NCBI RefSeq assembly: GCF_024171405.1
Contig: NZ_JALJZT010000002.1
Coordinates: 496,001-560,000, forward strand
Direction of reading: 5' to 3'
DNA: 64,000 nucleotides
Origin: Qipengyuania citrea
GTDB taxonomy: Bacteria; Pseudomonadota; Alphaproteobacteria; Sphingomonadales; Sphingomonadaceae
The position numbers were made by a program, and so were the translations under genes. This document shows positions 1 to 64,000 of this stretch, piece by piece (positions within the stretch are counted from its first letter, which is position 1; every line of letters starts with the position of its first letter). The notes below the pieces were generated by a model. It saw only the letters and a list, made by a program, of their open reading frames with translations. It searched no databases and was not told where the DNA came from.

Positions 1-363
1 GACAATCTGATCGTCCAGAAGATCGAGGGCAATCCCAACGCCGTCGGCATCTTCGGCTACAGCTATCTCGAGGAAAACGCCGACAAGGTGCAGGGTCTCG
101 ACATGAACGGCGTTGCGCCGACTTACGAGAACATCGCCAATTTCGACTATCCCGGTGCGCGGCCGCTTTATGTCTACGCGAAGAAGGCGCATCTCGATGC
201 GATCCCCGGCCTGCGCGAATACCTGCTCCAGTGGACCAAGATGTGGGCCAAGGACGGGGAACTGGCCAAGATCGGCCTTGTCGCATCGCCCGAGGACGTT
301 ATGGCGACCAACCTGAAGGCAGCCACCGAGTACACCACGCTCGACGGCGCGCAGCTCAAGTAA
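1..363 (+). CDS. pstS: Phosphate ABC transporter substrate-binding protein PstS, C-terminal part
   Basis: The open frame runs in from the left edge and stops at TAA 361-363, leaving about 120 C-terminal residues. The text NAVGIFGYSYLEEN followed by GARPLYVYAKKAHL matches the hinge and C-terminal lobe of periplasmic phosphate-binding proteins of the PstS/SphX type. It captures phosphate in the periplasm and delivers it to PstCA. It lies 16 bp upstream of pstC on the same strand, which settles the assignment. The N-terminus, signal peptide and any Pho box lie outside the window. Confidence 0.9.
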   Translation, partial: DNLIVQKIEGNPNAVGIFGYSYLEENADKVQGLDMNGVAPTYENIANFDYPGARPLYVYAKKAHLDAIPGLREYLLQWTKMWAKDGELAKIGLVASPEDVMATNLKAATEYTTLDGAQLK

Positions 364-379
364 GGTCTGAAAGCAACCC

Positions 380-1765
380 ATGTCGCCAGCTATCCTGCTT
401 CTCCTGGCCCTGGGGCTCGGGCTCGCCGGATGGCTGGCGGCCCGTGCCCGGGCGTGGGCATTCCGGCGTGACAGCGCCGATGGCCGCTTGCCCAGCCTGC
501 CGGTCTATCACGCGTGGTACGTCGCGCTGTGGGTCATCCTGCCCATGGTCGCCTTCATCGCGCTGTGGAGTGCAATTGCCCCGGGTCTCGTGACGCAGCA
601 GGTGCTCGCCAGCCCGGCGGCGGCCGAACTGCCCGCCTTCGGGTTCCAGCGCCAGACCATCCTCAACGAAGCCCGCGCGGTCGCGACTGGGGCCGCGTCC
701 GCAGTGTTCAATCCGCAGGCCTCGGGCCTTGTCGAACCCTATCGCGAGGCCTTGTTCTACTACAACACGATCGGCATCGTCGTGGCGCTGCTGATCGCCT
801 TTCTTGCCGGTACGTACGCCTTCCTCAAGCTGCGGCCCGATTTCGCCGCGCGCAGCAAGGTGGAGCGGATCGTCATGGCGATCCTGCTGGGTGCCTCGCT
901 GGTCGCGATCCTGACGACCATCGGCATCCTCGCCAGCCTGGTGTTCGAAACCGTGCGGTTCTTCGGCATGGTCTCGCCCATCGACTTCCTGTTCGGCACG
1001 CATTGGGGGCCCGACCCGATGGCCAATCCCGACAATCCGGACGGCAGCCGCTACGGCGCTGTCCCGCTGTTCTGGGGGACGCTATTCATCGGGGCGATCA
1101 TCGCCATGATCGTCGCGATTCCGCTCGGCCTGATGAGCGCGATCTATCTCACGCAATATGCCGACCCGGCCCTGCGGCGCTGGGTCAAGCCCGCGCTGGA
1201 GATCCTCGCGGGTGTGCCGACGGTGGTCTATGGCTATTTCGCGGCGCTGACGATCGCCCCGGCGATCCGCGACCTTGCGATGAGCCTCGGGGTCTCGAAC
1301 CCGTCGAGCGAAAGCGCGCTGGCCGCAGGCCTCGTGATGGGCGTCATGATCATTCCCTTCGTGTCCTCGATGGCCGACGATTCGATTGCCGCAGTGCCCA
1401 GCGCCATGCGCGACGGCAGCCTGGCGATGGGCGCCACGCGTTCGGAAACGATCAAGCGCGTGATGATCCCTGCCGCGCTGCCCGGTATCGTTGCCGGGAT
1501 CATGCTGGCGATCAGCCGCGCCATCGGCGAGACGATGATCGTGGTGATGGCTGCATCGACCGCCGCCAATCTCTCCGCCAATCCACTCGAATCGATGACC
1601 ACGGTGACTGTCCAGATCGTCGCCATGCTGACCGGCGAAGGCAGTTTCGACCATCCCGCCACGCTCAGCGCCTTTGCCCTGGGCTTCGTCCTGTTCATGG
1701 TGACACTGGGTCTGAACTTCGTCGCCCTGCGCGTCGTCAAAAGGTATCGCGAAGCTTATGAGTGA
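380..1765 (+). CDS. pstC: Phosphate ABC transporter permease PstC (long form)
   Basis: 461 residues, inner-membrane permease subunit of the high-affinity phosphate importer. The permease domain occupies about residues 200-455, with the EAA-type loop (MRDGSLAMGATRSETIKRV, around 340-360) that docks PstB. It is about 150 residues longer than E. coli PstC. The extra N-terminal part holds three more hydrophobic segments (about 5-23, 45-75 and 125-150) and a soluble stretch. Such long forms are known in alphaproteobacteria. The 3' end overlaps pstA by 8 bp, indicating coupled translation. Confidence 0.94.
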   Translation: MSPAILLLLALGLGLAGWLAARARAWAFRRDSADGRLPSLPVYHAWYVALWVILPMVAFIALWSAIAPGLVTQQVLASPAAAELPAFGFQRQTILNEARAVATGAASAVFNPQASGLVEPYREALFYYNTIGIVVALLIAFLAGTYAFLKLRPDFAARSKVERIVMAILLGASLVAILTTIGILASLVFETVRFFGMVSPIDFLFGTHWGPDPMANPDNPDGSRYGAVPLFWGTLFIGAIIAMIVAIPLGLMSAIYLTQYADPALRRWVKPALEILAGVPTVVYGYFAALTIAPAIRDLAMSLGVSNPSSESALAAGLVMGVMIIPFVSSMADDSIAAVPSAMRDGSLAMGATRSETIKRVMIPAALPGIVAGIMLAISRAIGETMIVVMAASTAANLSANPLESMTTVTVQIVAMLTGEGSFDHPATLSAFALGFVLFMVTLGLNFVALRVVKRYREAYE

Positions 1766-3008
1766 GCGCATCGCCCCCACGCGCACGCCCGAATTCGAAG
1801 CGCGGCTGAAAAAACGCTACGCCTCGGAAAAGCGCTTCCGTGCGCTCGGCCTCGGCGCGATCGTGTTCTCGATTGCGGTGCTGGTCTTCCTGCTTGGAAC
1901 GATGACTTTCAACGGCATCGGCGGCTTTCAGCGCGTCGAGATGAAAGTCCCGATCGACTTCACGCAGGCCGGCATCGCCGCCAGTCCCGATACGATGGCG
2001 CAGCCGGGGGCTCTGGCTTCGCTCGAGGCGCAGGGCCTGCGCGATGTCCTGCAATATTTCGCAGCGGAAGAACTGGGCGAGGATGCCGCGGACGAACTCG
2101 GCGCGCAGGCCTGGCGCGATGTCGCCGCTGCGGTGATCGCCGATCCCGCACTGCTCCAGCGCAGCGAAAGCTTCTGGCTGCCCGCCTCGGCCGACCTCGC
2201 GTCGGGCTATGAAGGCGAAGGCTCTTCGGACATGCAGGCGCTCGCCATCGGCCTTTATGAGGACGGGCGACTGGCGAAGAACTTCGATCCGGGATTCCTT
2301 GGCCGATCGGATGCCACCAATCCGCAGCAGGCGGGTATCTGGGGCGCGCTGAAGGGCTCGCTGCTGACGATGGTCGTCACCCTGCTGCTGGCCTTCCCGA
2401 TCGGTGTCCTCGCGGCGCTGTATCTCGAGGAATACGCCCCCAAGAACCGCTGGACCGACCTGATCGAACTGTCGATCAACAATCTCGCTGCGGTCCCGTC
2501 GATCATTTTCGGCCTGCTGGGGCTCGCGGTGTTCCTGACGCTGTTCCCCAATCTGCGCTCCGCGCCGCTGATCGGCGGTATGACGCTGGCGCTGATGACC
2601 ATGCCCGTCATCGTCATCGCCGGGCGCAATGCGATCAAGGCGGTCCCGCCGAGCATTCGCGATGGCGCGCTGGCCATCGGCGCATCGCCCGTGCAGGTCG
2701 TGTTCCACCATGTCCTGCCTCTCGCGCTGCCCGGGATCCTGACCGGCACGATCATCGGCATGGCACGCGCGCTGGGCGAAACCGCCCCGCTGCTGATGAT
2801 CGGCATGCGCGCATTCGTCGCCACCCCGCCCGATGGCTTCACCTCGCCCGCGACCGTGCTGCCGATGCAGATCTTCCTGTGGTCGGACGAAATCGACCGC
2901 GGCTTCGTGGAACGCACCAGCGCGGCGATTATCGTGCTATTGCTGTTCCTGCTCGTGATGAACGGGCTCGCCATTTACCTGCGTAACAAATTCGAGAAAA
3001 CCTGGTGA
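1758..3008 (+). CDS. pstA: Phosphate ABC transporter permease PstA with N-terminal periplasmic insert
   Basis: 416 residues. One transmembrane segment near residues 35-55 is followed by a soluble region of about 130 residues (roughly 60-190), then five hydrophobic segments of the permease domain. The EAA loop is [20 protein letters not shown] at about 300-320. The insert corresponds in position to the DUF3333-type N-terminal domain of alphaproteobacterial PstA; I infer the family from position and length, not from a profile search. It overlaps pstC by 8 bp and pstB by 4 bp. Confidence 0.93.
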
Positions 3009-3793
3009 CCGTAGTCCACGACAACCTCGAGAAGACCGAAGCCAAGATGAGCGCCAATGCCGTCTCCGTGTTCTACGGCGACAAGAAGGCGATCGACGAG
3101 GTTTCGATCGACATTCCGACCGAATATGTGACCGCCTTCATCGGTCCCTCGGGCTGCGGCAAATCGACTTTCCTGCGCACGCTCAACCGCATGAACGACA
3201 CCATTCCTTCGGCGCGCGTCGAAGGGTGCATCGAACTCGACGGGGAAGACATCTATTCCTCGGGCATGGATGTCGTCCAGTTGCGCGCCCGCGTCGGGAT
3301 GGTGTTCCAGAAGCCCAACCCCTTCCCCAAGTCGATCTACGACAACATCGCCTATGGTCCGAAGATCCACGGTCTTGCCGAGGGCAAGGACGAGCTCGAC
3401 GCGATCGTCGAGAAGTCGCTCAAGCGCGCGGGGCTGTGGGAAGAGGTGAAGGACCGGTTGCTGGACAGCGGCACCGCGCTGTCGGGCGGCCAGCAGCAGC
3501 GCCTGTGCATCGCCCGCGCCATCGCGGTCGATCCCGAGGTTATCCTGATGGACGAGCCCTGCTCCGCACTCGATCCGATCGCCACTGCGAAAATCGAGGA
3601 ACTGATTGCCGAACTCAATGGTCGTTACGCCATTGTGATCGTTACCCATTCCATGCAGCAGGCTGCCCGCGTCAGCCAACGTACCGCCTTTTTCCATCTC
3701 GGGAAAATGGTAGAGTATGGCCGTACCTCAGACATTTTCACCAACCCGCACGAGCAGCGGACCCAGGATTACATCACGGGGCGTTACGGATAA
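3005..3793 (+). CDS. pstB: Phosphate ABC transporter ATPase PstB
   Basis: 262 residues. It carries Walker [10 protein letters not shown] (about 47-55), the ABC signature LSGGQQQRL (about 158-166), Walker B VILMDEP (about 178-184) and the switch histidine in IVTHSMQQA. It hydrolyses ATP to drive PstCA. The GTG start lies in the last codons of pstA. The phoU start follows 4 bp after the stop. In the Pho system PstB with PhoU also transmits phosphate status to the PhoR kinase, but no phoR is visible in this window. Confidence 0.97.
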
Positions 3794-3797
3794 GGCC

Positions 3798-4478
3798 ATG
3801 AATCCGATGCAAGAACATACCGTTAAGGCCTTCGATGAGGACATCACCCGTCTGCGCGGGCTGATCGCCGAGATGGGCGGGCTGGCGGAAGCCGCCATCG
3901 CCCAGTCGCTCGAGGCGCTCGTCAAAGGCGACGACGAACTGGCCGACAAGGTCGTCAAGGGCGACAAGAAAATCGACGCGCTCGAGAGCGAGATCGACAA
4001 GCTCTCCGTGCGCATCATCGCACTGCGCGCCCCGATGGCCGACGACCTGCGCGAAGTGATCGCCGCGCTCAAGATCGCCGGCGTGGTCGAGCGGATCGGC
4101 GACTATTCGAAGAACATCGCCAAGGCGAGCAAGGAAATCGGCGGCAATCGCAAGCAGTTCGAACCGCTGACCCTGCTGCCCGCCATGGCCGAAGTCGCCG
4201 CGGAAATGGTCCATGACGTGCTGACCGCCTATGCCGCGCGCGACGCCGAACTGGCGCGCGAAGTGATCGCTGCCGACGAAAAGGTCGATGCCTTCTACAA
4301 TTCGATCTTCCGCAACCTCGTCAGCCACATGGTCGAGAACCCCTCGACCATCTCGAGCGCGGCACAGATGCTGTTCGTGGCGCGTAATCTCGAACGCATC
4401 GGCGACCATGCCACCAATGTGGCCGAAATGGTGCACTTTGCGGCTACCGGAAACTATCCTCTCGACGAGGACGGTTGA
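3798..4478 (+). CDS. phoU: Phosphate signalling complex protein PhoU
   Basis: 226 residues from ATG 3798 (MNPMQEHTVKAFDEDITRL). An in-frame upstream start exists but lies inside pstB. Two three-helix PhoU repeats are visible, each with the ERIGDYSKNIAKA / ERIGDHATNVAEM signature that binds metal. It acts as the negative regulator linking the Pst transporter to PhoR/PhoB. It sits between pstB and phoB in the usual order. Confidence 0.95.
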   Translation: MNPMQEHTVKAFDEDITRLRGLIAEMGGLAEAAIAQSLEALVKGDDELADKVVKGDKKIDALESEIDKLSVRIIALRAPMADDLREVIAALKIAGVVERIGDYSKNIAKASKEIGGNRKQFEPLTLLPAMAEVAAEMVHDVLTAYAARDAELAREVIAADEKVDAFYNSIFRNLVSHMVENPSTISSAAQMLFVARNLERIGDHATNVAEMVHFAATGNYPLDEDG

Positions 4479-4509
4479 CACAAAACCGTAGTGCGAAGGT
4501 CATAAAGCG

Positions 4510-5235
4510 GTGTCGACCGAGACTGAGTTTTCCCGGAAAGGCAAGAATTTGCACGCCGCCAAATTGCTCCTGGTAGAGGACGATCCCGCCCTCTCCGAAC
4601 TGCTCGAGTACCGCTTTACCAATGAAGGCTATCAGGTCCGCACGACCTCCGATGGCGATGAAGCGCTGTTGCTCGCCACCGAAGATGTCCCCGATCTCGT
4701 CATTCTCGACTGGATGATCGAAGGGACCAGCGGGATCGAGGTCTGTCGCCGCCTGCGCCGCGACAAGGAAACCGCGCACGTCCCGATCATCATGCTGACC
4801 GCGCGCGAGGCCGAGGATGACCGCGTGCGCGGCCTCGATACGGGTGCGGACGATTACCTCACCAAGCCCTTCTCACCGCGCGAGTTGCTCGCCCGCGTGG
4901 CCGCAGTCATGCGCCGTATTCGCCCCGCGCTGGCCGGCGAAAGCATCGAGGTCGGGGATATCACGCTCGACCCGGTGGCGCACAAGGTCACCCGCCGCGG
5001 CCGCACCTTGCAACTCGGCCCGACCGAATACCGCCTGCTCAAGTTCTTCATGGAAAGCCCGGGCCGCGTGTTCAGCCGCGGGCAGCTGCTCGACGGTGTC
5101 TGGGGCACCGAGAGCGAGATCGAGCTGCGCACGGTCGACGTCCATATCCGGCGCCTGCGCAAGGCGATCGAGATCGAAGGCGCCAAGGATCCGGTGCGCA
5201 CGGTACGCAGCGCAGGCTATTCGCTCGAGGCCTGA
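4510..5235 (+). CDS. phoB: Phosphate regulon response regulator PhoB
   Basis: 241 residues from GTG 4510. The receiver domain (about 18-132) has acidic pocket EDD, phospho-acceptor D67 (VILDWM) and K119 (TKPF). The OmpR-type winged-helix DNA-binding domain is at about 140-240 (TEYRLLKFFMESPGRVFSRG, VDVHIRRLRKAI). A TTG at 4549 with AAAGG six bases upstream is a credible alternative start that would give the usual PhoB length. It activates Pho genes under phosphate limitation. It ends 1 bp before the convergent extensin-like gene, with no terminator seen. Confidence 0.93.
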   Translation: MSTETEFSRKGKNLHAAKLLLVEDDPALSELLEYRFTNEGYQVRTTSDGDEALLLATEDVPDLVILDWMIEGTSGIEVCRRLRRDKETAHVPIIMLTAREAEDDRVRGLDTGADDYLTKPFSPRELLARVAAVMRRIRPALAGESIEVGDITLDPVAHKVTRRGRTLQLGPTEYRLLKFFMESPGRVFSRGQLLDGVWGTESEIELRTVDVHIRRLRKAIEIEGAKDPVRTVRSAGYSLEA

Positions 5236-5236
5236 C

Positions 5237-5911
5237 CTAGCGGCAGACGCCGCGCCAGCGCGGGCTCATGTCGAGATGAAAATGGTCCGCATGCGCGGCA
5301 TTGTAGTCGGGTGACAGCACGGTCGCGAAGCTGCTGCAAGCGCCATCGCGCACGGTACGCAGGAATTGCGCTTTGTCCCCCTCCCCGTCCCAGTCGCGCA
5401 GCACGCTGATCCGCGTCCCATCGGCAAGCACGAAGCCCGCGATATCGATCGCATTGGCAGTCGCATGTTCGCTCCACGCTCCCGAATCGCGGCCATAGAG
5501 ACGGCGGCAGGAATAGGCGCCAAGGTGTTCTATCCGCGCGATTCCCGATCCGAAGATCGCCTGCGCAGCAGGCTCGAGCACGTCACGCTCCCATAGCAGC
5601 AGCGCGATCGACGCAGGACAGGTGACCGGCGGGGTGGTGGGGCTGAGCGGGTAGTCGGTGAGCCGCGTGCGGTCCTCTCGCCGACAGGCGCCCTCGCCTG
5701 CGGGTTCGAGCACGTCATGCGCGATATCGCTGCGCTCGAGTACCGCCCGGCATGCCGGAGCATCCTCACGCAGCGCGAGCAGCTTACGATCGGTCGCCCA
5801 ACCCACCGGATCGCGCAGGTCGAGCGGTGCCCAGGGATTGTGCTCGGGATGCTCGGCAAGCCAGACCCTGCCGCTCAGCAGAAGTCCCGCCAGGACGAGC
5901 AGCAGCGCCAC
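5237..5911 (-). CDS. Extensin-like C-terminal domain protein
   Basis: 224 residues. One N-terminal membrane anchor or signal segment (MALLLVLAGLLLSG) is followed by a domain with paired cysteines (C54, C76, C98, C135 and others). It includes SEHATANAIDIAGF (H149, D156) and HADHFHLDM near the end. This His/Asp arrangement matches the bacterial extensin-like C family, which resembles LAS/VanY-type metallopeptidases acting on the cell wall. Catalytic function is inferred from that resemblance. It is convergent with phoB and followed downstream by no same-strand gene. Confidence 0.85.
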   Translation of the reverse strand: MALLLVLAGLLLSGRVWLAEHPEHNPWAPLDLRDPVGWATDRKLLALREDAPACRAVLERSDIAHDVLEPAGEGACRREDRTRLTDYPLSPTTPPVTCPASIALLLWERDVLEPAAQAIFGSGIARIEHLGAYSCRRLYGRDSGAWSEHATANAIDIAGFVLADGTRISVLRDWDGEGDKAQFLRTVRDGACSSFATVLSPDYNAAHADHFHLDMSPRWRGVCR

Positions 5912-5957
5912 CCGCCGGTCGCCGGCAAATGTCCGATCCGTCGCGAAATTATCCGTG

Positions 5958-6593
5958 TCACAGCTTAGTCCCCAGTAATTCGGCCAGCACCAGGGCCGCT
6001 ATCAGGAGGAAAACCATTCCAATGCCGCGATCGATCCAGCGCCGCGTCGCAGCGCGCGCCATCAGGCGGGCGAGCCGTTGCCCGGCACCGATGTACAGCG
6101 CCCCGACCGGCACGTCGATCACGAGGGCGAGAACGGCGAGAAGGATGATCTGCGGCCCGATCGGCGATGCGGCATCGACGAAGGGCGGGATGATCGCGAG
6201 CATGTAGATCAGCGATTTGGGATTGCCGATGGCGATGAGGATGCCGTCGCGAAAGGCATGGCGCGAAGGCGCGCGGGCAGTTGGCGCTGCTTCCTCTCCC
6301 GCGTGGAAGGAGTGCCGGATCGCGGTAATGCCGAGCCATGCGAGATAGCCGATCCCCGCAAAGGCCAGCACGCGGAAGGCGAGCGGATAGGCCGCGGCGA
6401 GCGTGCCGAGCCCCAATGCGACCAGCACCCACCACACCAGGTACCCGATCTGCATGCCCAGCAGCGCCGCCCAGCCCGACCGCGCGCCGCGCCAGACCGC
6501 CTGCCCCATGACGAACAGCATCGATTGCCCCGGCACCAGGCTGGTGGTCGCGGTCACCAGCGCGAAGGCGGCGAGCTTTTCGGCATCGATCAT
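5958..6593 (-). CDS. LysE/RhtB family amino-acid exporter
   Basis: 211 residues with about six hydrophobic segments. The N-terminal motif SLVPGQSMLFVMGQAVWRGA is the G-P-x-x-x-hydrophobic signature of LysE/RhtB translocators, and the central IGYLAWLGI and late NPKSLIYMLAIIPPFVD are also typical. It exports an amino acid or related small molecule across the inner membrane; the substrate cannot be read from sequence. The start ATG 6593 lies 9 bp downstream of the dnaE2 stop on the same strand. Confidence 0.9.
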   Translation of the reverse strand: MIDAEKLAAFALVTATTSLVPGQSMLFVMGQAVWRGARSGWAALLGMQIGYLVWWVLVALGLGTLAAAYPLAFRVLAFAGIGYLAWLGITAIRHSFHAGEEAAPTARAPSRHAFRDGILIAIGNPKSLIYMLAIIPPFVDAASPIGPQIILLAVLALVIDVPVGALYIGAGQRLARLMARAATRRWIDRGIGMVFLLIAALVLAELLGTKL

Positions 6594-6602
6594 GCAGCGC
6601 GC

Positions 6603-9600
6603 CTAGTGGAAGTCGCGGCTCGGGGGAATGATCCGCGCATCACGCGGATGCCCGCCCGAATTGGGGCCGAACCACCCGCATTCGCGATTGCCCGGCGGGG
6701 GTTCCTCCCACGGCTCGACCGGCCGGTAGGGGTCGTCCCCGCCTTCCCTGAGATTGTCGCGTGGATTGAACTTCGCGGGCAGCGGCGTCGTGACATGGTC
6801 CGCGCGCGCGACCGGCGCATTGAGCATGTCGTCGGACAGGCGGTAGAGCTGGTGCGTCGCATCTTCCATGTGATGCGCAATCACATGGATCACCTCGTCG
6901 TCATATTCGACCCGGCCGCGCACCTCCATCAGCCGTGAACCCATGACCACACGGCGTTGTTTTTCCTTCAGATCCGGCCAGACCACGAGGTTGATAACGC
7001 CGGTCTCGTCTTCCAGCGTGATGAAGCAGACCCCCTTGGCGCTGCCCGGTCGCTGGCGGATCAGCACCACGCCTGCGACATGCACCATGCTGCGGAACTT
7101 GCGGCTGCGCAGATCGCTGGCGCGCACGAAGCCGCGTTCGGCCAGGCTGGCGCGCAGGAAGGCCATCGGGTGCGCCTTCAGGCTGAGCCGCGTGGTCTGG
7201 TAATCGGCCACCACTTCCTCGCTCAGCGGCATCACGGGAAGCTGCGTCCGCACGGTCTCGGCCCCCTCCTCGCGCGCAGCAGCAGCGGCGAACAGCGGCA
7301 GGTCCGCCCCGCCCACGATGCTGCGCGCATCCCACAGCGCCTGCCTGCGCGACAGCTGCATCGAACCGAAGCAGTCCCCGCTGGCCAGGCGTTCGATATG
7401 CGCCGGGCCAATACGCGCGCGGTCCTTGAGCGCGGCAACGTCGGCATAGGTCCCGCCCGCCTCGCGCTCGGCGATCAGCCGCGCCGCCACCGCCTCGGGC
7501 AGGCCGTCGACCTGCCGCAGGCCGAGACGCAGCGCGATATTCCTGTCCTGCCGGCCCCGCCCCCGTTCTCGGCCGCTCGCGGGCGTCTCGCCGCCAATGT
7601 CCTCCAGCGTGCAATCCCATTGCGACAGATTGACGTCGGCGGGCAGCACGCTGACGCCATGCTCGCGCGCGTCGCGCACGATCTGCGCGGGGGCATAGAA
7701 CCCCATCGGCTGCGAATTGAGCAGCGCGCAGCCGAAGGCGGCGGGGAAATGGCATTTGAGCCAGCTCGAGACATAGACCAGATGCGCGAAGCTGGCGGCG
7801 TGGCTTTCGGGGAAACCGTATTCGCCGAAACCGCGGATCTGGTTGAAGCAGCGCTGCGCGAATTCGCGGTCGTAGCCGCGCTCGACCATGCGCTCGACCA
7901 TCATGTCCTGCAATTCGTCGACCATGCCGCGGCTGCGGAAGGTCGCCATCGCCTTGCGCAGCCGGTTGGCTTCCTTGGAGGAAAACTGCGCCGCGTCGAG
8001 CGCGATCTTCATCGCCTGTTCCTGGAAGATCGGTACCCCCAGCGTGCGTTCGAGGATGCTCGACAGCTCGTCGGGCGGGCCATGCTCGGGGGCAGGCGCG
8101 GGAATGACGACCTGTTCGGCCCCGCGTCGGCGCTTGAGATAGGGGTGCACCATATCGCCCTGGATCGGCCCCGGGCGCACGATGGCGACCTGGATCACGA
8201 GATCGTAGAATTCGCGCGGGCGCAGCCGCGGCAGCATGTTCATCTGCGCGCGGCTTTCGACCTGGAACACGCCCAGCGAATCCCCCTTGCGCAGCATGGC
8301 ATAGGTTTCCGGGTCCTCGCGCGGGACGCTGGCAAGGCTGAGCGGGCGATTGTAGTGATCGTCGAGCAGGTCGAGGCACTTGCGGATGCAGGTCAGCATG
8401 CCCAGCGCGAGGACATCGACCTTGAGGATGCCGAGCGCCTCGATATCGTCCTTGTCCCATTCGATGAAACTGCGGTCGGGCATCGCGCCATTGCCGATCG
8501 GCACGGTTTCGGTCAGCGCGCTTTCGGTAAGGATGAACCCGCCAACATGCTGCGACAAATGCCGCGGCATACCAATCATTTGCTCGGTCAGTTTAAGAAC
8601 CCGGCGCAAGTGCGGATCGCGCACATCCATACCCGTCTCGGCAGCGTGTTTCTCGCTGATTTCGCGGCCCCACCCACCCCATACGGTCTTGGCCAGCGCG
8701 GCGGTGACATCCTCGGTCAGCCCCATCGCCTTGCCCACTTCGCGGATCGCCATGCGCGGGCGGTAATGGATCACCGTGGCGCACAGGCCGGCGCGGTGGC
8801 GGCCGTATTTGCGATAGATGTACTGGATCACCTCTTCGCGCCGCTCGTGCTCGAAATCGACGTCGATGTCGGGCGGCTCCTTGCGTTCTTCCGAAATGAA
8901 ACGGTCGAACAGCAGCGCGTGCTTGGCCGGATCGACGCTGGTGATGCCGAGACAATAGCAGACCGCCGAATTGGCGGCGCTGCCGCGCCCCTGGCACAGG
9001 ATCGGCGGATCGACCCCGCGCGCATAATCGACGATATCCTTGATGGTGAGGAAATATCGCGCAAGGTCGAGCTTGCCGATCAGCGCCAGCTCGCGTTCGA
9101 TCGTTTCATGCACAGTCTCCGGCACGCCGCCGGGATAGCGCCAGGCGGCCCCTTTCCACGTTTCGCTGGTGAGATATTGCTGCGGCGCCTGCCCGTCGGG
9201 GTATATTTCCTCGGGATATTCATACGCCAGTTCGTCGAGACTGAAATCGCAGGCATCGGCCACTTCGCGCGTGGCGGCGATCGCATGCGGCCAGCGTTCG
9301 AACAGCCTGATCATGGTCGCGGGCGGCTTGAGATAGCGTTCGCCATTGCTTTCCAGCAGGTGCCCCGCCGCCGCCACGGTGGTCTTGTGGCGGATCGCGG
9401 TCATCACGTCCTGCAACGGGCGCCTGTCGGGCGTGGCGTAATGCACGTCATTGGTGGCGAGGATGCCAAGGCCATGCGCCCTGGCGAGCGCATCGAGCCG
9501 TTCGATCCGCGCGATATCGCTGTCGGTATAGAGGAAGCTTGCGGCAAGGTGGCGAAGGGTGAGAAGCTGGGCCGCGATATGCGGCAGGATATCGGACAGC

Positions 9601-10187
9601 GTTCCTTCCACCCGCACCCGATCCGCTTGCTCGCCTTCGGATGCATCCCTCCGGGAGCCGGGCGGAAAGGGGACGACATTGTTCGGCACCGTCACGGCGA
9701 AGCGCTGGTCGAGATCGCGCGGGGGCAGCAGGATCAGCTGCACATCCCCGGCATGCCCGGCCAGCATCGCCAAGCTGATGTCGCAGGCGCCCTTGGCCTG
9801 CCACTCCCCGTCGAGCGTGCGCATCCGTCCGGCCGAGATCAGGCGGCACAATTGGCCATAGCCGGCGCGATTCCGCGGATAAGCCAGGAAGGCAAGACCT
9901 TCGACCGTTTCTATCCTGCAGCCGATAAGCGGCTTCAGTTTAAGCGTTTTCGCCTCGGTATGAATGCGCACCACGCCCGCCATCGTATTGGCATCGGCAA
10001 TCCCGATCGCATCGTAACCCAGCGCCCGCGCCTGCAGCACCAGATCGACCGCATCCGACGCCCCGCGCAGGAAGCTGAAGCAGGACACGAGTCCGAGTTC
10101 GACGAAGGGCGAACGCGGCGGCGCCTCGATGCTCGCGGGATCGAGCTCGATCGTCCGCTTCGGGATCTGGAGATCTTTTTCGGGCAT
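6603..10187 (-). CDS. dnaE2: Error-prone DNA polymerase DnaE2 (ImuC)
   Basis: 1194 residues, a C-family polymerase of the translesion type. The N-terminal PHP domain is recognisable (SFLRGASDAVDLV, IADANTMAGVVRIH), with G where many PHP domains have the first metal histidine. The catalytic aspartates are in PDIDVDFEHERREEVIQ and KVDVLALGML. C-terminal HhH and OB-fold segments are present (VAGVVLIRQRPGSAKGVCF). It is shorter at the C-terminus than replicative DnaE1. Together with imuA and imuB in the same block it forms the SOS mutasome of alphaproteobacteria. No LexA box was seen directly upstream, so it probably depends on upstream transcription, across a 116-bp gap containing a palindromic repeat. 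Confidence 0.96.
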   Translation of the reverse strand: MPEKDLQIPKRTIELDPASIEAPPRSPFVELGLVSCFSFLRGASDAVDLVLQARALGYDAIGIADANTMAGVVRIHTEAKTLKLKPLIGCRIETVEGLAFLAYPRNRAGYGQLCRLISAGRMRTLDGEWQAKGACDISLAMLAGHAGDVQLILLPPRDLDQRFAVTVPNNVVPFPPGSRRDASEGEQADRVRVEGTLSDILPHIAAQLLTLRHLAASFLYTDSDIARIERLDALARAHGLGILATNDVHYATPDRRPLQDVMTAIRHKTTVAAAGHLLESNGERYLKPPATMIRLFERWPHAIAATREVADACDFSLDELAYEYPEEIYPDGQAPQQYLTSETWKGAAWRYPGGVPETVHETIERELALIGKLDLARYFLTIKDIVDYARGVDPPILCQGRGSAANSAVCYCLGITSVDPAKHALLFDRFISEERKEPPDIDVDFEHERREEVIQYIYRKYGRHRAGLCATVIHYRPRMAIREVGKAMGLTEDVTAALAKTVWGGWGREISEKHAAETGMDVRDPHLRRVLKLTEQMIGMPRHLSQHVGGFILTESALTETVPIGNGAMPDRSFIEWDKDDIEALGILKVDVLALGMLTCIRKCLDLLDDHYNRPLSLASVPREDPETYAMLRKGDSLGVFQVESRAQMNMLPRLRPREFYDLVIQVAIVRPGPIQGDMVHPYLKRRRGAEQVVIPAPAPEHGPPDELSSILERTLGVPIFQEQAMKIALDAAQFSSKEANRLRKAMATFRSRGMVDELQDMMVERMVERGYDREFAQRCFNQIRGFGEYGFPESHAASFAHLVYVSSWLKCHFPAAFGCALLNSQPMGFYAPAQIVRDAREHGVSVLPADVNLSQWDCTLEDIGGETPASGRERGRGRQDRNIALRLGLRQVDGLPEAVAARLIAEREAGGTYADVAALKDRARIGPAHIERLASGDCFGSMQLSRRQALWDARSIVGGADLPLFAAAAAREEGAETVRTQLPVMPLSEEVVADYQTTRLSLKAHPMAFLRASLAERGFVRASDLRSRKFRSMVHVAGVVLIRQRPGSAKGVCFITLEDETGVINLVVWPDLKEKQRRVVMGSRLMEVRGRVEYDDEVIHVIAHHMEDATHQLYRLSDDMLNAPVARADHVTTPLPAKFNPRDNLREGGDDPYRPVEPWEEPPPGNRECGWFGPNSGGHPRDARIIPPSRDFH

Positions 10188-10203
10188 GACGGGCAGGTCT
10201 CGC

Positions 10204-10287
10204 CGTCATTCCTGCGGAGGCAGGGATCCATCCACCTGCGCCGCTGGGCGAAAGCTTGGCTGGACCCCCGCCTTCGCGGGGGTGACG
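10204..10287. repeat. Intergenic palindromic repeat (REP-like)
   Basis: Two 27-bp arms (10204-10230 and 10261-10287) are imperfect inverted copies of each other around a 30-bp centre. The arms read CGTCATTCCTGCGGAGGCAG... and its complement TGGACCCCCGCCTTCGCGGG.... Each arm end also contains a local hairpin. The form resembles widely dispersed alphaproteobacterial intergenic repeats. It lies between udgX and dnaE2 and could attenuate or stabilise the transcript. Confidence 0.8.
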
Positions 10288-10303
10288 AGAGAAGTTGAGG
10301 GCA

Positions 10304-11773
10304 TCATGGCGCGGCTAGTTCCGCGAGCCGTGTGCGCACCGCGGCAAGGTCGGCATCGAACAGGCGCGCCTGTTCCTCCCGCGCGGGCCCATCGAGCCGC
10401 AGCAGGTAGGACGGATGCGCGGTGACCCACAGTTCGCTGCCATCCTCGAGCGGGATGGGGCGGCCGCGTGCCTTCGTGATGCTGACCGTCTTGCCCAGCA
10501 TCCCGCGCGCCGCACTGGCGCCCATGGCCAGCACCAGTTTGGGCTGCACGATCGCGCGTTCGCTTTCGATCCACCAACGGCAGGTGTCGATTTCCTTCGC
10601 GCCCGGGTTCTGGTGCAGCCGCCGCTTGCCGCGCTGGACATATTTGAAATGCTTCACCGTATTGGTGACATAGGCGCCGCGCCGGTCGATCCTGGCCTTT
10701 TCCAGATGCACATCGAGCAATTGCCCGGCGGGCCCGACGAAGGGGCGTCCCGACAAATCCTCCTGGTCGCCCGGCTGTTCGCCCACGATCATGAGTGCGG
10801 CATCGTCCGGCCCCTCGCCCATCACCGCATGGTTGTCGAGCTGGCCGATCGGGCATTTGCGGCAGGCATGGATCGCCTTGTCGATCGCCGCCAGCGTATC
10901 GGGCCGGTCCTCCAGCCCGTCCGCGAACAGCGACTTGCCCTTGTCGACCATCTGCGCCTCGCGGTTCTGCGCGCCCGCCACCAGTTCGGGGATGAGCGCG
11001 GCTTCGGGCATGTTCTTCCAGTATTTCTTGGGCATTTCCTTGAGCATCGCGCCGATCTTCAGCCGCGCGGGATTGAAGATCGAGGCGTAATAGCTACGCC
11101 ACAGATCTTCCGTCGGATCCCCTTCGGGCGCATCGGACCGCTCGGCCGGCGGGCCTTCGGACATGGTCGTCCCGTCCCAGTGCAGCGAACCGCGCGGGGT
11201 CAGGATCGACCAGCGCATGTTCGCAAAGCGCCGCATGAAGAAGCCCGCATTGGCGCGCAGGATATGGTGATCGGGTTCGAACCAGGCGACGTAATGCTCG
11301 CCCACCTCATCATCCTTGTCCTCCACCAGCCGGAAGCGGACGAAGGCATGCATCTTGTGGCTGTCGCGGCGCACATTCTTGGCCAGCTCCTCCACCCGGC
11401 GCACATCGGGGTCGGCCTTGTCCTCCATGATCCGCCCGTTCGCCTGCAACCGCCACAGCAGGCGATAGAGCAGCGCGAACCGCTCGGGGTCGGAATGGAG
11501 GATGGCATTGCGCGCCAGCGTCACGAAGCGCTTGCTCGCGCGCACCAGCCGTGCATCGGCGGGCGGGACGGGCATGCCCCGTTCGCTTCCCGCAGCCGGT
11601 GCGGCCGCGAACAGGTCGCCATTGCCGCCCGGCTCGACCCAGGCGATACGATCGGGCGGGACCTCGCATTGCACCAGCGTGCGGGCCTGCTCGCGCCAGA
11701 ACTCGAAATCGTCCGGCTCGGGCAGGTGGACCACGTGATAGGTGTCAGCTTGCAGATGCTGGAGAGCGCTCAT
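10304..11773 (-). CDS. udgX: DUF4130-UdgX fusion, uracil-DNA cross-linking glycosylase family
   Basis: 489 residues in two parts. Residues about 1-275 form a DUF4130-type domain (TIGR03915-like). Residues about 285-489 form a family-4-like uracil-DNA glycosylase domain with motif A GEQPGDQED (331-339), Fe-S cysteines C304, C307 and C398, motif HPSYLL near the end and the UdgX-specific loop KRRLH (383-387). In characterised UdgX the loop is KRRIH and its histidine bonds covalently to the abasic site; here H387 is kept and I becomes L. It overlaps the radical SAM gene by 4 bp, so the pair is translationally coupled and sits in the SOS mutasome block. Confidence 0.93.
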   Translation of the reverse strand: MSALQHLQADTYHVVHLPEPDDFEFWREQARTLVQCEVPPDRIAWVEPGGNGDLFAAAPAAGSERGMPVPPADARLVRASKRFVTLARNAILHSDPERFALLYRLLWRLQANGRIMEDKADPDVRRVEELAKNVRRDSHKMHAFVRFRLVEDKDDEVGEHYVAWFEPDHHILRANAGFFMRRFANMRWSILTPRGSLHWDGTTMSEGPPAERSDAPEGDPTEDLWRSYYASIFNPARLKIGAMLKEMPKKYWKNMPEAALIPELVAGAQNREAQMVDKGKSLFADGLEDRPDTLAAIDKAIHACRKCPIGQLDNHAVMGEGPDDAALMIVGEQPGDQEDLSGRPFVGPAGQLLDVHLEKARIDRRGAYVTNTVKHFKYVQRGKRRLHQNPGAKEIDTCRWWIESERAIVQPKLVLAMGASAARGMLGKTVSITKARGRPIPLEDGSELWVTAHPSYLLRLDGPAREEQARLFDADLAAVRTRLAELAAP

Positions 11774-13014
11774 GCGGTGAACAGCTCCAGCTGCTCGGTC
11801 TTGGGCGCGAGCAGGCTGCGCAGGTCGGCACGGTCGGTCAGCATGACGGGGCGCCAGTCGACGGTGCAGATAAAGGGCCGCACCTTGGTCACCGACAGCG
11901 TCAGCCGCGCCACATCGTCGAGCCGCAGATTGCGATGGCGCCGGCTGGCGAGGATCTTGCCCACCGCTTTCACCCCCAGCCCGGGGACGCGCAGCAATTG
12001 TTCCTTGGTGGCGCGGTTGACATCGACCGGGAACTGTTCGCGGAATTTGAGCGCCCAGGCGAGCTTGGGATCGATGTCGAGCGGCAGGTTCCCGTCCGCC
12101 TCGGTCGCCTGCATCACCTCGGCGGGCTTGTAGCCGTAGAACCGCATCAGCCAGTCGGACTGGTAGAGCCGGTGTTCGCGGATCAGCGGCGGGCGTTTGA
12201 GCGGAAGCACCGCGCTGGCATCGGGGATCGGCGAGAAGGCGCTGTAATAGACGCGGCGCAGGCGGAAATTGTCATACAGCCGGCTTGCCTTGCCGACGAT
12301 ATCCGCATCGGTGGCGGCATCGGCGCCGACGATCATCTGCGTCGACTGGCCCGCGGGGGCGAAGCGCGGTGCGTGCTTGAAGCGCTTTCTGGCGTCTTTC
12401 AGTTCGCTTATGTCGCTCTTGACCCGGCCCATCGCGCCTTCGATCTGCCGCGCATCCTTGTCGGGCGCGAGCCGGGTGAGGCCGCTGTCGGTCGGCAGTT
12501 CGACATTGATCGATACGCGGTCGGCATAAAGCCCCGCCTGGTGGACGATCTCGGCATCGGCCTCGGGAATGGTCTTGAGATGGATGTATCCGCGAAAATC
12601 GTGCTCTTCCCGCAGGATACGGGCGACTTCTACCAGCTGTTCCATCGTGTGGTTCGAGTTCTTCACAATGCCCGAGGACAGGAACAGCCCCTCGATGTAA
12701 TTGCGCCGGTAGAAGGACAGCGTGAGGTCGACCACCTCCTGCGGCGTGAACCGCGCCCGCGCGACGTTCGAGCTCTTGCGGTTGACGCAGTAATGGCAGT
12801 CGAACACGCAGTGATTGGTCAGCAGGATCTTGAGCAGCGAGATACAGCGGCCATCGGGTGCATAGGCATGGCAGATGCCCATCCCCTCGGTCGAACCGAT
12901 TCCCTTACCGCCCATGCTGGTGCGTTTGGCCGTGCCCGAGGACGCGCAGGAAGCGTCGTATTTTGCCGCGTCGGCGAGAATCTCGAGCTTCTGAAGGACG
13001 GTTTGCGTGGTCAT
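11770..13014 (-). CDS. Putative DNA modification/repair radical SAM protein
   Basis: 414 residues from ATG 13014. The radical SAM cluster motif is CVFDCHYC (C-x3-C-x2-C). A further N-terminal stretch is rich in Cys (CASSGTAKR, GICHAYAPDGRC). A helix-hairpin-helix near the C-terminus (LLRVPGLGVKAVGKILASRR) suggests DNA contact. The family (TIGR03916-like) is known to pair with DUF4130/UdgX proteins; its reaction is not established. An upstream in-frame ATG (13041) was rejected because the start at 13014 sits exactly where transcription should begin from the promoter at 13021-13049. Confidence 0.92.
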   Translation of the reverse strand: MTTQTVLQKLEILADAAKYDASCASSGTAKRTSMGGKGIGSTEGMGICHAYAPDGRCISLLKILLTNHCVFDCHYCVNRKSSNVARARFTPQEVVDLTLSFYRRNYIEGLFLSSGIVKNSNHTMEQLVEVARILREEHDFRGYIHLKTIPEADAEIVHQAGLYADRVSINVELPTDSGLTRLAPDKDARQIEGAMGRVKSDISELKDARKRFKHAPRFAPAGQSTQMIVGADAATDADIVGKASRLYDNFRLRRVYYSAFSPIPDASAVLPLKRPPLIREHRLYQSDWLMRFYGYKPAEVMQATEADGNLPLDIDPKLAWALKFREQFPVDVNRATKEQLLRVPGLGVKAVGKILASRRHRNLRLDDVARLTLSVTKVRPFICTVDWRPVMLTDRADLRSLLAPKTEQLELFTA

Positions 13015-13016
13015 CC

Positions 13017-13049
13017 GTTCTATATATGTTCCACGCAACATCTTGCCAA
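13017..13049 (-). promoter_or_regulatory. LexA box overlapping a promoter for the radical SAM-udgX operon
   Basis: On the plus strand GTTC-TATATAT-GTTC spans 13017-13031, the alphaproteobacterial LexA box. On the minus strand TTGGCA (13044-13049), a 17-bp spacer and TATATA (13021-13026) form a near-consensus promoter whose -10 lies inside the box. The expected start, 7 bp past the -10, coincides with the A of ATG 13014, so the mRNA may be leaderless. No Shine-Dalgarno sequence is present. Confidence 0.87.
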
Positions 13050-13074
13050 TGTCGAATGATGCATTGAGGCGGTT

Positions 13075-14649
13075 TCAGGCACACAAACCGTGCAGGTACC
13101 AGTCGGGAGGGCCGCCCCGGCCATCGCCGATGATGCCCAGGCGGTAGATCCAGTACCGCCGGCCGGCTTCGTCCTCGATCCGGTAATAGTCGCGCAGCCG
13201 CGCGCCGCCGCGTTCGCGCCACCATTCAGGCGCGATGCGTTCGGGCCCTTCAACCCGTGCCACCTCGTGCACTTGCCCGCGCCAGCGAAACCGCTGCGGA
13301 TAGCCATCGGGCGTCGCATAGAGCACGGCAATGCTTTCGGGACTGTCGAGCAGTTTGAGCGGGCGCGCATGGAAAGCGAGCTGCCCTTGCGAGGATGCCT
13401 CGGGTTCGAGCGGCGGCTGCCAGCGCTGTGCACGCTCGGGAATATGGCTGGCAAAGGGCACGGGGCGGGTAACCGCCTGCGCCCCGAGACGGACGGTCAG
13501 CCGGTCGATACAGGCCGCCAGCGACGTGCCATGGGTTTCCGCTGCGGTTTCGATATCGTTCTGGGCAAGTGCCAGCGGTTCCGCCCAACTTGCCCGCAGG
13601 CGCAGCATCTCGATCCCGAACCCGGCATCCACATCGTCGAGCCGTGCCGCGAACAGCCGGACGATATGCGCCGGATCGCGTGTCGCGGCCGCCAGTTCGA
13701 GCCGGCGAACCACCACTTCGCCATCGACGCGCCACAGCCCCAGTTCGAGACGCCGGGCACCCTGCCCCTGCCCCTCGAGCTCGCGCGCCATATCCCCGGC
13801 AAGATCGGTGACCACCGTATCGAGCAACTGGCGATGGCGGATCGGTTCGAGCAAGCGCCGCTGGACTAGCGGCACCTGCTGCGGAACCACGGGCAGCAGC
13901 GGTTCGGGCACGCGGCCGAGCAGCTGGTCGAGCCGGACCAGCGGGTTGGCGGCAGGCGACTTGCGATTGCGGAAACGGCGCTGGATCGCATCGCGCCCCA
14001 GGGTCGCGATCTCGCCCAGCCGCTTGAGCCCCAGCCGGCGCAACACGGTCACCACGTCCTGGTCGAGCCGCAGCGCGGCCACCGGCAGATCGGACAGGGC
14101 GCGTTCGATCGCGTCGGCCCCCTCGACGATAGCCCCGTCGCGGCCATGATGCGCCAGCGCCCAGGCGGCTCCGGCGGTGGGCGCAATCGCCGTGCGAACC
14201 GCCAGCTGCCGCTGGGCAAAGGCCTGCTGCACATCGGCAAGCAGCCGGTTTTCCCCGCCGAAGAGATGCGCCACCGCGGTCACATCGACCAGCAGCCCAT
14301 CGGGCGGGTCGAGCGCGGACCACGGCCCCCAGCGCTGCGCCCAGATCGCCAGGGTCTCGAGAAAGCCGAGATCGCCCGCCGGATCGCTGGGCGCGGTGGC
14401 GATTTCGGGGCAGAGCGTACGCGCATCGGCGAGCATCATGCCCTTGTGCGCGCCGGCTGCCGCGCCCGCACGGTTGACCGCCTCGATTCGCGGGCCGTGC
14501 GCGGTATCGGCGATCAGCACCAGCGGCCGGGCGGCGAGCGCCCCGGCCTGCTTGCCCGTCACCATCTGCCAGCGATCCATCGCCAGCGCGGGAAGCCAGA
14601 TCGACAGGATGCGGCGGGTGCGGAAGCTACCCTTTTGCGGGGGGCTCAC
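13075..14649 (-). CDS. imuB: Y-family polymerase-like mutasome protein ImuB
   Basis: 524 residues from GTG 14649, whose first bases overlap the imuA stop codon (GTGA). An ATG at 14691 in the same frame is the alternative. The protein begins near RRILSIWLPALAMDRW, typical of ImuB. It has a Y-family fold with palm and fingers (LLVDVTAVAHLFGGE) and a little-finger region, but not the full set of catalytic acidic residues expected of an active polymerase. ImuB recruits DnaE2 to the beta clamp. Operon partner of imuA. Confidence 0.93.
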   Translation of the reverse strand: MSPPQKGSFRTRRILSIWLPALAMDRWQMVTGKQAGALAARPLVLIADTAHGPRIEAVNRAGAAAGAHKGMMLADARTLCPEIATAPSDPAGDLGFLETLAIWAQRWGPWSALDPPDGLLVDVTAVAHLFGGENRLLADVQQAFAQRQLAVRTAIAPTAGAAWALAHHGRDGAIVEGADAIERALSDLPVAALRLDQDVVTVLRRLGLKRLGEIATLGRDAIQRRFRNRKSPAANPLVRLDQLLGRVPEPLLPVVPQQVPLVQRRLLEPIRHRQLLDTVVTDLAGDMARELEGQGQGARRLELGLWRVDGEVVVRRLELAAATRDPAHIVRLFAARLDDVDAGFGIEMLRLRASWAEPLALAQNDIETAAETHGTSLAACIDRLTVRLGAQAVTRPVPFASHIPERAQRWQPPLEPEASSQGQLAFHARPLKLLDSPESIAVLYATPDGYPQRFRWRGQVHEVARVEGPERIAPEWWRERGGARLRDYYRIEDEAGRRYWIYRLGIIGDGRGGPPDWYLHGLCA

Positions 14650-15428
14650 GCCCGGCGCAGCGGGCGCCGCTGGCGCAATCCCGCCGTCCAATTGCCAAGT
14701 ATCTCATCGCCTGCACCGCGAGCCTTGCTGGCGGTAAGATCGCCTTGCTCTTCGGCCAGCAGCCATGTGCCGGGTGCATGCGCGCGGGCGCGGAACAGTT
14801 CGGCCTGCCAGCGCGGCAGGCCGGGAGCCTGCGCATTCCAGTGCGGCGCGGCGGAGGGGGCCGAGGCGATCTCCCACCGCATCCGTGCCGAGGACAGGTC
14901 GCGCGCCGCATCGATCCGGACGAGGAACAGCGGCACGCCATGTTTTTCCCCCGCCAGCGTCAGGCGGCGCGAGGCGGTGAAGTCGAGCGCCTTGGGGTTG
15001 CCGGCAATCTCGCCCACCACGAAGGCAAGATCGCGGCAGCGCAGCCCTTCCTCCAGCGCAAAAAGCGCGTCCTCGCATTTTTCGGCGAGCACATGGATCA
15101 CCCGCCCCTGCAACAGCTCCGGCAGTCCGGCACGATAGGGCCGCCCCGTACGCCGCGCCGCCTCGCGCGTCTGGACCCACAGCACGCTACGCCGGTCCTG
15201 CGCCTCGCAGCCATCCCCCCGCGACATATTGCTCCAATCGTCGAGCGCCAGCGCCAGCGCGGCACCCGTCCCTGCCCCCTCGCGCGAGGAAGCGAACACT
15301 TCATTGTGCAGGGCCAGCCCCCGGCTAGCCGCCAGCCCCGGACGCCAGCGCGCACTGCGCCGTGCAGATAGCGCGGCGACGTCTTCGAAGGCCGTGAGCG
15401 GCAAGGAGGCAAAATCGGGCTGGGACAT
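14646..15428 (-). CDS. imuA: Mutasome accessory protein ImuA
   Basis: 260 residues, RecA/SulA-like fold without a clear Walker A motif, as usual for ImuA. The segments LALALDDWSNM, SVLWVQTREAARRTGRPYRAGL and VIHVLAEKCEDALFALEEGLRC match the family by eye. ImuA partners ImuB and DnaE2 in damage-induced mutagenesis. It is the first gene after the promoter at 15452-15480, with the start ATG 15428 about 17 bp past the predicted transcription start. Confidence 0.9.
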   Translation of the reverse strand: MSQPDFASLPLTAFEDVAALSARRSARWRPGLAASRGLALHNEVFASSREGAGTGAALALALDDWSNMSRGDGCEAQDRRSVLWVQTREAARRTGRPYRAGLPELLQGRVIHVLAEKCEDALFALEEGLRCRDLAFVVGEIAGNPKALDFTASRRLTLAGEKHGVPLFLVRIDAARDLSSARMRWEIASAPSAAPHWNAQAPGLPRWQAELFRARAHAPGTWLLAEEQGDLTASKARGAGDEILGNWTAGLRQRRPLRRA

Positions 15429-15445
15429 AGGGGAACGACTCGTTC

Positions 15446-15480
15446 GTTCCGGTTATGTTCCATATCGGATCGATTCGCAA
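15446..15480 (-). promoter_or_regulatory. LexA box and promoter for imuA-imuB
   Basis: GTTC-CGGTTAT-GTTC spans 15446-15460 on the plus strand. On the minus strand TTGCGA (15475-15480), 17 bp and CATAAC (15452-15457) place the -10 element inside the LexA box. The geometry is the same as at the radical SAM promoter, which supports SOS control of both transcripts. Confidence 0.87.
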
Positions 15481-15571
15481 TTCGGCGCAGCGGGTTCTCC
15501 CGTCGTCGCACAGCGGGACCGAACCGCCGCCTCATCCATTGGTCAGACAACACCCTTTGAAGGAGAGACCC

Positions 15572-16057
15572 ATGAAACACACCGCTGGAAACCCCGACGA
15601 ACTGAAAACCAAATTCTGGAAGGCGCTGGCCGATTCGCCCTTCCTGTTCCTCCAGCTCGACGGGCACAGCGCGACCGCGGTGCCGATGAGCCCGCAGCTC
15701 GACAAGGATGCCAACAGTTCGATCTGGTTCTTCACCCATACCAAAAGCGATTTCGCCAAACTCGGCCGCGCCACCGCGACCTTCGAAAGTAAGGGCCACG
15801 AACTCTTCGCCCGCTTCGACGGTACGCTGACGCGCGAAACCAGCCAGGAACGCTTCGACCAGTTCTGGAATAACTTCGTCGAGGCCTGGTACGATGGCGG
15901 CAAGGACGATCCCGACATCGTCTTCCTGCGCATGGACCTCGGCGATGCCGAAATCTGGGACGGCGACCTTGGCCTGCTCAACACCGCCAAGATGGCGCTG
16001 GGCCGCAATGTGCGCGACGAGGCCGAGGAACGGCACGCCGAAGCAGTCGACCTGTGA
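15572..16057 (+). CDS. Pyridoxamine 5'-phosphate oxidase-fold general stress protein
   Basis: 161 residues from ATG 15572, with AAGGAGAG five bases upstream; an in-frame upstream start has no ribosome site. FWKALADSPFLFLQL, SSIWFFTHTKSDFAKL and DPDIVFLRMDLGDAEIWDG are typical of the split-barrel flavin-binding general stress protein 26 family (COG3871 type). It probably binds FMN/FAD; the substrate is unknown. It is divergent from imuA and followed by a strong terminator. Confidence 0.88.
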   Translation: MKHTAGNPDELKTKFWKALADSPFLFLQLDGHSATAVPMSPQLDKDANSSIWFFTHTKSDFAKLGRATATFESKGHELFARFDGTLTRETSQERFDQFWNNFVEAWYDGGKDDPDIVFLRMDLGDAEIWDGDLGLLNTAKMALGRNVRDEAEERHAEAVDL

Positions 16058-16080
16058 TGGACGGCTGACCTCAAACGACA

Positions 16081-16117
16081 AGGGCCGCGTTCCATCCGGA
16101 GCGCGGCCCTCTTTTTT
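16081..16117 (+). terminator. Rho-independent terminator
   Basis: Stem AGGGCCGCG (16081-16089) pairs with CGCGGCCCT (16102-16110), followed by six T at 16112-16117. It ends the transcript of the stress protein gene. Confidence 0.9.
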
Positions 16118-16129
16118 GCCAGCAACCAA

Positions 16130-17713
16130 TCAGTCGTGCGCGCGGGGCGGATGGATCGGGATAGCCGTTTCCTCACCCGCAACGGCATCGACCACTTCGA
16201 CGATCCCCTGCCCAAGATGGCTGCGCCTGCGGCTGTAGAGGAAGTAGACGAGGAAGCCGATCGCGCTCCACGCCGGCAGGACGATCATCGCTTCGCTCGG
16301 CAGGTTGAGGAACAGGAACAGGCAGCCCAAGATCGTTGCGGGGCCGACAAACCACAGCCCCTTCACGCGGAAATGGCGATGCACGTCGGGGCGCTGCCGG
16401 CGCAGCACCATCACCGCCACCGCGACCATGGCGAAGGCGTAGAGCGTTCCCGCATTGGCGATATCGGCCAGCTGGCCCACTGGGAAAAACGCCGCCCCTA
16501 CCGCCACCACGATCCCCGTCAGCGCGGTCACCACATGCGGCGTCTGCCAGCGTGGGTGCACGCGGCTGAGGAAATCGGGCAGCAGCCCGTCGCGGCTCAT
16601 CACGAAGAAAATGCGCGTCTGCGCAAACAGCAGCACCAGGATCACCGAGGGCAGCGCGAGAAAGGCGGCCACGCCGAGCACGTTGCCCACGCCCGACCAA
16701 CCGATCTGGCGCAGCACATGCGCCAGCGCCTCGTTCGAACAGACCAGCGCATCGGCGTGAACCGACAGGGCACACTGACGTGCGAGCTCCTCCGACCCCG
16801 CGGGAAACGGGATCCCGTCCGGTCCCATGATCGGCTGGCCGCCGATGGTCCCGATCGCCCCCGCAGCGACGAGGATGTAGAACAGCGTGCAGAACAACAG
16901 CGAGCCGACCAGGCCGAGCGGCACGTTGCGCTGCGGGTCCTTGGTTTCCTCCGCCGCGGTCGAGACCGCGTCGAACCCGACATAGGCGAAGAAGATCGTC
17001 GCTGCCGCACCGACCGCGCCCAGTCCCGAACCAAAGCCGCCGAACACGCCAGCGGGCAGGAACGGGTTGAACCGCTCGGCCTCGAAGGCGGGGCTGGTCA
17101 GCGTCAGCGCGATGAACGCGATCAGCGCGGTCACCTTGATCGTCACCAGCACCGCATTGAATTTGGCGCTTTCGCTGGTTCCGATGATGAGCAGCCCGGT
17201 GATCAGCAGCGCGATGACCATTGCAGGCAGGTTGATCAGCCCGCCCTCCACGCCGCCCAGCGCGAGCGGCCCAGCCGATAGCCAGCTTGGCAAGGCCACG
17301 CCCAGCGTCTCGTCGAGGATACTGCCCACGAAATACCCCGACCAGCCGACCGAGACCGCGCTGGCCGCGATGGCGTATTCCAGCACCAGCGCCCAGCCCA
17401 CCGTCCAGGCGAGGAGTTCGCCCATCGTCGCATAGGTATAGGTATAGGCCGACCCCGACACCGGTATGGTTGCGGCGATTTCGGCATAGCACAGCGCGGC
17501 CACGACACAGACCGCCCCCGCAATCGCGAAGGCGAGCATCAGCCCCGGCCCCGCCTTCTGCGCGCCCGCGGCCGTCAGCACGAAAATTCCTGTCCCGATG
17601 ATGCAGCCGATGCCGAACAGCATCAGTTGTATGCCGCCCAGCGAACGCTTGAGCGACTTCTTCTCAGCAGCCGCGAGGATTGCATCCAGCGGCTTCACCC
17701 TGTCGAAAATCAT
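16130..17713 (-). CDS. APC-family amino acid permease
   Basis: 527 residues with about 12-14 hydrophobic segments. The signature GCIIGTGIFVLTAAGA in TM1 is the substrate-binding unwound helix of amino acid/polyamine/organocation transporters of the YfnA/CAT type. A periplasmic loop with paired cysteines lies at about 310-335 (ARQCALSVHADALVCSNEA). Substrate is probably a cationic or neutral amino acid. The intergenic stretch to the next gene (17714-17817) holds nothing I recognise. Confidence 0.9.
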   Translation of the reverse strand: MIFDRVKPLDAILAAAEKKSLKRSLGGIQLMLFGIGCIIGTGIFVLTAAGAQKAGPGLMLAFAIAGAVCVVAALCYAEIAATIPVSGSAYTYTYATMGELLAWTVGWALVLEYAIAASAVSVGWSGYFVGSILDETLGVALPSWLSAGPLALGGVEGGLINLPAMVIALLITGLLIIGTSESAKFNAVLVTIKVTALIAFIALTLTSPAFEAERFNPFLPAGVFGGFGSGLGAVGAAATIFFAYVGFDAVSTAAEETKDPQRNVPLGLVGSLLFCTLFYILVAAGAIGTIGGQPIMGPDGIPFPAGSEELARQCALSVHADALVCSNEALAHVLRQIGWSGVGNVLGVAAFLALPSVILVLLFAQTRIFFVMSRDGLLPDFLSRVHPRWQTPHVVTALTGIVVAVGAAFFPVGQLADIANAGTLYAFAMVAVAVMVLRRQRPDVHRHFRVKGLWFVGPATILGCLFLFLNLPSEAMIVLPAWSAIGFLVYFLYSRRRSHLGQGIVEVVDAVAGEETAIPIHPPRAHD

Positions 17714-17817
17714 GCGGCCTGTGGCCTCCCCAGGCCCGCCGCAGGACTGCCCCGCTCCGCCAGCCGGAAGCGCGCCAGATACGCGCCATCGCGGCTAACG
17801 GGAAGCAGGATTCCGCA

Positions 17818-19248
17818 TTAGTTGCCGAGGACCGAGGGAAACAGCCCGGTTACCAGGATCACCGCAACCGCGATCGGGCACAGCCAGGCGATCAGGAAGC
17901 GCCACAGCCCGAAGGCCCAGGGCGACAGCCCGGTGGTGGTACGCAGCAGCGTCTCGTCGGCCTTCCAGCCGATGAAGATCGACGTCAGCAGCGCACCCAC
18001 GGGCAGCATGACCTTGCCGGTGAAGCCGTCGACCGTGTCGAGGATATCGGTTTCCGCGAACAGGCTCCAGAAGCCCAGCGGGCGGACATCGGACCAGACA
18101 TTGTAGCCCAGCAGGCAGGCGATCCCGATCAGGAACGAACCCGTGCCGAAGATCAGCGCCGATTTATGCCGGCTCCAGCCGCGCTCGCCGATGCCATAGG
18201 CGGTCGGCACTTCGAGCAGCGAGATCGAGCTGGTGACCGCCGCGACCAGGATCAGCACGAAGAACAGGAAGCCGATAAGCGCGCCGCCCGGCATGGTCTG
18301 GAAGGCGAAGGGCAGTGTCTGGAACACCAGCGTCGGACCCGCCGCCGGATCGAGCCCGACCGCGAAGACGATCGGGAAGATCATCAGGCCTGCGAGCAGG
18401 GCGACGCAGGTATCCGCCACCGCAATAATCGCGGCCGTCGGGCCCAGTGCGCTGCCTTCCTTGATATAGGAGCCGTAAGTGATCAGCCCGGCCACGCCGA
18501 GCGAGAGCGAAAACAGCGCCTGGCCCAGTGCCGAGTTGATCACCTGCGGGGTGAGTTTCGACCAGTCGGGAGTGAACAGGAACGCCACTGCATCGCCGAT
18601 ATCACCCTCGATCGCGCCATAGACGACGAGGCCGAACAGCAGCACGAAGAACACCGGCATGAGATAGGTCGCGGCCTTCTCGATCCCCGAACTGACACCG
18701 CGCGCGACGATAAAGAGCGTCAGCCCCATGAAGAGCAAATGCATGCCGAGCAGCAGGCCCGGGCTGGCGAACATGTCGCCCAGCCGCTGCTGGATCTGCT
18801 CGCGGCTTTCGCCCGCCAGCGCACCGCGGAACGGATCGCCGGCCATGATCGCCTGCCCCAAATCGGCGCCCATTACGCCGGCGTAATAGAGGACCCAGCC
18901 GGCCACGACCGAATAGAACGCCACGATGAGGAAAGCCGCCAGCGCCCCGATCGCACCGAAAATCGACCAGCCCGGCGCAGCCTGCGATTGCGTTGCCACG
19001 CGGCGGATCGAACCGACCGCATCGGTCTGTCCCACGCGGCCGATGAAGATTTCCGACAGCACCAGCGGGAGGCCGAGCAGGAAGACGCAGGCGATATAGA
19101 CGATAACGAAGGCCCCGCCCCCGCTTTCGCCCGCCAGCGTCGGGAAACGCCAGATATTGCCAAGCCCCACTGCGGCCCCGACCGCTGCGAGAATAAACGC
19201 CTTGCGCGAGGACCAGCCCTCGCCCGTCGAAGTCGTGGTAGCGACCAT
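17818..19248 (-). CDS. Neurotransmitter:sodium symporter family transporter
   Basis: 476 residues from ATG 19248 (MVATTTSTGEGWSSRKAFIL); a GTG 48 bp upstream lacks a ribosome site. AAVGLGNIWRFPTLAGESGGGAF is the TM1 signature of the SNF/LeuT family and binds Na+ and substrate. About 11-12 hydrophobic segments follow. It is a sodium-driven importer, probably of an amino acid. It is next to an APC permease on the same strand; co-transcription is possible. Confidence 0.92.
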   Translation of the reverse strand: MVATTTSTGEGWSSRKAFILAAVGAAVGLGNIWRFPTLAGESGGGAFVIVYIACVFLLGLPLVLSEIFIGRVGQTDAVGSIRRVATQSQAAPGWSIFGAIGALAAFLIVAFYSVVAGWVLYYAGVMGADLGQAIMAGDPFRGALAGESREQIQQRLGDMFASPGLLLGMHLLFMGLTLFIVARGVSSGIEKAATYLMPVFFVLLFGLVVYGAIEGDIGDAVAFLFTPDWSKLTPQVINSALGQALFSLSLGVAGLITYGSYIKEGSALGPTAAIIAVADTCVALLAGLMIFPIVFAVGLDPAAGPTLVFQTLPFAFQTMPGGALIGFLFFVLILVAAVTSSISLLEVPTAYGIGERGWSRHKSALIFGTGSFLIGIACLLGYNVWSDVRPLGFWSLFAETDILDTVDGFTGKVMLPVGALLTSIFIGWKADETLLRTTTGLSPWAFGLWRFLIAWLCPIAVAVILVTGLFPSVLGN

Positions 19249-19341
19249 GTTCAGACTGTTCCTCTCCAACCGCGGCGATCCCTGCTCGCGCGTCACAAGC
19301 GCGTCTTAGACACGCAATACCCGGCGATGCCAAGCTTCGCT

Positions 19342-19369
19342 TTGCCATCTTCCACGCGCTTGCTAGTGG
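19342..19369 (+). promoter_or_regulatory. Possible promoter for panB
   Basis: TTGCCA (19342-19347), a 16-bp spacer and TAGTGG (19364-19369). The same TAGTGG -10 form occurs at the tRNA-Asp promoter. Transcription would start at about 19376, next to ATG 19377, with no Shine-Dalgarno sequence, again suggesting a leaderless message. Weak match to consensus. Confidence 0.4.
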
Positions 19370-19376
19370 GTGCCGC

Positions 19377-20249
19377 ATGTCGACGACTTTCCAGCTCGAT
19401 ACGAGCACCAGCCGGGCCAACCCCACGCCGCAGCCGATGAAACGGCTGACTGTGCCCAAGATCCGCGCGCACAAGACCGCGGGCGAGACGCGCGAACCGC
19501 TGGTGATGCTGACTGCCTATACTGCGCGGCAGGCGCAATTGCTCGACGCGCATTGCGACATTCTGCTGGTCGGGGACTCGCTGGCGCAGGTGATCTATGG
19601 CCTGCCCACGACGATCCCCGTCACGCTCGACATGATGGCCAACCATGCCGCCGCCGTCGTGCGCGGCAGCTACCACTCGGTGGTCGTGGTCGATATGCCC
19701 TTCGGCTCCTACGAACAATCGCCCCAACAGGCGTTCGAGAGCGCGACCTTCCTGCTCAAGCAATCGGGCGCCGCCGCGGTGAAGCTCGAGGGCGGCGAAC
19801 AGATGGCCGAGACCGTGTCCTTCCTCAACCAGCGCGGCATCCCCGTAATGGGCCATGTCGGGCTGACCCCGCAGGCGGTCAACGTGCTGGGCGGCTATGC
19901 CGCGCGCGGACGCAGCGATGCCGAGGCCGAGAAGATCGTGGGCGATGCCAAGGCACTGGACGAAGCCGGGGCCTTCGCCATCGTGCTCGAAGGCGTGCTC
20001 GAGCCGATCGCGATCGAAGCGACGCAGGCGGTGGCGTGCCCGACCATCGGGATCGGCGCCTCGGCGCAATGCGACGGGCAGGTGCTGGTGACCGAGGACA
20101 TGCTCGGCATGTTCGAACGCGTCCCGCGCTTCGTGAAGAAATATGCCGATATCGCCGGGGTCATCGAACAGACCGTGGTGCAATATGCCGAGGAAGTGCG
20201 CGCGCGCAGCTTCCCCACCGAAGACCAGACCTACCAGCCCAAGCGCTGA
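19377..20249 (+). CDS. panB: 3-methyl-2-oxobutanoate hydroxymethyltransferase PanB
   Basis: 290 residues. It transfers a hydroxymethyl group from methylene-tetrahydrofolate to 2-oxoisovalerate, giving ketopantoate, the first step of pantothenate synthesis. Clear motifs are MLTAYTARQAQLLD, DILLVGDSLAQVIYG (Mg2+ aspartate), VKLEGGEQMAE and PVMGHVGLTPQ. A second Met at MKRLTVPKI is closer to the usual family start. No panC or panD is adjacent. Confidence 0.97.
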   Translation: MSTTFQLDTSTSRANPTPQPMKRLTVPKIRAHKTAGETREPLVMLTAYTARQAQLLDAHCDILLVGDSLAQVIYGLPTTIPVTLDMMANHAAAVVRGSYHSVVVVDMPFGSYEQSPQQAFESATFLLKQSGAAAVKLEGGEQMAETVSFLNQRGIPVMGHVGLTPQAVNVLGGYAARGRSDAEAEKIVGDAKALDEAGAFAIVLEGVLEPIAIEATQAVACPTIGIGASAQCDGQVLVTEDMLGMFERVPRFVKKYADIAGVIEQTVVQYAEEVRARSFPTEDQTYQPKR

Positions 20250-20268
20250 ACGCAGGACCTTTCTACAC

Positions 20269-21336
20269 ATGGCAACGCTTTGGCGCTTCTACGGATTTTC
20301 GTTCGTTTTCACGCTTTTCTGCCTCGGCCTCGCCGTCTGGTATGGCTGGGTCAGCACCGCTTCGGTTACCGGTACGCTGTCGCTGTTGTGGATCGTCGCG
20401 GTCCTGTCGGTGCTGGAAATATCGCTCAGCTTCGACAATGCGGTGGTCAACGCCTCGGTCCTCAAGGAAATGGACGAGGTCTGGCAGCGCCGCTTCCTGA
20501 CCTGGGGTATCGCCTTCGCCGTGTTCGGCATGCGCATCGTCTTCCCGCTGGCGATCGTCGCCATCGCGGCGGGGCTCGGCCCGGTCGAGACGGTCAATCT
20601 CTCGCTCAACGATCCGCGCGAATATGAGCGGATTGTATCCTCCGCCCATGTCGGCATCGCCGGTTTCGGCGGCGCCTTCCTCGCGATGGTCGGGCTCAAG
20701 TTCTTTTTCGATCTCGACAAGGAGGTCCACTGGATCGCGGTGATCGAGCGCAAGCTTGCCAAGTTCGCCGCGCTCCCGGCAGCCGAGATTGCGCTCCTCC
20801 TGCTGGTGCTGTGGGGCATCTCGACCACGCTCGCGCCGGACGAGGCGCTGACCTTCCTCGTTGCCGGCATCCTCGGCCTCGTCACCTTCATCGCGGTCGA
20901 AGGCATCAATGCGATCCTCGAGCTGAAGGAAGAGGCCGCCAAGCTGCAGGGCGCGGTCGTGCGCAGCGGCTTGGGCGGCTTTCTCTATCTCAACGTGCTC
21001 GATGCCAGCTTCAGCTTCGACGGGGTGATCGGGGCCTTCGCGCTATCCAACAACATGATCGTGATTGCGCTGGGCCTGTCGATCGGTGCGATGTTCGTCC
21101 GTTCGATGACGATCCACCTCGTCCGCAAGGGCACGCTGGCGGCCTATCGCTTCCTCGAACACGGGGCCTTCTGGGCGATCATCGTGCTCGGCGGGATCAT
21201 GCTCGTATCGGCCAAGGTGCATATTCCGGAGACCATTACCGGGTTGATCGGGGCCATCCTGATCGGGCTCAGCCTGTGGTGGTCGGTGCGCTACAACCGG
21301 CGTCATCCGCAGGAGGATGCTGCGCCAGCCGACTAG
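20269..21336 (+). CDS. DUF475 / TerC-like integral membrane protein
   Basis: 355 residues from ATG 20269, 19 bp after panB. About eight to nine hydrophobic segments. Two inverted-repeat-like motifs LEISLSFDNAVVNASVL and NVLDASFSFDGVIGAFALSNN carry the Asp-Asn/Asp-Gly pairs of DUF475/TerC proteins, which are linked to metal (tellurium, manganese) handling in other bacteria. Function here is inferred only at family level. The last 68 bp overlap the convergent symporter gene. Confidence 0.87.
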   Translation: MATLWRFYGFSFVFTLFCLGLAVWYGWVSTASVTGTLSLLWIVAVLSVLEISLSFDNAVVNASVLKEMDEVWQRRFLTWGIAFAVFGMRIVFPLAIVAIAAGLGPVETVNLSLNDPREYERIVSSAHVGIAGFGGAFLAMVGLKFFFDLDKEVHWIAVIERKLAKFAALPAAEIALLLLVLWGISTTLAPDEALTFLVAGILGLVTFIAVEGINAILELKEEAAKLQGAVVRSGLGGFLYLNVLDASFSFDGVIGAFALSNNMIVIALGLSIGAMFVRSMTIHLVRKGTLAAYRFLEHGAFWAIIVLGGIMLVSAKVHIPETITGLIGAILIGLSLWWSVRYNRRHPQEDAAPAD

Positions 21337-22270
21337 CGATCGGCGCGGCGACCACCAGTTGGAAGAAGTGGTAGAGCAATAGCGCGATAACGATGAAGCC
21401 GGCCTCTTCGGGCGGAAACAGGATGGTGGCCAAGGGCGCGCCGACCGCCGCGCTCTTTTGCGCGCCGGCGAAAAGGAAGGCGATGCGATCGGTGCGATTG
21501 AGCTGCAGCGCACCGCCCGCCAGCCACGCGCCCAGATTGCCAACGGCCAGGAACGCGGCCACCAGCGCGGCGATCACCAGCCAGTCCACCCCGTCGACCC
21601 GTGTCCAGATGCCCTGCTCGACCGCGCCCGAGAACGCGACATAGATCGCCGCTGCAATGGCGATCCGATCGACCCAGGCGATCTTGGGCTTGTGCGCCGC
21701 GACGAAGGCGCCCGTAAACCCCTGCAGCGCCTGGCCGATCGCAAACGGCAGGATCAACAGCAGCATGATCTTGCCGATCACATCCATGCCCACTGCCCCG
21801 CTCCCGCTACCGCCGAGCGCGAGGAAGATCGGCACCGTTATGAAGACGCCGAGAATGTTGAGCAGCGCGGCACCGACCACCGATAGCGCCACATTGCCCC
21901 GCGCCAGCGAGGTGTAGGATGTCGCCGATTGCACAGTCGAAGGCAGCGTACCCAGATACAGGAACCCGAGCGCAACCGAGGGGGCGAGCCAGACCTGCCC
22001 CAACGCGGCCAGCGCGGCACCGATCAGCGCCATCGCGCCGAACACCCACAGGACCAGCGGCAGGAGGAAACGCCAATTGGCAATGCCCGCAGCGATATCG
22101 CGGCGCGCGATGCGCATGCCGTTGAGCAGGAACAGGATGAAAATCGCCGCATTGGCCACCGCCTGCGCCACCCCTCGCGCACTACCGGTGGCGGGCAGGA
22201 TGGCGGCAAGCACGATAGCGGCGACCAGCATCCGCACCATGGGATCGGCAAAAACGGTTCGGAGCGTCAT
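21269..22270 (-). CDS. Bile acid:sodium symporter (SBF/BASS)-like transporter
   Basis: 333 residues with nine to ten hydrophobic segments. LNGMRIARRDIAAGIANWRF, GTLPSTVQSATSYTSLARGNVALS and FLFAGAQKSAAVGAPLA are the crossing-helix and Na+-site motifs of the SBF-like (PF13593 type) branch. It imports an organic anion with sodium; the substrate is unknown. Its 3' end runs 68 bp into the convergent DUF475 gene. Confidence 0.9.
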   Translation of the reverse strand: MTLRTVFADPMVRMLVAAIVLAAILPATGSARGVAQAVANAAIFILFLLNGMRIARRDIAAGIANWRFLLPLVLWVFGAMALIGAALAALGQVWLAPSVALGFLYLGTLPSTVQSATSYTSLARGNVALSVVGAALLNILGVFITVPIFLALGGSGSGAVGMDVIGKIMLLLILPFAIGQALQGFTGAFVAAHKPKIAWVDRIAIAAAIYVAFSGAVEQGIWTRVDGVDWLVIAALVAAFLAVGNLGAWLAGGALQLNRTDRIAFLFAGAQKSAAVGAPLATILFPPEEAGFIVIALLLYHFFQLVVAAPIASRLAQHPPADDAGCSAPTTTG

Positions 22271-22310
22271 GCGCCGCCCTTGCCTCTACCGTACAAGCTT
22301 GTCGAGTTTC

Positions 22311-24077
22311 TCAGCGCGTGCTGGCGGACACGGAACGCAGTTTCGTTTCAAGCTCGCTTCTTGCCGCCTCCTCGCTTTCGGGCAGCGCATCGATCAAGGC
22401 GGCAATCGCCAGCGGGTTCATCGGCTGCAGTTCATGCGCCGCGAGCGCGTAATCGAGCGCCGCGTCGCTATCATCAAGCTCCCCAGCAGCGATGCTGCGC
22501 GCAGCGAGAACCCAGGGAACGCGCGCCATTCCGAGTGCCATGGCATGATCGAGCAAGTGCGCAGCGCGCTCCCAATCACCTCCGGCCGCGAAAGCATCGG
22601 CGAGAAGCGCTGCGGCCTCTGCATTCATGGGATTGTCGCGCACATAGCTTTCGAGCAGACGGCGGGTCTCGGCGGCGCCCTCCTGCGCCGCTGCGAGCCG
22701 CAAAGTCAGCGGCCATGACCGCCGCACCAGCGCCGATCGTGCATAGGCCGCGCGCGCAGCATCTTTGTCGCCGCGAGCAAATTCGGCATCGCCGAGAATG
22801 GCCTGCGCATCGCCCGAACCGGGAAAGCGCTGCGCGAAACTGCGGGCCCTGCCGACGGCGGCCACGGCGTCTTCGCTGGCAATCGCATGGCGAACGTAAT
22901 CGCGTATCTCCAACCCGCCCATGTCAGGGGAGACGGCAAGCGATGCGCGCGGCGTGAGGCCGGGCAGGACCGCAAGCTCGGACGGACCAAATGCCGCCAG
23001 ATCGAGGAATTTTGCGGCACGTTCCCGCTCGCCAAGCGCCTCGTAGGCCCGGCCTACCAGCATGCGCAGGTAGGTCGACCCCGAGCCACTCGACGCGGGC
23101 GCAGCAAAGCGATGCACCAACTCGCGTTCACCGCCGCTGCGGGACAGAGCATAGGCGAGCAAATCCCCGACATGGCGATTGTCGGGCTGGCGCCGGTGCA
23201 GGCGATCGAACGTAAGCGCCGCGCTCGCGTAATTCCCATCGTTGAGCGCGATAAGCCCAGACAGCAGAAGGGCAGAGGCGACATTGTCGCTCGCCAGCCC
23301 CGATCGCGCGAGCAAGTCGCGAGCCGCCCGAAAGTTTCCCCCCCGCGCAGCTATCACCGCCTGGACGAACATGCCGCGCGGAGTGGAGGCTGCACGCCCA
23401 CCCTCGGCACGCAGGACCCGCAACGCGTCGCGCGCACGGCCGGCATCGCCAAGCGTGGCGGCGTATTCGACCCTCAATTCGATATTCTGCGGCTGGCGTT
23501 CGAGGGCCCTGCCCAGCAATTCGGCCCCCGCTTCAAGCCCCTGCGCATCGCGCGCGAGCTGCCCGCGAAAACGCAGCGCTTCGGCGTCATTCGGATCAAT
23601 CGACAATGCGCGTTCGGCGGCGGCGATGGCTTCGAATTGCTCGCCTCCACGATACCGGAGGCGACCGATGTCGACCCACAACCCGGCATTGTCCGGTTCG
23701 ACCCGATAGGATCGGTCGAAGGCGGCCCCCGCTGCGGGTAGATTGCCTTCCGCCATTTCGAGACGCCCCAGCAATTGGAAGCCTGCCGCGGCGCTGCCCT
23801 CCGAAAACTCGCCCGGGCCGAGCCACTCACGCGCAACCCCCAGATCACCCGTCAAAAGCGCGCTTTCGCCGAACAGGGCTGCGAGCTCCTCGCGCGGAGT
23901 GCCTGTCGCGAGCGCCTGTTCGAGCTGGACCTGCGCCGCGAGGGCATCGCCCCGCTCCAGCTGGAGCCGCGCCTCCTCCAACAACGGCCGGTCCGACCCT
24001 GCCTGCTCGCATCCCCCCAGCGTCGCCAGGGCAAATGCGAGTGCTACGATCAGTCCGGGATCACGCCTGAAGGTCAT
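22311..24077 (-). CDS. TPR-repeat lipoprotein of the PEP-CTERM regulatory operon (PrsT-like)
   Basis: 588 residues. A signal peptide ends in a lipobox (ATLGGC, C23), so it is probably membrane-anchored. The rest is made of 34-residue TPR-type helical repeats from about 30 to 580 (for example LWVDIGRLRYRGGEQFEAIAAAERALSIDPNDAEAL at 130-170). It overlaps prsR by 17 bp and is the last gene of the operon. Its position suggests the PrsT-type TPR protein of exosortase systems, but it is much shorter than the usual PrsT. It may serve as an assembly scaffold for exopolysaccharide or PEP-CTERM export. Confidence 0.8.
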   Translation of the reverse strand: MTFRRDPGLIVALAFALATLGGCEQAGSDRPLLEEARLQLERGDALAAQVQLEQALATGTPREELAALFGESALLTGDLGVAREWLGPGEFSEGSAAAGFQLLGRLEMAEGNLPAAGAAFDRSYRVEPDNAGLWVDIGRLRYRGGEQFEAIAAAERALSIDPNDAEALRFRGQLARDAQGLEAGAELLGRALERQPQNIELRVEYAATLGDAGRARDALRVLRAEGGRAASTPRGMFVQAVIAARGGNFRAARDLLARSGLASDNVASALLLSGLIALNDGNYASAALTFDRLHRRQPDNRHVGDLLAYALSRSGGERELVHRFAAPASSGSGSTYLRMLVGRAYEALGERERAAKFLDLAAFGPSELAVLPGLTPRASLAVSPDMGGLEIRDYVRHAIASEDAVAAVGRARSFAQRFPGSGDAQAILGDAEFARGDKDAARAAYARSALVRRSWPLTLRLAAAQEGAAETRRLLESYVRDNPMNAEAAALLADAFAAGGDWERAAHLLDHAMALGMARVPWVLAARSIAAGELDDSDAALDYALAAHELQPMNPLAIAALIDALPESEEAARSELETKLRSVSASTR

Positions 24078-25428
24078 ATTGCTTGAGCAGATCGTACAAG
24101 GTCGGCCGGCTGATCCCGAGAAGCTTGGCGGTGTTCGAGATATTGCCTTCGCTGCGGGCGAGCGCCTGCCGGATCATCCGCCGGTCCGCCTGTTCGCGCG
24201 CCGCCTTGAGGTTGAGGGCGATATCGCCGCCATCCGCGGCATCCTGCGTCAGGTCCAGGTCTTCGGCAGACACCAGCTTGCCATCAGCCATGATAACCGC
24301 GCGTTTGATCCGGTTTTCGAGCTCGCGCACATTGCCCGGCCAGCTCCAGCCATCGATCGCCGCCAGCGCATCGGGCGCAAAGCCCTTGACCTGCGGGTTC
24401 ATCTCCTTGGCGAAGCGCGTGACAAAATGCTTGGCAAGCAGCACTGCATCGCCCGGGCGTTCGGCCAGCGTCGGCACTTTCACGACGATTTCGGCAAGCC
24501 GGTAGAACAGGTCTTCGCGGAACGTGCCCGCACCGATCATCGATTCGAGATCCTGATGCGTCGCGCAGACGATGCGCGTGTCGACCGGGATCTGCTTGCG
24601 TCCGCCGATACGCTCGATCGTGCGCTCCTGCAGGAACCGCAGCAGCTTCACCTGCAAGGGCAACGGGATGTCGCCGACCTCGTCGAGGAACAGCGTGCCC
24701 CCGTCGGCCAGTTCGATCTTGCCCTCGGTCATCTTGACCGCGCCGGTGAATGCGCCGCGTTCATGCCCGAACAATTCGCTCTCGAGCAGGTTTTCCGGGA
24801 TCGCCGCACAATTGATCGCGATGAAGGCACCGTCGCGGCGGTTGCTCGAATCGTGGACGCCGCGGGCCAGCAATTCCTTGCCCGTCCCGCTTGCCCCGAG
24901 CAGCATGACCGACACATTGGTCGGTGCTACCCGTTCGATCGTCCGCGCAACCTTGGCCATTTCCGGAGCCGCGGTGACCATCGAGCCGAGCACCGTCCGG
25001 TCTTCGCCGACCTTTTCCGCGAGACGGCGGTTCTCATTCTCGATCTGATGCAGTCGGTATGCGCGCTGGACGATCAGCCCCAGCGTGTCGATGTCGAGCG
25101 GCTTCTGGTAGAAATCGTAAGCGCCCTGCTCCACCGCGCGCAGCGCACTCGCTCGGGCACCATGGCCCGAGGCGACGATAACCTTCGTGTCGGGCTTCAT
25201 CGCCATGATCGCTTCGAGCACGGCAAAGCCTTCGCTGGTCCCGTCGGGATCGGGCGGCAGGCCGAGGTCGAGCGTGACCACCGCAGGCTCCTCCGAACGC
25301 AGGGCAGTCAGCGCTTCGGCGCGGGTCCCGGCAATCACGACATCGAAGTCGTCATAGGCCCATTTGAGCTGGGCCTGCAGGCCCTCGTCATCCTCGACGA
25401 TGAGCAGTTTGGGTTTGGTTTCCCCCAT
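24061..25428 (-). CDS. prsR: PEP-CTERM system sigma-54 response regulator PrsR
   Basis: 455 residues, NtrC-type. The receiver domain (1-120) has D54. The AAA+ domain (about 150-390) carries Walker A GASGTGKE and the sigma-54 contact loop GAFTGA. The Fis-type HTH is at the C-terminus (NTAKLLGISRPTLYDLLKQY). It activates sigma-54-dependent promoters. It overlaps prsK by 1 bp (TAATG), so kinase and regulator are coupled. The assignment to the PEP-CTERM subfamily rests on the kinase and glycosyltransferase next to it. Confidence 0.92.
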   Translation of the reverse strand: MGETKPKLLIVEDDEGLQAQLKWAYDDFDVVIAGTRAEALTALRSEEPAVVTLDLGLPPDPDGTSEGFAVLEAIMAMKPDTKVIVASGHGARASALRAVEQGAYDFYQKPLDIDTLGLIVQRAYRLHQIENENRRLAEKVGEDRTVLGSMVTAAPEMAKVARTIERVAPTNVSVMLLGASGTGKELLARGVHDSSNRRDGAFIAINCAAIPENLLESELFGHERGAFTGAVKMTEGKIELADGGTLFLDEVGDIPLPLQVKLLRFLQERTIERIGGRKQIPVDTRIVCATHQDLESMIGAGTFREDLFYRLAEIVVKVPTLAERPGDAVLLAKHFVTRFAKEMNPQVKGFAPDALAAIDGWSWPGNVRELENRIKRAVIMADGKLVSAEDLDLTQDAADGGDIALNLKAAREQADRRMIRQALARSEGNISNTAKLLGISRPTLYDLLKQYDLQA

Positions 25429-27536
25429 TACGCGACCTCATTCCCCTCTGCCGATTGGCTTCGTCCAATAATGGTTGTCGCCGATTTAAGCGGCAGGCTG
25501 ATGGTAAACCGCGTCCCCAACCCTTCGCGCGATTCGACATCCAATCGCCCCCCCATCGAGCGGATCAATTCACGTGCCTCGAACGCACCGATGCCGAAGC
25601 CTCCGGGCTTCGAGGAGACGAACGGCTTGAACAGGCCGTTGCGCAGGAATTGCGGTGACATGCCGCGCCCATTGTCGATCACCGTCGCCTTGCCCGAAAC
25701 GCCATCGCTATAGACCTCGAGCATGACCGAACTGTTGGCATCGCTCGCATCGATCGCGTTCTGGATGAGATGCACCAGCGCCTGATCGAGCGCGTCGGGA
25801 TTGCCCTCGACCGCGACCGGCTCGGTGCGGAGCACCGCCACCGGATGGACCTTGCCCAGCCGTTCGACGGCCTGCCGCGCCGTTTCGGCAAGATCGAACT
25901 GGCGTGCTTTCTCGGTTCCCGGCGGGCCATAGCGTCCGAGGCGCGCGAGCAGCGTGTTGAGCTTGTCCGCACTGCTGCGCAGCGTCACCAGCATGTCCTT
26001 GCGAAACTCGGGTTTGTCGGCATGCTTTTCCGCATTGCGCAGCAGCAGCGACATCTGGCTCGACAGGTTCTTGATGTCGTGCATCACGAAGGCCATGCGG
26101 CGATTGAATTCGTCGAAACGTCCCGCCTCGAGCAGCGCAGCCTGTCCGGCCTGTTCCGCGAGGTAGCTGGCCAGCTGGCGACCGACGACCGACAGCAGAT
26201 CGAAATCTTCCCAGTCGAGCCGGCGCTCGATCAGCGGGCGCGACAGGATGACGAGGCCGACCAGGCGGTCAAAGTGGAGCAGCGGTACCGCCGCCCAGGC
26301 GCGCGGGTCGTTGCGCATCCAGTCGGGCACCGCAGCCTGCTCTCCGCGATGGTCCACCCCGTCGCGCACTTCGTCGAACGCAATGATCAACTCGCTGCTT
26401 TCGAGAATGACGCCGAGCGAGGCGGGTGCGGCGCGAGCCGGAATCTCGGCATTCGACCAACGCCAGTTTGCCGCCAGCTCGAACGAGCCGTCTTCGTCGG
26501 GCACGAGCAGGATGCCCGAAGGACTGTCGGTGATATCCGCCAGCGCTTTCACCGTACGTTCCTGCAGGCTGATGTTGTCGAAGCCGGTGGTGCCGATCGT
26601 ATCGGTGAAGCGAATCCACTCGTTGCGATATTCGTAGCGGTGCTTGAACAGGTGCTTGATCGCCGTGACCCGCAGCCAGCCGCGTAGGCGATCAGACGGG
26701 AGCCAGATCAGCGCCAATGCACTGGCAGTGATGATCAGGCCGACCTGCGTCATCCGCGCGAGATCGCCCGTGAGCATGTCGAGCCAGCGGGCGAGCCCCA
26801 GCATCAGGCCGAGATAGCCCCCGATCACCAGCAGCGAGAGAAAGCGGAAGGTCACCGCTCGCGACGGACGGAATTCGAGATCGGGCGACCGGCTGTTGAA
26901 GCCCAGCGCGAACGGCACGGCCACCAAGGCCGCAGCCACCCCGCGTAGCGCGGCGAGTTCACCCGGCAACGCGCCGGTGATGTAGCCGATCGTAAAGTAA
27001 TTGAGATCGAAGGCCCACATCCCGGCCAGCGCAGCCGCGTTCCAGCGCAGGATCTGGCGCGAGGATGCCGCGGCGCCGGCATAGAGATTATGCAAGAGCA
27101 CCAGCGCGCCCACCGAAACCATCACGCGGAACAGCGCTGCGGTTTCGAAAGTCAGCGCGGTCAGTTCGGGCGTCACCGCATAGCGCCGCGCGATCAGCAG
27201 CAGGACGAATTGCAGTACCTCGACAAAGCCCAGTGCGAAGACCGCCGGACGGACCAGTCGCAGCGTCTCGTCGCGCCCGTCATTGGCGAACAGGCGAAAG
27301 AGCATGAACAGCCACGCGAGATTGCGCGCAATCTCGGTTAGTTCGACGATCGGCCGACCCGGCTCGAAACTGGCCGCGGCGAAGCACCAGTTCGCAGTCA
27401 GCGCCAGCGCGACGACTGCGGGCGTACGGTCTGCGCGCAGCGTATCGCCTTTGCGCCCGATCCAGATCGCCGCCAGCGCGCAGATGACCGCGCCGATCGA
27501 ATAGGCGATATAGGAAAAGCTTGCGATCCAGCCCAT
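25428..27536 (-). CDS. prsK: PEP-CTERM system membrane histidine kinase PrsK
   Basis: 702 residues. About eight to nine N-terminal transmembrane segments (1-290) precede a GAF-like domain (about 315-470, SPSGILLVPDEDGSFELAANW), a DHp region with phospho-acceptor His in FVMHDIKNLSSQM and an HATPase domain (about 580-690: LIQNAIDASDANS, DNGRGMSP, GGFGIGAFEARELI). This order is that of the XrtA/PEP-CTERM PrsK kinases. It overlaps the glycosyltransferase gene by 1 bp (TGATG) and phosphorylates PrsR by inference. Confidence 0.93.
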   Translation of the reverse strand: MGWIASFSYIAYSIGAVICALAAIWIGRKGDTLRADRTPAVVALALTANWCFAAASFEPGRPIVELTEIARNLAWLFMLFRLFANDGRDETLRLVRPAVFALGFVEVLQFVLLLIARRYAVTPELTALTFETAALFRVMVSVGALVLLHNLYAGAAASSRQILRWNAAALAGMWAFDLNYFTIGYITGALPGELAALRGVAAALVAVPFALGFNSRSPDLEFRPSRAVTFRFLSLLVIGGYLGLMLGLARWLDMLTGDLARMTQVGLIITASALALIWLPSDRLRGWLRVTAIKHLFKHRYEYRNEWIRFTDTIGTTGFDNISLQERTVKALADITDSPSGILLVPDEDGSFELAANWRWSNAEIPARAAPASLGVILESSELIIAFDEVRDGVDHRGEQAAVPDWMRNDPRAWAAVPLLHFDRLVGLVILSRPLIERRLDWEDFDLLSVVGRQLASYLAEQAGQAALLEAGRFDEFNRRMAFVMHDIKNLSSQMSLLLRNAEKHADKPEFRKDMLVTLRSSADKLNTLLARLGRYGPPGTEKARQFDLAETARQAVERLGKVHPVAVLRTEPVAVEGNPDALDQALVHLIQNAIDASDANSSVMLEVYSDGVSGKATVIDNGRGMSPQFLRNGLFKPFVSSKPGGFGIGAFEARELIRSMGGRLDVESREGLGTRFTISLPLKSATTIIGRSQSAEGNEVA

Positions 27537-28921
27537 CAGCGCGCTCCTTCAGGCCAGATGATCACCCGCGCGGTCTGCAGCAGGATGATGATGTCGAGGA
27601 AGGGTGTGTAGTTCTTGGCATAATACAGGTCGTATTCGAGCTTCTGGCGCGAATCCTCGACGCTGGCGCCATAGGGATAATTGATCTGCGCCCAACCGGT
27701 GATGCCGGGTTTGACCATGTGGCGCTCGGCATAGAAAGGCAGTTCCTTCTCGAGATCGACCACGAAAGCGGGCACTTCGGGCCGTGGGCCGACGAAACTC
27801 ATCTCCCCCTTCAGCACGCTCCACACCTGCGGCAATTCGTCGATGCGCACGGTGCGGATCAGGCGGCCCACCCGGGTGATGCGCGGGTCGTCCTTATCCG
27901 CCCATCTCGCCCCATCCGCCTCGGCATCGGTGCGCATCGAGCGCAGTTTGACCAGCGTGAACTCCTGGCCATAGAGCCCGACCCGGGTCTGGCGGAAGAA
28001 GGCGGGCCCCTTGCTTTCCAGCTTCACCAATATGGCGAAGATCGCCACCAGCGGCAGACCGACGATCAGGATCACCAGGCTGACGAGGATGTCGAACAGG
28101 CGTTTACCGATGCTCGACAATCGCCGCCCGGATGAAAACCCATCAGAAAAGATCAGCCAGCTGGGATTAAGTGTATCCAGGTCGACACGGCCCAATTCGC
28201 GCTCCAGGAAGCTTGAGAAATCGCTGACCATGACGCCCTTGGTCTTGACCCTCAGCAGGTCCTTGAGCGGCAGCGAATTGCGCCGTTCCTGCAGCGCCAG
28301 GACCACTTCAGTCGCCCCTACCCGCTCGACGAACCGGCCGAGGTCCGAAATCGATTCGCGCGGGACGGCGGTATCGATGGTCGGTTCCGATTCCCCCATT
28401 GCGACAAAGGCGCCGACGGCAAAGCCGCTGTCGGGGCGGCGCGAAAGCCGTTCAAGCCGCTCCGCCCGCGGGCCGGCGCCGAGCACGAGGATGGTGCGGC
28501 GGAATGCCTCCACGCCCAGCATTCTGCTGCCGAGAATCCGGTTTGCTATGAGGAAGGCAATCGCAATGCCCATCGCGTAGAGCAGGACCGAGCGCCACAG
28601 CGCCGATCCGGGCAAGAAGAAGTTCATCAGCGAGATCGCCAACACGCCGAGGCTGACTGCGACCAGCAGCCGCGCGGTAGCGAAGCGCATCGATCGCAAT
28701 GCCTCGGGGCCATAGGTCCCGACCGCGATCATCGCCAGCCAGATCACCCCGGCAAAGCCGCCGATTTCGAGCACGCGATCCGAGAACTGGCCAGCACTGA
28801 TCCCGATCTGCGCAACGCGCAGCCGCCACGCCGCCTCGCCCGCGAGCGAAAGCAGCATGAGATCGATCAGGGAAAGCAGCACGACATTGTAGGAGATGTA
28901 GTGCTTGAACAGGCGGATCAT
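27536..28921 (-). CDS. XrtA/PEP-CTERM-type polyprenyl glycosylphosphotransferase
   Basis: 461 residues. Four to five N-terminal transmembrane segments, a Rossmann-like CoA-binding domain (about 120-240) and a C-terminal bacterial sugar transferase domain (about 265-455) with KRLFDILVSLVILIVGLPLV, VGPRPEVPAF and GITGWAQINYPYGASVEDS. It starts exopolysaccharide repeat-unit assembly by moving a sugar phosphate to undecaprenyl phosphate. It is the first gene of the operon GT-prsK-prsR-TPR. Confidence 0.92.
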   Translation of the reverse strand: MIRLFKHYISYNVVLLSLIDLMLLSLAGEAAWRLRVAQIGISAGQFSDRVLEIGGFAGVIWLAMIAVGTYGPEALRSMRFATARLLVAVSLGVLAISLMNFFLPGSALWRSVLLYAMGIAIAFLIANRILGSRMLGVEAFRRTILVLGAGPRAERLERLSRRPDSGFAVGAFVAMGESEPTIDTAVPRESISDLGRFVERVGATEVVLALQERRNSLPLKDLLRVKTKGVMVSDFSSFLERELGRVDLDTLNPSWLIFSDGFSSGRRLSSIGKRLFDILVSLVILIVGLPLVAIFAILVKLESKGPAFFRQTRVGLYGQEFTLVKLRSMRTDAEADGARWADKDDPRITRVGRLIRTVRIDELPQVWSVLKGEMSFVGPRPEVPAFVVDLEKELPFYAERHMVKPGITGWAQINYPYGASVEDSRQKLEYDLYYAKNYTPFLDIIILLQTARVIIWPEGAR

Positions 28922-29004
28922 TCAGTCCGGCTCGCGAATTGCTGGTGTCGGAAACCTTGACTAGCAGACAGGGATGAACCGTCGGTAAATTTTACACTTG
29001 CACG

Positions 29005-29039
29005 AAAAAGGGCGAGGAACCCTCAAGCTCCCCGCCCTT
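29005..29039 (-). terminator. Rho-independent terminator of the 97-aa gene
   Basis: On the minus strand AGGGCGGGGA pairs with TCCTCGCCCT around a 10-nt loop, followed by TTTTT. It lies 20 bp past the stop at 29059 and isolates that gene from the glycosyltransferase operon. I saw no clear promoter in 28922-29004. Confidence 0.88.
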
Positions 29040-29058
29040 CCGTTATCGCTACTATAAC

Positions 29059-29352
29059 TTAGTTCGTGACGGCTTCTTCCACCGCCTCGCCCGTATTCTG
29101 AGCGGCTTCGCCCACCTGGTTGGCGGCCTGACCGACTTCATTGGCAGCGCCCGCAATGGCACTGTCCTTGGACACTTCGGCGCTGCTCATCTGGTTGATG
29201 AAGAGGAAGCCGACGATGGCGACGCCGAGCACCAGGAGGATCAGCACCCAATTGGTACCGCCCCGGCGGCCTTCCCCGTCCGCGACGACCGTATGCGTCG
29301 TATGGGTGTTGCCTGCGGCATCGGTGGTTTCGGTAATCCGTTCTTCTGTCAT
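29059..29352 (-). CDS. Small single-pass membrane protein, unknown function
   Basis: 97 residues from ATG 29352, preceded by AGGGG. It has a polar N-terminus rich in Thr and Glu (MTEERITETTDAAGNTHTTH), one transmembrane segment (about 34-55, WVLILLVLGVAIVGFLF) and an Ala/Glu-rich helical tail with repeats of the type EVGQAANQVGEAAQNTGEA, which could form a coiled coil. The family is not recognised. It has its own strong terminator. Confidence 0.75.
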   Translation of the reverse strand: MTEERITETTDAAGNTHTTHTVVADGEGRRGGTNWVLILLVLGVAIVGFLFINQMSSAEVSKDSAIAGAANEVGQAANQVGEAAQNTGEAVEEAVTN

Positions 29353-29432
29353 AATCGTGTGCCCCTGCGACTCTAATGAGCTGAAAACGCGGCAAATCCG
29401 TCCGCGGTTCCCCGCAAATGAGCGAATGACGC

Positions 29433-30815
29433 TCAATCGGCGGCGAATTCGAACGGCGTAACGCCGCGGCGCGCCGTATCGAAGGCAAGTTTGCGGCCCG
29501 CCGGGGGCAGCGATCGCTGGCTACACCCGACCCGGTGACACCGGGCACACCCGGGACCGATCGGCTGGGCATCGTCGGGCCGCAGAGAAATGCCCCGTGC
29601 TTGCGCGAGATCGGCGGCAAGAACTGCTTCGATCCCCACCGCCACGGCGAACTGCGCTTCCCCGGGGGCGCCGCTGCCCTCGACCGTGCGCGCCATGGTC
29701 AGCCACCCGCCGTCGCGGTCGCCCGAATTGTCGAGCGCAACGAACTGCACCTGCAAATCGCCTGCGCGATCGAAGGCGCGATGGGCGTGCCACAGCGGGC
29801 AACTGGCATCGGATTCGACGAACAGCGCGGTGCTGGCCCCGGTAAAGGTCTTGGAGAACTGCCCTGCGCGGTCGAGCCGGACCATGAAGAACGGCAGGCC
29901 GCGCTGGCCGACGCGCTGCAGCGTGGTGAGCCGGTGCGCGAGTTGCTCGAAACTGACCCCGAACCGGCGCTCGAGCACGGGGAGGTCGTAGCCGGTGGCC
30001 TCGCAGGCGCGCAGGAACCGACCGTAGGGCATGAGGAGCGCCGCGGCGACATAGCCGTTGAGATGCCGGGCGAACAACGCCCGCGCCACCTCGTCATCGA
30101 AGCGCGCCCCCTTCGCGACCGCGTCGATTGCCCCGGCGAATTCAAGCTGCGCGAGCTGAAGCGCGAGCTGGAAGTTGCGCGAGGGAATGCTGAGCATCTC
30201 GGAAAGCTGGACCTGCCGTGCATGGAGGTCGAGTCGGCGCAGGCTGTCGGGCAGCACATCGCGGGGCAGGATCCGCACCGACAGCTGGTGCCGCTCGCGC
30301 AACCGTTCGGTCAGAGCGAGGCCGATATCGCCGCGCGAAAGGCGCATGTCGTCTGCCAGTTCTTCCGCGGCCATGTCGAGATCGGCGAAATGGTTGCGCC
30401 ACCGCTCGATTTCACGCCGCGAGGCGGAGAGCGGGTCATCGGTGGTGCCACCCGCCGTGCCCGCCCGGTCGTACAGCCGGGCAAAGGCTGCAGCGGCTTG
30501 CGGGGCCAGCGCGAGGAATTCCTGTAGCTCCTCGCGGTCGATCCCCAGGTCGGCAAAGCGTTCGTCGGCGAAGCGCCGCGCCAATCCGTCGATCCCGCCG
30601 ATCGCCTCGTCTTCGCGAAGCGATCGCGGATCGAAGTCGAACTGCTCGACCAGCTGCATCATTACCCGCGCGCTGACCGGTCGCTGATTGCGCTCGATCA
30701 AATTGAGGTAGCTCGGGGAAATGTCGAGCCGTGCGGCAGTGGCAGCCTGTGTCAGCCCCTCCCGCTTGCGCAAGCGGCGGATGGCGGGTCCGGCGAAGAG
30801 CGCCTCTTCGGTCAT
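29433..30815 (-). CDS. ScfR/RamB-like XRE-family regulator of acyl-CoA/glyoxylate metabolism
   Basis: 460 residues. An N-terminal HTH_3 domain (8-63: IRRLRKREGLTQAATAARLD, SYLNLIERNQRPVS) is followed by an IrrE-like region (about 150-280) and a C-terminal short-chain fatty acyl-CoA regulator domain (DUF2083) with a Cys cluster (GPGCARCHRVGC). RamB in actinobacteria controls isocitrate lyase through this architecture. Here the gene is divergent from isocitrate lyase, 150 bp away, which strongly suggests the same target. AAGAAGG precedes the ATG by 7 bp. Confidence 0.9.
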   Translation of the reverse strand: MTEEALFAGPAIRRLRKREGLTQAATAARLDISPSYLNLIERNQRPVSARVMMQLVEQFDFDPRSLREDEAIGGIDGLARRFADERFADLGIDREELQEFLALAPQAAAAFARLYDRAGTAGGTTDDPLSASRREIERWRNHFADLDMAAEELADDMRLSRGDIGLALTERLRERHQLSVRILPRDVLPDSLRRLDLHARQVQLSEMLSIPSRNFQLALQLAQLEFAGAIDAVAKGARFDDEVARALFARHLNGYVAAALLMPYGRFLRACEATGYDLPVLERRFGVSFEQLAHRLTTLQRVGQRGLPFFMVRLDRAGQFSKTFTGASTALFVESDASCPLWHAHRAFDRAGDLQVQFVALDNSGDRDGGWLTMARTVEGSGAPGEAQFAVAVGIEAVLAADLAQARGISLRPDDAQPIGPGCARCHRVGCSQRSLPPAGRKLAFDTARRGVTPFEFAAD

Positions 30816-30834
30816 ATGTAACCTTCTTTACTAC

Positions 30835-30886
30835 TTTACACGCGAGATAGCCTCAAGTCGGCAATCTAGACAAGTTTGTTTGTAAA
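30835..30886. promoter_or_regulatory. Candidate operator pair between regulator and aceA
   Basis: TTTACA (30835-30840) and TGTAAA (30881-30886) form an inverted pair separated by 40 bp, inside an AT-rich stretch unlike the surrounding DNA. RamB sites in actinobacteria are also AT-rich and related to TTTGCAAA. Placement in the divergent gap suggests a shared regulatory region; binding is inferred. Confidence 0.4.
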
Positions 30887-30965
30887 TTTTCCTGTCATCC
30901 CGCACCCGGGTGCGACAGAACAGGGTCAACGATTACGCCCCCCAATACGACAAGGAGTGTCCCCC

Positions 30966-32564
30966 GTGACCTATTCGGACCGGATCAGTGAACTGAACGA
31001 AACCATCGCCGCCAACGGTGCGCCCTGGGGTGCCATCGATGCCGAAAGTGCCGCGCGCATGGTCGTCCAGAACCGCTTCCGCACGGGGCTCGACATTGCC
31101 CGCTACACCGCGAAGATCATGCGCGAGGACATGGAAGCCTATGACCGCGACCCGGCGAACTACACCCAGTCGCTCGGCACGTGGCACGGGTTCATCGCGC
31201 AGCAGAAGATGATCTCGATCAAGAAGCACTTCGGCAATACCAAGCGCCGTTACCTCTACCTGTCGGGCTGGATGGTCGCCGCGCTGCGCAGCGAATTCGG
31301 TCCGCTGCCCGACCAGTCGATGCACGAAAAGACCAGCGTCCCCAATCTGATCGAGGAACTCTACACCTTCCTCAACCAGGCCGATGCCCGCGAACTGGGC
31401 GGCCTGTTCCGCGAACTGGATGCGGCGAAGGAAGCCAATGACGCGGTCAATACGCAGCGTTTGATCAAGGAAATCGACGAGCACGAAACGCATGTCGTTC
31501 CGATCATCGCCGATATCGATGCCGGTTTCGGCAATGCCGAGGCGACCTACCTGCTCGCCAAGAAGATGATCGAAGCCGGTGCCTGCGCGCTGCAGATCGA
31601 GAACCAGGTGTCGGACGAAAAGCAGTGCGGCCACCAGGACGGCAAGGTCACCGTGCCGCATGAGGAATTCCACCAGAAGATCCGCGCGATCCGCTATGCC
31701 TTTCTCGAACTCGGTGTTCCCGAAGGCATCATCGTGGCGCGTACCGACAGCCTCGGTGCCGGCCTGACCAAATCGATCGCCTATTCGAAGGAACCCGGCG
31801 ACCTCGGCGACCAGTACAACAGCTTCCTCGATTGCGACGAAGTGGATGCCGCCGACATCAAGAACGGCCAGGTCTTCATCAGCCGCGACGGCAAGCTGCT
31901 GGCGCCCAAGCGCCTGCCCAGCAATCTTTACCAGTTCCGTCCCGGAACCGGTGAAGACCGCTGCGTGCTCGACTGCATCACCGCGCTGGAAGCAGGCGCC
32001 GACCTGCTGTGGATCGAAACCGAGAAGCCGCATGTCGAGCAGATAGCGGGCATGGTCGACCGGGTTCGCGAAGTGATCCCCAATGCCAAGCTGGTCTATA
32101 ACAACTCGCCCAGCTTCAACTGGACGCTCAACTTCCGCCAGCAGGTCTATGACGCCTGGGCCGAAGCCGGCAAGGACGTGTCGGCCTTCGATCGCGACAG
32201 GTTGATGAGCATCGATTACGACGGCACCGAACTCGCCGCCGAAGCCGACGAGAAGATCCGCACCTTCCAGGCCGATGCCGCGAAGCGTGCCGGTATCTTC
32301 CATCACCTGATCACGCTGCCGACCTATCACACGGCGGCGCTAAGCACCGACAATCTCGCCAAGGAATATTTCGGCGAACAGGCGATGCTCGGCTACGTCA
32401 AGAACGTGCAGCGCGAGGAAATCCGGCAGGGTATCGCTTGCGTGAAGCACCAGAACATGGCTGGCTCGGACATGGGCGACGACCACAAGGATTACTTTGC
32501 CGGCGAAGCGGCCCTGAAGGCCGGCGGCAAGGACAATACCATGAACCAGTTCGCTGCCGCCTAA
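30966..32564 (+). CDS. aceA: Isocitrate lyase
   Basis: 532 residues from GTG 30966, with AAGGAG eight bases upstream; an in-frame ATG at 30876 lies in the regulatory region and was rejected. It splits isocitrate into succinate and glyoxylate. The active-site segment KQCGHQDGKV lies near residue 220, and IADIDAGFGNAEATYLLAK and IVARTDSLGA form the TIM-barrel metal/substrate site. Length and the QCGHQ form place it in the long eukaryote-like/AceA subfamily. No malate synthase is in the window. Confidence 0.96.
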   Translation: MTYSDRISELNETIAANGAPWGAIDAESAARMVVQNRFRTGLDIARYTAKIMREDMEAYDRDPANYTQSLGTWHGFIAQQKMISIKKHFGNTKRRYLYLSGWMVAALRSEFGPLPDQSMHEKTSVPNLIEELYTFLNQADARELGGLFRELDAAKEANDAVNTQRLIKEIDEHETHVVPIIADIDAGFGNAEATYLLAKKMIEAGACALQIENQVSDEKQCGHQDGKVTVPHEEFHQKIRAIRYAFLELGVPEGIIVARTDSLGAGLTKSIAYSKEPGDLGDQYNSFLDCDEVDAADIKNGQVFISRDGKLLAPKRLPSNLYQFRPGTGEDRCVLDCITALEAGADLLWIETEKPHVEQIAGMVDRVREVIPNAKLVYNNSPSFNWTLNFRQQVYDAWAEAGKDVSAFDRDRLMSIDYDGTELAAEADEKIRTFQADAAKRAGIFHHLITLPTYHTAALSTDNLAKEYFGEQAMLGYVKNVQREEIRQGIACVKHQNMAGSDMGDDHKDYFAGEAALKAGGKDNTMNQFAAA

Positions 32565-32575
32565 GGAGAGGAAGG

Positions 32576-32767
32576 ATGACGACCATGACAGACGACACTC
32601 CGAAGACCGAACCGGGCCGCGCCCGGGCGCTGTTCTCGACCGCCGATTTCCGCCTGCTGCGCACCGCGCTGACGCATTATGCGCGGGCCACCGAGGATCG
32701 CGAGGAGCTGGCGAAGATCAACGCGCTGCATCACCGCCTCGGCACCTACGTCCCCGCGGACGGCTGA
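32576..32767 (+). CDS. Small hypothetical protein downstream of aceA
   Basis: 63 residues. A very strong ribosome site (AAGGAGAGGAAGG) directly precedes ATG 32576, 11 bp after the aceA stop; a second ATG three codons later is possible. The sequence is soluble and helical (LFSTADFRLLRTALTHYARATEDREELAKINALHHRL). No family recognised. Co-transcribed with aceA and closed by a terminator, so it probably belongs to the glyoxylate-shunt regulon. Confidence 0.8.
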   Translation: MTTMTDDTPKTEPGRARALFSTADFRLLRTALTHYARATEDREELAKINALHHRLGTYVPADG

Positions 32768-32799
32768 CCTTACACCAAGTTCTCCTGGGGAGGAGAATA

Positions 32800-32840
32800 G
32801 GCCGTCGGAGTGTCCCCAACGCTCCGGCGGCCACATTTTT
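32800..32840 (+). terminator. Rho-independent terminator of the aceA operon
   Basis: GGCCGTCGGAG (32800-32810) pairs with CTCCGGCGGCC (32822-32832), with one U-G wobble, followed by ACATTTTT. It separates aceA from the convergent M20 gene. Confidence 0.87.
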
Positions 32841-32850
32841 GCCTGCTGTC

Positions 32851-34182
32851 CTAGCTGCCGGTGCGCGGCATCAGGTCGATCGCACTACTGGCCAGCGCCT
32901 CGGCCCCGGTCGCGATGACCTTTTCCGCATCGGGAGCCCAGAAGGGCGAATGAAGCGAAGGCAGCGACGTGCCATCGTGCTTCAGCGCGTCGAGCATCGG
33001 CTGCGGGGTGCCGCTGATCCAGAAGATCATCGACTTGATATCCTCGGGCGCAGCGCGGCGGAACTGGCTGAAATCCTCGCCCCCCATCACCGCGGACCAT
33101 TCCATCACCCGGCTCTCGCCGAAGCGCTGCTTGAACCCGGCTGCGATGCTCTCGCTGAAGTCGGGATCGTTGAAGGTGGACGGGGTATAGGGATCCTCGA
33201 CCGTCACAGTCGGCATCAAATCGTCAGGCAAGCCCGCAGTGATCGCTTCGCCGCGCGCGACCCGGCGGATTCCGTCGAGCAGTAGCTGGCGGCTTTCGTC
33301 CGAATAGCTGCGCACGGTGAGCTGCAGCCTGGCTTCATCGCTGATGATATTGTGCTTGGCGCCCGCATGGAAGCTGCCCACCGTGATCACCGCCGGATCG
33401 AGCGGTGAGGAATTGCGGCTGACCACGGTCTGCAGCTTCATCACGATCGCGCTGGCCAGCACGATGGGATCACGCGTGGTGTGCGGGTAGGCGCCATGCC
33501 CGCCGACACCCTTGACCGTGATGTCGACGCTGTCGACATTGGCCAGGGCATAGCCCGGCGTATAGCCGATGGTGCCTGCCGGCGCGGGCGCTGCGGCATC
33601 GTGGAACGCCAGCGCATAATCGGGCTTGGGAAAGCGGGTATAGAGCCCGTCCTCGATCATCGCGAGCGCGCCCAGGCCGATTTCTTCAGCCGGCTGCAGG
33701 ATCATGACCAGCGTGCCCTGCCACTTGTCCTTGTGGTCGACCAGCAGCTGCGCCGCACCGATGAAGCCCGCCATATGCGTATCGTGCCCGCAGGCATGCA
33801 TGACCCCGGTGGTGACTCCGCTGGCGGGGGTGGCGGTTACGGTCGATGCGAAAGGCAGGCCCGTCTGTTCGACCACCGGTAGCCCGTCCATGTCGGCGCG
33901 CAGCAGGACGGTCGGCCCTTCGCCATTGGCCATCACCGAAACGACCCCCGTCCGGCCAACCCCTTCCGTTACTTCGAAGCCGAGATCGCGCATCCGCTTG
34001 GCCAGCTTGGCCGCGGTCTCATGCTCTTCGAAACTCAGTTCGGGGTTCGCATGGAGATCGCGGTAAAGCTCCATCAGGCCGGGCATGTCCTCGGCGAGAT
34101 CGCTGCGCAGATCATTGGCCTGCGCGGGCGCGGCCAGTACCATTGCGAGCGCGGCAAGGCTTGTTGGAACGGTTTTGGACAT
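32851..34182 (-). CDS. Secreted M20 family amidohydrolase/peptidase
   Basis: 443 residues from ATG 34182. A signal peptide (MSKTVPTSLAALAMVLAAPAQA) points to the periplasm. The di-zinc motifs are MHACGHDTHMAGFIGAA and LQPAEEIGLGA, with ADMDGLP upstream. The dimerisation domain is inserted at about 210-320 (GGHGAYPHTTRDPI). The family includes IAA-amino acid and hippurate hydrolases (M20D); it removes an acyl or amino acid group from a conjugate. Substrate unknown. Confidence 0.92.
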   Translation of the reverse strand: MSKTVPTSLAALAMVLAAPAQANDLRSDLAEDMPGLMELYRDLHANPELSFEEHETAAKLAKRMRDLGFEVTEGVGRTGVVSVMANGEGPTVLLRADMDGLPVVEQTGLPFASTVTATPASGVTTGVMHACGHDTHMAGFIGAAQLLVDHKDKWQGTLVMILQPAEEIGLGALAMIEDGLYTRFPKPDYALAFHDAAAPAPAGTIGYTPGYALANVDSVDITVKGVGGHGAYPHTTRDPIVLASAIVMKLQTVVSRNSSPLDPAVITVGSFHAGAKHNIISDEARLQLTVRSYSDESRQLLLDGIRRVARGEAITAGLPDDLMPTVTVEDPYTPSTFNDPDFSESIAAGFKQRFGESRVMEWSAVMGGEDFSQFRRAAPEDIKSMIFWISGTPQPMLDALKHDGTSLPSLHSPFWAPDAEKVIATGAEALASSAIDLMPRTGS

Positions 34183-34305
34183 GGGTTCTGGTCTCCCTAC
34201 ACGATGGACCACATGGAACAGGGTCCATGGGCAAACTTCGCCGCCGCTGTAGCGCGGTGGTTTTCCGGAACGCCTGTCTTGCAGACCCGGCTGCCGTAGG
34301 AAAGC

Positions 34306-36105
34306 CTACAGCCCGTAGGTTACCACCAGCGCGAGCGAGAGCATGGTGACCATGATCAGCACCAGCGGGACCCCGGTTCGGACGTAATCTTTGAACTCGT
34401 ACGAACCCTCGGCCATGATCAGCATATTGGTCTGATAGGCGATGGGGGTCGCGTAACACAGGTTGCAGCCGAACAGCACGGCAAGCACCAGCGGTTCGGG
34501 CGGCAGGTCCAGCTTGCTGGCGATGGCGAAAGCAATCGGCGTGCCGACGGTGGCTGCAGTCGCATTGGACGCAAAATTGGTGAGGAAGGTCATCGCCAGC
34601 ATGATCGCCGCCAGCGCCGCAGCGGGCGAGAGATAGTCCAGCCCCACTGCCATGACCGTCCCGATCCAGTCGGCCGCGCCGCTGTCGAGGATGATCCGGC
34701 CAAGCGCGATGCTGGCTGCGACCAGCACGATGACGCTGCCCGAGAGCCCGCGCCCGACCCGGTCGAACTTCACGCAGCCGGTCACGAACATCAGGATGGC
34801 GCCCGCGAGCGAAGCAATCGCGATCGGGATCAGCCCGACCGAAGCGAGCGCGATCGAGCCGCCCATGATCACCGCCGACAGCGTGGCCTTCGACCGGCGC
34901 GGCAGTTCGCGCATGCCTTCGAGCTGCAACAGGCTGTCGGCGCGGGCGAAATGCTGCATGTCGTCGGGCAGGCCCATCACCAGCAGCACATCGCCCTCGG
35001 CGAAGCGCAGATCGCCGCCTTCGGAAAACTGTTCCTTCTCGCCCACGAGCCGTTCGGGGCGATGCGTCCCGATCACCGCGACGCCATAGAGATCGGCAAT
35101 GCCCGAACTGGGCAGCGTCCGCCCGATCAGGCGCGAATCCGCCGTCACGATCATCTCGCCGACCGCGATGTCGGTCCCGGTCTCGCCCGAGCGGCGGCGG
35201 ATACGGTCGATCACCCAGCTCGGCGCCGCATCGCCGCGCAAGGTCGCCATGGCTTCCTCGATCGCTTCATGTGTGCCGGTCATGCGCAGGCGGTGCTGCG
35301 GACGCAGCAGGCCCACGGGCACTTCGTGGAACTCGATCCCCGACGGCAGGCGCGATCCCAGATCGGACAATTCGCGCCCGTTGAGGATCGAGTTTTCCGT
35401 AACGCGCAGCCGCGTCTCGAACAGCCGCTGGGCGTGGACCGCCTCGATGCGGTTGTCGCCGAGCAGGCGTGGCATGACGATCCATACGAAGGGCAGCGCG
35501 ACCAGCGATGCGACCAGCACGATCGGCGTGAAGTGGAACACGCCCATTTCGGGCATGCCCAGATCCACCGCGATCGAAACCACGAGAATATTGGTCGAGG
35601 TGCCGATGGTCGTCGCCATGCCCCCCATCAGCGACGCGGCGTTGAGCGGGATCAGCGTTTTCGAGGCAGCCATCGCACCGCGCATGGCGAGATGCACGAA
35701 GATCGGCATCAGCAGCACCAGCACCGGCGTATTGTTGACTCCCATCGACAGCAGGAAGGTGATCACCAGCGAGAACAGCAGCCCGAGCTGGAGGTTGATC
35801 TTGAACAATCGCTCGAGAAATCGCGCCGCCGGATCGAGCGCGCCGGTAACCACCAGCCCCCGTCCCATAATCATCAGCGCGCAGATCGTGATCAGCGCGT
35901 AATGGCCGAAACCGGAGAAGGCGAGGCTCAACCCGTCGGTCGGCTGGGTGTCCGGCAGCGGGAAGAAATACAGCCCGACCGCAATCACCGCGATCGTCAT
36001 CAGCGAGATGATCTCGACCGACATGCGCCCGCGCGCGAAGGCAATGAACATCGCGATGGTAATGCCCATCGCGGCGATTGCATGGTAGGAAGGAACCCCG
36101 ATCAT
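34306..36105 (-). CDS. SLC13 family permease with RCK_C (TrkA-C) domains
   Basis: 599 residues. Two transmembrane blocks (about 1-180 and 395-595) flank a soluble central part (about 205-385) holding two TrkA-C-type domains (IEFHEVPVGLLRPQ..., IAVGEMIVTADSRLIGRTLPSSGI). Motifs NNTPVLVLLMPI, GGMATTIGTSTNILV and FASNATAATVGTPIAFAIA fit DASS/SLC13 carriers for dicarboxylates or sulfate. It is a sodium- or proton-coupled importer; the ligand-binding RCK_C domains suggest gating by a small molecule. Confidence 0.9.
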   Translation of the reverse strand: MIGVPSYHAIAAMGITIAMFIAFARGRMSVEIISLMTIAVIAVGLYFFPLPDTQPTDGLSLAFSGFGHYALITICALMIMGRGLVVTGALDPAARFLERLFKINLQLGLLFSLVITFLLSMGVNNTPVLVLLMPIFVHLAMRGAMAASKTLIPLNAASLMGGMATTIGTSTNILVVSIAVDLGMPEMGVFHFTPIVLVASLVALPFVWIVMPRLLGDNRIEAVHAQRLFETRLRVTENSILNGRELSDLGSRLPSGIEFHEVPVGLLRPQHRLRMTGTHEAIEEAMATLRGDAAPSWVIDRIRRRSGETGTDIAVGEMIVTADSRLIGRTLPSSGIADLYGVAVIGTHRPERLVGEKEQFSEGGDLRFAEGDVLLVMGLPDDMQHFARADSLLQLEGMRELPRRSKATLSAVIMGGSIALASVGLIPIAIASLAGAILMFVTGCVKFDRVGRGLSGSVIVLVAASIALGRIILDSGAADWIGTVMAVGLDYLSPAAALAAIMLAMTFLTNFASNATAATVGTPIAFAIASKLDLPPEPLVLAVLFGCNLCYATPIAYQTNMLIMAEGSYEFKDYVRTGVPLVLIMVTMLSLALVVTYGL

Positions 36106-36151
36106 CCGACCGCCGAAATCCCAGTTTATCCTTCGATACGCAAGGATTTAG

Positions 36152-36168
36152 TTTGGTACCCCTGGCCG
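36152..36168. repeat. tRNA-Leu 3'-end copy, putative attachment site (distal)
   Basis: 17 bp TTTGGTACCCCTGGCCG, identical to 38097-38113, which is the 3' end (with CCA) of tRNA-Leu(CAA). It is not part of a tRNA here. A short tRNA 3' copy on the far side of foreign-looking DNA is the usual trace of integrase-mediated insertion. Confidence 0.82.
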
Positions 36169-36341
36169 AAGTGCCTGAATTCTATCGCAGCAGCGCTTTG
36201 CTGACACCCAACCTACCCAAGCACCCAACGGAAACCCGCCCCATCCCGCATGGCGATGTCCAACCATTGCGTTTGCTATTTGATGGATTGCCCCGCCCGG
36301 ATTGAAATGTCGGCTTTCCTGCAGATCCCAATGTTGGTCTT

Positions 36342-36370
36342 TGACTGAAATCAGGGTGGAAAGCGGACCC
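36342..36370 (+). repeat. Island repeat, partial copy (3' part)
   Basis: Matches the right end of the long island repeats: TGAC-Y-GAA... then GGGTGGAAAGCGGA. It lies about 50 bp before the ATG of the 225-aa ORF, the same side as in the other repeat-gene pair. Confidence 0.65.
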
Positions 36371-36418
36371 AGACTGGTAAACAACCATCGTCATTGACAG
36401 AACCTTGTTACCAAGTTC

Positions 36419-37096
36419 ATGAAAGTGAACATGAATTTGGTCGTTTCTTCCGCCATTCTCTCTGCCATGCTCGTTTCAATTCCCGAGCCTTCGTCGGTTT
36501 CGGCCGAAGAGCTGGGAGAGTTGATACTCGAAGAGCGCTCTTCCCAACCGATCGCGAGCCAAGCCCTTCGGCCTCCCCACATTCTCCGCCGCAATCCCGT
36601 CCTCCTCCTCAACGAACAGGCGATACGCCAAGGGCTGCCATGCCTGCGCACGCAATGGCGCATCAGGCTGACACCGACCGGGGAGGCTAGCGATACGAAA
36701 GTCTGGTGGGTTGACAGGGCAAGAGGGATTCGTAGCCAACGCCAGATTGCTCCGGTAGATTCTTCGGGAGCTTGTCCTGACGAGGGCTATGTCGGTATAT
36801 CCGATCACCAGTCCGAGGAAATTGATCGAGCCGGCTGGGGGCTCGCTCGCTATCGTGCCTTTTTGAAAGGTGACGAGGAGATTGACTATCGTTGCGTGGC
36901 CGAGGACCCGCCGTTTCTTGAAGTCTGCTCTGAGGTTGAGGGGTTACGCGAATGGCTTAGCCAGAAAACGCCAACCTATGTCGGGATCAGCGCTCAACGC
37001 GTTTGGATCAAAATCGACAGTACGAGCGATGCCGAGATCACCTTCGCCTCTCCCCACCGATTGACCATCAAATTCCATTATCCCGTGCCCTTCTAG
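36419..37096 (+). CDS. Hypothetical exported protein in the tRNA-Leu island
   Basis: 225 residues. A hydrophobic N-terminal segment (VVSSAILSAMLVSIPEPSSVSA) looks like a signal peptide. The mature part has three to four cysteines (PCLRTQW, GACPDEG, YRCVAED, EVCSEVEG) that could form two disulfides. No family recognised. A second Met at 36431 is an alternative start; no convincing ribosome site. Codon use is less GC-biased than in neighbours, in line with transfer. Confidence 0.6.
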   Translation: MKVNMNLVVSSAILSAMLVSIPEPSSVSAEELGELILEERSSQPIASQALRPPHILRRNPVLLLNEQAIRQGLPCLRTQWRIRLTPTGEASDTKVWWVDRARGIRSQRQIAPVDSSGACPDEGYVGISDHQSEEIDRAGWGLARYRAFLKGDEEIDYRCVAEDPPFLEVCSEVEGLREWLSQKTPTYVGISAQRVWIKIDSTSDAEITFASPHRLTIKFHYPVPF

Positions 37097-37124
37097 CTGC
37101 ACGCCTCAAGCTGCCTTAACAAAC

Positions 37125-37243
37125 ACGTCGGCAATCGGGTCGTTTGCCGACGGTCAGATTTTGGCGAGAAGCATCCGGTAGCTGCCGGTCTGTTTTCGCG
37201 CATCGGGCCGGTCAGGCGAAATGACCGAATTTGGGTGGAAAGC
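37125..37243 (+). repeat. Island repeat, copy A (119 bp)
   Basis: Begins with ACGTCGGCAATCGGGTCG and ends GGGTGGAAAGC. About 80% like copy B by eye. Its left end folds into a hairpin, CGTCGGCAA with TTGCCGACG around TCGGGTCGT. The middle shares GCATCCGGTAGCTGCCGGTC and CATCGGGCCGGTCAGG with copy B. It ends 27 bp before the next ORF. Confidence 0.85.
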
Positions 37244-37270
37244 GGAAACCAGGACTATTAGTCTGAAGGT

Positions 37271-37558
37271 ATGTCATACGTATCAAGGGCGGGCCGGATG
37301 ACGCGCTTCAATCGTCGGTTCGGCCGCATCTTTATCCCCATCTGGATAGGGCTCGCGCTCCTGTTTACGATCGCTGCTGCTGCTGATAGCGTTTGGCAGT
37401 TCGGATGGGGTTACAGCAGCGAAGATGCATTGCTTGGTTTAGGCATGGTAGGCTTCGGCTTCTTGTTTTGGCTAGCTTGGCACTGGATGCTGAAACTCAT
37501 CGACTGGCTGAATGCGATCTTCCTTGGGTCCGACGCAGGAGAAGGCGCGCGAGACTGA
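37271..37558 (+). CDS. Small two-TM hypothetical protein in the island
   Basis: 95 residues with two transmembrane segments (about 21-41, FIPIWIGLALLFTIAAAA, and 54-75, ALLGLGMVGFGFLFWLAWHW). The start may be 37271, 37298 (MTRFNRRFGR) or another; no good ribosome site. No family recognised. It sits between repeat copies A and B. Confidence 0.55.
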   Translation: MSYVSRAGRMTRFNRRFGRIFIPIWIGLALLFTIAAAADSVWQFGWGYSSEDALLGLGMVGFGFLFWLAWHWMLKLIDWLNAIFLGSDAGEGARD

Positions 37559-37575
37559 GGTTTGCTAGCCCTGAA

Positions 37576-37695
37576 ACGTCAGCAATCGGGTCGTTAGCTG
37601 CCCGTCCGTTTCTGGCGAGAAGTATCCGGTAGCTGCCGGTCGGCTTCCGGGCATCGGGCCGGTCAGGGGGATAGACCGATACAGGGGTGGAAAGC
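37576..37695 (+). repeat. Island repeat, copy B (120 bp)
   Basis: Begins ACGTCAGCAATCGGGTCG and ends GGGTGGAAAGC. The left hairpin is CAGCAA with TTAGCTG, where copy A has CGGCAA with TTTGCCG: both sides of the stem changed together while the loop TCGGGTCG stayed. Confidence 0.85.
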
Positions 37696-37704
37696 TGACG
37701 AAAG

Positions 37705-37914
37705 TCAGTCGGACTCTTCAACGCGAATGCAGGCTCTAAAACCTCCGCCCTCTGTATCCTGGCGATGCCAGACTTCGACGACATTGTAGTATTTGAAATA
37801 GCCTGGCGGCGTGTCGATTGAGAGATATTCTCCGATGCGGGGTAAAGATTCGAACTCCGCCGTAAATAGCGGTTTCAAAGCATCTTCGTGATCAAAGGCT
37901 TCTACGAGTGGCAT
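37705..37914 (-). CDS. Small hypothetical protein in the island
   Basis: 69 residues, soluble, acidic (MPLVEAFDHEDALKPLFTAE..., YFKYYNVVEVWHRQDTEGGG). The sequence has normal protein composition, and its opposite strand is a shifted, improbable frame. No ribosome site seen and no family recognised. It is the only island ORF on the minus strand. Confidence 0.5.
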   Translation of the reverse strand: MPLVEAFDHEDALKPLFTAEFESLPRIGEYLSIDTPPGYFKYYNVVEVWHRQDTEGGGFRACIRVEESD

Positions 37915-37941
37915 AGCAGCACGTTACGCAGGCGCGAGAAT

Positions 37942-37980
37942 GTCCGCAATCGGGTCGTTAGCGGCCATTCCGCTTTTGGT
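37942..37980 (+). repeat. Island repeat, partial copy C (hairpin part)
   Basis: GTCCGCAATCGGGTCGTTAG then CGGCCATTCCGCTTTTGG. Stem CCGC/GCGG flanks the same AATCGGGTCGTTA loop as copies A and B, a third covarying stem. 37981-38096, up to the tRNA, holds nothing I recognise. Confidence 0.75.
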
Positions 37981-38098
37981 CGGGGCTCACGCGAATCTGC
38001 TAGCAGGCAGCCTGACCTTGGCTTGCCCGACCTGCGACCCCAGTGGATTGTCCAACCTTCACAAAATCACCAAAAATCAGGCGATTAGATAATTGTTT

Positions 38099-38182
38099 TG
38101 GTACCCCTGGCCGGACTCGAACCGGCACTTCAAAGAAACTCGATTTTGAGTCGAGCGCGTCTACCAATTCCGCCACAGGGGC
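38099..38182 (-). tRNA. tRNA-Leu(CAA)
   Basis: 84 nt with encoded CCA. Acceptor GCCCCTG pairs with CAGGGGT. The anticodon stem CTCGA/TCGAG has loop CTCAAAA (anticodon CAA). A variable arm and T arm GCCGGTTCGAGTCCGGC are present. Its 3' end is the proximal repeat of the island. Confidence 0.96.
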
Positions 38183-38200
38183 ACTGGGTCGGGAGCGCGG

Positions 38201-38229
38201 GGATTAGCCGCGCCCCGTGCAGGCATCAA
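38201..38229 (-). promoter_or_regulatory. Promoter of tRNA-Leu
   Basis: Minus strand TTGATG (38224-38229), a 17-bp spacer and TAATCC (38201-38206), followed by a GC-rich discriminator. It slightly overlaps the suhB stop. Predicted start is about 12 bp before the tRNA 5' end. Confidence 0.55.
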
Positions 38230-39047
38230 GCCTTCAGCGCATTCGCCAGCAATTTGTGCAGCTTCGAATGCAGCGCATCATTGGCCGCGAGGACCTGCTT
38301 GGCATGGATCGGCTGCGAACGGCCGCGGAAATCGGATACGAACCCGCCCGCTTCGCGCACGATCAGGCAGCCGGCGGCCGTATCCCAATCGTTGAGATCG
38401 CTTTCCCAGAAGCCGTCGAACCGGCCTGCGGCGAGCCACGCCAGATCGAGCGAGGCGGCGCCGTAGCGGCGAATCCCCGCGACCTGCGGACCGATGGCCG
38501 CAAAGATCTTCGACCACTCGGTGAAATTGCCATGGCCCTGGAAGGGAATGCCGGTAGCGACCAATGCTTCGGACAGGCCGCGGCGTGCGGACACGCGCAG
38601 GCGTCCGTCATGCAGCCAGGCCCCGCGGCTCTTTTCGGCCCAGAAGGTCTCGTCGGTGACCGGGTTGTAGATCACCGCGGCGCTGACGTCGTCCCAGCCC
38701 CCGCCGCCAAGCTTGGGTTCCTGCACCGCGATGCTGATCGCGAAATGCGGGATGCCGTGGAGGAAGTTGCTGGTGCCGTCGAGCGGATCGACGATCCAGC
38801 GCGGCTTGTTTGCGTCACCTTCGATGATGCCCGCCTCTTCCATCACGAAACCCCAATCGGGCCGTGCGGCGAGCAGTTCGTCATAGATCGTGCGTTCGGC
38901 GATGCGGTCGGCCTTGGAAACGAAATCGGCCGGCCCCTTGCGGCTGACCTGGAGGTGCTCGACCTCGCCGAAATCGCGCCGCAAGCGGCCACCCGCCTTG
39001 CGCGCGGCCTTCTCCATTACGCGAATGACACCCGATAGAACGGCCAT
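38226..39047 (-). CDS. suhB: Inositol monophosphatase family protein (SuhB type)
   Basis: 273 residues. Metal-binding motifs are EEAGIIEGD, WIVDPLDGTSNFLHG and GAASLDLAWLAAGRFDGFWESDLNDWDTAAG. It dephosphorylates myo-inositol 1-phosphate or a related sugar phosphate; SuhB also has an rRNA-processing role in E. coli. It starts 10 bp after the 116-aa gene and is last in the efp operon. Confidence 0.94.
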   Translation of the reverse strand: MAVLSGVIRVMEKAARKAGGRLRRDFGEVEHLQVSRKGPADFVSKADRIAERTIYDELLAARPDWGFVMEEAGIIEGDANKPRWIVDPLDGTSNFLHGIPHFAISIAVQEPKLGGGGWDDVSAAVIYNPVTDETFWAEKSRGAWLHDGRLRVSARRGLSEALVATGIPFQGHGNFTEWSKIFAAIGPQVAGIRRYGAASLDLAWLAAGRFDGFWESDLNDWDTAAGCLIVREAGGFVSDFRGRSQPIHAKQVLAANDALHSKLHKLLANALKA

Positions 39048-39057
39048 GGAAACTCTC

Positions 39058-39408
39058 TTATTCGGTCAGGACGCGGATCGAACGCGCCTGCAGGTGGATA
39101 TCGCCCCACTCGCAGGCCATGTCGAACTTCGTGCCCTCGATATTGAAGGACTGGATGGCGAAACGACGCTTGGTTTCGCCTGCATTTTCAGCGCGATCGA
39201 GACCCAGCTTCGAAATCCCGGCGAACTTGAGCAGGCCGGGGTGGAAGCAGCAGTCTTCGTCGGCGCCCGGCGCTTCGTAGTCGGGATGCGCTTCTTCGAG
39301 GCAGAAATCCATTTCCAGCGTCAGCTCGTCATCGTTGATGATGACCGCGCGCAGAACGCTGCGGGTGATGTCGATGTTCTCGAACCGGCTGGCGATGGAT
39401 TTGCCCAT
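39058..39408 (-). CDS. Conserved hypothetical protein between efp and suhB
   Basis: 116 residues from ATG 39408, 4 bp after the efp stop. Beta-rich composition (ITRSVLRAVIINDDELTLEMDFCLEEAHPDYE...) with a C-C pair at DEDCCFHPGLLKF and a C-terminal strand-rich part (MACEWGDIHLQARSIRVLTE). No family recognised. The tight spacing shows it is translated from the efp mRNA. Confidence 0.8.
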   Translation of the reverse strand: MGKSIASRFENIDITRSVLRAVIINDDELTLEMDFCLEEAHPDYEAPGADEDCCFHPGLLKFAGISKLGLDRAENAGETKRRFAIQSFNIEGTKFDMACEWGDIHLQARSIRVLTE

Positions 39409-39412
39409 GAGC

Positions 39413-39973
39413 TTAGGCCTTGCCGACGTAGGACTGTTCGTAGACGTCGACGATGATCCGCGTGCCGCTTTCGATATGCGGCGGGACCATGATGCGCACG
39501 CCATTGTCGAGCACCGCGGGCTTGTAGCTGGACGAGGCGGTCTGCCCCTTCACCACGGCATCGGCCTCGACGATTTCGGCCTCGATCTGAGCGGGCAGTT
39601 CGACCGAGATGGGTTTTTCTTCCCACAGCTCGAGCTTTACCTGCATGCCGTCCTGCAGGAAGGCGCGCGCGTCGCCGAGCAGGTCGCTGGGCAGGGTGAT
39701 CTGTTCGTAGGTGCTCTGGTCCATGAACACGAGCATGTCGCCATCCTCGTAAAGGAATTGATACTCGGCCGTATCGAGGCGCACCTTTTCGACCGTGTCC
39801 GCGCTGCGGAAGCGGACATTGGTCTTGCGGCCATCCTGCAGGTTCTTCATCTCGACCTGCATGTAGGCGCCGCCCTTGCCCGGCTGCGTGTGCTGGATCT
39901 TGGCGACCTTCCAGATGCCCGTTTCATATTCGATGATGTTGCCCGGACGGATGTCCACGCCGCTGATCTTCAT
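39413..39973 (-). CDS. efp: Elongation factor P
   Basis: 186 residues from ATG 39973, the standard length; a longer in-frame extension was rejected. It rescues ribosomes stalled at polyproline. The tip loop [17 protein letters not shown] keeps Lys33, the residue modified in many bacteria. Three domains are in normal order (KOW-like, OB, C-terminal). First gene of efp-hypothetical-suhB, with a hairpin in its leader. Confidence 0.97.
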
Positions 39974-40006
39974 GGGGAAGCTACCTTCGACTTGTAAAAG
40001 AGCAGG

Positions 40007-40063
40007 CCGCCCGTCGGGCGGTTGTGTGCGGCGCGCCTTAGCCGAGCGAGGCCGCGCGGGCAA
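40007..40063 (-). promoter_or_regulatory. efp promoter and leader hairpin
   Basis: Minus strand TTGCCC (40058-40063), 17 bp and TAAGGC (40035-40040). Downstream, in the presumed leader, CCGCCCG/CGGGCGG at 40007-40021 is a near-perfect palindrome about 35 bp before the ATG. It could form a regulatory hairpin. Confidence 0.5.
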
Positions 40064-40115
40064 GCGAGTGGAAAACCGCGGTCGGCGTTGCTATATGCAT
40101 CGTCGGACGGATGAT

Positions 40116-40484
40116 ATGAAACAGCTTACCAAACTTACCCTGCTCGCCGCGCTGACGGGCCTCGCTCACGGGCCCGCCATGGCGCAGGGGCGGCTGCTGC
40201 TGCTCGACCAGGGCGAATATGTCTGTGCGCTCCCCGGCGATGCGAGCGGCGCTGCTTGGGTCGAACAGGAGGGCCGCGATTTCGCCATTACCGGCGGGTC
40301 GAGCTATCGCACCGTGCGCGGTGCCGGCACCTATCTGATGGAAGGCAAGCAGGTCACCTTCACCCGCGGTCCGATGCGCGGCACCAAGATGATGCGGCTG
40401 GGGTCCGGCCTGCTGCAGGAAGTCGGGCGTGACGGCAAACTGGGCCGTTTGCGCTGCCACCGCGTCGGCCCGACCAGCGGCTGA
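40116..40484 (+). CDS. Small exported hypothetical protein
   Basis: 122 residues from ATG 40116 (MKQLTKLTLLAALTGLAHGPAMA is a clear signal peptide); an ATG at 40095 is also possible. The mature part is short and beta-rich (GRLLLLDQGEYVCALPGDASG, SSYRTVRGAGTYLMEGKQVTFTRGPM) with two cysteines. No family recognised. It ends at the base before the convergent M23 peptidase stop. Confidence 0.75.
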   Translation: MKQLTKLTLLAALTGLAHGPAMAQGRLLLLDQGEYVCALPGDASGAAWVEQEGRDFAITGGSSYRTVRGAGTYLMEGKQVTFTRGPMRGTKMMRLGSGLLQEVGRDGKLGRLRCHRVGPTSG

Positions 40485-41174
40485 CTAGTCGGCGGTTAGC
40501 AGCGGGTAGGGATTGACCGCATTCGCGGGCTCCCACCACTCGGCGTCCGCGGTCGTCTGCAGGATTGCGAAATGCAGGTGCGGGGCCTCGGCAGAGGCAT
40601 TGCCCGAACTGCCCACCATGCCCAGCCGCTGGCCGCGGCGTACGCGCTGCCCTTCGCGCAGCCCCTCGGCATAGGCATCGAGATGCGCGTAGTAATAGAT
40701 CGTCTCGCCATCGGTCGAGCGAACATAGATCGTATTCCCCCCGGCTTTCGAGCGGAACAGCTTCTCGATCGTGCCGGGCGCGGAGGACAGCACGCTGGTG
40801 CCCTTCGGCGCCATGATGTCGAGCGCTTCGTGCAGGCGCGTACCGCCGCCGCGCGAATCGCTGTACGTATCGGTAAGATCGGCGGGGCGGATATTCTGCA
40901 CCGGGATCAGCAATTGGCGGGACTGCGCCGCGCTGGGCGCCGCCGCCAATTGCGCATCGAGCGCACCGACTGCCAGCACATCGCTATCCGTACCCGTTCC
41001 ATCGGCTGACGTGTCGCTCGCACTCGGGCTCGGCGCGGCTTCGGCGGGCCGGGTCGCTTCACGCTGGCCGGTGCTGGTCGCGTTCTCGATCAGACTGCCA
41101 CCCGCAACGATCCAGATCGCGCTGGTGATGGTGGCCGTTACGACGATGGTCAGGATGCGGTCGACGAGGTTCAT
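40485..41174 (-). CDS. M23 family membrane-anchored metallopeptidase
   Basis: 229 residues. One N-terminal transmembrane segment (7-27), a linker rich in Ser, Asp and Ala, then a LytM-type domain (about 90-225) with HEALDIMAPKGT (H and D ligands) and HLHFAI. It cleaves peptidoglycan cross-links or activates an amidase. Next upstream on the same strand, 17 bp away, is an L,D-transpeptidase, so the two cell-wall genes likely form one unit. Confidence 0.93.
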   Translation of the reverse strand: MNLVDRILTIVVTATITSAIWIVAGGSLIENATSTGQREATRPAEAAPSPSASDTSADGTGTDSDVLAVGALDAQLAAAPSAAQSRQLLIPVQNIRPADLTDTYSDSRGGGTRLHEALDIMAPKGTSVLSSAPGTIEKLFRSKAGGNTIYVRSTDGETIYYYAHLDAYAEGLREGQRVRRGQRLGMVGSSGNASAEAPHLHFAILQTTADAEWWEPANAVNPYPLLTAD

Positions 41175-41191
41175 GGGATCACCCTAACCGC

Positions 41192-42424
41192 TCAGGCTTC
41201 GAAAAGCACCTTTGTCGATTGCGACACCATCCCGGCAAGTCGCGCCGCGTCCCAATTGGTCAGCCGGACGCAGCCGCTGCTCTGCGCGCGCCCGATGGTT
41301 TCCGGATCGGGAGTGCCATGGATGCCGTAATGTTCCTTGCTGAGATCGATCCAGACGATACCGACCGGCGAATTGGGCCCCGGTGCCAGCGTATAGGTTT
41401 CGCCGTCTCCATTGCCGAGCACTTCGGGATCGTAGCTGTAGGGCGGGTTGTAGGCTTCGCCGACGATGTCCCATTCGCCTAGCGGGAGCGGAAACTCGCT
41501 CGACCCCGAGCTGACGGTGAACAGTGCGATCAGTTTGTCGCCCTGATAGGCTTTCAGCGTCTTGCCCGCCTTGCTGACCACGATGCGGTCGACCGAAGGC
41601 TGTTCGGACCCGACGCCAAGCGAGACGAGCGTGCGCTGCCAGCCGCTATCCTCGACCGAACGCGGCGCGATCCGGTCGGCACCGATATTGGGCACGCGGA
41701 TCTGCTGGCCCGCGGCGAAAAGGCTGGTCGTTGCGGCGCTCGGTGAGCCGGTACCGCTGGCCTGCGGAGTGGGCGATGCGGTGGGGGTGGCGCTGGCCGA
41801 AGTCGTGGATTCGGTCCCGCCCATCCCCGCAGGCTTGCCGCCAGGATTGAGCTGTTCGAGCACTTCCACAGTCGTATGGAAACGCTCCGCCAGCCGTTCG
41901 TCGAGCGAAGTGTAGCCGAGCCGCTCCAGCTTGGCCTTCTCCGCCACATCCTCGGGCATGTCGGTATAGCTCGTCTCGCCCCAGGCTGCCGGGATCGTCA
42001 CCACCCGCGTGGCGGGGATGCGGTCCCATTCGGAAAGTGCGCCCTTGGTCGCTTCGTCGAGCTTGCCGGTGACGGTGAGGTCATTCGCTTCCTGGAACCC
42101 GCGCAGCGCGTTCTCGGTGCTCATGCCCATCTTGCCGTCGATGACGCCGGGACCGAAGCCCACGCGGTCGAGCACGACCTGCGCCTGCATGATCGGGCGC
42201 TCTTCGGGATCGGGAATATCGGTGGTTTGCGCCTGGTCGCCCGACGCATCGTCGTTCGATGCCATCGTGTCGGCGTGGTTGTCCGTGCCATAGGTCTCGT
42301 AGCCGACATCGTCCCCGCTCTCGGCGCTGGCGACGCTATCGGTATCCTGGTCCTCGTCGGACCCTTGGGTGCCGCAGGCAACCAGGGCGAGCGATGAAAC
42401 GGCGGCGAGAATAAGGGTGCGCAT
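41192..42424 (-). CDS. L,D-transpeptidase lipoprotein (YkuD) with peptidoglycan-binding domain
   Basis: 410 residues from ATG 42424, with AGGAGAGG upstream. Lipobox LALVAC (C17), an acidic low-complexity linker, a PG_binding_1 domain (about 80-130), a LysM-like short domain (about 165-200), a Ser/Thr/Pro-rich linker and a C-terminal YkuD domain (about 280-410) with HYGIHGTPDPETIGRAQSSG then CVRL, the catalytic cysteine. It forms 3-3 cross-links or anchors proteins to the cell wall. Confidence 0.93.
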   Translation of the reverse strand: MRTLILAAVSSLALVACGTQGSDEDQDTDSVASAESGDDVGYETYGTDNHADTMASNDDASGDQAQTTDIPDPEERPIMQAQVVLDRVGFGPGVIDGKMGMSTENALRGFQEANDLTVTGKLDEATKGALSEWDRIPATRVVTIPAAWGETSYTDMPEDVAEKAKLERLGYTSLDERLAERFHTTVEVLEQLNPGGKPAGMGGTESTTSASATPTASPTPQASGTGSPSAATTSLFAAGQQIRVPNIGADRIAPRSVEDSGWQRTLVSLGVGSEQPSVDRIVVSKAGKTLKAYQGDKLIALFTVSSGSSEFPLPLGEWDIVGEAYNPPYSYDPEVLGNGDGETYTLAPGPNSPVGIVWIDLSKEHYGIHGTPDPETIGRAQSSGCVRLTNWDAARLAGMVSQSTKVLFEA

Positions 42425-42479
42425 GAGGGGACCTCTCCTGGAATGACGGGACGCGACCGCCCCTTTCAGAATAGCCAAC

Positions 42480-43103
42480 TCACGCGGCGGCAATTTGCTC
42501 CGCAAACGCTTTCACTGCAGCCACTTCGTCACCGTTCCAGACCGCCCCGGACACGGCGAGGAAATCGGCCCCGGCCTCGACCAGCGGCTGGCAATTGGTG
42601 GGCGTAATCCCCCCAATCGCGACGCAGGGGATCTCGAACAGATTGCTCCACCATTCGAGGATTTCGAGTTCGGGACGATGTTCGCTCGCCTTGGTCGTGC
42701 TGTCGAAGAAGGCGCCGAAGGCGACATAGTCCGCGCCCGCTTCGCCCGCTTCCATGGCGAAATGCTTCGACGCGTGGCAGGTCACGCCGATCTGCGCCTC
42801 GCGGCCCAGTTCCTCGCGCGCATCGCGCGGCTCGCCGTCGCCCTGCCCCAGGTGCACGCCGTCGGCCCCAAGCCGTTTGGCCAGCGCGACATCGTCATTA
42901 ACGATGAAGGCGACGTCATGCGCCGCGCAGATCGCCTGCAGCGGCGCGGCCAACCGCGCCGCCTCGTGCTGGTCGAGCCCTTTCACACGGAACTGGAAGG
43001 CGGTAACCAGCCCGGGGCCCGCCTCGATCGCGCGCTCGAGCCGCTGGGGGAAATCGCCCGATACGTCGAGCGGCGAGATAAGATACAATTGGCAATCGGT
43101 CAT
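42480..43103 (-). CDS. thiE: Thiamine phosphate synthase ThiE
   Basis: 207 residues. It joins HMP-PP and thiazole phosphate to give thiamine phosphate. Motifs are TAFQFRVKGLDQHE, FIVNDDVALAKRLGADGVHLGQGD, IGVTCHASKHFAMEAGEAGA and VAIGGITPTNC. No other thiamine gene is adjacent. In sphingomonads this gene often stands next to the class I aldolase, as it does here. Confidence 0.95.
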   Translation of the reverse strand: MTDCQLYLISPLDVSGDFPQRLERAIEAGPGLVTAFQFRVKGLDQHEAARLAAPLQAICAAHDVAFIVNDDVALAKRLGADGVHLGQGDGEPRDAREELGREAQIGVTCHASKHFAMEAGEAGADYVAFGAFFDSTTKASEHRPELEILEWWSNLFEIPCVAIGGITPTNCQPLVEAGADFLAVSGAVWNGDEVAAVKAFAEQIAAA

Positions 43104-43180
43104 CGGGCCGCCCTAATGCGCTCGGCGGGTTTCGTCACCTGTTCAGGCAGGTGAAAGCGGCGGCGCTTTCTATCGCCTGC

Positions 43181-43570
43181 ATGAAAACCCTCCTTGCCTC
43201 CCTTATGCTCGCACCGCTCGCCGCCTGCGCGGTGATTCCCGACACGCCGCGCGCCAATGGCGACGCTGCCTCGCAAGGTAGCGCGGTCGCCATCGGTCAG
43301 CCGGTATGGACGGGCGATACGATCCTGACACCGCTGGCGGTGACCGAGGACAGCCGGTGTCCGATCAATGCGCACTGCGTGTGGGCGGGCAAACTGACCG
43401 TCTCCACCCGCATTGCCGCCACCCACTGGGCGCAGACCGCCCCGCTCACGCTGGGCGAACCCTACGAAGTGATGGGACGGACCTATGTGCTGGTGTCGGC
43501 CACGCCCGGGCAAACCACCGACCGGGAAATCCCGGCCGGCGAATATCGTTTCACTTTCGAGAGGCGCTGA
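43181..43570 (+). CDS. Small lipoprotein, unknown function
   Basis: 129 residues from ATG 43181. Signal peptide with lipobox LAPLAAC. The mature part has DSRCPINAHCVWAGKLTVS, a Cys-x5-Cys segment and a beta-sandwich-like pattern. No family assigned with confidence. It ends 3 bp from the convergent aldolase gene. Confidence 0.75.
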   Translation: MKTLLASLMLAPLAACAVIPDTPRANGDAASQGSAVAIGQPVWTGDTILTPLAVTEDSRCPINAHCVWAGKLTVSTRIAATHWAQTAPLTLGEPYEVMGRTYVLVSATPGQTTDREIPAGEYRFTFERR

Positions 43571-43573
43571 GCC

Positions 43574-44461
43574 TCAGGCCACGCTGGCAGCCTGGATCTT
43601 GTCCATCGCGGCCGACAGCGTCGCATCGAATTCGGCATCGTCCTGCGCGGCGCGCAGGTCCTGCAGCAGACCGCGGCTGAAGCTGGCGATCATGCCGGGG
43701 TTCTTGGCCAGTTCGCGGCAGGCGTCGTCGGTCGAATAGCCACCCGAAAGCGCGACCACGCGCAGCACCTTGGGGTGGTTGGTCAGCCCGCCATAAAGCC
43801 CCGCTTCCTTGGGGATCGAGAGCTTGAGCATGACCTGCTGGCCTTCGGGCAATGCCACGAGGCCTTCCTCGATGGCTTCGAGCATGATCTTCTCGCCCTC
43901 CGCGCGGTCGGCGGCGGTGATGTCGTATTCGGGTTCGAGCATCGGGACGAGACCGCAGGACAGGATCCGCGCGCCTTCGGCGAACTGCTGGCGAACGGCT
44001 TCCTTGATGCCGACGGGGTTGGCTGACTTGATGACAGAGCGCATCTTGGTGCCGAACACGCCGAGTTCGCGCGCGCGGTTACACATCGCTTCGAGGCCGG
44101 GATTGGGCTTCATCAGCTGCGCGCCGTTGCGTTCGTCCTCGAGCCCCTTGTCGACCTTGAGGAAGGGCACGATGCCGCGTTCCTTGAGACGCGCGGGCAC
44201 GCTCTTGCCGCCGCTCGTCCCGTCCATGGTCTTTTCGAACAGGATCGCGCCGATGACCTTGCCATTGCCGAAGCAGGGGCTCTCGATGATCCGCTGGCGC
44301 ATTTCGTGGATCAGGCCGAACATCTCGTCTTCGGTGGTCCAGGTATCCTCGGCAACACCGTAACCGGCCAGCGCCTTGGGGGTCGAACCACCCGACTGGT
44401 CGAGCGCCGCGATAAAGCCCTGGCCCTCGGCAATACGCGCCTTCATTTCATCGAAAGTCAT
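43574..44461 (-). CDS. Class I fructose-bisphosphate aldolase
   Basis: 295 residues from ATG 44461 (MTFDEMKARIAEGQGFIAALDQSGGSTPKALAGYGV), the normal family length; a longer in-frame start (44512) was rejected. Schiff-base type aldolase of the bacterial fda class, with GAILFEKTMDGTSGGKSVP, LKVDKGL and MLKLSIPKEAGLY. It splits fructose 1,6-bisphosphate in glycolysis. It would complete the tkt-gap-pgk cluster but is separated from it by 5.4 kb. Confidence 0.95.
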   Translation of the reverse strand: MTFDEMKARIAEGQGFIAALDQSGGSTPKALAGYGVAEDTWTTEDEMFGLIHEMRQRIIESPCFGNGKVIGAILFEKTMDGTSGGKSVPARLKERGIVPFLKVDKGLEDERNGAQLMKPNPGLEAMCNRARELGVFGTKMRSVIKSANPVGIKEAVRQQFAEGARILSCGLVPMLEPEYDITAADRAEGEKIMLEAIEEGLVALPEGQQVMLKLSIPKEAGLYGGLTNHPKVLRVVALSGGYSTDDACRELAKNPGMIASFSRGLLQDLRAAQDDAEFDATLSAAMDKIQAASVA

Positions 44462-44566
44462 CTGGAAAACCCCGTCGCTGGTAGTGGTACTGCAATCGTA
44501 TGCGCGCCGCATACAAAAGCGTCCTTAAGGCTGCAACTATGGCGCGAAACTATTGTCACAGTGATT

Positions 44567-45916
44567 TCACGCCGCGCCGAACCGGCGCCCGAAGTCCGCA
44601 TGCGGGGGCATGGCCGCAAGCGTCTGATCGAGCTGCGCGCGGATCGTACCCAGCGCGCGGTCGAGCTGGCGCGGGTCGAAAGCCTCCGCGCGGCGATCAT
44701 GCCGTTCGGGGATCACTCCGAAAGCCATGAGCAGGTCGATCCAGAACTGGCGATCGACTACCTCGCCATCGAATTCGGGCAAGCGACCCCGACTGCGGAA
44801 CTGGTCGATCCGCAAGGCGAGCCCCTCGGGCGGCGCGGCTTTGCGCAAGTTCTGCCAATGCCGTTCGGTCCGCCGGTTGAGGAACATCGTCGCGGCGACC
44901 AGTTCATCGAACCGGGACACGCTGCGCGAATGGAGCTGGTTGAAGCGCCGCGCCTCCACCGACATGTCCGCGCTGGCGGGCAGGCATTGCGCAAGGTGCA
45001 CCGCCTGCGTCAGAAGCAGCCGACCGTCCGCCGACAATAGCGACCCGAGCCGGGCAGAGGCGGGGCCGAGGCGGATCAAATTGGCCACCCATGGCGCCTG
45101 CAACGCAAAGGGCCGAGCCGTAGAAGGCGATGACTTTGCTTGAGCGATGTAGCGTGGCAGCGGTGCCGCATTGAGGTGCGCCCGAACCGCCACCCCACCT
45201 GCGAACGCCGTATCAAGCACGGGGAGCGCCATAGTCTCCCCGCCGTCCACCGTTTCACCCGGATCGCGCAGGTCTATAAACACATCGGCGGTCACCTCCG
45301 CGCCATCCTCGGTCCATGCGGCAAGCACCCGGCCATTGTCGTCGCGGTCCAGTCTCGCGATTTCGCCCGCGACGCTTTTAACCCGATCGTTGGGGAGGCG
45401 TTGGACGAGCAGCGAGGCCAGTGCCGAACTGTCGATGATCGCCAGCGGCCCGAGCATGGCGAGGGGCGAGTCCGGCGCATCTCCGGGCACGCCCATGCGC
45501 CCCTCGGCCGCAGCGCGGGCACAGAATCGGAAGCCCTCGTGCAGTTCGGCCAATCGGTCCATCGCCCCGGCCTCACCCGCGACGCGCCGCAGGATCTGGT
45601 GAAGCGCCAGGCCCCCGATGGCCGGAAGATCACCCGAGGGTGCGGCGACGATCTCCGACTCGGAGCCGAGAAAGCCATCGAGTGCATAGCCAAGCGCAAA
45701 ATTCGCTCCGGCATGGGCGAGGTCCCATGCTTTCAGCTCCAGCGCGTGGAAGTAAGGATCCTCCACCGGCAGCGCGACGAGCTCACCGGAGCGGTCCGCT
45801 TCCTCGACGACCGTGATGGCAATGCTTGCGGGTAGCTGTGCGGAGAGCATGGCCGCCACCGGCCAGACGTCGGCTTTCGCGCCGAACAGGAGGTAGGAGC
45901 GGACGGGCTGGCTCAT
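44567..45916 (-). CDS. Degenerate flavin-dependent halogenase paralogue
   Basis: 449 residues. The C-terminal half aligns by eye with the intact halogenase next door: HWQNLRKAAPPEGLALRIDQFRSRGRLPEF... against FWRAMRTMAIPDSLAEKIEDFRCRAILPDY. It lacks the GxGxxG flavin motif (N-terminus reads YLLFGAKADVWPVAAML), the WxWxIP motif and the catalytic Lys/Glu context. It is therefore probably not a halogenase on its own. It overlaps the intact gene by 4 bp, so the two are made together; a partner or chaperone role is possible. Confidence 0.75.
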   Translation of the reverse strand: MSQPVRSYLLFGAKADVWPVAAMLSAQLPASIAITVVEEADRSGELVALPVEDPYFHALELKAWDLAHAGANFALGYALDGFLGSESEIVAAPSGDLPAIGGLALHQILRRVAGEAGAMDRLAELHEGFRFCARAAAEGRMGVPGDAPDSPLAMLGPLAIIDSSALASLLVQRLPNDRVKSVAGEIARLDRDDNGRVLAAWTEDGAEVTADVFIDLRDPGETVDGGETMALPVLDTAFAGGVAVRAHLNAAPLPRYIAQAKSSPSTARPFALQAPWVANLIRLGPASARLGSLLSADGRLLLTQAVHLAQCLPASADMSVEARRFNQLHSRSVSRFDELVAATMFLNRRTERHWQNLRKAAPPEGLALRIDQFRSRGRLPEFDGEVVDRQFWIDLLMAFGVIPERHDRRAEAFDPRQLDRALGTIRAQLDQTLAAMPPHADFGRRFGAA

Positions 45917-47442
45917 CCTGCGGTTTCGCCCAATGCCTCGAATGCAGCGCCAGATCGGGCAATGAAACCGAGATGATCGGGCATTGCCGCAGCGTCGCGG
46001 GCGATGCGCTGGTGAATCCCCTCAAGCCGGGTGGCGAGTTCGGCTTCGGGCAAGCCCGCGGTTCGCGGGTCCCATGCCTCGGGCACCACATTCTGGCCCA
46101 GGAACACCGATATCCAGCTCACCTGCTGGAACAGGCCATGCGCATAATCGGGCAGGATCGCACGGCAGCGAAAATCCTCGATCTTTTCCGCCAGGCTGTC
46201 GGGGATCGCCATGGTGCGCATCGCGCGCCAAAACTCCTCATCCTCGCGCTGGTTGGCGACATAATGCAACACGAGAAAGTCTCGGATACGCTCGAATTCG
46301 AGATCCATCAGCCGGTCGTATTCGCGCCTGTCGGCGGGTTCGATCGCCGCTCCGGGAAACAGGTCGACGAGATTGAGGATGCCGCTCTGGATCAGGTCGA
46401 TGCTGGTCGATTCGAGCGGTTCGAGGAACCCGCCAGCCAGACCGATGGCGACGCAATTACCTTGCCATAGCGAACGGCGGCGCCCGGTCGTGAAGCGCAG
46501 CTGGCGCGGCTCTGCGCCCGCCTCGCCCTCCAGATTAGCCATCAGGCAATCGGCCGCGTCCTGATCGTCCCACCAGGCATCGCAATAGACCAGCCCGTTG
46601 CCCACCCGGTGCTGCAAAGGGATACGCCATTGCCACCCCGCCTTGCGTGCCGTCGCGCGGGTATAGGGGCCGTGATCGCCGCCATTGGCACAGGGAACCG
46701 CGTATGCGCGATTACAGGGCAACCAATGGCTCCAGTCCTCGAACGCCGTGCCCAGCGTGTCGCCGATCAAGAGCGCGCGGAAGCCCGAGCAGTCGATAAA
46801 CAGATCGCCTTCGATGGCCTCGCCCGATTCGAGGACCACCGCATCGATGTCGCCGCTCTCGCCCTTGCGGCGGACCTCGGTGATTTTGCCCTCGCGCCGG
46901 ACAACCCCCGCCTGCTGCGCGAGTTCGGCGAGCCATGCGGCATAGAGCCCGGCATCGAATTGGAAGGCAAAATCATAAGCCTGGCGCGCATCTTCCGGCT
47001 TCGGCGGTTCGAATCGCCCCGCCCATGCGGCGACAATCGGCAGCGAATAGTCGCCGATCGGTGCTGCCTTGCCCGCTGCGCGACCACGCGCCCAATAATC
47101 GATGAAGCTCGCTTGCCCGATCTCTTCGCCATAGGTGCCGAAGGGGTGGATGTAGCGATCACCGATCCGGCCCCAATCGCGGAATTCGATACCCAGCTTG
47201 ATGGTCGCGGCGGTGCGCGCCATCATCTCGCGTTCGTCCAGTCCCAGCAGGCGGTTGAAGGTGCGGATCTGCGGCAGCGTCGCCTCGCCCACCCCGACCG
47301 TGCCGATGGCAGTGGATTCGACCAGCGTGATCGACAGGCCCAGCCGCCCGAGCAGGCGGGCCAGCGCGATCGCGGTCATCCAGCCCGCCGTCCCGCCGCC
47401 GACGATCACTACCCGGTCGATCTGCTGCGCTCGCGCGGTCAT
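45913..47442 (-). CDS. Flavin-dependent tryptophan halogenase family protein
   Basis: 509 residues from ATG 47442. FAD site GGGTAGWMTAIAL, the lysine segment ATIKLGIEFRDWG that aligns with the catalytic Lys of PrnA-type enzymes, WQWRIPLQ (WxWxIP) and AIGLAGGFLEPLESTSIDLI with the catalytic Glu. It uses reduced flavin, O2 and halide. Substrate is unknown; many homologues in sphingomonads and Caulobacter act with TonB receptor loci and not on free tryptophan. No TonB receptor lies in this window. Confidence 0.92.
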   Translation of the reverse strand: MTARAQQIDRVVIVGGGTAGWMTAIALARLLGRLGLSITLVESTAIGTVGVGEATLPQIRTFNRLLGLDEREMMARTAATIKLGIEFRDWGRIGDRYIHPFGTYGEEIGQASFIDYWARGRAAGKAAPIGDYSLPIVAAWAGRFEPPKPEDARQAYDFAFQFDAGLYAAWLAELAQQAGVVRREGKITEVRRKGESGDIDAVVLESGEAIEGDLFIDCSGFRALLIGDTLGTAFEDWSHWLPCNRAYAVPCANGGDHGPYTRATARKAGWQWRIPLQHRVGNGLVYCDAWWDDQDAADCLMANLEGEAGAEPRQLRFTTGRRRSLWQGNCVAIGLAGGFLEPLESTSIDLIQSGILNLVDLFPGAAIEPADRREYDRLMDLEFERIRDFLVLHYVANQREDEEFWRAMRTMAIPDSLAEKIEDFRCRAILPDYAHGLFQQVSWISVFLGQNVVPEAWDPRTAGLPEAELATRLEGIHQRIARDAAAMPDHLGFIARSGAAFEALGETAG

Positions 47443-47536
47443 GCACAAGCCATAACCAGCGCAGGAAAGACCGACAACTGCGCGGGGTAACTATCTCGCC
47501 GCCCATGCGTATCTCAGGCAGACCCAAGGAGGAAGC

Positions 47537-48295
47537 ATGCTCGACCGGACCCAAGAGACCTTGTGCGACGAAAACACGTCCGACTTTTCCGACCTCAAGG
47601 CGCTGACGATCAACTGCACGCTCAAACCCTCGCCCGAGGGGTCGCATACCGACAAGCTGCTCGGCGTGACCGAGGCGATCCTGGTGCGCAACGATGTCGC
47701 ACTCGAACAGGTGCGACTGGTCGACCACGCGATCGCGCCCGGTGTCTATCCCGACATGACCGAGCATGGCGCAGCGCAAGACGATTGGCCCGCGATCTGG
47801 GACAAGGTCGCCGCCGCCGACATCCTCGTGATCGGCACCCCGATCTGGCTCGGCGAGAAAAGTTCGGTCTGCCAGCGACTGATCGAACGCCTCTACGCGC
47901 ATTCGGGCCAGACCAACGACAAGGGCCAATACGCTTTCTACGGCAAGGTCGGCGGCTGCATCGTCACCGGCAATGAAGACGGCATCAAGCATGTCGGCAT
48001 GGGCGTGCTCTATTCGCTGCAGCATGTCGGTTACACCATCCCGCCGCAGGCCGATGCCGGATGGGTCGGCGAAGCCGGCCCTGGTCCAAGCTATGGTGAC
48101 GCCAAGGAAGACGGCCAGGGCTACGAAGGCTTCGACAACGATTTCACCCGCCGCAACACCACCTTCATGACGTGGAACCTGATGCACATGGCCCGCATGC
48201 TGAAGGATGCGGGCGGCATTCCCGCATGGGGCAATTCGGTTGACCTGTGGCAGGAAGGCCGCCGCTTCGACGCGCCCAATCCCGAATATCGCTAG
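47537..48295 (+). CDS. NAD(P)H-dependent flavodoxin-fold oxidoreductase
   Basis: 252 residues. AAGGAGG four bases upstream of ATG 47537. The flavodoxin-like fold shows LKALTINCTLKPSPEGSHT (phosphate loop of FMN), ADILVIGTPIWLGEKSSVCQRLIERL and GKVGGCIVTGNEDGIKHVGMG. An FMN reductase or quinone reductase. It is divergent from the halogenase gene across 94 bp and might supply reduced flavin, but that is inference. Its stop overlaps the convergent hydrolase by 4 bp. Confidence 0.9.
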   Translation: MLDRTQETLCDENTSDFSDLKALTINCTLKPSPEGSHTDKLLGVTEAILVRNDVALEQVRLVDHAIAPGVYPDMTEHGAAQDDWPAIWDKVAAADILVIGTPIWLGEKSSVCQRLIERLYAHSGQTNDKGQYAFYGKVGGCIVTGNEDGIKHVGMGVLYSLQHVGYTIPPQADAGWVGEAGPGPSYGDAKEDGQGYEGFDNDFTRRNTTFMTWNLMHMARMLKDAGGIPAWGNSVDLWQEGRRFDAPNPEYR

Positions 48296-49371
48296 CGGGC
48301 GAATTCCTCGAGGAAGCGCTGCGCGATCGGGCTTTCGGCGACTTCGGCCCTGACCAGCGAATTGCCCCACCAGATCGCCTCGGTATTGGCGAGCACGATC
48401 AGTGTCAGCCGCTTGCCGGGCACCTTGAGGTAGAGGGCGGAGCCCTTCTGCTCGTTCCAGCCCGAATGCCACAGCAGGCGCTGGCCGTTCCAATCCTCGA
48501 GGAACCAGCCGCGCCGGTAGTCGCCAAGCGGGCCGATATCGGCTTCGACCAGCTCGCGGATCAGCGCTGGCGGGATGAGCACGCCGGAATCGAAGGCGAT
48601 ATCGAACTTCGCCATCTGCAGCGGGCTGGCAATGATACCCGCAGCCGCGCGGAAATCGTCATCGGGCAGGACCTGTTTGACGAGGCGCCCATCGACCGGG
48701 TGGAAGGGCGGCGCGAGGAACCGCAGCGCATCGCCGCCTTCGGGATCGCGCCAGCCGAGCGCGACGTTGCGCATCCCCGCCGGCTCGGCCACGCGGTCAC
48801 GCACGATGGCACGCAGGTCGCGCCCACCCGCGCCGCTGATCGCGCGGTCGATCCGCGCGTAGGCAATGGGGTTGTAGACGAAGGCCTCGCCATTGGCGCG
48901 CATGTCGAGCATTTGCGAGAGCGTCAGCGGCTTGGCGCAATCCATCGCCGACACTGCATTGCCGTGCCGGTCCACGCCGCCGCTCCCGAAGGGGATCGGG
49001 GACTGCGACAGCCAGTCGCAGGTGTCGGCAAAGCCTTCGTCCGCGCTCATCGGCAGGTCGAGCGACAGCCCACCCGCCAGTGCCTCGGCCATGATCGCCG
49101 TCGCGGCGATGGGCTTGGTGGTGGAAGCGATCTTGTAAGTCGTATCCGCGCTGGTTGCGACCTCGCCTTCGTCATCGGCCCAGCCGTAATGGCCTTCCCA
49201 CGCGATCTGCCCGTCTCGGACGATCACCGCGCTCAGCGCCGGGACGCTGTTTTCCTCGCGGAATTCAGCCAGGAATTGGTCGAAGGGTGCGAACTCCTCC
49301 GCCGCATCGCCTGCTTGCGCCGAGGTGACCGAGGGCAGCAGAAGCAGGGCGAACAGGCAGAGAATACGCAC
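48292..49371 (-). CDS. Exported serine hydrolase (beta-lactamase / class C PBP fold)
   Basis: 359 residues from GTG 49371, with AGGAG eight bases upstream; an in-frame ATG 60 bp earlier was rejected. Signal peptide VRILCLFALLLLPSVTSAQA. The catalytic SxxK is STTK in YKIASTTKPIAA; further motifs are FVYNPIAYARID and LLWHSGWN. The family includes EstB-type esterases and D-aminopeptidases. It begins 4 bp after the thioesterase gene, in the same transcription unit. Confidence 0.9.
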   Translation of the reverse strand: MRILCLFALLLLPSVTSAQAGDAAEEFAPFDQFLAEFREENSVPALSAVIVRDGQIAWEGHYGWADDEGEVATSADTTYKIASTTKPIAATAIMAEALAGGLSLDLPMSADEGFADTCDWLSQSPIPFGSGGVDRHGNAVSAMDCAKPLTLSQMLDMRANGEAFVYNPIAYARIDRAISGAGGRDLRAIVRDRVAEPAGMRNVALGWRDPEGGDALRFLAPPFHPVDGRLVKQVLPDDDFRAAAGIIASPLQMAKFDIAFDSGVLIPPALIRELVEADIGPLGDYRRGWFLEDWNGQRLLWHSGWNEQKGSALYLKVPGKRLTLIVLANTEAIWWGNSLVRAEVAESPIAQRFLEEFAR

Positions 49372-49375
49372 GGTT

Positions 49376-49831
49376 CTATCTCCTGGTGATCTTCCGGATG
49401 ATGCCGTTGAAGCTAAGCACCGGCTTGCCATCGGCGCGGATCATGCCGACGACATAGATCGTCTTGCCGCCCGCGCGCACGACTTCGCCGCGCGCCTCGA
49501 TCAGCTGGCCGACGCTGGCCGGATCGAGGAAATCGCCCGCGAGATGCATGGTGACGCCATGCGATCCGGCGAGTTCGTCGGTCGCGATGGTGAAGATCGC
49601 GCTGTCGGCGAAGGTCATCATGCAACCGCCATGCATGAAGCCCGCGCCGTTCATGTGGCGCTCCTCCGCGCGGAAAGCGGCGACCATGCTGCCGTCGTCA
49701 TCGCGCCGTTCGTAGAACGGGCCCGCGCGCTGCTCGAAAGCATCGCTCTGCCAGGTCGACCAGCCGGACCATTCGCCCTCGGTGACGGGTACGAGCCCGC
49801 CGCTCGCTCCTACTGCTTCGTTCTCGCTCAT
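49376..49831 (-). CDS. PaaI-type hotdog thioesterase
   Basis: 151 residues from ATG 49831, overlapping the pgk stop (ATGA). Hotdog-fold signature HMNGAGFMHGGCMMTFADSAIFTIA, with HGG and D typical of the PaaI family, and LAGDFLDPASVGQLIEARGEV. It hydrolyses an acyl-CoA thioester; substrate unknown. Translational coupling with pgk is unusual in function and probably reflects operon accretion. Confidence 0.9.
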   Translation of the reverse strand: MSENEAVGASGGLVPVTEGEWSGWSTWQSDAFEQRAGPFYERRDDDGSMVAAFRAEERHMNGAGFMHGGCMMTFADSAIFTIATDELAGSHGVTMHLAGDFLDPASVGQLIEARGEVVRAGGKTIYVVGMIRADGKPVLSFNGIIRKITRR

Positions 49832-51027
49832 GCGGTCAGCGCCGCCACGCCGGGAAGCGGCTTGCCTTCCATCCATTCGAGAAAGGCGCCGCCTGCGGTC
49901 GATACGAAGGTGAACTCGTCCTTCACCCCGGCATGCGCGAGCGCAGCGACCGTATCTCCCCCGCCCGCGACCGAGATCAACGAACCGTCCAGTGTCAGCG
50001 CCGCGGCGGTCCGCGCCAGCGCGACGGTGGCGGTGTCGAAAGGTTCGGTCTCGAATGCGCCCATCGGGCCGTTCCACACCAGCGTGCGGCAGGTCTTGAG
50101 CACGTCGGCCAGCGCCTCGGTCGCCAGCGGGCCGACATCGAGGATCATCTCGTCATGCGCGACTTCATGGACGTTGCAGGTACGCAGGGACGCGGGGTTG
50201 GCGGCAAATTCCTTCGCCACTACGACATCATAGGGCAGGTGAACCGTGCAGCCCGCATGCGCGGCTTCGTCGATGATACGATTGGCGGTGTCGGTGAGCT
50301 CGTGTTCGCACAGCGACTTGCCGACATCGACACCCTTGGCGGCGAGAAAGGTGTTGGCCATCCCGCCGCCGATGATCAGGTGCTGCACCTTGCCGACCAG
50401 ATTGGTCAGCACGTCGAGCTTGGTCGAGACCTTGGCCCCGCCGACGACCGCGGCGACGGGGGCTTCGGGATTACCCAGCGCAGCGTCGAGCGCCTTCAGT
50501 TCGGCTTCCATCGCGCGGCCCGCATAGGCCGGGAGATGGTGCGCCAGCCCCTCGGTGCTGGCATGCGCGCGGTGCGCCGCGCTGAACGCGTCGTTGACGT
50601 AGAAGTCGCCATGCGCGGCCATACCACGCGCGAATTCGGGATCGTTGGCTTCCTCGCCCGGCCAGAAACGGACATTGTCGAGTAGGCCGATATCGCCATT
50701 GGCAAGGATGCCGATCGACTGTTCGACCACGGGGCCCATGACCTCGGGGATGAACATGATCTCCTTGTCCAGCACCTTCTCGACATCGCCCTGCACGAAG
50801 CTCGTGCTCATGGTCGAATAGCGCTTGCCCTTGGGACGCCCGTAATGCGCGAGCAACAGGACCTTGGCACCCTTTTCGGCGAGTTCGAGGATGGTCGGCT
50901 TGACCGCCTCGACGCGCGAGACGTCGGTGGCCGAACCATCCTTCATCGGCAGGTTGAGATCGACGCGCACCAGCGCGATCTTGCCGGTGATGTCACCGAG
51001 ATCGTCCAGGGTCTTGAAGCTGCTCAT
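49828..51027 (-). CDS. pgk: Phosphoglycerate kinase
   Basis: 399 residues, standard length. RVDLNLPMKDG, LLAHYGRPKGKR, DNVRFWPGEEANDPEFAR, VAAVVGGAKVSTKLDVL and WNGPMGAFETEPFDTAT are the substrate and nucleotide sites. It makes ATP from 1,3-bisphosphoglycerate. It starts 30 bp after gap. Confidence 0.97.
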   Translation of the reverse strand: MSSFKTLDDLGDITGKIALVRVDLNLPMKDGSATDVSRVEAVKPTILELAEKGAKVLLLAHYGRPKGKRYSTMSTSFVQGDVEKVLDKEIMFIPEVMGPVVEQSIGILANGDIGLLDNVRFWPGEEANDPEFARGMAAHGDFYVNDAFSAAHRAHASTEGLAHHLPAYAGRAMEAELKALDAALGNPEAPVAAVVGGAKVSTKLDVLTNLVGKVQHLIIGGGMANTFLAAKGVDVGKSLCEHELTDTANRIIDEAAHAGCTVHLPYDVVVAKEFAANPASLRTCNVHEVAHDEMILDVGPLATEALADVLKTCRTLVWNGPMGAFETEPFDTATVALARTAAALTLDGSLISVAGGGDTVAALAHAGVKDEFTFVSTAGGAFLEWMEGKPLPGVAALTA

Positions 51028-51057
51028 TGGTCGGGCGTCCTTTGGCGGAACTTGGCG

Positions 51058-52065
51058 TTAGAGGAACTTCGCCATCACGCCGGCGGTGTCGATCATGCGG
51101 TTCGAAAAGCCCCATTCATTGTCGTACCAGCTGACGACGCGGGCAAGCTTGCCTTCCATCACGCTGGTTTCGAGGCTGTCGATGGTCGAGCTGGCCGGAT
51201 AGTGGTTGAAGTCGCTGCTGACGAGCGGCTGGTCGGTATAGTCGAGCACGCCCTTCATCTTGCCTTCGGCGGCTTCCTTGAGCGCGCCGTTCAATTCTTC
51301 GACGCTGGTGTCGCGGCCGGGGGTGAAGACGAGATCGACGAGGCTGACATTGGGCGTCGGCACGCGCACGCTCGAACCGTCGAGCTTGCCCGCCAGTTCG
51401 GGCAGGACGAGGCCGACCGCGCGCGCCGCGCCGGTGGTTGTCGGGATCATGTTCTGCGCGCCGCCGCGCGCCCGGCGCATGTCGCTATGCATCTGGTCGA
51501 GCATGCGCTGGTCGTTGGTGTAGCTGTGGATCGTGGTCATGAACCCGCGCTCGATGCCGACGGTGTCGTGCAGCACCTTCGCCATCGGCGAGAGGCAGTT
51601 GGTGGTGCAGCTGGCGTTCGAGACGATCACGTCCTCGGCGCTGAGCGTTTCGTGGTTCACACCGTAGACGATCGTGGCCGAAACGTTCTTGGCCGGGGCC
51701 GAGATCAGCACGCGCTTGGCGCCCGCCTTGAGATGCGGTTCGGCCGCTTCGTGGCTCTGAAAGAAGCCGGTGCATTCGAGGACGATGTCGACGCCCTGGT
51801 CGCCATGCGGCAGGTCGCCCGGATCGCGCTCGCTGGTGACCGCGATCGACTTGCCGTTGACGATGATAGCCTTGTCGCCGACCTCGACCGTGCCGGGGAA
51901 ACGGCCATGCGTGCTGTCATACTGGAACAGCAGCGCATTCGACTTGGTGTCGGCCAGGTCGTTGATGCTGACGAGTTCGAGATCGTGATCGCCACGCTCG
52001 AGAATGGCGCGCGCCACGAGGCGGCCGATACGTCCAAAACCGTTGATTGCAACCTTCGTCGCCAT
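51058..52065 (-). CDS. gap: Type I glyceraldehyde-3-phosphate dehydrogenase
   Basis: 335 residues. NAD site [12 protein letters not shown], catalytic C153 in [11 protein letters not shown] with its His partner in IHSYTNDQ. It converts glyceraldehyde 3-phosphate to 1,3-bisphosphoglycerate. 15 bp after tkt and followed by pgk: a glycolytic operon. Confidence 0.97.
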
Positions 52066-52080
52066 TGCAAAAACTCCTGC

Positions 52081-54114
52081 TTAACCGTTCAGTTTGTTCA
52101 TGATTTGCGGAACGATGGCGTCCGCAGTGAAGCCGAATTTCTCGAACAGATCACCCGCTGGCGCGCTAGCGCCGAAGCGGTCGATGCCGATCCGCAGACC
52201 CTTGGTCATCGTGTAGCGATCCCAGCCGAATGTCGTCCCCGCCTCGATGCTGACGCGAAGCGTTTCGTCGGGCGAAACATCGGGAAGCAGGTCTGCCTTG
52301 TAGGCATCGTCCTGCTCGTCGAACAGCTGGGTGCAGACCATCGAGACGACGTCCGCGCCGATGCCCGCCTTTTCCAGTTCGGCGGCGCATTCGGTCGCCA
52401 GGCTGACTTCCGATCCGGTCGCGATCAGGATGACCCGGCGCGGCGATTCAGCGGCCTTGAGACGATAGGCCCCGCGTCCGCTGAGGTTCTCCGCAGCCGC
52501 CTCGGTGCGCAGCTGCGGCAGCCCTTGGCGGGTCAGCGCAAGAACCGTCGGGCGGTCCTTCTCGCGCAGCGCGATGTCCCAGCATTCGGCGGTTTCGACC
52601 GTGTCTGCGGGGCGCATGACCAGCAGGTTCGGGATCATCCGCAGCGACTGGATGTGTTCGATCGGCTGGTGCGTCGGCCCGTCTTCACACTGGATGTGTT
52701 CGATCGGCTGGTGCGTCGGCCCGTCTTCACCCAGCCCGATGCTGTCATGCGTCATGACATAAACCACGCGGGCCTGCTGCAGCGCGGACAGGCGGATCGC
52801 GGCGCGGCAATAGTCGGTGAACACCAGGAAGGTGCCGCCATAGGGGATCACACCGCCATGCAGCGCCATGCCGTTCATCGCCGCGGCCATGCCGAATTCG
52901 CGAATGCCGTAATAGATATAGCGTCCGCTGCGGTCGTCGGCGGTGAACGGGCCGACGCCCCCCGCCTTGGTGTTGTTGGACCCGGTCAGGTCGGCGCTGC
53001 CGCCGATCGTATCGGGCAGGTTGGCGTTGATTTCGCCCAGCGTCATCTCGCTCGCCTTGCGCGTCGCGACCTTCTGCGGTTCGTCGATCAGCGACTGGAT
53101 ATAAGTGTCCAGGCTGAAGTTCTCGGGAAGATCGCCCGCCATCCGGCGTTCGAATTCGGCCTTGTCGCCATGCGCCTCGAGCCGGTTGCGCCATTCGGCC
53201 CGCGCCGCCGAACCACGCTCGGCCGTCCCGCGCCAGTCGGACAGCACCTGTTCGGGGATTTCGAACGGCGCCGCCTCCCAGCCCAGCGCCTCGCGGACTG
53301 CAGCGATTTCATCGTCGCCCAGCGGTGCGCCGTGGGTGGCACTGGTGCCCTGCTTGTTGGGTGAGCCCTTGCCGATGACCGTCTTGCACGCGACCAGCGA
53401 GGGCCGTTCGTCGGCCACCGCTTCATCGAGCGCGCGGCGGATGTCGTCGAAGTCGTGCCCGTCGCAGCTGACGACATGCCAGCCGGTCGCTTCGTAGCGC
53501 GCCTTGATGTCTTCGCTGGTCGACAGGTCGGTGGTCCCGTCGATGGTGATGTTGTTGTCGTCCCACAGCACGTTCATGCGGCCGAGCTTGAGATGACCGG
53601 CAAGACCGATCGCTTCGTGGTTGATGCCTTCCATCAGGCAGCCGTCACCCGCGATTACCCAGGTGCGGTGGTCGACGAGGTCGTCGCCGAATCCCGCGTT
53701 GAGGTGCCGCTCGGCAATCGCCATGCCCACCGCCATCGCCAGACCCTGCCCAAGCGGGCCGGTGGTGCTTTCGACGCCGTCGAGCAGGAAGTTCTCCGGA
53801 TGTCCGGCGCAAGGGCTGCCAAGCTGGCGGAAATTGCGGATGTCCTCCATCGTCGGGGCGGCATAGCCCGACAGGTGGAGCAGGCTGTAGATCAGCATCG
53901 AGCCATGGCCCGCGCTGAGCACGAAGCGGTCGCGATCCGCCCAGTCGGGTGCGGCGGGGTCGTGCTTGAGATAGTCGCTCCAGAGCACGGTCGCGACATC
54001 GGCCATGCCCATCGGCATGCCGGGGTGCCCCGAATTCGCCGCCTGCACCGCATCCATCGAAAGTGCCCTGATGGCATTGGCCATCTGGACCATGCGAGCG
54101 GTGGCAAGACTCAT
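52081..54114 (-). CDS. tkt: Transketolase with an internal 14-residue tandem duplication
   Basis: 677 residues from ATG 54114. TPP-dependent transfer of two-carbon units in the pentose phosphate pathway. TPP-binding domain GDGCLMEGINHEAIGLAGHLKL, pyrimidine domain FLVFTDYCRAAIRL. The conserved HDSIGLGEDGPTHQP motif, whose Glu contacts the TPP ring, is immediately followed by a second copy CEDGPTHQPIEHIQ before SLRMIPN. Without the repeat the length would be the usual 663. The frame is intact. Effect on activity is unknown. First gene of tkt-gap-pgk. Confidence 0.95.
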   Translation of the reverse strand: MSLATARMVQMANAIRALSMDAVQAANSGHPGMPMGMADVATVLWSDYLKHDPAAPDWADRDRFVLSAGHGSMLIYSLLHLSGYAAPTMEDIRNFRQLGSPCAGHPENFLLDGVESTTGPLGQGLAMAVGMAIAERHLNAGFGDDLVDHRTWVIAGDGCLMEGINHEAIGLAGHLKLGRMNVLWDDNNITIDGTTDLSTSEDIKARYEATGWHVVSCDGHDFDDIRRALDEAVADERPSLVACKTVIGKGSPNKQGTSATHGAPLGDDEIAAVREALGWEAAPFEIPEQVLSDWRGTAERGSAARAEWRNRLEAHGDKAEFERRMAGDLPENFSLDTYIQSLIDEPQKVATRKASEMTLGEINANLPDTIGGSADLTGSNNTKAGGVGPFTADDRSGRYIYYGIREFGMAAAMNGMALHGGVIPYGGTFLVFTDYCRAAIRLSALQQARVVYVMTHDSIGLGEDGPTHQPIEHIQCEDGPTHQPIEHIQSLRMIPNLLVMRPADTVETAECWDIALREKDRPTVLALTRQGLPQLRTEAAAENLSGRGAYRLKAAESPRRVILIATGSEVSLATECAAELEKAGIGADVVSMVCTQLFDEQDDAYKADLLPDVSPDETLRVSIEAGTTFGWDRYTMTKGLRIGIDRFGASAPAGDLFEKFGFTADAIVPQIMNKLNG
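52647..52730. repeat. Perfect 2 x 42-bp tandem repeat in tkt
   Basis: 52647-52688 and 52689-52730 are identical over all 42 bp and adjoin with no gap. The unit is a multiple of three and duplicates residues EDGPTHQPIEHIQ plus one. No substitution separates the copies, so the event is recent, or it is an assembly artefact. Confidence 0.97.
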
Positions 54115-54254
54115 GGGATTTATTCTCCGGAAACTGGGTCGATTCGACGCGCGCGAAGCCTTCGCGGAGCGTAGGCGCGAGGTCAACCCGCGCTCCGCGC
54201 CATGCACAGCCGGCAATTCCCTCATTCCACTTATCAACAGAATAGGCCAAGCCT

Positions 54255-54283
54255 TTGACCGGACGCGGCAATCTTGGTATTTC
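54255..54283 (+). promoter_or_regulatory. Promoter of the 68-aa gene-zapA unit
   Basis: TTGACC (54255-54260), a 17-bp spacer and TATTTC (54278-54283). The predicted start lies about 4 bp before ATG 54294, which has no ribosome site, so the message is nearly leaderless. Confidence 0.55.
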
Positions 54284-54293
54284 CCACGGTGTC

Positions 54294-54500
54294 ATGAGTT
54301 CGCAACGCATTCAATCGGCGATGGACCGCATCGACCGCGCGCTGGCGCGGATCGAAACGCAGGCCGCGCTTGCCTCGCATTCTCCCGCGCCGGACGCGCC
54401 GACCAATGCCGAACTCGTCGCCCGCCACGAGGCGCTGCGCGAAAGCGTGACGACCACCATCTCGCAGCTCGACGCCCTGATCGAAGGGCGGGCCCCATGA
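54294..54500 (+). CDS. Small coiled-coil protein upstream of zapA
   Basis: 68 residues from ATG 54294 (MSSQRIQSAMDRIDRALARIE). Nearly all helical, with heptad-like hydrophobic spacing in both halves (RIQSAMDRIDRALARIE and ARHEALRESVTTTISQLDALIE), so probably a coiled coil. Its stop overlaps the zapA start (ATGA). Position and fold suggest a cell-division accessory protein; this is inferred. Confidence 0.78.
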   Translation: MSSQRIQSAMDRIDRALARIETQAALASHSPAPDAPTNAELVARHEALRESVTTTISQLDALIEGRAP

Positions 54501-54820
54501 GCGATGTCAAACTGGCGGTCGGCGGGCGCAATTACACCGTTTCCTGCGCCGATGGGCAGGAAGATCACGTCCAGCGGCTGGCCGGCATAATCGACAGCAA
54601 GCTGGGCTCGATGGGCGCCAACCTGTCGAGCTATGAAGCCAAGAACCTGCTGTTCGCCGCCTTGCTGGTGGCCGATGAACTGGACGAGGCCAAACGCGCG
54701 GCAGAGCCGCCCCCGGAACCCGATTTCGACACCGAGCGGCTGGCCGGACAGCTCGAACGGATGGCGGCGGCGCTGGAGAATGCGGCATCGACCCTTGAGG
54801 GCGAGGCCCCCGCGTCCTAG
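54497..54820 (+). CDS. zapA: Cell division protein ZapA
   Basis: 107 residues. VKLAVGGRNYTVSCADGQEDHVQRLAGIIDSKL is the ZapA N-terminal domain; a C-terminal helix (ERLAGQLERMAAALENAAST) would dimerise. It bundles FtsZ filaments at midcell. The order zapA - 6S RNA - 5-formyl-THF cyclo-ligase is widely conserved in proteobacteria. Confidence 0.93.
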   Translation: MSDVKLAVGGRNYTVSCADGQEDHVQRLAGIIDSKLGSMGANLSSYEAKNLLFAALLVADELDEAKRAAEPPPEPDFDTERLAGQLERMAAALENAASTLEGEAPAS

Positions 54821-54823
54821 ATA
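54795..54823 (+). promoter_or_regulatory. Promoter of 6S RNA
   Basis: TTGAGG (54795-54800), a 17-bp spacer and TAGATA (54818-54823), inside the zapA 3' end. Predicted start 54830-54831 is the first base of the 6S closing stem. Confidence 0.65.
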
Positions 54824-54830
54824 GCATGAT

Positions 54831-55001
54831 GGCGGGGCTACCCGGCACGAGCCGCATGAACATCCCTGAGGCTATAAGCATTCCTAGGGAGCTGTCCCTG
54901 TCCTAGTCTACCGGTTCGGCCGTGGGACCGGGACATACGGAACCCACCTGACGTTTACGCGTCAGAGGATTTCGCCGGAAACGACCCATGGTGGTCCCGC
55001 C
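54831..55001 (+). ncRNA. ssrS: 6S RNA
   Basis: About 171 nt. The ends pair: GGCGGGGCTACC (54831-54842) with GGTGGTCCCGCC (54990-55001), 12 bp including two wobbles. Inside are further complementary blocks expected of the open-complex-like bubble. The position between zapA and the fau/ygfA gene is the classic 6S locus. It binds the housekeeping sigma factor-RNA polymerase in stationary phase. The exact 3' end is uncertain by some bases. 55002-55135 contains no gene I can support. Confidence 0.85.
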
Positions 55002-55135
55002 ACTTTCCGGACTAGCTATCGGCACCAGCCCGCGCCCTTCACCGGGCGGCGCCGACAGCCATCGACACATGGTGATAGCGCACCCACGAGCGAGGCCGTT
55101 GGACGCCCCGCGCCTCTACCGATAAGGACTTCCGC

Positions 55136-55708
55136 GTGACCAAGGACGAGCTTCGCAAACACCTGCGCATTACGCGGCGCGAGGAAGCCACCGCGCTACC
55201 CGAAAACATGCGCGCGCTGGTATTCAAGCGCCCGCCCGCGCCGCTGCTCGAACTGGTCCCCGAAGGTGCCGTGGTCGGCCTGTACCGCGCCAATCCCTAT
55301 GAAGCGCCCGCGGCGTCCTATGCCAAATTCTTCTTCGAACAGGGGTACGATCTCGCCCTGCCCCGCTTCGCCGACCGCGGCGCGGCGATGCACTTCGCGC
55401 AGTTCAGCGACCCGTTTGGCGAAAGCGATCTCGAGACCGGCCCGTTCGGACCGCTGCAACCCAGGGCCGATGCCGCGGCGCTGGAACCGCGCGTGCTGTT
55501 CGTGCCGCTGGTCGGGTTCACTGCCGAAGGCGCCCGGCTTGGCCAGGGCGGCGGGCATTACGACCGCTGGCTCGCAGACCACCCGGAAACGACTGCCATC
55601 GGGCTTGCCTGGGACGGCCAGCGGGTCGATGACCTGCCCACCGAGGCGCACGATATCCCGCTTGCGGCAGTCGTTACGCCCACCCGCATCTATGGACCGT
55701 TCGCATGA
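55136..55708 (+). CDS. 5-formyltetrahydrofolate cyclo-ligase
   Basis: 190 residues from GTG 55136, with AAGGA upstream. It converts 5-formyl-THF to 5,10-methenyl-THF with ATP. Motifs are VGLYRANPYEAPAASYAKFF, LFVPLVGFTAEGARLGQGGGHYDRWL, the signature of the family (YgfA/Fau). Downstream of 6S RNA and overlapping the DUF2842 gene (ATGA). Confidence 0.94.
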   Translation: MTKDELRKHLRITRREEATALPENMRALVFKRPPAPLLELVPEGAVVGLYRANPYEAPAASYAKFFFEQGYDLALPRFADRGAAMHFAQFSDPFGESDLETGPFGPLQPRADAAALEPRVLFVPLVGFTAEGARLGQGGGHYDRWLADHPETTAIGLAWDGQRVDDLPTEAHDIPLAAVVTPTRIYGPFA

Positions 55709-55920
55709 GGCAAGAACCCACCTGGCGCATCCCGGTCGGCATCCTCGGATTGCTGCTGGGTCTGACCATCTATGGCGTGGTTATCGCGCGCTATGCGCCC
55801 GGGCTGATCGGCGACTGGCCGACGCTGGTCCAGACGCTGATCTATGTCGTGCTGGGGCTTGTCTGGCTGCTCCCGCTGCGGCGCTTCCTCATCTGGATGG
55901 AAACCGGCCGCTGGAGCTGA
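55705..55920 (+). CDS. DUF2842 small membrane protein
   Basis: 71 residues with two transmembrane segments (about 10-28 and 42-60) and the ends MRQEPTWRIPVG and LRRFLIWMETGRWS. This matches the alphaproteobacterial DUF2842 family. Function unknown. Translationally coupled to the cyclo-ligase gene. Confidence 0.85.
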   Translation: MRQEPTWRIPVGILGLLLGLTIYGVVIARYAPGLIGDWPTLVQTLIYVVLGLVWLLPLRRFLIWMETGRWS

Positions 55921-55969
55921 TTGCCAAGTAGACTGCCCTACCCTAGCCTCCCTGCCCAAGGGAGAGGGC

Positions 55970-57406
55970 ATGACCACACGCGAAGCGGTGGCCGACAAAC
56001 CGTCGGTCTGGCTCAAGCTGGCGCACGGATCGGGCGCTGCCGCGTTCGGCATCAAGAACGGCGGCTTCGACTATTTCCTTTTGCTGTTCTACGGCACGGT
56101 TGTGGGGCTCGAACCCGGCCTCGTCGGGCTGGCGATCCTGATTGCACTGGTGGTCGATGCGATCAGCGATCCGCTGGTCGGCTATTGGTCCGACAATCTG
56201 CGCAGTCGCTGGGGACGGCGCCATCCCTTCATGTATGCCGCGGCACTGCCCGTTTCGCTGAGCTATTTCCTGCTGTGGAATCCGCCCGACTGGGGCCAGG
56301 CGGGATTGTTCCTCTACCTCACCGCGCTGGCGGTGCTGATCCGCACCTTCATCACCTTTTACGAAACGCCCAGCTCGGCGCTTATTCCCGAGCTGACCGC
56401 CGATTACGACGAACGCACCAGCATGCAGGCCTATCGCCTGCTGTTCGGCTGGTCGGGCGGCACCGTGATGAGCATTGTCGTATTCGGATTTCTCTTCACC
56501 GGGCCGCTGGGAATGCGCGATCCGGAAGCCTATGCGCAATACGGGATCATCGCGTCGGTACTGATATTCGCAACGATCATGATTTCGGCACTGGGAACGC
56601 ATAGCCGTATTCCCCATCTCCACCGCCCGGTCGCGCGGGGCGAGCGGTTCAGCATCGGGCGCATCTTCAGCGAGATGATCGAGACGCTGAGCGAGAAAAG
56701 CTTCCTCGCTTTGTTCGTCGCCACCGTGCTGTTCGCCATTGCTACCGGACTGTCGGCGGCGCTCGCCTTCCTGATACTCAACTATTTCTGGGGGTTCAGC
56801 GAGTTTCAGATCTTCATCTGGACCTGCTCGGTGCTGCTCTCCGCCGTGATCGGTTTCCTGATTGCGCCATGGGCGACCCGCAAACTCGGCAAGAAGCGCG
56901 CGACCATCGTTCTGGGCCTGCTCGCCTTCACCATCCAACCCTCCCCCGTCCTGCTGCGGCTGGCCGGGCTGATGCCCGAAAACGGCGACCCGCTGCTGTT
57001 CCCGCTGGTGCTGGGTATCAATGTGATCGACCTGGCGCTGATAATTGCGGTGCAGGCGGTGGCCTATTCGATGATCGCCGACCTGGTCGAAGCCAATCAG
57101 GTGCGCACCGGTCGGCGTTCGGAAGGCGTCTATTATGCGGCGATGACCTTCACGCGCAAAACCACGCAGGGGTTCGGCGTGCTCGCGGCGGGCCTGATCC
57201 TGTCGCTGATCGACTTTCCCGAAGGTGCCGACCCGGCGAGCGTGGACCCCGATATCCTGTGGCGGCTGGGTGCGTCCTACGCGCCCGCATTGCTGATCCT
57301 GTGGCTTTCCGCGCTGTTCTTCATTGCGCGTTACCGGATCGACAAAGGCATGCATGAAGAGAACCTGCGCCGACTGGCGGATGCGGAAAAATCCGCATCC
57401 GCCTAG
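55970..57406 (+). CDS. MFS transporter, GPH (MelB-like) family
   Basis: 478 residues from ATG 55970, with GGGAGAGG upstream; in-frame upstream sequence lies in the DUF2842 gene. Twelve transmembrane segments. DAISDPLVGYWSDNLRSRWGRRHPFMY is the cation-binding and loop 2-3 signature of glycoside-pentoside-hexuronide:cation symporters. Substrate probably a sugar or glycoside. Confidence 0.92.
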   Translation: MTTREAVADKPSVWLKLAHGSGAAAFGIKNGGFDYFLLLFYGTVVGLEPGLVGLAILIALVVDAISDPLVGYWSDNLRSRWGRRHPFMYAAALPVSLSYFLLWNPPDWGQAGLFLYLTALAVLIRTFITFYETPSSALIPELTADYDERTSMQAYRLLFGWSGGTVMSIVVFGFLFTGPLGMRDPEAYAQYGIIASVLIFATIMISALGTHSRIPHLHRPVARGERFSIGRIFSEMIETLSEKSFLALFVATVLFAIATGLSAALAFLILNYFWGFSEFQIFIWTCSVLLSAVIGFLIAPWATRKLGKKRATIVLGLLAFTIQPSPVLLRLAGLMPENGDPLLFPLVLGINVIDLALIIAVQAVAYSMIADLVEANQVRTGRRSEGVYYAAMTFTRKTTQGFGVLAAGLILSLIDFPEGADPASVDPDILWRLGASYAPALLILWLSALFFIARYRIDKGMHEENLRRLADAEKSASA

Positions 57407-57437
57407 GCGTCAGACTATTGTCAGAAAACGTCCCAAG

Positions 57438-57514
57438 TGGCGCGAGTGACGGGGCTCGAACCCGCGACCTCCGGCGTGACAGGCCGGCACTCTAACCATC
57501 TGAGCTACACCCGC
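57438..57514 (-). tRNA. tRNA-Asp(GTC)
   Basis: 77 nt with encoded CCA. Acceptor GCGGGTG/CACTCGC, anticodon stem CCGGC/GCCGG with loop CTGTCAC, so anticodon GTC. Confidence 0.97.
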
Positions 57515-57543
57515 TTGAAGCGTTGCACCGCTTGGGAGCCGCG

Positions 57544-57572
57544 CCACTAAGGCAGGGTCCGATTCCTGTCAA
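57544..57572 (-). promoter_or_regulatory. Promoter of tRNA-Asp
   Basis: Minus strand TTGACA (57567-57572), 17 bp and TAGTGG (57544-57549), then a GC-rich discriminator as expected of stringently controlled stable RNA. The rest of 57515-57700 holds no gene. Confidence 0.68.
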
Positions 57573-57700
57573 TGGCCGATGTTGCGGTTTTTTGGCACTT
57601 GTCCGCACGCGCCGAAACCGGGACCGGATTTACCCATTTTTAACCCTCTTTGGCGATAATCTGATCAGACTTTGCACGCGAGGTGAAATGGGGGGCTGAC

Positions 57701-57859
57701 ATGCTGACAAGAGCCATTCTCGCCTTTTCCATCGGCCTGCTTTGTGCCGGCGGAGTTGCGACCCAATCGGCTTTCGGCATCCAGCAATCGGCCTATATCG
57801 CACCGGGGTCCGGCGGCGACGGCGATACGCGGATTAGCCGCCTCGCCCAGCGGCCCTAA
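57701..57859 (+). CDS. Very small exported peptide, unknown
   Basis: 52 residues from ATG 57701. MLTRAILAFSIGLLCAGGVA is a good signal sequence; the mature part is about 30 residues (TQSAFGIQQSAYIAPGSGGD...). GAGGTGAAATGGGGGG upstream offers a purine-rich ribosome site. No family recognised. Its stop overlaps the convergent YdeI-like gene by 4 bp. Confidence 0.5.
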   Translation: MLTRAILAFSIGLLCAGGVATQSAFGIQQSAYIAPGSGGDGDTRISRLAQRP

Positions 57860-58425
57860 CAGCTTTCATATTTCCAGTTACGCCGCTTGCCCTTGCCGAT
57901 CCATGCGGCAGCGGTGGCGATGCGTTTCGCGCGGGTTGCTTCGCGTTTGGCGCTCACCACCCAGTCGAGATAGTCGCGTCGCTGGGCATCGGTAAAACCC
58001 TCCCAGACGGCGCTCGCACCGTCGCACCTGGCGAGCGCATCGCGGAAATCGTCGGGCATCGCGATCGGCGGCTTCGGCCTCTGCCGGGCGGCCATAGGCG
58101 CTTGCGCATCCTGGGCCGCCCGTTTGAACCGCGCGATCAGCTCATCATCGGCGGGAAGCATGTCGAGCGCGGTGATCCGGCCGAAATTTCCCATTCCGCC
58201 GCCAGCGAATTCTTCGCTGCACAGCATTAGGGAAGCATGGTTCTTGAACGCCGCCATCCCGACAGCATTCTTCCCGCCCACCACGAAATGCGGGACGCCC
58301 CATTTGATCGCCTCGACCGCATCGGGCAGCGCCCGGTGCACGAGATCGCGAATGTGGTGCAGGATCGGCTGCGCAAAAGGCTGCGCCCTGTCGATGTATT
58401 CGTCGACTCGGCTGTCACGCGTCAT
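57856..58425 (-). CDS. YdeI/OmpD-associated family protein (DUF1801 + OmdA)
   Basis: 189 residues. The N-terminal DUF1801-like domain has LPDAVEAIKWGVPHFVVGGKNAVGMAAFKNHASLML. The C-terminal OmdA part has LARCDGASAVWEGFTDAQRRDYLDWVVSAKREATRAKRI, typical of YdeI. Members are linked to resistance to peptides and to oxidative stress, without a defined reaction. The start ATG lies in the loop of a perfect hairpin and no ribosome site is visible. It follows the E2 gene by 18 bp on the same strand. Confidence 0.88.
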   Translation of the reverse strand: MTRDSRVDEYIDRAQPFAQPILHHIRDLVHRALPDAVEAIKWGVPHFVVGGKNAVGMAAFKNHASLMLCSEEFAGGGMGNFGRITALDMLPADDELIARFKRAAQDAQAPMAARQRPKPPIAMPDDFRDALARCDGASAVWEGFTDAQRRDYLDWVVSAKREATRAKRIATAAAWIGKGKRRNWKYESC

Positions 58426-58436
58426 GCGTGACAGCC
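58410..58436 (-). promoter_or_regulatory. Perfect hairpin around the YdeI-like start codon
   Basis: GGCTGTCACGC (58426-58436 read on the minus strand) and GCGTGACAGCC (58410-58420) pair over 11 bp with loop ATGAC, which begins with the start codon. It could block or gate initiation, or be a protein operator. No T-run follows, so it is not a simple terminator of the E2 gene. Confidence 0.75.
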
Positions 58437-58443
58437 TAGCAGA

Positions 58444-59757
58444 TCAATCCACGAGGATCAGCGCCGGGGTTTCGAGCAGCTTCTTGAGCGCCTGGACGAA
58501 GCTCGCCGCGTCCCAGCCATCGACCACGCGGTGGTCGCAGCTAATCGAGATATTCATCAGCTTGCGCTTCTCGATCCGCTCGGCGCCATCGCTGCCGGTG
58601 ACATACATCGGCCGTTCGATGATGCGGTTGGGGCCGATGATCGCGACTTCGGGGCGATTGATAACCGGTGTCGTCGCCACACCGCCGAGGGGGCCGAGCG
58701 AAGTGACCGTCAGCGTGCCGCCCTGCAATTCCTCGCTCTTGGCCGTGCCGCTCCGCGCCGCTTCGGCCAGGCGCGAGATTTCGTTGGCGAGCTGCCACGG
58801 GTTCTTCGCCTGCGCGTCCCGGATCACCGGGACCATCAGCCCGGCATCGGTCTGCGCAGCCATGCCCAGATGCACCGCGCCGTGACGCGTCACCACGCCG
58901 CCTTCGTCGTCGTAACGGGCGTTGATCATCGGGAAGTCGGGCAGCGTCTTGCAGATCGCAGTGATCAGCAGCGGCAGGATCGTCAGCTTGGGCTTGTCGC
59001 CGCGATTGCTGTTGAGCTGCGCACGCAGCACTTCCAGATCGGTGACATCGCATTCCTCGACATAGGAGAAATGCGGAATGTTGCGCTTCGATGCGGCCAT
59101 GTTCTCGGCGATGCGGCGGCGCATCCCGATGACCTTCTTCTCCTCATCCGCACGCGGTGCCGCTGCGGCGCCATAGCCTGCGTTGTAGGACAGGAACTGG
59201 TCGAGATCGCCGTGGCGCACGCGGCCGTCCTCGGCTGGCTTCACCTGCGCCAGGTCGACGCCGAGGTCCTTGGCGCGCTTGCGCACCGCCGGGGTGGCGA
59301 GAACTTTGGCGTGCTGGACCGGTTCGGGCGCGGGCGTCGGCGCAGGAAGCGGCTCGGGCTGCGGATCGGCGGCCAGCGCATCGTCGGCATCTGACGCATC
59401 CGAGTTCTCGACCTCGATCCGTTCCTCGACCGCCTCGTCCTTCGGCGCGGGGGCCGATGCGGGCGCAGCCTCGGTTGCAGGCGCGGCTTCCTCGACGACA
59501 TCCTCTGGCACTTCGCCTTCGACCTCGATGACAACGAGCATCGAGCCGATCGATACCATGTCGCCCTCCCCGCCGGCGATCTCGAGGATCTTGCCGTTCA
59601 CGGGGCTTTCCATCGGCACGGTGGCCTTGTCGGTCATCATGTCGACGAATTCTTCGTCTTCACTGATCTGATCGCCCACCTGCTTGTGCCATTGCACAAT
59701 CTCGGCCTCGGCGATGCCTTCGCCGATATCGGGCATGTTGAAGGTAAATTTCGCCAT
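58444..59757 (-). CDS. bkdB: Branched-chain 2-oxoacid dehydrogenase E2 (dihydrolipoyl transacylase)
   Basis: 437 residues from ATG 59757. Lipoyl domain (1-80) with K44 in MTDKATVPM, an Ala/Pro/Glu-rich linker, the E3/E1-binding domain (about 152-190: LATPAVRKRAKDLGVDLAQV) and the catalytic domain (about 215-437) ending with CDHRVVDGWDAASFV (HxxxDG). Third gene of the E1a-E1b-E2 operon, 5 bp after E1b. No E3 gene is in the window, so the E3 is shared or elsewhere. Confidence 0.95.
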   Translation of the reverse strand: MAKFTFNMPDIGEGIAEAEIVQWHKQVGDQISEDEEFVDMMTDKATVPMESPVNGKILEIAGGEGDMVSIGSMLVVIEVEGEVPEDVVEEAAPATEAAPASAPAPKDEAVEERIEVENSDASDADDALAADPQPEPLPAPTPAPEPVQHAKVLATPAVRKRAKDLGVDLAQVKPAEDGRVRHGDLDQFLSYNAGYGAAAAPRADEEKKVIGMRRRIAENMAASKRNIPHFSYVEECDVTDLEVLRAQLNSNRGDKPKLTILPLLITAICKTLPDFPMINARYDDEGGVVTRHGAVHLGMAAQTDAGLMVPVIRDAQAKNPWQLANEISRLAEAARSGTAKSEELQGGTLTVTSLGPLGGVATTPVINRPEVAIIGPNRIIERPMYVTGSDGAERIEKRKLMNISISCDHRVVDGWDAASFVQALKKLLETPALILVD

Positions 59758-59762
59758 GGGGA

Positions 59763-60824
59763 TCAGTCCTTGAGGATCTTGTCGATGGCCTCGCCGATGC
59801 GGATCGGACCGGGGAAATAGGCCCATTCGAGGCTGTGGGGATAGGGCGTGTCGAAGCCGGTCACGCGTTCGACCGGGGCTTCGAGATGATAGAAACAGCG
59901 CTCGGTCACCAGCGCGGAAAGCTCCGCCCCGAAACCGCTCGTCCGGGTCGCTTCGTGTACGATCAGGCAGCGCCCGGTGCGTTCGATCGAGGCTTCGATC
60001 GCCTCGATGTCAAGCGGGACCAGCGTACGCAGGTCGAGGATGTCGGCTTCGACGCCTTTTTCGCGGCATACCGCCTCGACCACATGGACCATCGTGCCAT
60101 AGGCGAGGACGGTCAGCCGGTCGCCTTCGGTGACCTGCCGCGCCTTGCCCAGCGGGATCTTGTAATAGCCTTCGGGCACTACGCTGGCGTCGAACTTCTT
60201 CCACGGCTGCACGGGCTTGTCGTAATAGCCCGAGAACGGACCGTTGTAGATGCGCTTGGGCTCGAAGAAGATGACCGGGTCGTTGTCCTCGATGCACGAG
60301 ATCAACAGCCCCTTGGCGTCATAGGGCGTGGCCGGGATCACCGTCTTGAGGCCCGAGACATGCGTAAAGATCGCCTCGGGGCTCTGGCTGTGCGTCTGTC
60401 CGCCGAAGATGCCCCCGCCAAATGGCGATCGGACGGTCATCGGTGCGATATATTCGCCCGCCGAGCGATAGCGCAGGCGCGCCGCCTCCGAGATCAGCTG
60501 GTCGAGGCCGGGGTAAATGTAATCGGCGAACTGGATCTCGGGCACCGGACGCAGGCCATAGGCGCCCATCCCCACCGCCACCGCGATGATCCCGCATTCG
60601 TTGATCGGCGTGTCGAACACGCGCGTCTTGCCGTATTTGTCCTGCAGCCCCGCGGTGCAGCGGAAGACGCCGCCGAAATAGCCGACGTCCTCGCCCATCA
60701 CCACGACATCGTCGTCGCGGCCCATCGACACGTCGAGCGCATCGTTGATCGCCTCGATCATGTTGAGGCGGCGTTCGCCGTCCTGCGTGCCTGCGGGCAT
60801 GTCCTTGGTCTGGGTCTCGCTCAT
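59763..60824 (-). CDS. bkdA2: 2-oxoisovalerate dehydrogenase E1 beta subunit
   Basis: 353 residues from ATG 60824, overlapping the E1a stop by 4 bp. MGEDVGYFGGVFRCTAGLQDKYG, VRSPFGGGIFGGQTHSQSPEAIFTHVSGLKTVIPATPYDAKGLL and LIVHEATRTSGFGAEL are typical of BCKDH and not of pyruvate dehydrogenase. It forms the alpha2-beta2 E1 with the upstream gene. Confidence 0.95.
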   Translation of the reverse strand: MSETQTKDMPAGTQDGERRLNMIEAINDALDVSMGRDDDVVVMGEDVGYFGGVFRCTAGLQDKYGKTRVFDTPINECGIIAVAVGMGAYGLRPVPEIQFADYIYPGLDQLISEAARLRYRSAGEYIAPMTVRSPFGGGIFGGQTHSQSPEAIFTHVSGLKTVIPATPYDAKGLLISCIEDNDPVIFFEPKRIYNGPFSGYYDKPVQPWKKFDASVVPEGYYKIPLGKARQVTEGDRLTVLAYGTMVHVVEAVCREKGVEADILDLRTLVPLDIEAIEASIERTGRCLIVHEATRTSGFGAELSALVTERCFYHLEAPVERVTGFDTPYPHSLEWAYFPGPIRIGEAIDKILKD

Positions 60825-62122
60825 GCCTCGGGCAATCCTTCGGGAAACTTGGTCTTGCGCTCGTGCACCGCCTGGTCGGCCTGCTCGCGCAGGTGCCAGG
60901 GAAGCTCTTCGAAGACATCTTCGAACATGGTGCGGAACGGGTGATGCAGGCCGTGGCCGAGGATACCGTTGGCCTCGGCTTCCTTGGTCACCTTCTTGAC
61001 GTGTTCGGCGGCCTCGAGGTCCATCTTCTCCTGCCGCTCTTCGTCCCATTCGCCAAGCGCGATAAGGTGGTTCTTCAGCCGCATAACCGGATCGCCGAGC
61101 GGCCATTCGCTGCGCTCCTGCGCGCTGCGGTAGCCGCTGGGATCGTCCGAGGTGGAATGCCCTTCGGCGCGGTAGGTAAAGAACTCGATCAACGTCGGCC
61201 CGGCATTGGCCCGCGCGCGGTTCGCCGCCCAACGCTCGGCGGCATAACAGGCCAGCGCGTCATTGCCGTCGACCCGCAGACCCGCAAGGCCATAGCCCAG
61301 CGCGCGTGCGGCGAAGGTGGTGCGCTCCGCCCCGGCGAAACCACTGAAGCTGGAGATCGCCCACTGGTTGTTGATAACGTTGAGGATAACCGGTGCATTA
61401 TACACCGTCGCGAAGGTGCAGGCCGAATGGAAGTCGCCCTCCGCGGTGCTGCCCTCGCCCACCCACGTCGCGGCGATCCGGCTGTCGCCCTTCATCGCGC
61501 TGGCCATTGCCCAGCCCACCGCCTGCGGGGTCTGCGTCGCGAGATTGCCGCTGATGGTGAAGAAGCTGTGCTCGCGGCTCGAATACATGATCGGCAGCTG
61601 GCGGCCCTTCAGCTTGTCGCCCTTGTTCGAGTAGATCTGGTTGATCATCTCGATCAGCGGGTAACCGCGCTGGATCAGGATGCCCTGCTGGCGGTAGCTG
61701 GGAAAGACCATGTCGTCCCCCGCCAGCGCCATCGAGGCCGAGACGCTGGTCGCCTCCTCGCCGGTGCACTTCATATAGAAGCTGGTCTTGCCCTGCCGCT
61801 GGCCGCGAAACATGCGTTCGTCGAACGCGCGCGTCATCGCCATGTGGCCGAGCATGGCGCGCAGCGTGTCCGCGTCGAGCTTGGGATCCCACGGCCCGTG
61901 TGCCTTGTCGTCATCGCCCAGCACGCGGACCAGCCCATAAGCCAGATCGCGCATCTCCGCAGGGTCACAGGCCTCGTCGGGCCGCGCCATGCTGCCGGCC
62001 TCGGGCACGTCGATGTGCGAGAAATCGACCGTGTCGCCCGGCCGGAACTTGGGTTCGGGCACATGCAGCGAGAGAGCCGGACGGTTCTCGCCTTCTGCAC
62101 TACCCTTGGGCCTGTCGGCCAT
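60821..62122 (-). CDS. bkdA1: 2-oxoisovalerate dehydrogenase E1 alpha subunit
   Basis: 433 residues from ATG 62122. TPP site GEGSTAEGDFHSACTFATVYNAPVILNVINNQWAIS, and the phosphorylation-loop region RAEGHSTSDDPSGYR. It decarboxylates the 2-oxoacids from Val, Leu and Ile. First gene of the operon after the promoter at 62161-62189. Confidence 0.96.
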   Translation of the reverse strand: MADRPKGSAEGENRPALSLHVPEPKFRPGDTVDFSHIDVPEAGSMARPDEACDPAEMRDLAYGLVRVLGDDDKAHGPWDPKLDADTLRAMLGHMAMTRAFDERMFRGQRQGKTSFYMKCTGEEATSVSASMALAGDDMVFPSYRQQGILIQRGYPLIEMINQIYSNKGDKLKGRQLPIMYSSREHSFFTISGNLATQTPQAVGWAMASAMKGDSRIAATWVGEGSTAEGDFHSACTFATVYNAPVILNVINNQWAISSFSGFAGAERTTFAARALGYGLAGLRVDGNDALACYAAERWAANRARANAGPTLIEFFTYRAEGHSTSDDPSGYRSAQERSEWPLGDPVMRLKNHLIALGEWDEERQEKMDLEAAEHVKKVTKEAEANGILGHGLHHPFRTMFEDVFEELPWHLREQADQAVHERKTKFPEGLPEA

Positions 62123-62147
62123 AGAATCGTCTCCCAGACGCAATCTT

Positions 62148-62189
62148 ACGCTTAAGCGTTATTTTATTTCACGGATGGGAAACGGTCAA
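62148..62189 (-). promoter_or_regulatory. Promoter and palindromic operator of the bkd operon
   Basis: Minus strand TTGACC (62184-62189), a 17-bp spacer and TAAAAT (62161-62166) form a near-consensus promoter. The perfect palindrome ACGCTTAAGCGT (62148-62159) spans the predicted start at about 62154, the usual place for a repressor. The form suggests a dimeric TetR- or MerR-type regulator; the identity is unknown. Confidence 0.75.
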
Positions 62190-62202
62190 GTCAGGGGCCG
62201 AA

Positions 62203-63129
62203 TCACACCGCTACGGGCGCCTTGATCGGCGCGTGCGGCGTGTAATCGTGAACCACGAAATCCTCGATCGCGTAGTCGAAGATGGAAGGCGGACGCCGCA
62301 TTATCTCAAGGCGCGGGCGGCCCTGCGGTTCCCGCGACAGCTGCTCGTCGATCAGCGCTTCGTGGTTGAGATAGAGATGCGTGTCCCCGCCCGTCCAGAT
62401 GAGCTCGCCGGGCTCGAGGCCGACCTGCTGCGCGATCATCCGCGTCAGCAGCGCTGCCGACCACAGGTTGAACGGCAGCCCCAGCGCGACATCGCAGCTG
62501 CGCTGGTAGAGCAAGCAGTTGAGGCGGTCCCCCGCGACATGGAATTGGTAGGTCTTGTGACACGGCGGCAGCGCCATCGCATCCAGTTCGGCGACGTTCC
62601 AGCCCTCGATGATATGCCGCCGGCTGCCCGGATTGCTGCGCAGCGATTCGACCACCTCAGCAACCTGGTTGATCCCCGGCCCCGGCCGGTAGCTGCCGTC
62701 GCTTTGCGCTTCATATGTCGGCCAGTTGACCCATTGCTTGCCATAGACCGGGCCGAGGTCGCCCCAGCGCGCAGCGAAAGCCTCGTCGTCGGCGATCCGC
62801 TGGACGAAATCCTCCAGCGGGACCGGATCGCCCGTTTCCGCGACATAGCGCGCATGCGGCCATTCGTTCCAGATCTTGACCCCTTGGAGCATGAGCGGAC
62901 GGATGTTGGTGTTGCCCGTAAGGAACCACAGCAATTCGCGCGTCGCGGTCTTCCAATAGACCCGCTTGGTGGTCACCAGCGGCATCGCGCCATCGGCGAG
63001 GTCGAACCGCAGCATCGCGCCGAAGACCGACCGCGTTCCGACGCCGGTCCGGTCCATCCGTTCGTCACCCTCCGACCAGATGCGGCGCATGAGTTCGAGA
63101 TAGGGCTGTTCAGGGTGCGATTCGGACAC
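62203..63129 (-). CDS. thyA: Thymidylate synthase ThyA
   Basis: 308 residues from GTG 63129. Catalytic C190 in ALPPCHKTYQFHV. RTGVGTRSVFGAMLRFDL, YWKTATRELLWFLTGNTNI, SRRHIIEGWN and RSCDVALGLPFNLWSAALLTRMIAQ are the folate and dUMP sites. About 40 residues longer than E. coli ThyA through an insert around residues 90-130. Methylates dUMP to dTMP. Confidence 0.96.
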   Translation of the reverse strand: MSESHPEQPYLELMRRIWSEGDERMDRTGVGTRSVFGAMLRFDLADGAMPLVTTKRVYWKTATRELLWFLTGNTNIRPLMLQGVKIWNEWPHARYVAETGDPVPLEDFVQRIADDEAFAARWGDLGPVYGKQWVNWPTYEAQSDGSYRPGPGINQVAEVVESLRSNPGSRRHIIEGWNVAELDAMALPPCHKTYQFHVAGDRLNCLLYQRSCDVALGLPFNLWSAALLTRMIAQQVGLEPGELIWTGGDTHLYLNHEALIDEQLSREPQGRPRLEIMRRPPSIFDYAIEDFVVHDYTPHAPIKAPVAV

Positions 63130-63187
63130 GGGATGCTCGTTTTGCTGCGGAGATTCTTCCTAGGCCCGATTTGCCCGAATTGCCTGC

Positions 63188-63216
63188 TTGCGTGTGCCGC
63201 AATCCCCACCTATAGG
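63188..63216 (+). promoter_or_regulatory. Promoter of tRNA-Pro
   Basis: TTGCGT (63188-63193), 17 bp and TATAGG (63211-63216), then a GC-rich discriminator GCGCGCC. Predicted start about 45 bp before the tRNA. Confidence 0.62.
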
Positions 63217-63267
63217 GCGCGCCTTGCTTCGCACCCAAGGCTTCACAAAGCCGCGGGCCGATCCGGT

Positions 63268-63344
63268 CGGGGAGTAGCTCAGCCTGGTAGAGCACTGTCT
63301 TCGGGAGGCAGGGGCCGGAGGTTCGAATCCTCTCTCCCCGACCA
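63268..63344 (+). tRNA. tRNA-Pro(CGG)
   Basis: 77 nt with encoded CCA. Acceptor CGGGGAG/CTCCCCG, anticodon stem CTGTC/GGCAG with loop TTCGGGA, anticodon CGG. The stretch 63345-63483 holds nothing I recognise. Confidence 0.97.
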
Positions 63345-63483
63345 ACTTCTATTGTAGCATCCAGATCGAGGATCCGCTTGCGTCCCTGTGGCGGAACGGC
63401 ACGCGGCCGCGCGCGATTTGAGCTGATCACTAGCCGCTTTCGGCGTGTCCGGATGCGTCCCGGAACACAGGCCAATACCCGCT

Positions 63484-64000
63484 TTACGCGCCGGCCGGAT
63501 CGGTAAGCGCGAGCAGGCAGGCCAGCATGGTGGCGGCGACGGATTCGATCTGTTCGCGCGTCGTGGTGCTCATTTTCAGGCCGACGATCGAATGGTGGAG
63601 CATTTCGCCGAGCCCCTTGGCGGTAATGTGCCGGCGTTCGAGCGCTTCCTGATATTCGAGCAGGAATTCACAAAGATTGCGCTGTGCCTCGAGGTGAACC
63701 TCGACGAGTTCCTGCTTGATCGTGGTGGCCAGTTCGAGCTCGAGCTCGTCGGCATGCGGCATCGCCTGCATCGATTCCCATGGCTCGATGACCAGATTGT
63801 CGAGCAAGGCCTGGAACCGTTCACGCCGGTCAGGGGTCGTGGCGCAGAACTCGCGTATCGCCCTCCACTTCGATTCGAAATGATAGCGCGCAACACCGAG
63901 CAGCAGCGCCTCGCGATTCGGGAAGACATTGTATATGGTCTGCCGCGAAACTCCCGCTGCCGTAGCGACATCGTTCATTGTTGCGCGTCTGATGCCGTAC
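63484..64000 (-). CDS. TetR family transcriptional regulator (N-terminus cut by the window edge)
   Basis: At least 172 residues; the frame stays open to the right edge (YGIRRATMNDVATAAGVSRQ), so the ATG at 63978 is internal and the true start lies outside. The HTH is MNDVATAAGVSRQTIYNVFPNREALLLGV. The C-terminal ligand-binding part is helical. Ligand and targets unknown; it is near the bkd and thyA genes but separated by a tRNA, so no link can be claimed. Confidence 0.88.
   Translation of the reverse strand, partial: YGIRRATMNDVATAAGVSRQTIYNVFPNREALLLGVARYHFESKWRAIREFCATTPDRRERFQALLDNLVIEPWESMQAMPHADELELELATTIKQELVEVHLEAQRNLCEFLLEYQEALERRHITAKGLGEMLHHSIVGLKMSTTTREQIESVAATMLACLLALTDPAGA

Follow-up and report, generated by a model that had tools for sequence, protein, structure and literature searches.

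An exact 42-bp tandem duplication at the active-site loop of the only transketolase gene in a Qipengyuania citrea genome assembly

Results and Discussion

The transketolase gene (tkt) in the genome assembly of Qipengyuania citrea (GCF_024171405.1) carries an exact 42-bp tandem duplication, which is in frame and doubles part of an active-site loop of the enzyme. We estimate at roughly 0.57 the probability that this is a real mutation private to the strain, which would have arisen in its only tkt gene after the split from the same-species genome G023, without homology at its ends, and which probably reduces the activity of the enzyme. In kind the duplication is ordinary; the best reading is a small mutation private to the strain, or else an assembly error, and not a switch or a new system.

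Position and reading frame of the repeat

The window analysed here is a stretch of 64,000 nucleotides (contig 2, 496001-560000) from a genome of 3.2 Mb in 3 contigs. A tandem-repeat scan of the window returned four arrays, headed by the tkt repeat with a score of 168 vs 81 for the next (period 42, 2.0 copies, 100% identity between the copies). The chance of an exact 42-bp tandem repeat in random sequence of ~62% G+C is ~5e-25 per site, and the 84-bp repeat matches a single place in the genome. The tkt frame runs through both copies with no internal stop (Table 1); its ATG start was picked by similarity to relatives, and the mechanical ORF list begins upstream with a TTG. The unit begins at the second base of a codon and the 14 extra residues consist of EDGPTHQPIEHIQ plus a junction Cys, the protein reading EDGPTHQPIEHIQ-Cys-EDGPTHQPIEHIQ at residues 463-475, 476 and 477-489. 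An earlier note on this DNA had described a perfect in-frame 42-bp duplication in the active-site motif and a protein of 677 residues against an expected 663. The repeat scan and the translation bear out the former, and the latter agrees with the orthologues L002-L008, which are 1992 nt long including the stop codon.

Table 1. Coordinates of the transketolase gene, its repeat and two further exact duplications of the same assembly (positions in the window unless a contig is named)
Feature	Position	Strand	Remarks
tkt, transketolase, 677 aa	52081..54114	(-)	translation; transketolases are the best solved-structure matches; one PF00456 match genome-wide
42-bp unit, copy 1 (5' copy in gene order)	52689..52730	(-)	preceded by the native THDSIGLG stretch
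42-bp unit, copy 2 (3' copy in gene order)	52647..52688	(-)	followed by the native SLRMIPN stretch
New junction codon TGT (Cys476)	52687..52689	(-)	straddles both copies
Glu406 codon (REFGM), equivalent of the Glu contacting N1' of TPP	52897..52899	(-)	coordinates derived from the residue number; outside the repeat
30-bp exact duplication, L181	contig 2, 1329442-1329501		in frame in a 737-aa ORF; GIDTAKTVVT twice
23-bp exact duplication, L167	contig 2, 1052942-1052987		intergenic

The neighbours of tkt are ORFs at 51058-52065 and 49828-51027, which appear from their protein sequences to be gapdh-like and pgk-like, respectively. The opposite (+) strand holds an 839-aa antisense ORF (50845-53364), which spans gapdh and tkt and in which the 42-bp unit is in frame as well; this ORF is probably a by-product of GC-rich codon usage.

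Active-site residues doubled by the repeat

The active site of transketolase sits between two subunits (PMC3352088). According to the same source, Glu441 of the Mycobacterium tuberculosis enzyme makes contact with N1' of the TPP ring, the residues of substrate recognition include His491 and Asp499, and His503 (His481 in yeast) bonds the pyrimidine ring; replacement of the yeast residue (His481Gln) raised the Km for xylulose 5-phosphate from 70 to 4080 uM. The spacing of the residues 441-491-499-503, as given there, is the same as that of residues 406-456-464-468 in the present protein, which identifies Glu406 in the REFGM motif as the TPP glutamate and places it outside the repeat. The view of the earlier note that the repeated segment contains this glutamate was thus mistaken. 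What the repeat doubles is EDGPTHQP, with the substrate Asp (Asp464 and Asp478) and the catalytic His (His468 and His482), whereas the leading Gly of GEDGPTH is kept before copy 1 only and copy 2 is preceded by Cys476.

Glu406, His456, Asp478 and His482 are invariant in a MAFFT alignment of 38 sequences (A1), which matches the relatives to copy 2 and leaves copy 1 opposite gaps. The whole GEDGPTHQP motif is invariant in an alignment of the 37 relatives alone.

Single transketolase gene

A search of the genome with the Tkt protein returned one match only, and the Transketolase_N profile (PF00456) likewise has its sole match in this gene (454.9 bits). The Transket_pyr profile (PF02779) matches tkt in two pieces of 142.8 and 59.8 bits, which overlap in the profile and are split by the insert, profile positions 116-128 being matched twice. 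The further Pyr-domain matches of the genome sit in frames of 980, 462, 666 and 498 aa, which from their length are presumably OGDH-, E1-beta- and DXS-like; the 498-aa frame gives the second PF02779 match of the window (60243-60767, minus strand). The search for a second tkt that the earlier note had proposed, made with the protein and with both profiles across the genome, thus found neither a second nor a split transketolase.

Across its full length the protein is homologous to the long bacterial transketolases (EC 2.2.1.1), with 690.5 bits to E. coli TktA (2r5n; also 1qgd). Judged by sequence, its domains and catalytic residues are the same as those of TktA, from which it differs by the 14 extra residues that double EDGPTHQPIEHIQ and by the split match to the Pyr-domain profile.

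Distribution of the insert among relatives

A search of the genus Qipengyuania gave tkt matches in 60 of 60 genomes. Matches in 57 of the 59 genomes other than the source cover the site, and the insert is absent from all 57, the same-species G023 included; the two others (G038 and G052) are represented by fragments that leave it uncovered. The matches in the 57 genomes span at most 1998 bp, compared with 2031 bp in the source genome. For 29 of these genomes the locus was retrieved and the motif itself read, and the others were judged by span. Together with 80 loci from a wider search and the window's own locus, the 29 form a motif-read set of 110 loci, 30 of them from the genus search. The insert is present in the window's own locus alone and absent from 109 of 109 others (108 distinct loci, since L006 and L032 are identical here and have the same contig coordinates). 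The distance from HDSIG to PN is 39 in the window's locus vs 25 in 100 of the 110 loci; nine loci lack the PN match used for the measurement, yet print in the normal register. Normal spacing across this motif, which characterizes a standard active site and is unneeded for family membership, is therefore not seen in the present enzyme. The family-wide search, with matches in 391 of 397 genomes, found no span as long as 2031 bp other than the window's own among the matches listed, the longest of the others being 2010 bp.

Within the species, tkt has 57 differences from that of G023 over 1992 aligned bases, in 46 synonymous and 11 non-synonymous codons, besides the 42-bp gap. The best-scoring relative by tkt, G007, lacks the insert too. 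On these sequences, the insert is private to the source genome among those examined. An old lineage feature is ruled out by its absence from every relative readable at the site, which is the comparison that the earlier note had called for.

The same data bear on the suggestion that slipped replication between one and two copies acts as a reversible on/off or tuning switch. Adjacent exact repeats of 42 bp can in principle recombine or slip. However, 42 is a multiple of 3, so that gain or loss of a unit never shifts the frame, and the two-copy gene and its one-copy orthologues are all open. In none of the 57 site-covering genus genomes (of 59) is the span sufficient for two copies, and the only other same-species genome returned by the genus search, G023, has one. 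Folding of the repeat DNA is also unremarkable against shuffles on either strand (z 0.62 and -0.73). A switch, which the earlier note had put forward, is accordingly the least probable of the explanations considered here, and we regard it as very remote.

Several further features were seen in these comparisons. The genus member G002 has a second, divergent transketolase-like match (contig 17, 1013-3001; 46% identity). Between 50584, where the fetched locus stops, and ~54125 (L002 position ~3500), G007 and the window share ~97% identity; past that point, just upstream of the tkt start, the identity falls to ~75-82% in most pieces. The oxidoreductase of G007 is only 87% identical in protein to that of the source genome. 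From the sequence comparison, the ~97% block looks like a recombined block including gapdh and tkt. At window positions ~50823-51573, G023 is 100% identical over three consecutive 250-bp pieces, compared with ~97% over most other parts of the locus, and recent gene conversion is a possible reading of this tract.

Predicted structure and consequences for the cell

The AlphaFold2 model of Tkt with the insert, built from a 38-row alignment, has a mean pLDDT of 86.3 and a pTM of 0.90, with pLDDT below 50 at residues 160-163 and 458-482. For a single-copy control (L032), the mean pLDDT is 88.3 and the pTM 0.90, and the loop is weak (below 50) at 458-463 only; both models are monomers without cofactor. 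Foldseek placed the Tkt model on solved transketolases with a best TM-score of 0.92, and the E. coli transketolase chains listed gave 0.91-0.92 (normalized by query length). The transketolase fold is thus predicted to survive, with the insert forming an additional loop of low confidence where the active site opens, the substrate Asp and the catalytic His being present twice in the protein. From the position of this low-confidence loop in the model, we conclude that activity is probably reduced. The models are of no use for deciding which copy serves as the active-site copy, because the native loop is also poorly predicted in L032; moreover, A1 put the relatives on copy 2 and so forced the answer.

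A different reading is that the doubled Asp/His motif alters the substrate range or activity and has been selected. A precedent exists in the KPC beta-lactamases, where in-frame tandem duplications of 3-84 bp, found in 42 variants, include loop duplications tied to changed resistance (PMC12593533). The likeness, as far as that source goes, lies in an adjacent copy, of a length divisible by 3, within an enzyme gene. In contrast, the present gene encodes a housekeeping enzyme under no known selection, and its duplication is seen in a genome assembly. Moreover, the doubled motif is common to no relative examined, and a pLDDT below 50 over 458-482 does not point to an ordered new site (in the L032 control, 458-463 is weak as well). 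We therefore hold an adaptive change to be very unlikely.

E. coli without transketolase does not grow on pentose alone and does not synthesize erythrose-4-phosphate, according to PMC7669889. With a single tkt, a dead enzyme would likewise remove the transketolase route to erythrose-4-phosphate. E. coli tktA tktB mutants are reported to require aromatic amino acids and vitamin B6 (Zhao & Winkler 1994, cited in PMC7669889). Loss of transketolase leaves cells with a nutritional requirement but does not kill them on rich medium; a weakened Tkt would therefore be compatible with a cultured strain, possibly one maintained on such a medium. Should the duplication be real, the strain would offer a natural experiment on how much expansion an invariant active-site loop tolerates when the cell has no backup enzyme.

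Junction, age and proposed origin of the duplication

The match run of the repeat equals its period of 42, which leaves 0 bp of microhomology at the junction; with exact adjacent copies and a junction overlap within 0-1 bp, the repeat has the form of a small blunt tandem duplication of the NHEJ type. The sole difference of the unit from G023 is a Gly codon, GGC in G023 and GGT here, at unit position 2 in both copies. At this codon, GGT is used by 3 of 30 genus loci and 10 of 110 loci overall, the window's own being counted in both, and a synonymous SNP preceding the duplication is therefore enough to explain the difference.

The earlier note had taken the identity of the copies as a mark of a very recent event, a reversible switch or an assembly error. 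For a duplication dating back to the split between the source genome and G023, the expected number of differences between the copies is 1.2, and the probability of seeing none is 0.30. Copy identity is thus no proof of youth and too weak for dating; it is the absence of the insert from G023 that, by sequence comparison, shows the duplication to be young.

As a mutation, the duplication would have arisen after the strain split from its sister genome G023, with no part played by homology at its ends. By one route, a staggered break would have been filled in and then closed by Ku/LigD end-joining; by another, a strand switch during replication or a plain replication error without homology would have produced the second copy. 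The 42 KPC variants cited above, as a parallel of in-frame tandem duplication, count in favour of a real mutation. In principle the direct repeat could revert to a single unit by slippage. The Ku and LigD matches of the source genome are 1 kb from each other, and blunt end-joining is thereby possible. Of the 60 genus genomes, 33 have Ku, among them G023; its presence thus permits the end-joining route without singling it out and does not by itself explain the higher duplication count of the source genome described below. A DNA hairpin was rejected as the cause, since neither strand folds notably better than its shuffles.

In mouse cells, 60.9% of the mutagenic repair at breaks with 3' overhangs consisted of tandem duplications, compared with 11.7% without Ku80 (PMC8355091). 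Duplications at filled-in staggered breaks joined by NHEJ in mouse and human cells, as described in that source, resemble the present one in their size of tens of base pairs and the lack of junction microhomology, with Ku and LigD genes found here. Those events, however, followed induced breaks in mammalian cells, whereas here there is a footprint alone, in a bacterium. In the literature library searched, we found nothing linking LigD with tandem duplication, NHEJ and bacteria, nothing on short tandem duplications in bacteria with microhomology and slippage, and nothing on Qipengyuania with transketolase; among the matches listed for transketolase with tandem duplication, none concerned such a case, judged by title.

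Other exact duplications in the source genome

Exact tandem duplications were scanned in 1.2 Mb each of the source genome (C2:348001-1548000) and of G023 (C2:355001-1555000), the two samples having only partly the same gene content; the 13-bp cut-off for the unit was chosen after a first pass on 400 kb each. Units of at least 13 bp number three in the source genome (23, 30 and 42 bp) and one in G023 (15 bp), and units of at least 20 bp three vs none, whereas units of 9-12 bp are similarly frequent in both (48 and 58, respectively). The 23-, 30- and 42-bp duplications are all single-copy in G023.

The 30-bp duplication lies in an apparently DedA/pyridine-nucleotide oxidoreductase-like ORF. All 8 orthologues in which its site is readable lack the duplication; in the 3 remaining ones of the 11 other full-length orthologues, the span or frame does not contain it. 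The 23-bp duplication, compared with G023 only, is flanked by two consecutive minus-strand frames; it occupies the gap that separates the stop of the first from the start of the second, and has a small gene starting MSHHFEIYKDKAGEFRARF downstream.

An excess of duplications in one assembly could be read either as real events or as an assembly-specific fault. The latter is the most serious alternative to a real mutation: the ends of overlapping contigs or reads would have been joined unmerged during assembly or polishing, and the living strain would have a normal 663-aa transketolase. Exact copies without microhomology are what an unmerged overlap would be expected to yield, and the same assembly contains two more exact private duplications, compared with none of at least 20 bp in the G023 sample. 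The duplicated loop is invariant elsewhere, and no other examined transketolase has an insert there, which argues that the insert is harmful and so speaks against a real duplication. The 42-bp and the 30-bp units also both carry a boundary base that differs from G023 in both copies (in the 30-bp unit, the last base on the gene strand); a synonymous SNP that preceded the duplication would account for either one, though not for their coincidence.

Against an artefact stand the quality of the assembly (3 contigs, completeness 100, contig 2 of 2.89 Mb) and the small number of cases, only three within 1.2 Mb. Both coding duplications are multiples of 3 and in frame, and the one that is not a multiple of 3 is intergenic. 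If artefacts were frame-blind and ~10% of the genome noncoding, all three would be harmless with a probability of ~0.06, which weakly favours real events filtered by selection over misassembly, in an argument that comprises three cases only and a size cut-off fixed after the first pass. On balance we consider an assembly or polishing artefact less likely than a real mutation, although a weighty alternative. If it holds, the predicted Tkt has a false 14-residue insert and the 23- and 30-bp duplications of the same assembly would be suspect too.

If the tkt duplication is a real mutation, as we prefer to think, the 23- and 30-bp cases together with it hint at a mutation process that produces small blunt tandem duplications in a bacterium with Ku and LigD. 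A further-reaching version, in which the strain lives on a working Tkt with a doubled substrate-binding loop, a duplication tolerated in a motif that is invariant elsewhere, and its genome accumulates blunt duplications via Ku/LigD end-joining, appears to us improbable.

The 109 other loci (745 kb, one pair overlapping) contain three exact tandem duplications with units of at least 13 bp (15, 16 and 253 bp), one of them of at least 20 bp. The longest is an exact 253-bp duplication at position 616 of L040, from contig NODE_6 of Croceicoccus hydrothermalis strain JLT1.
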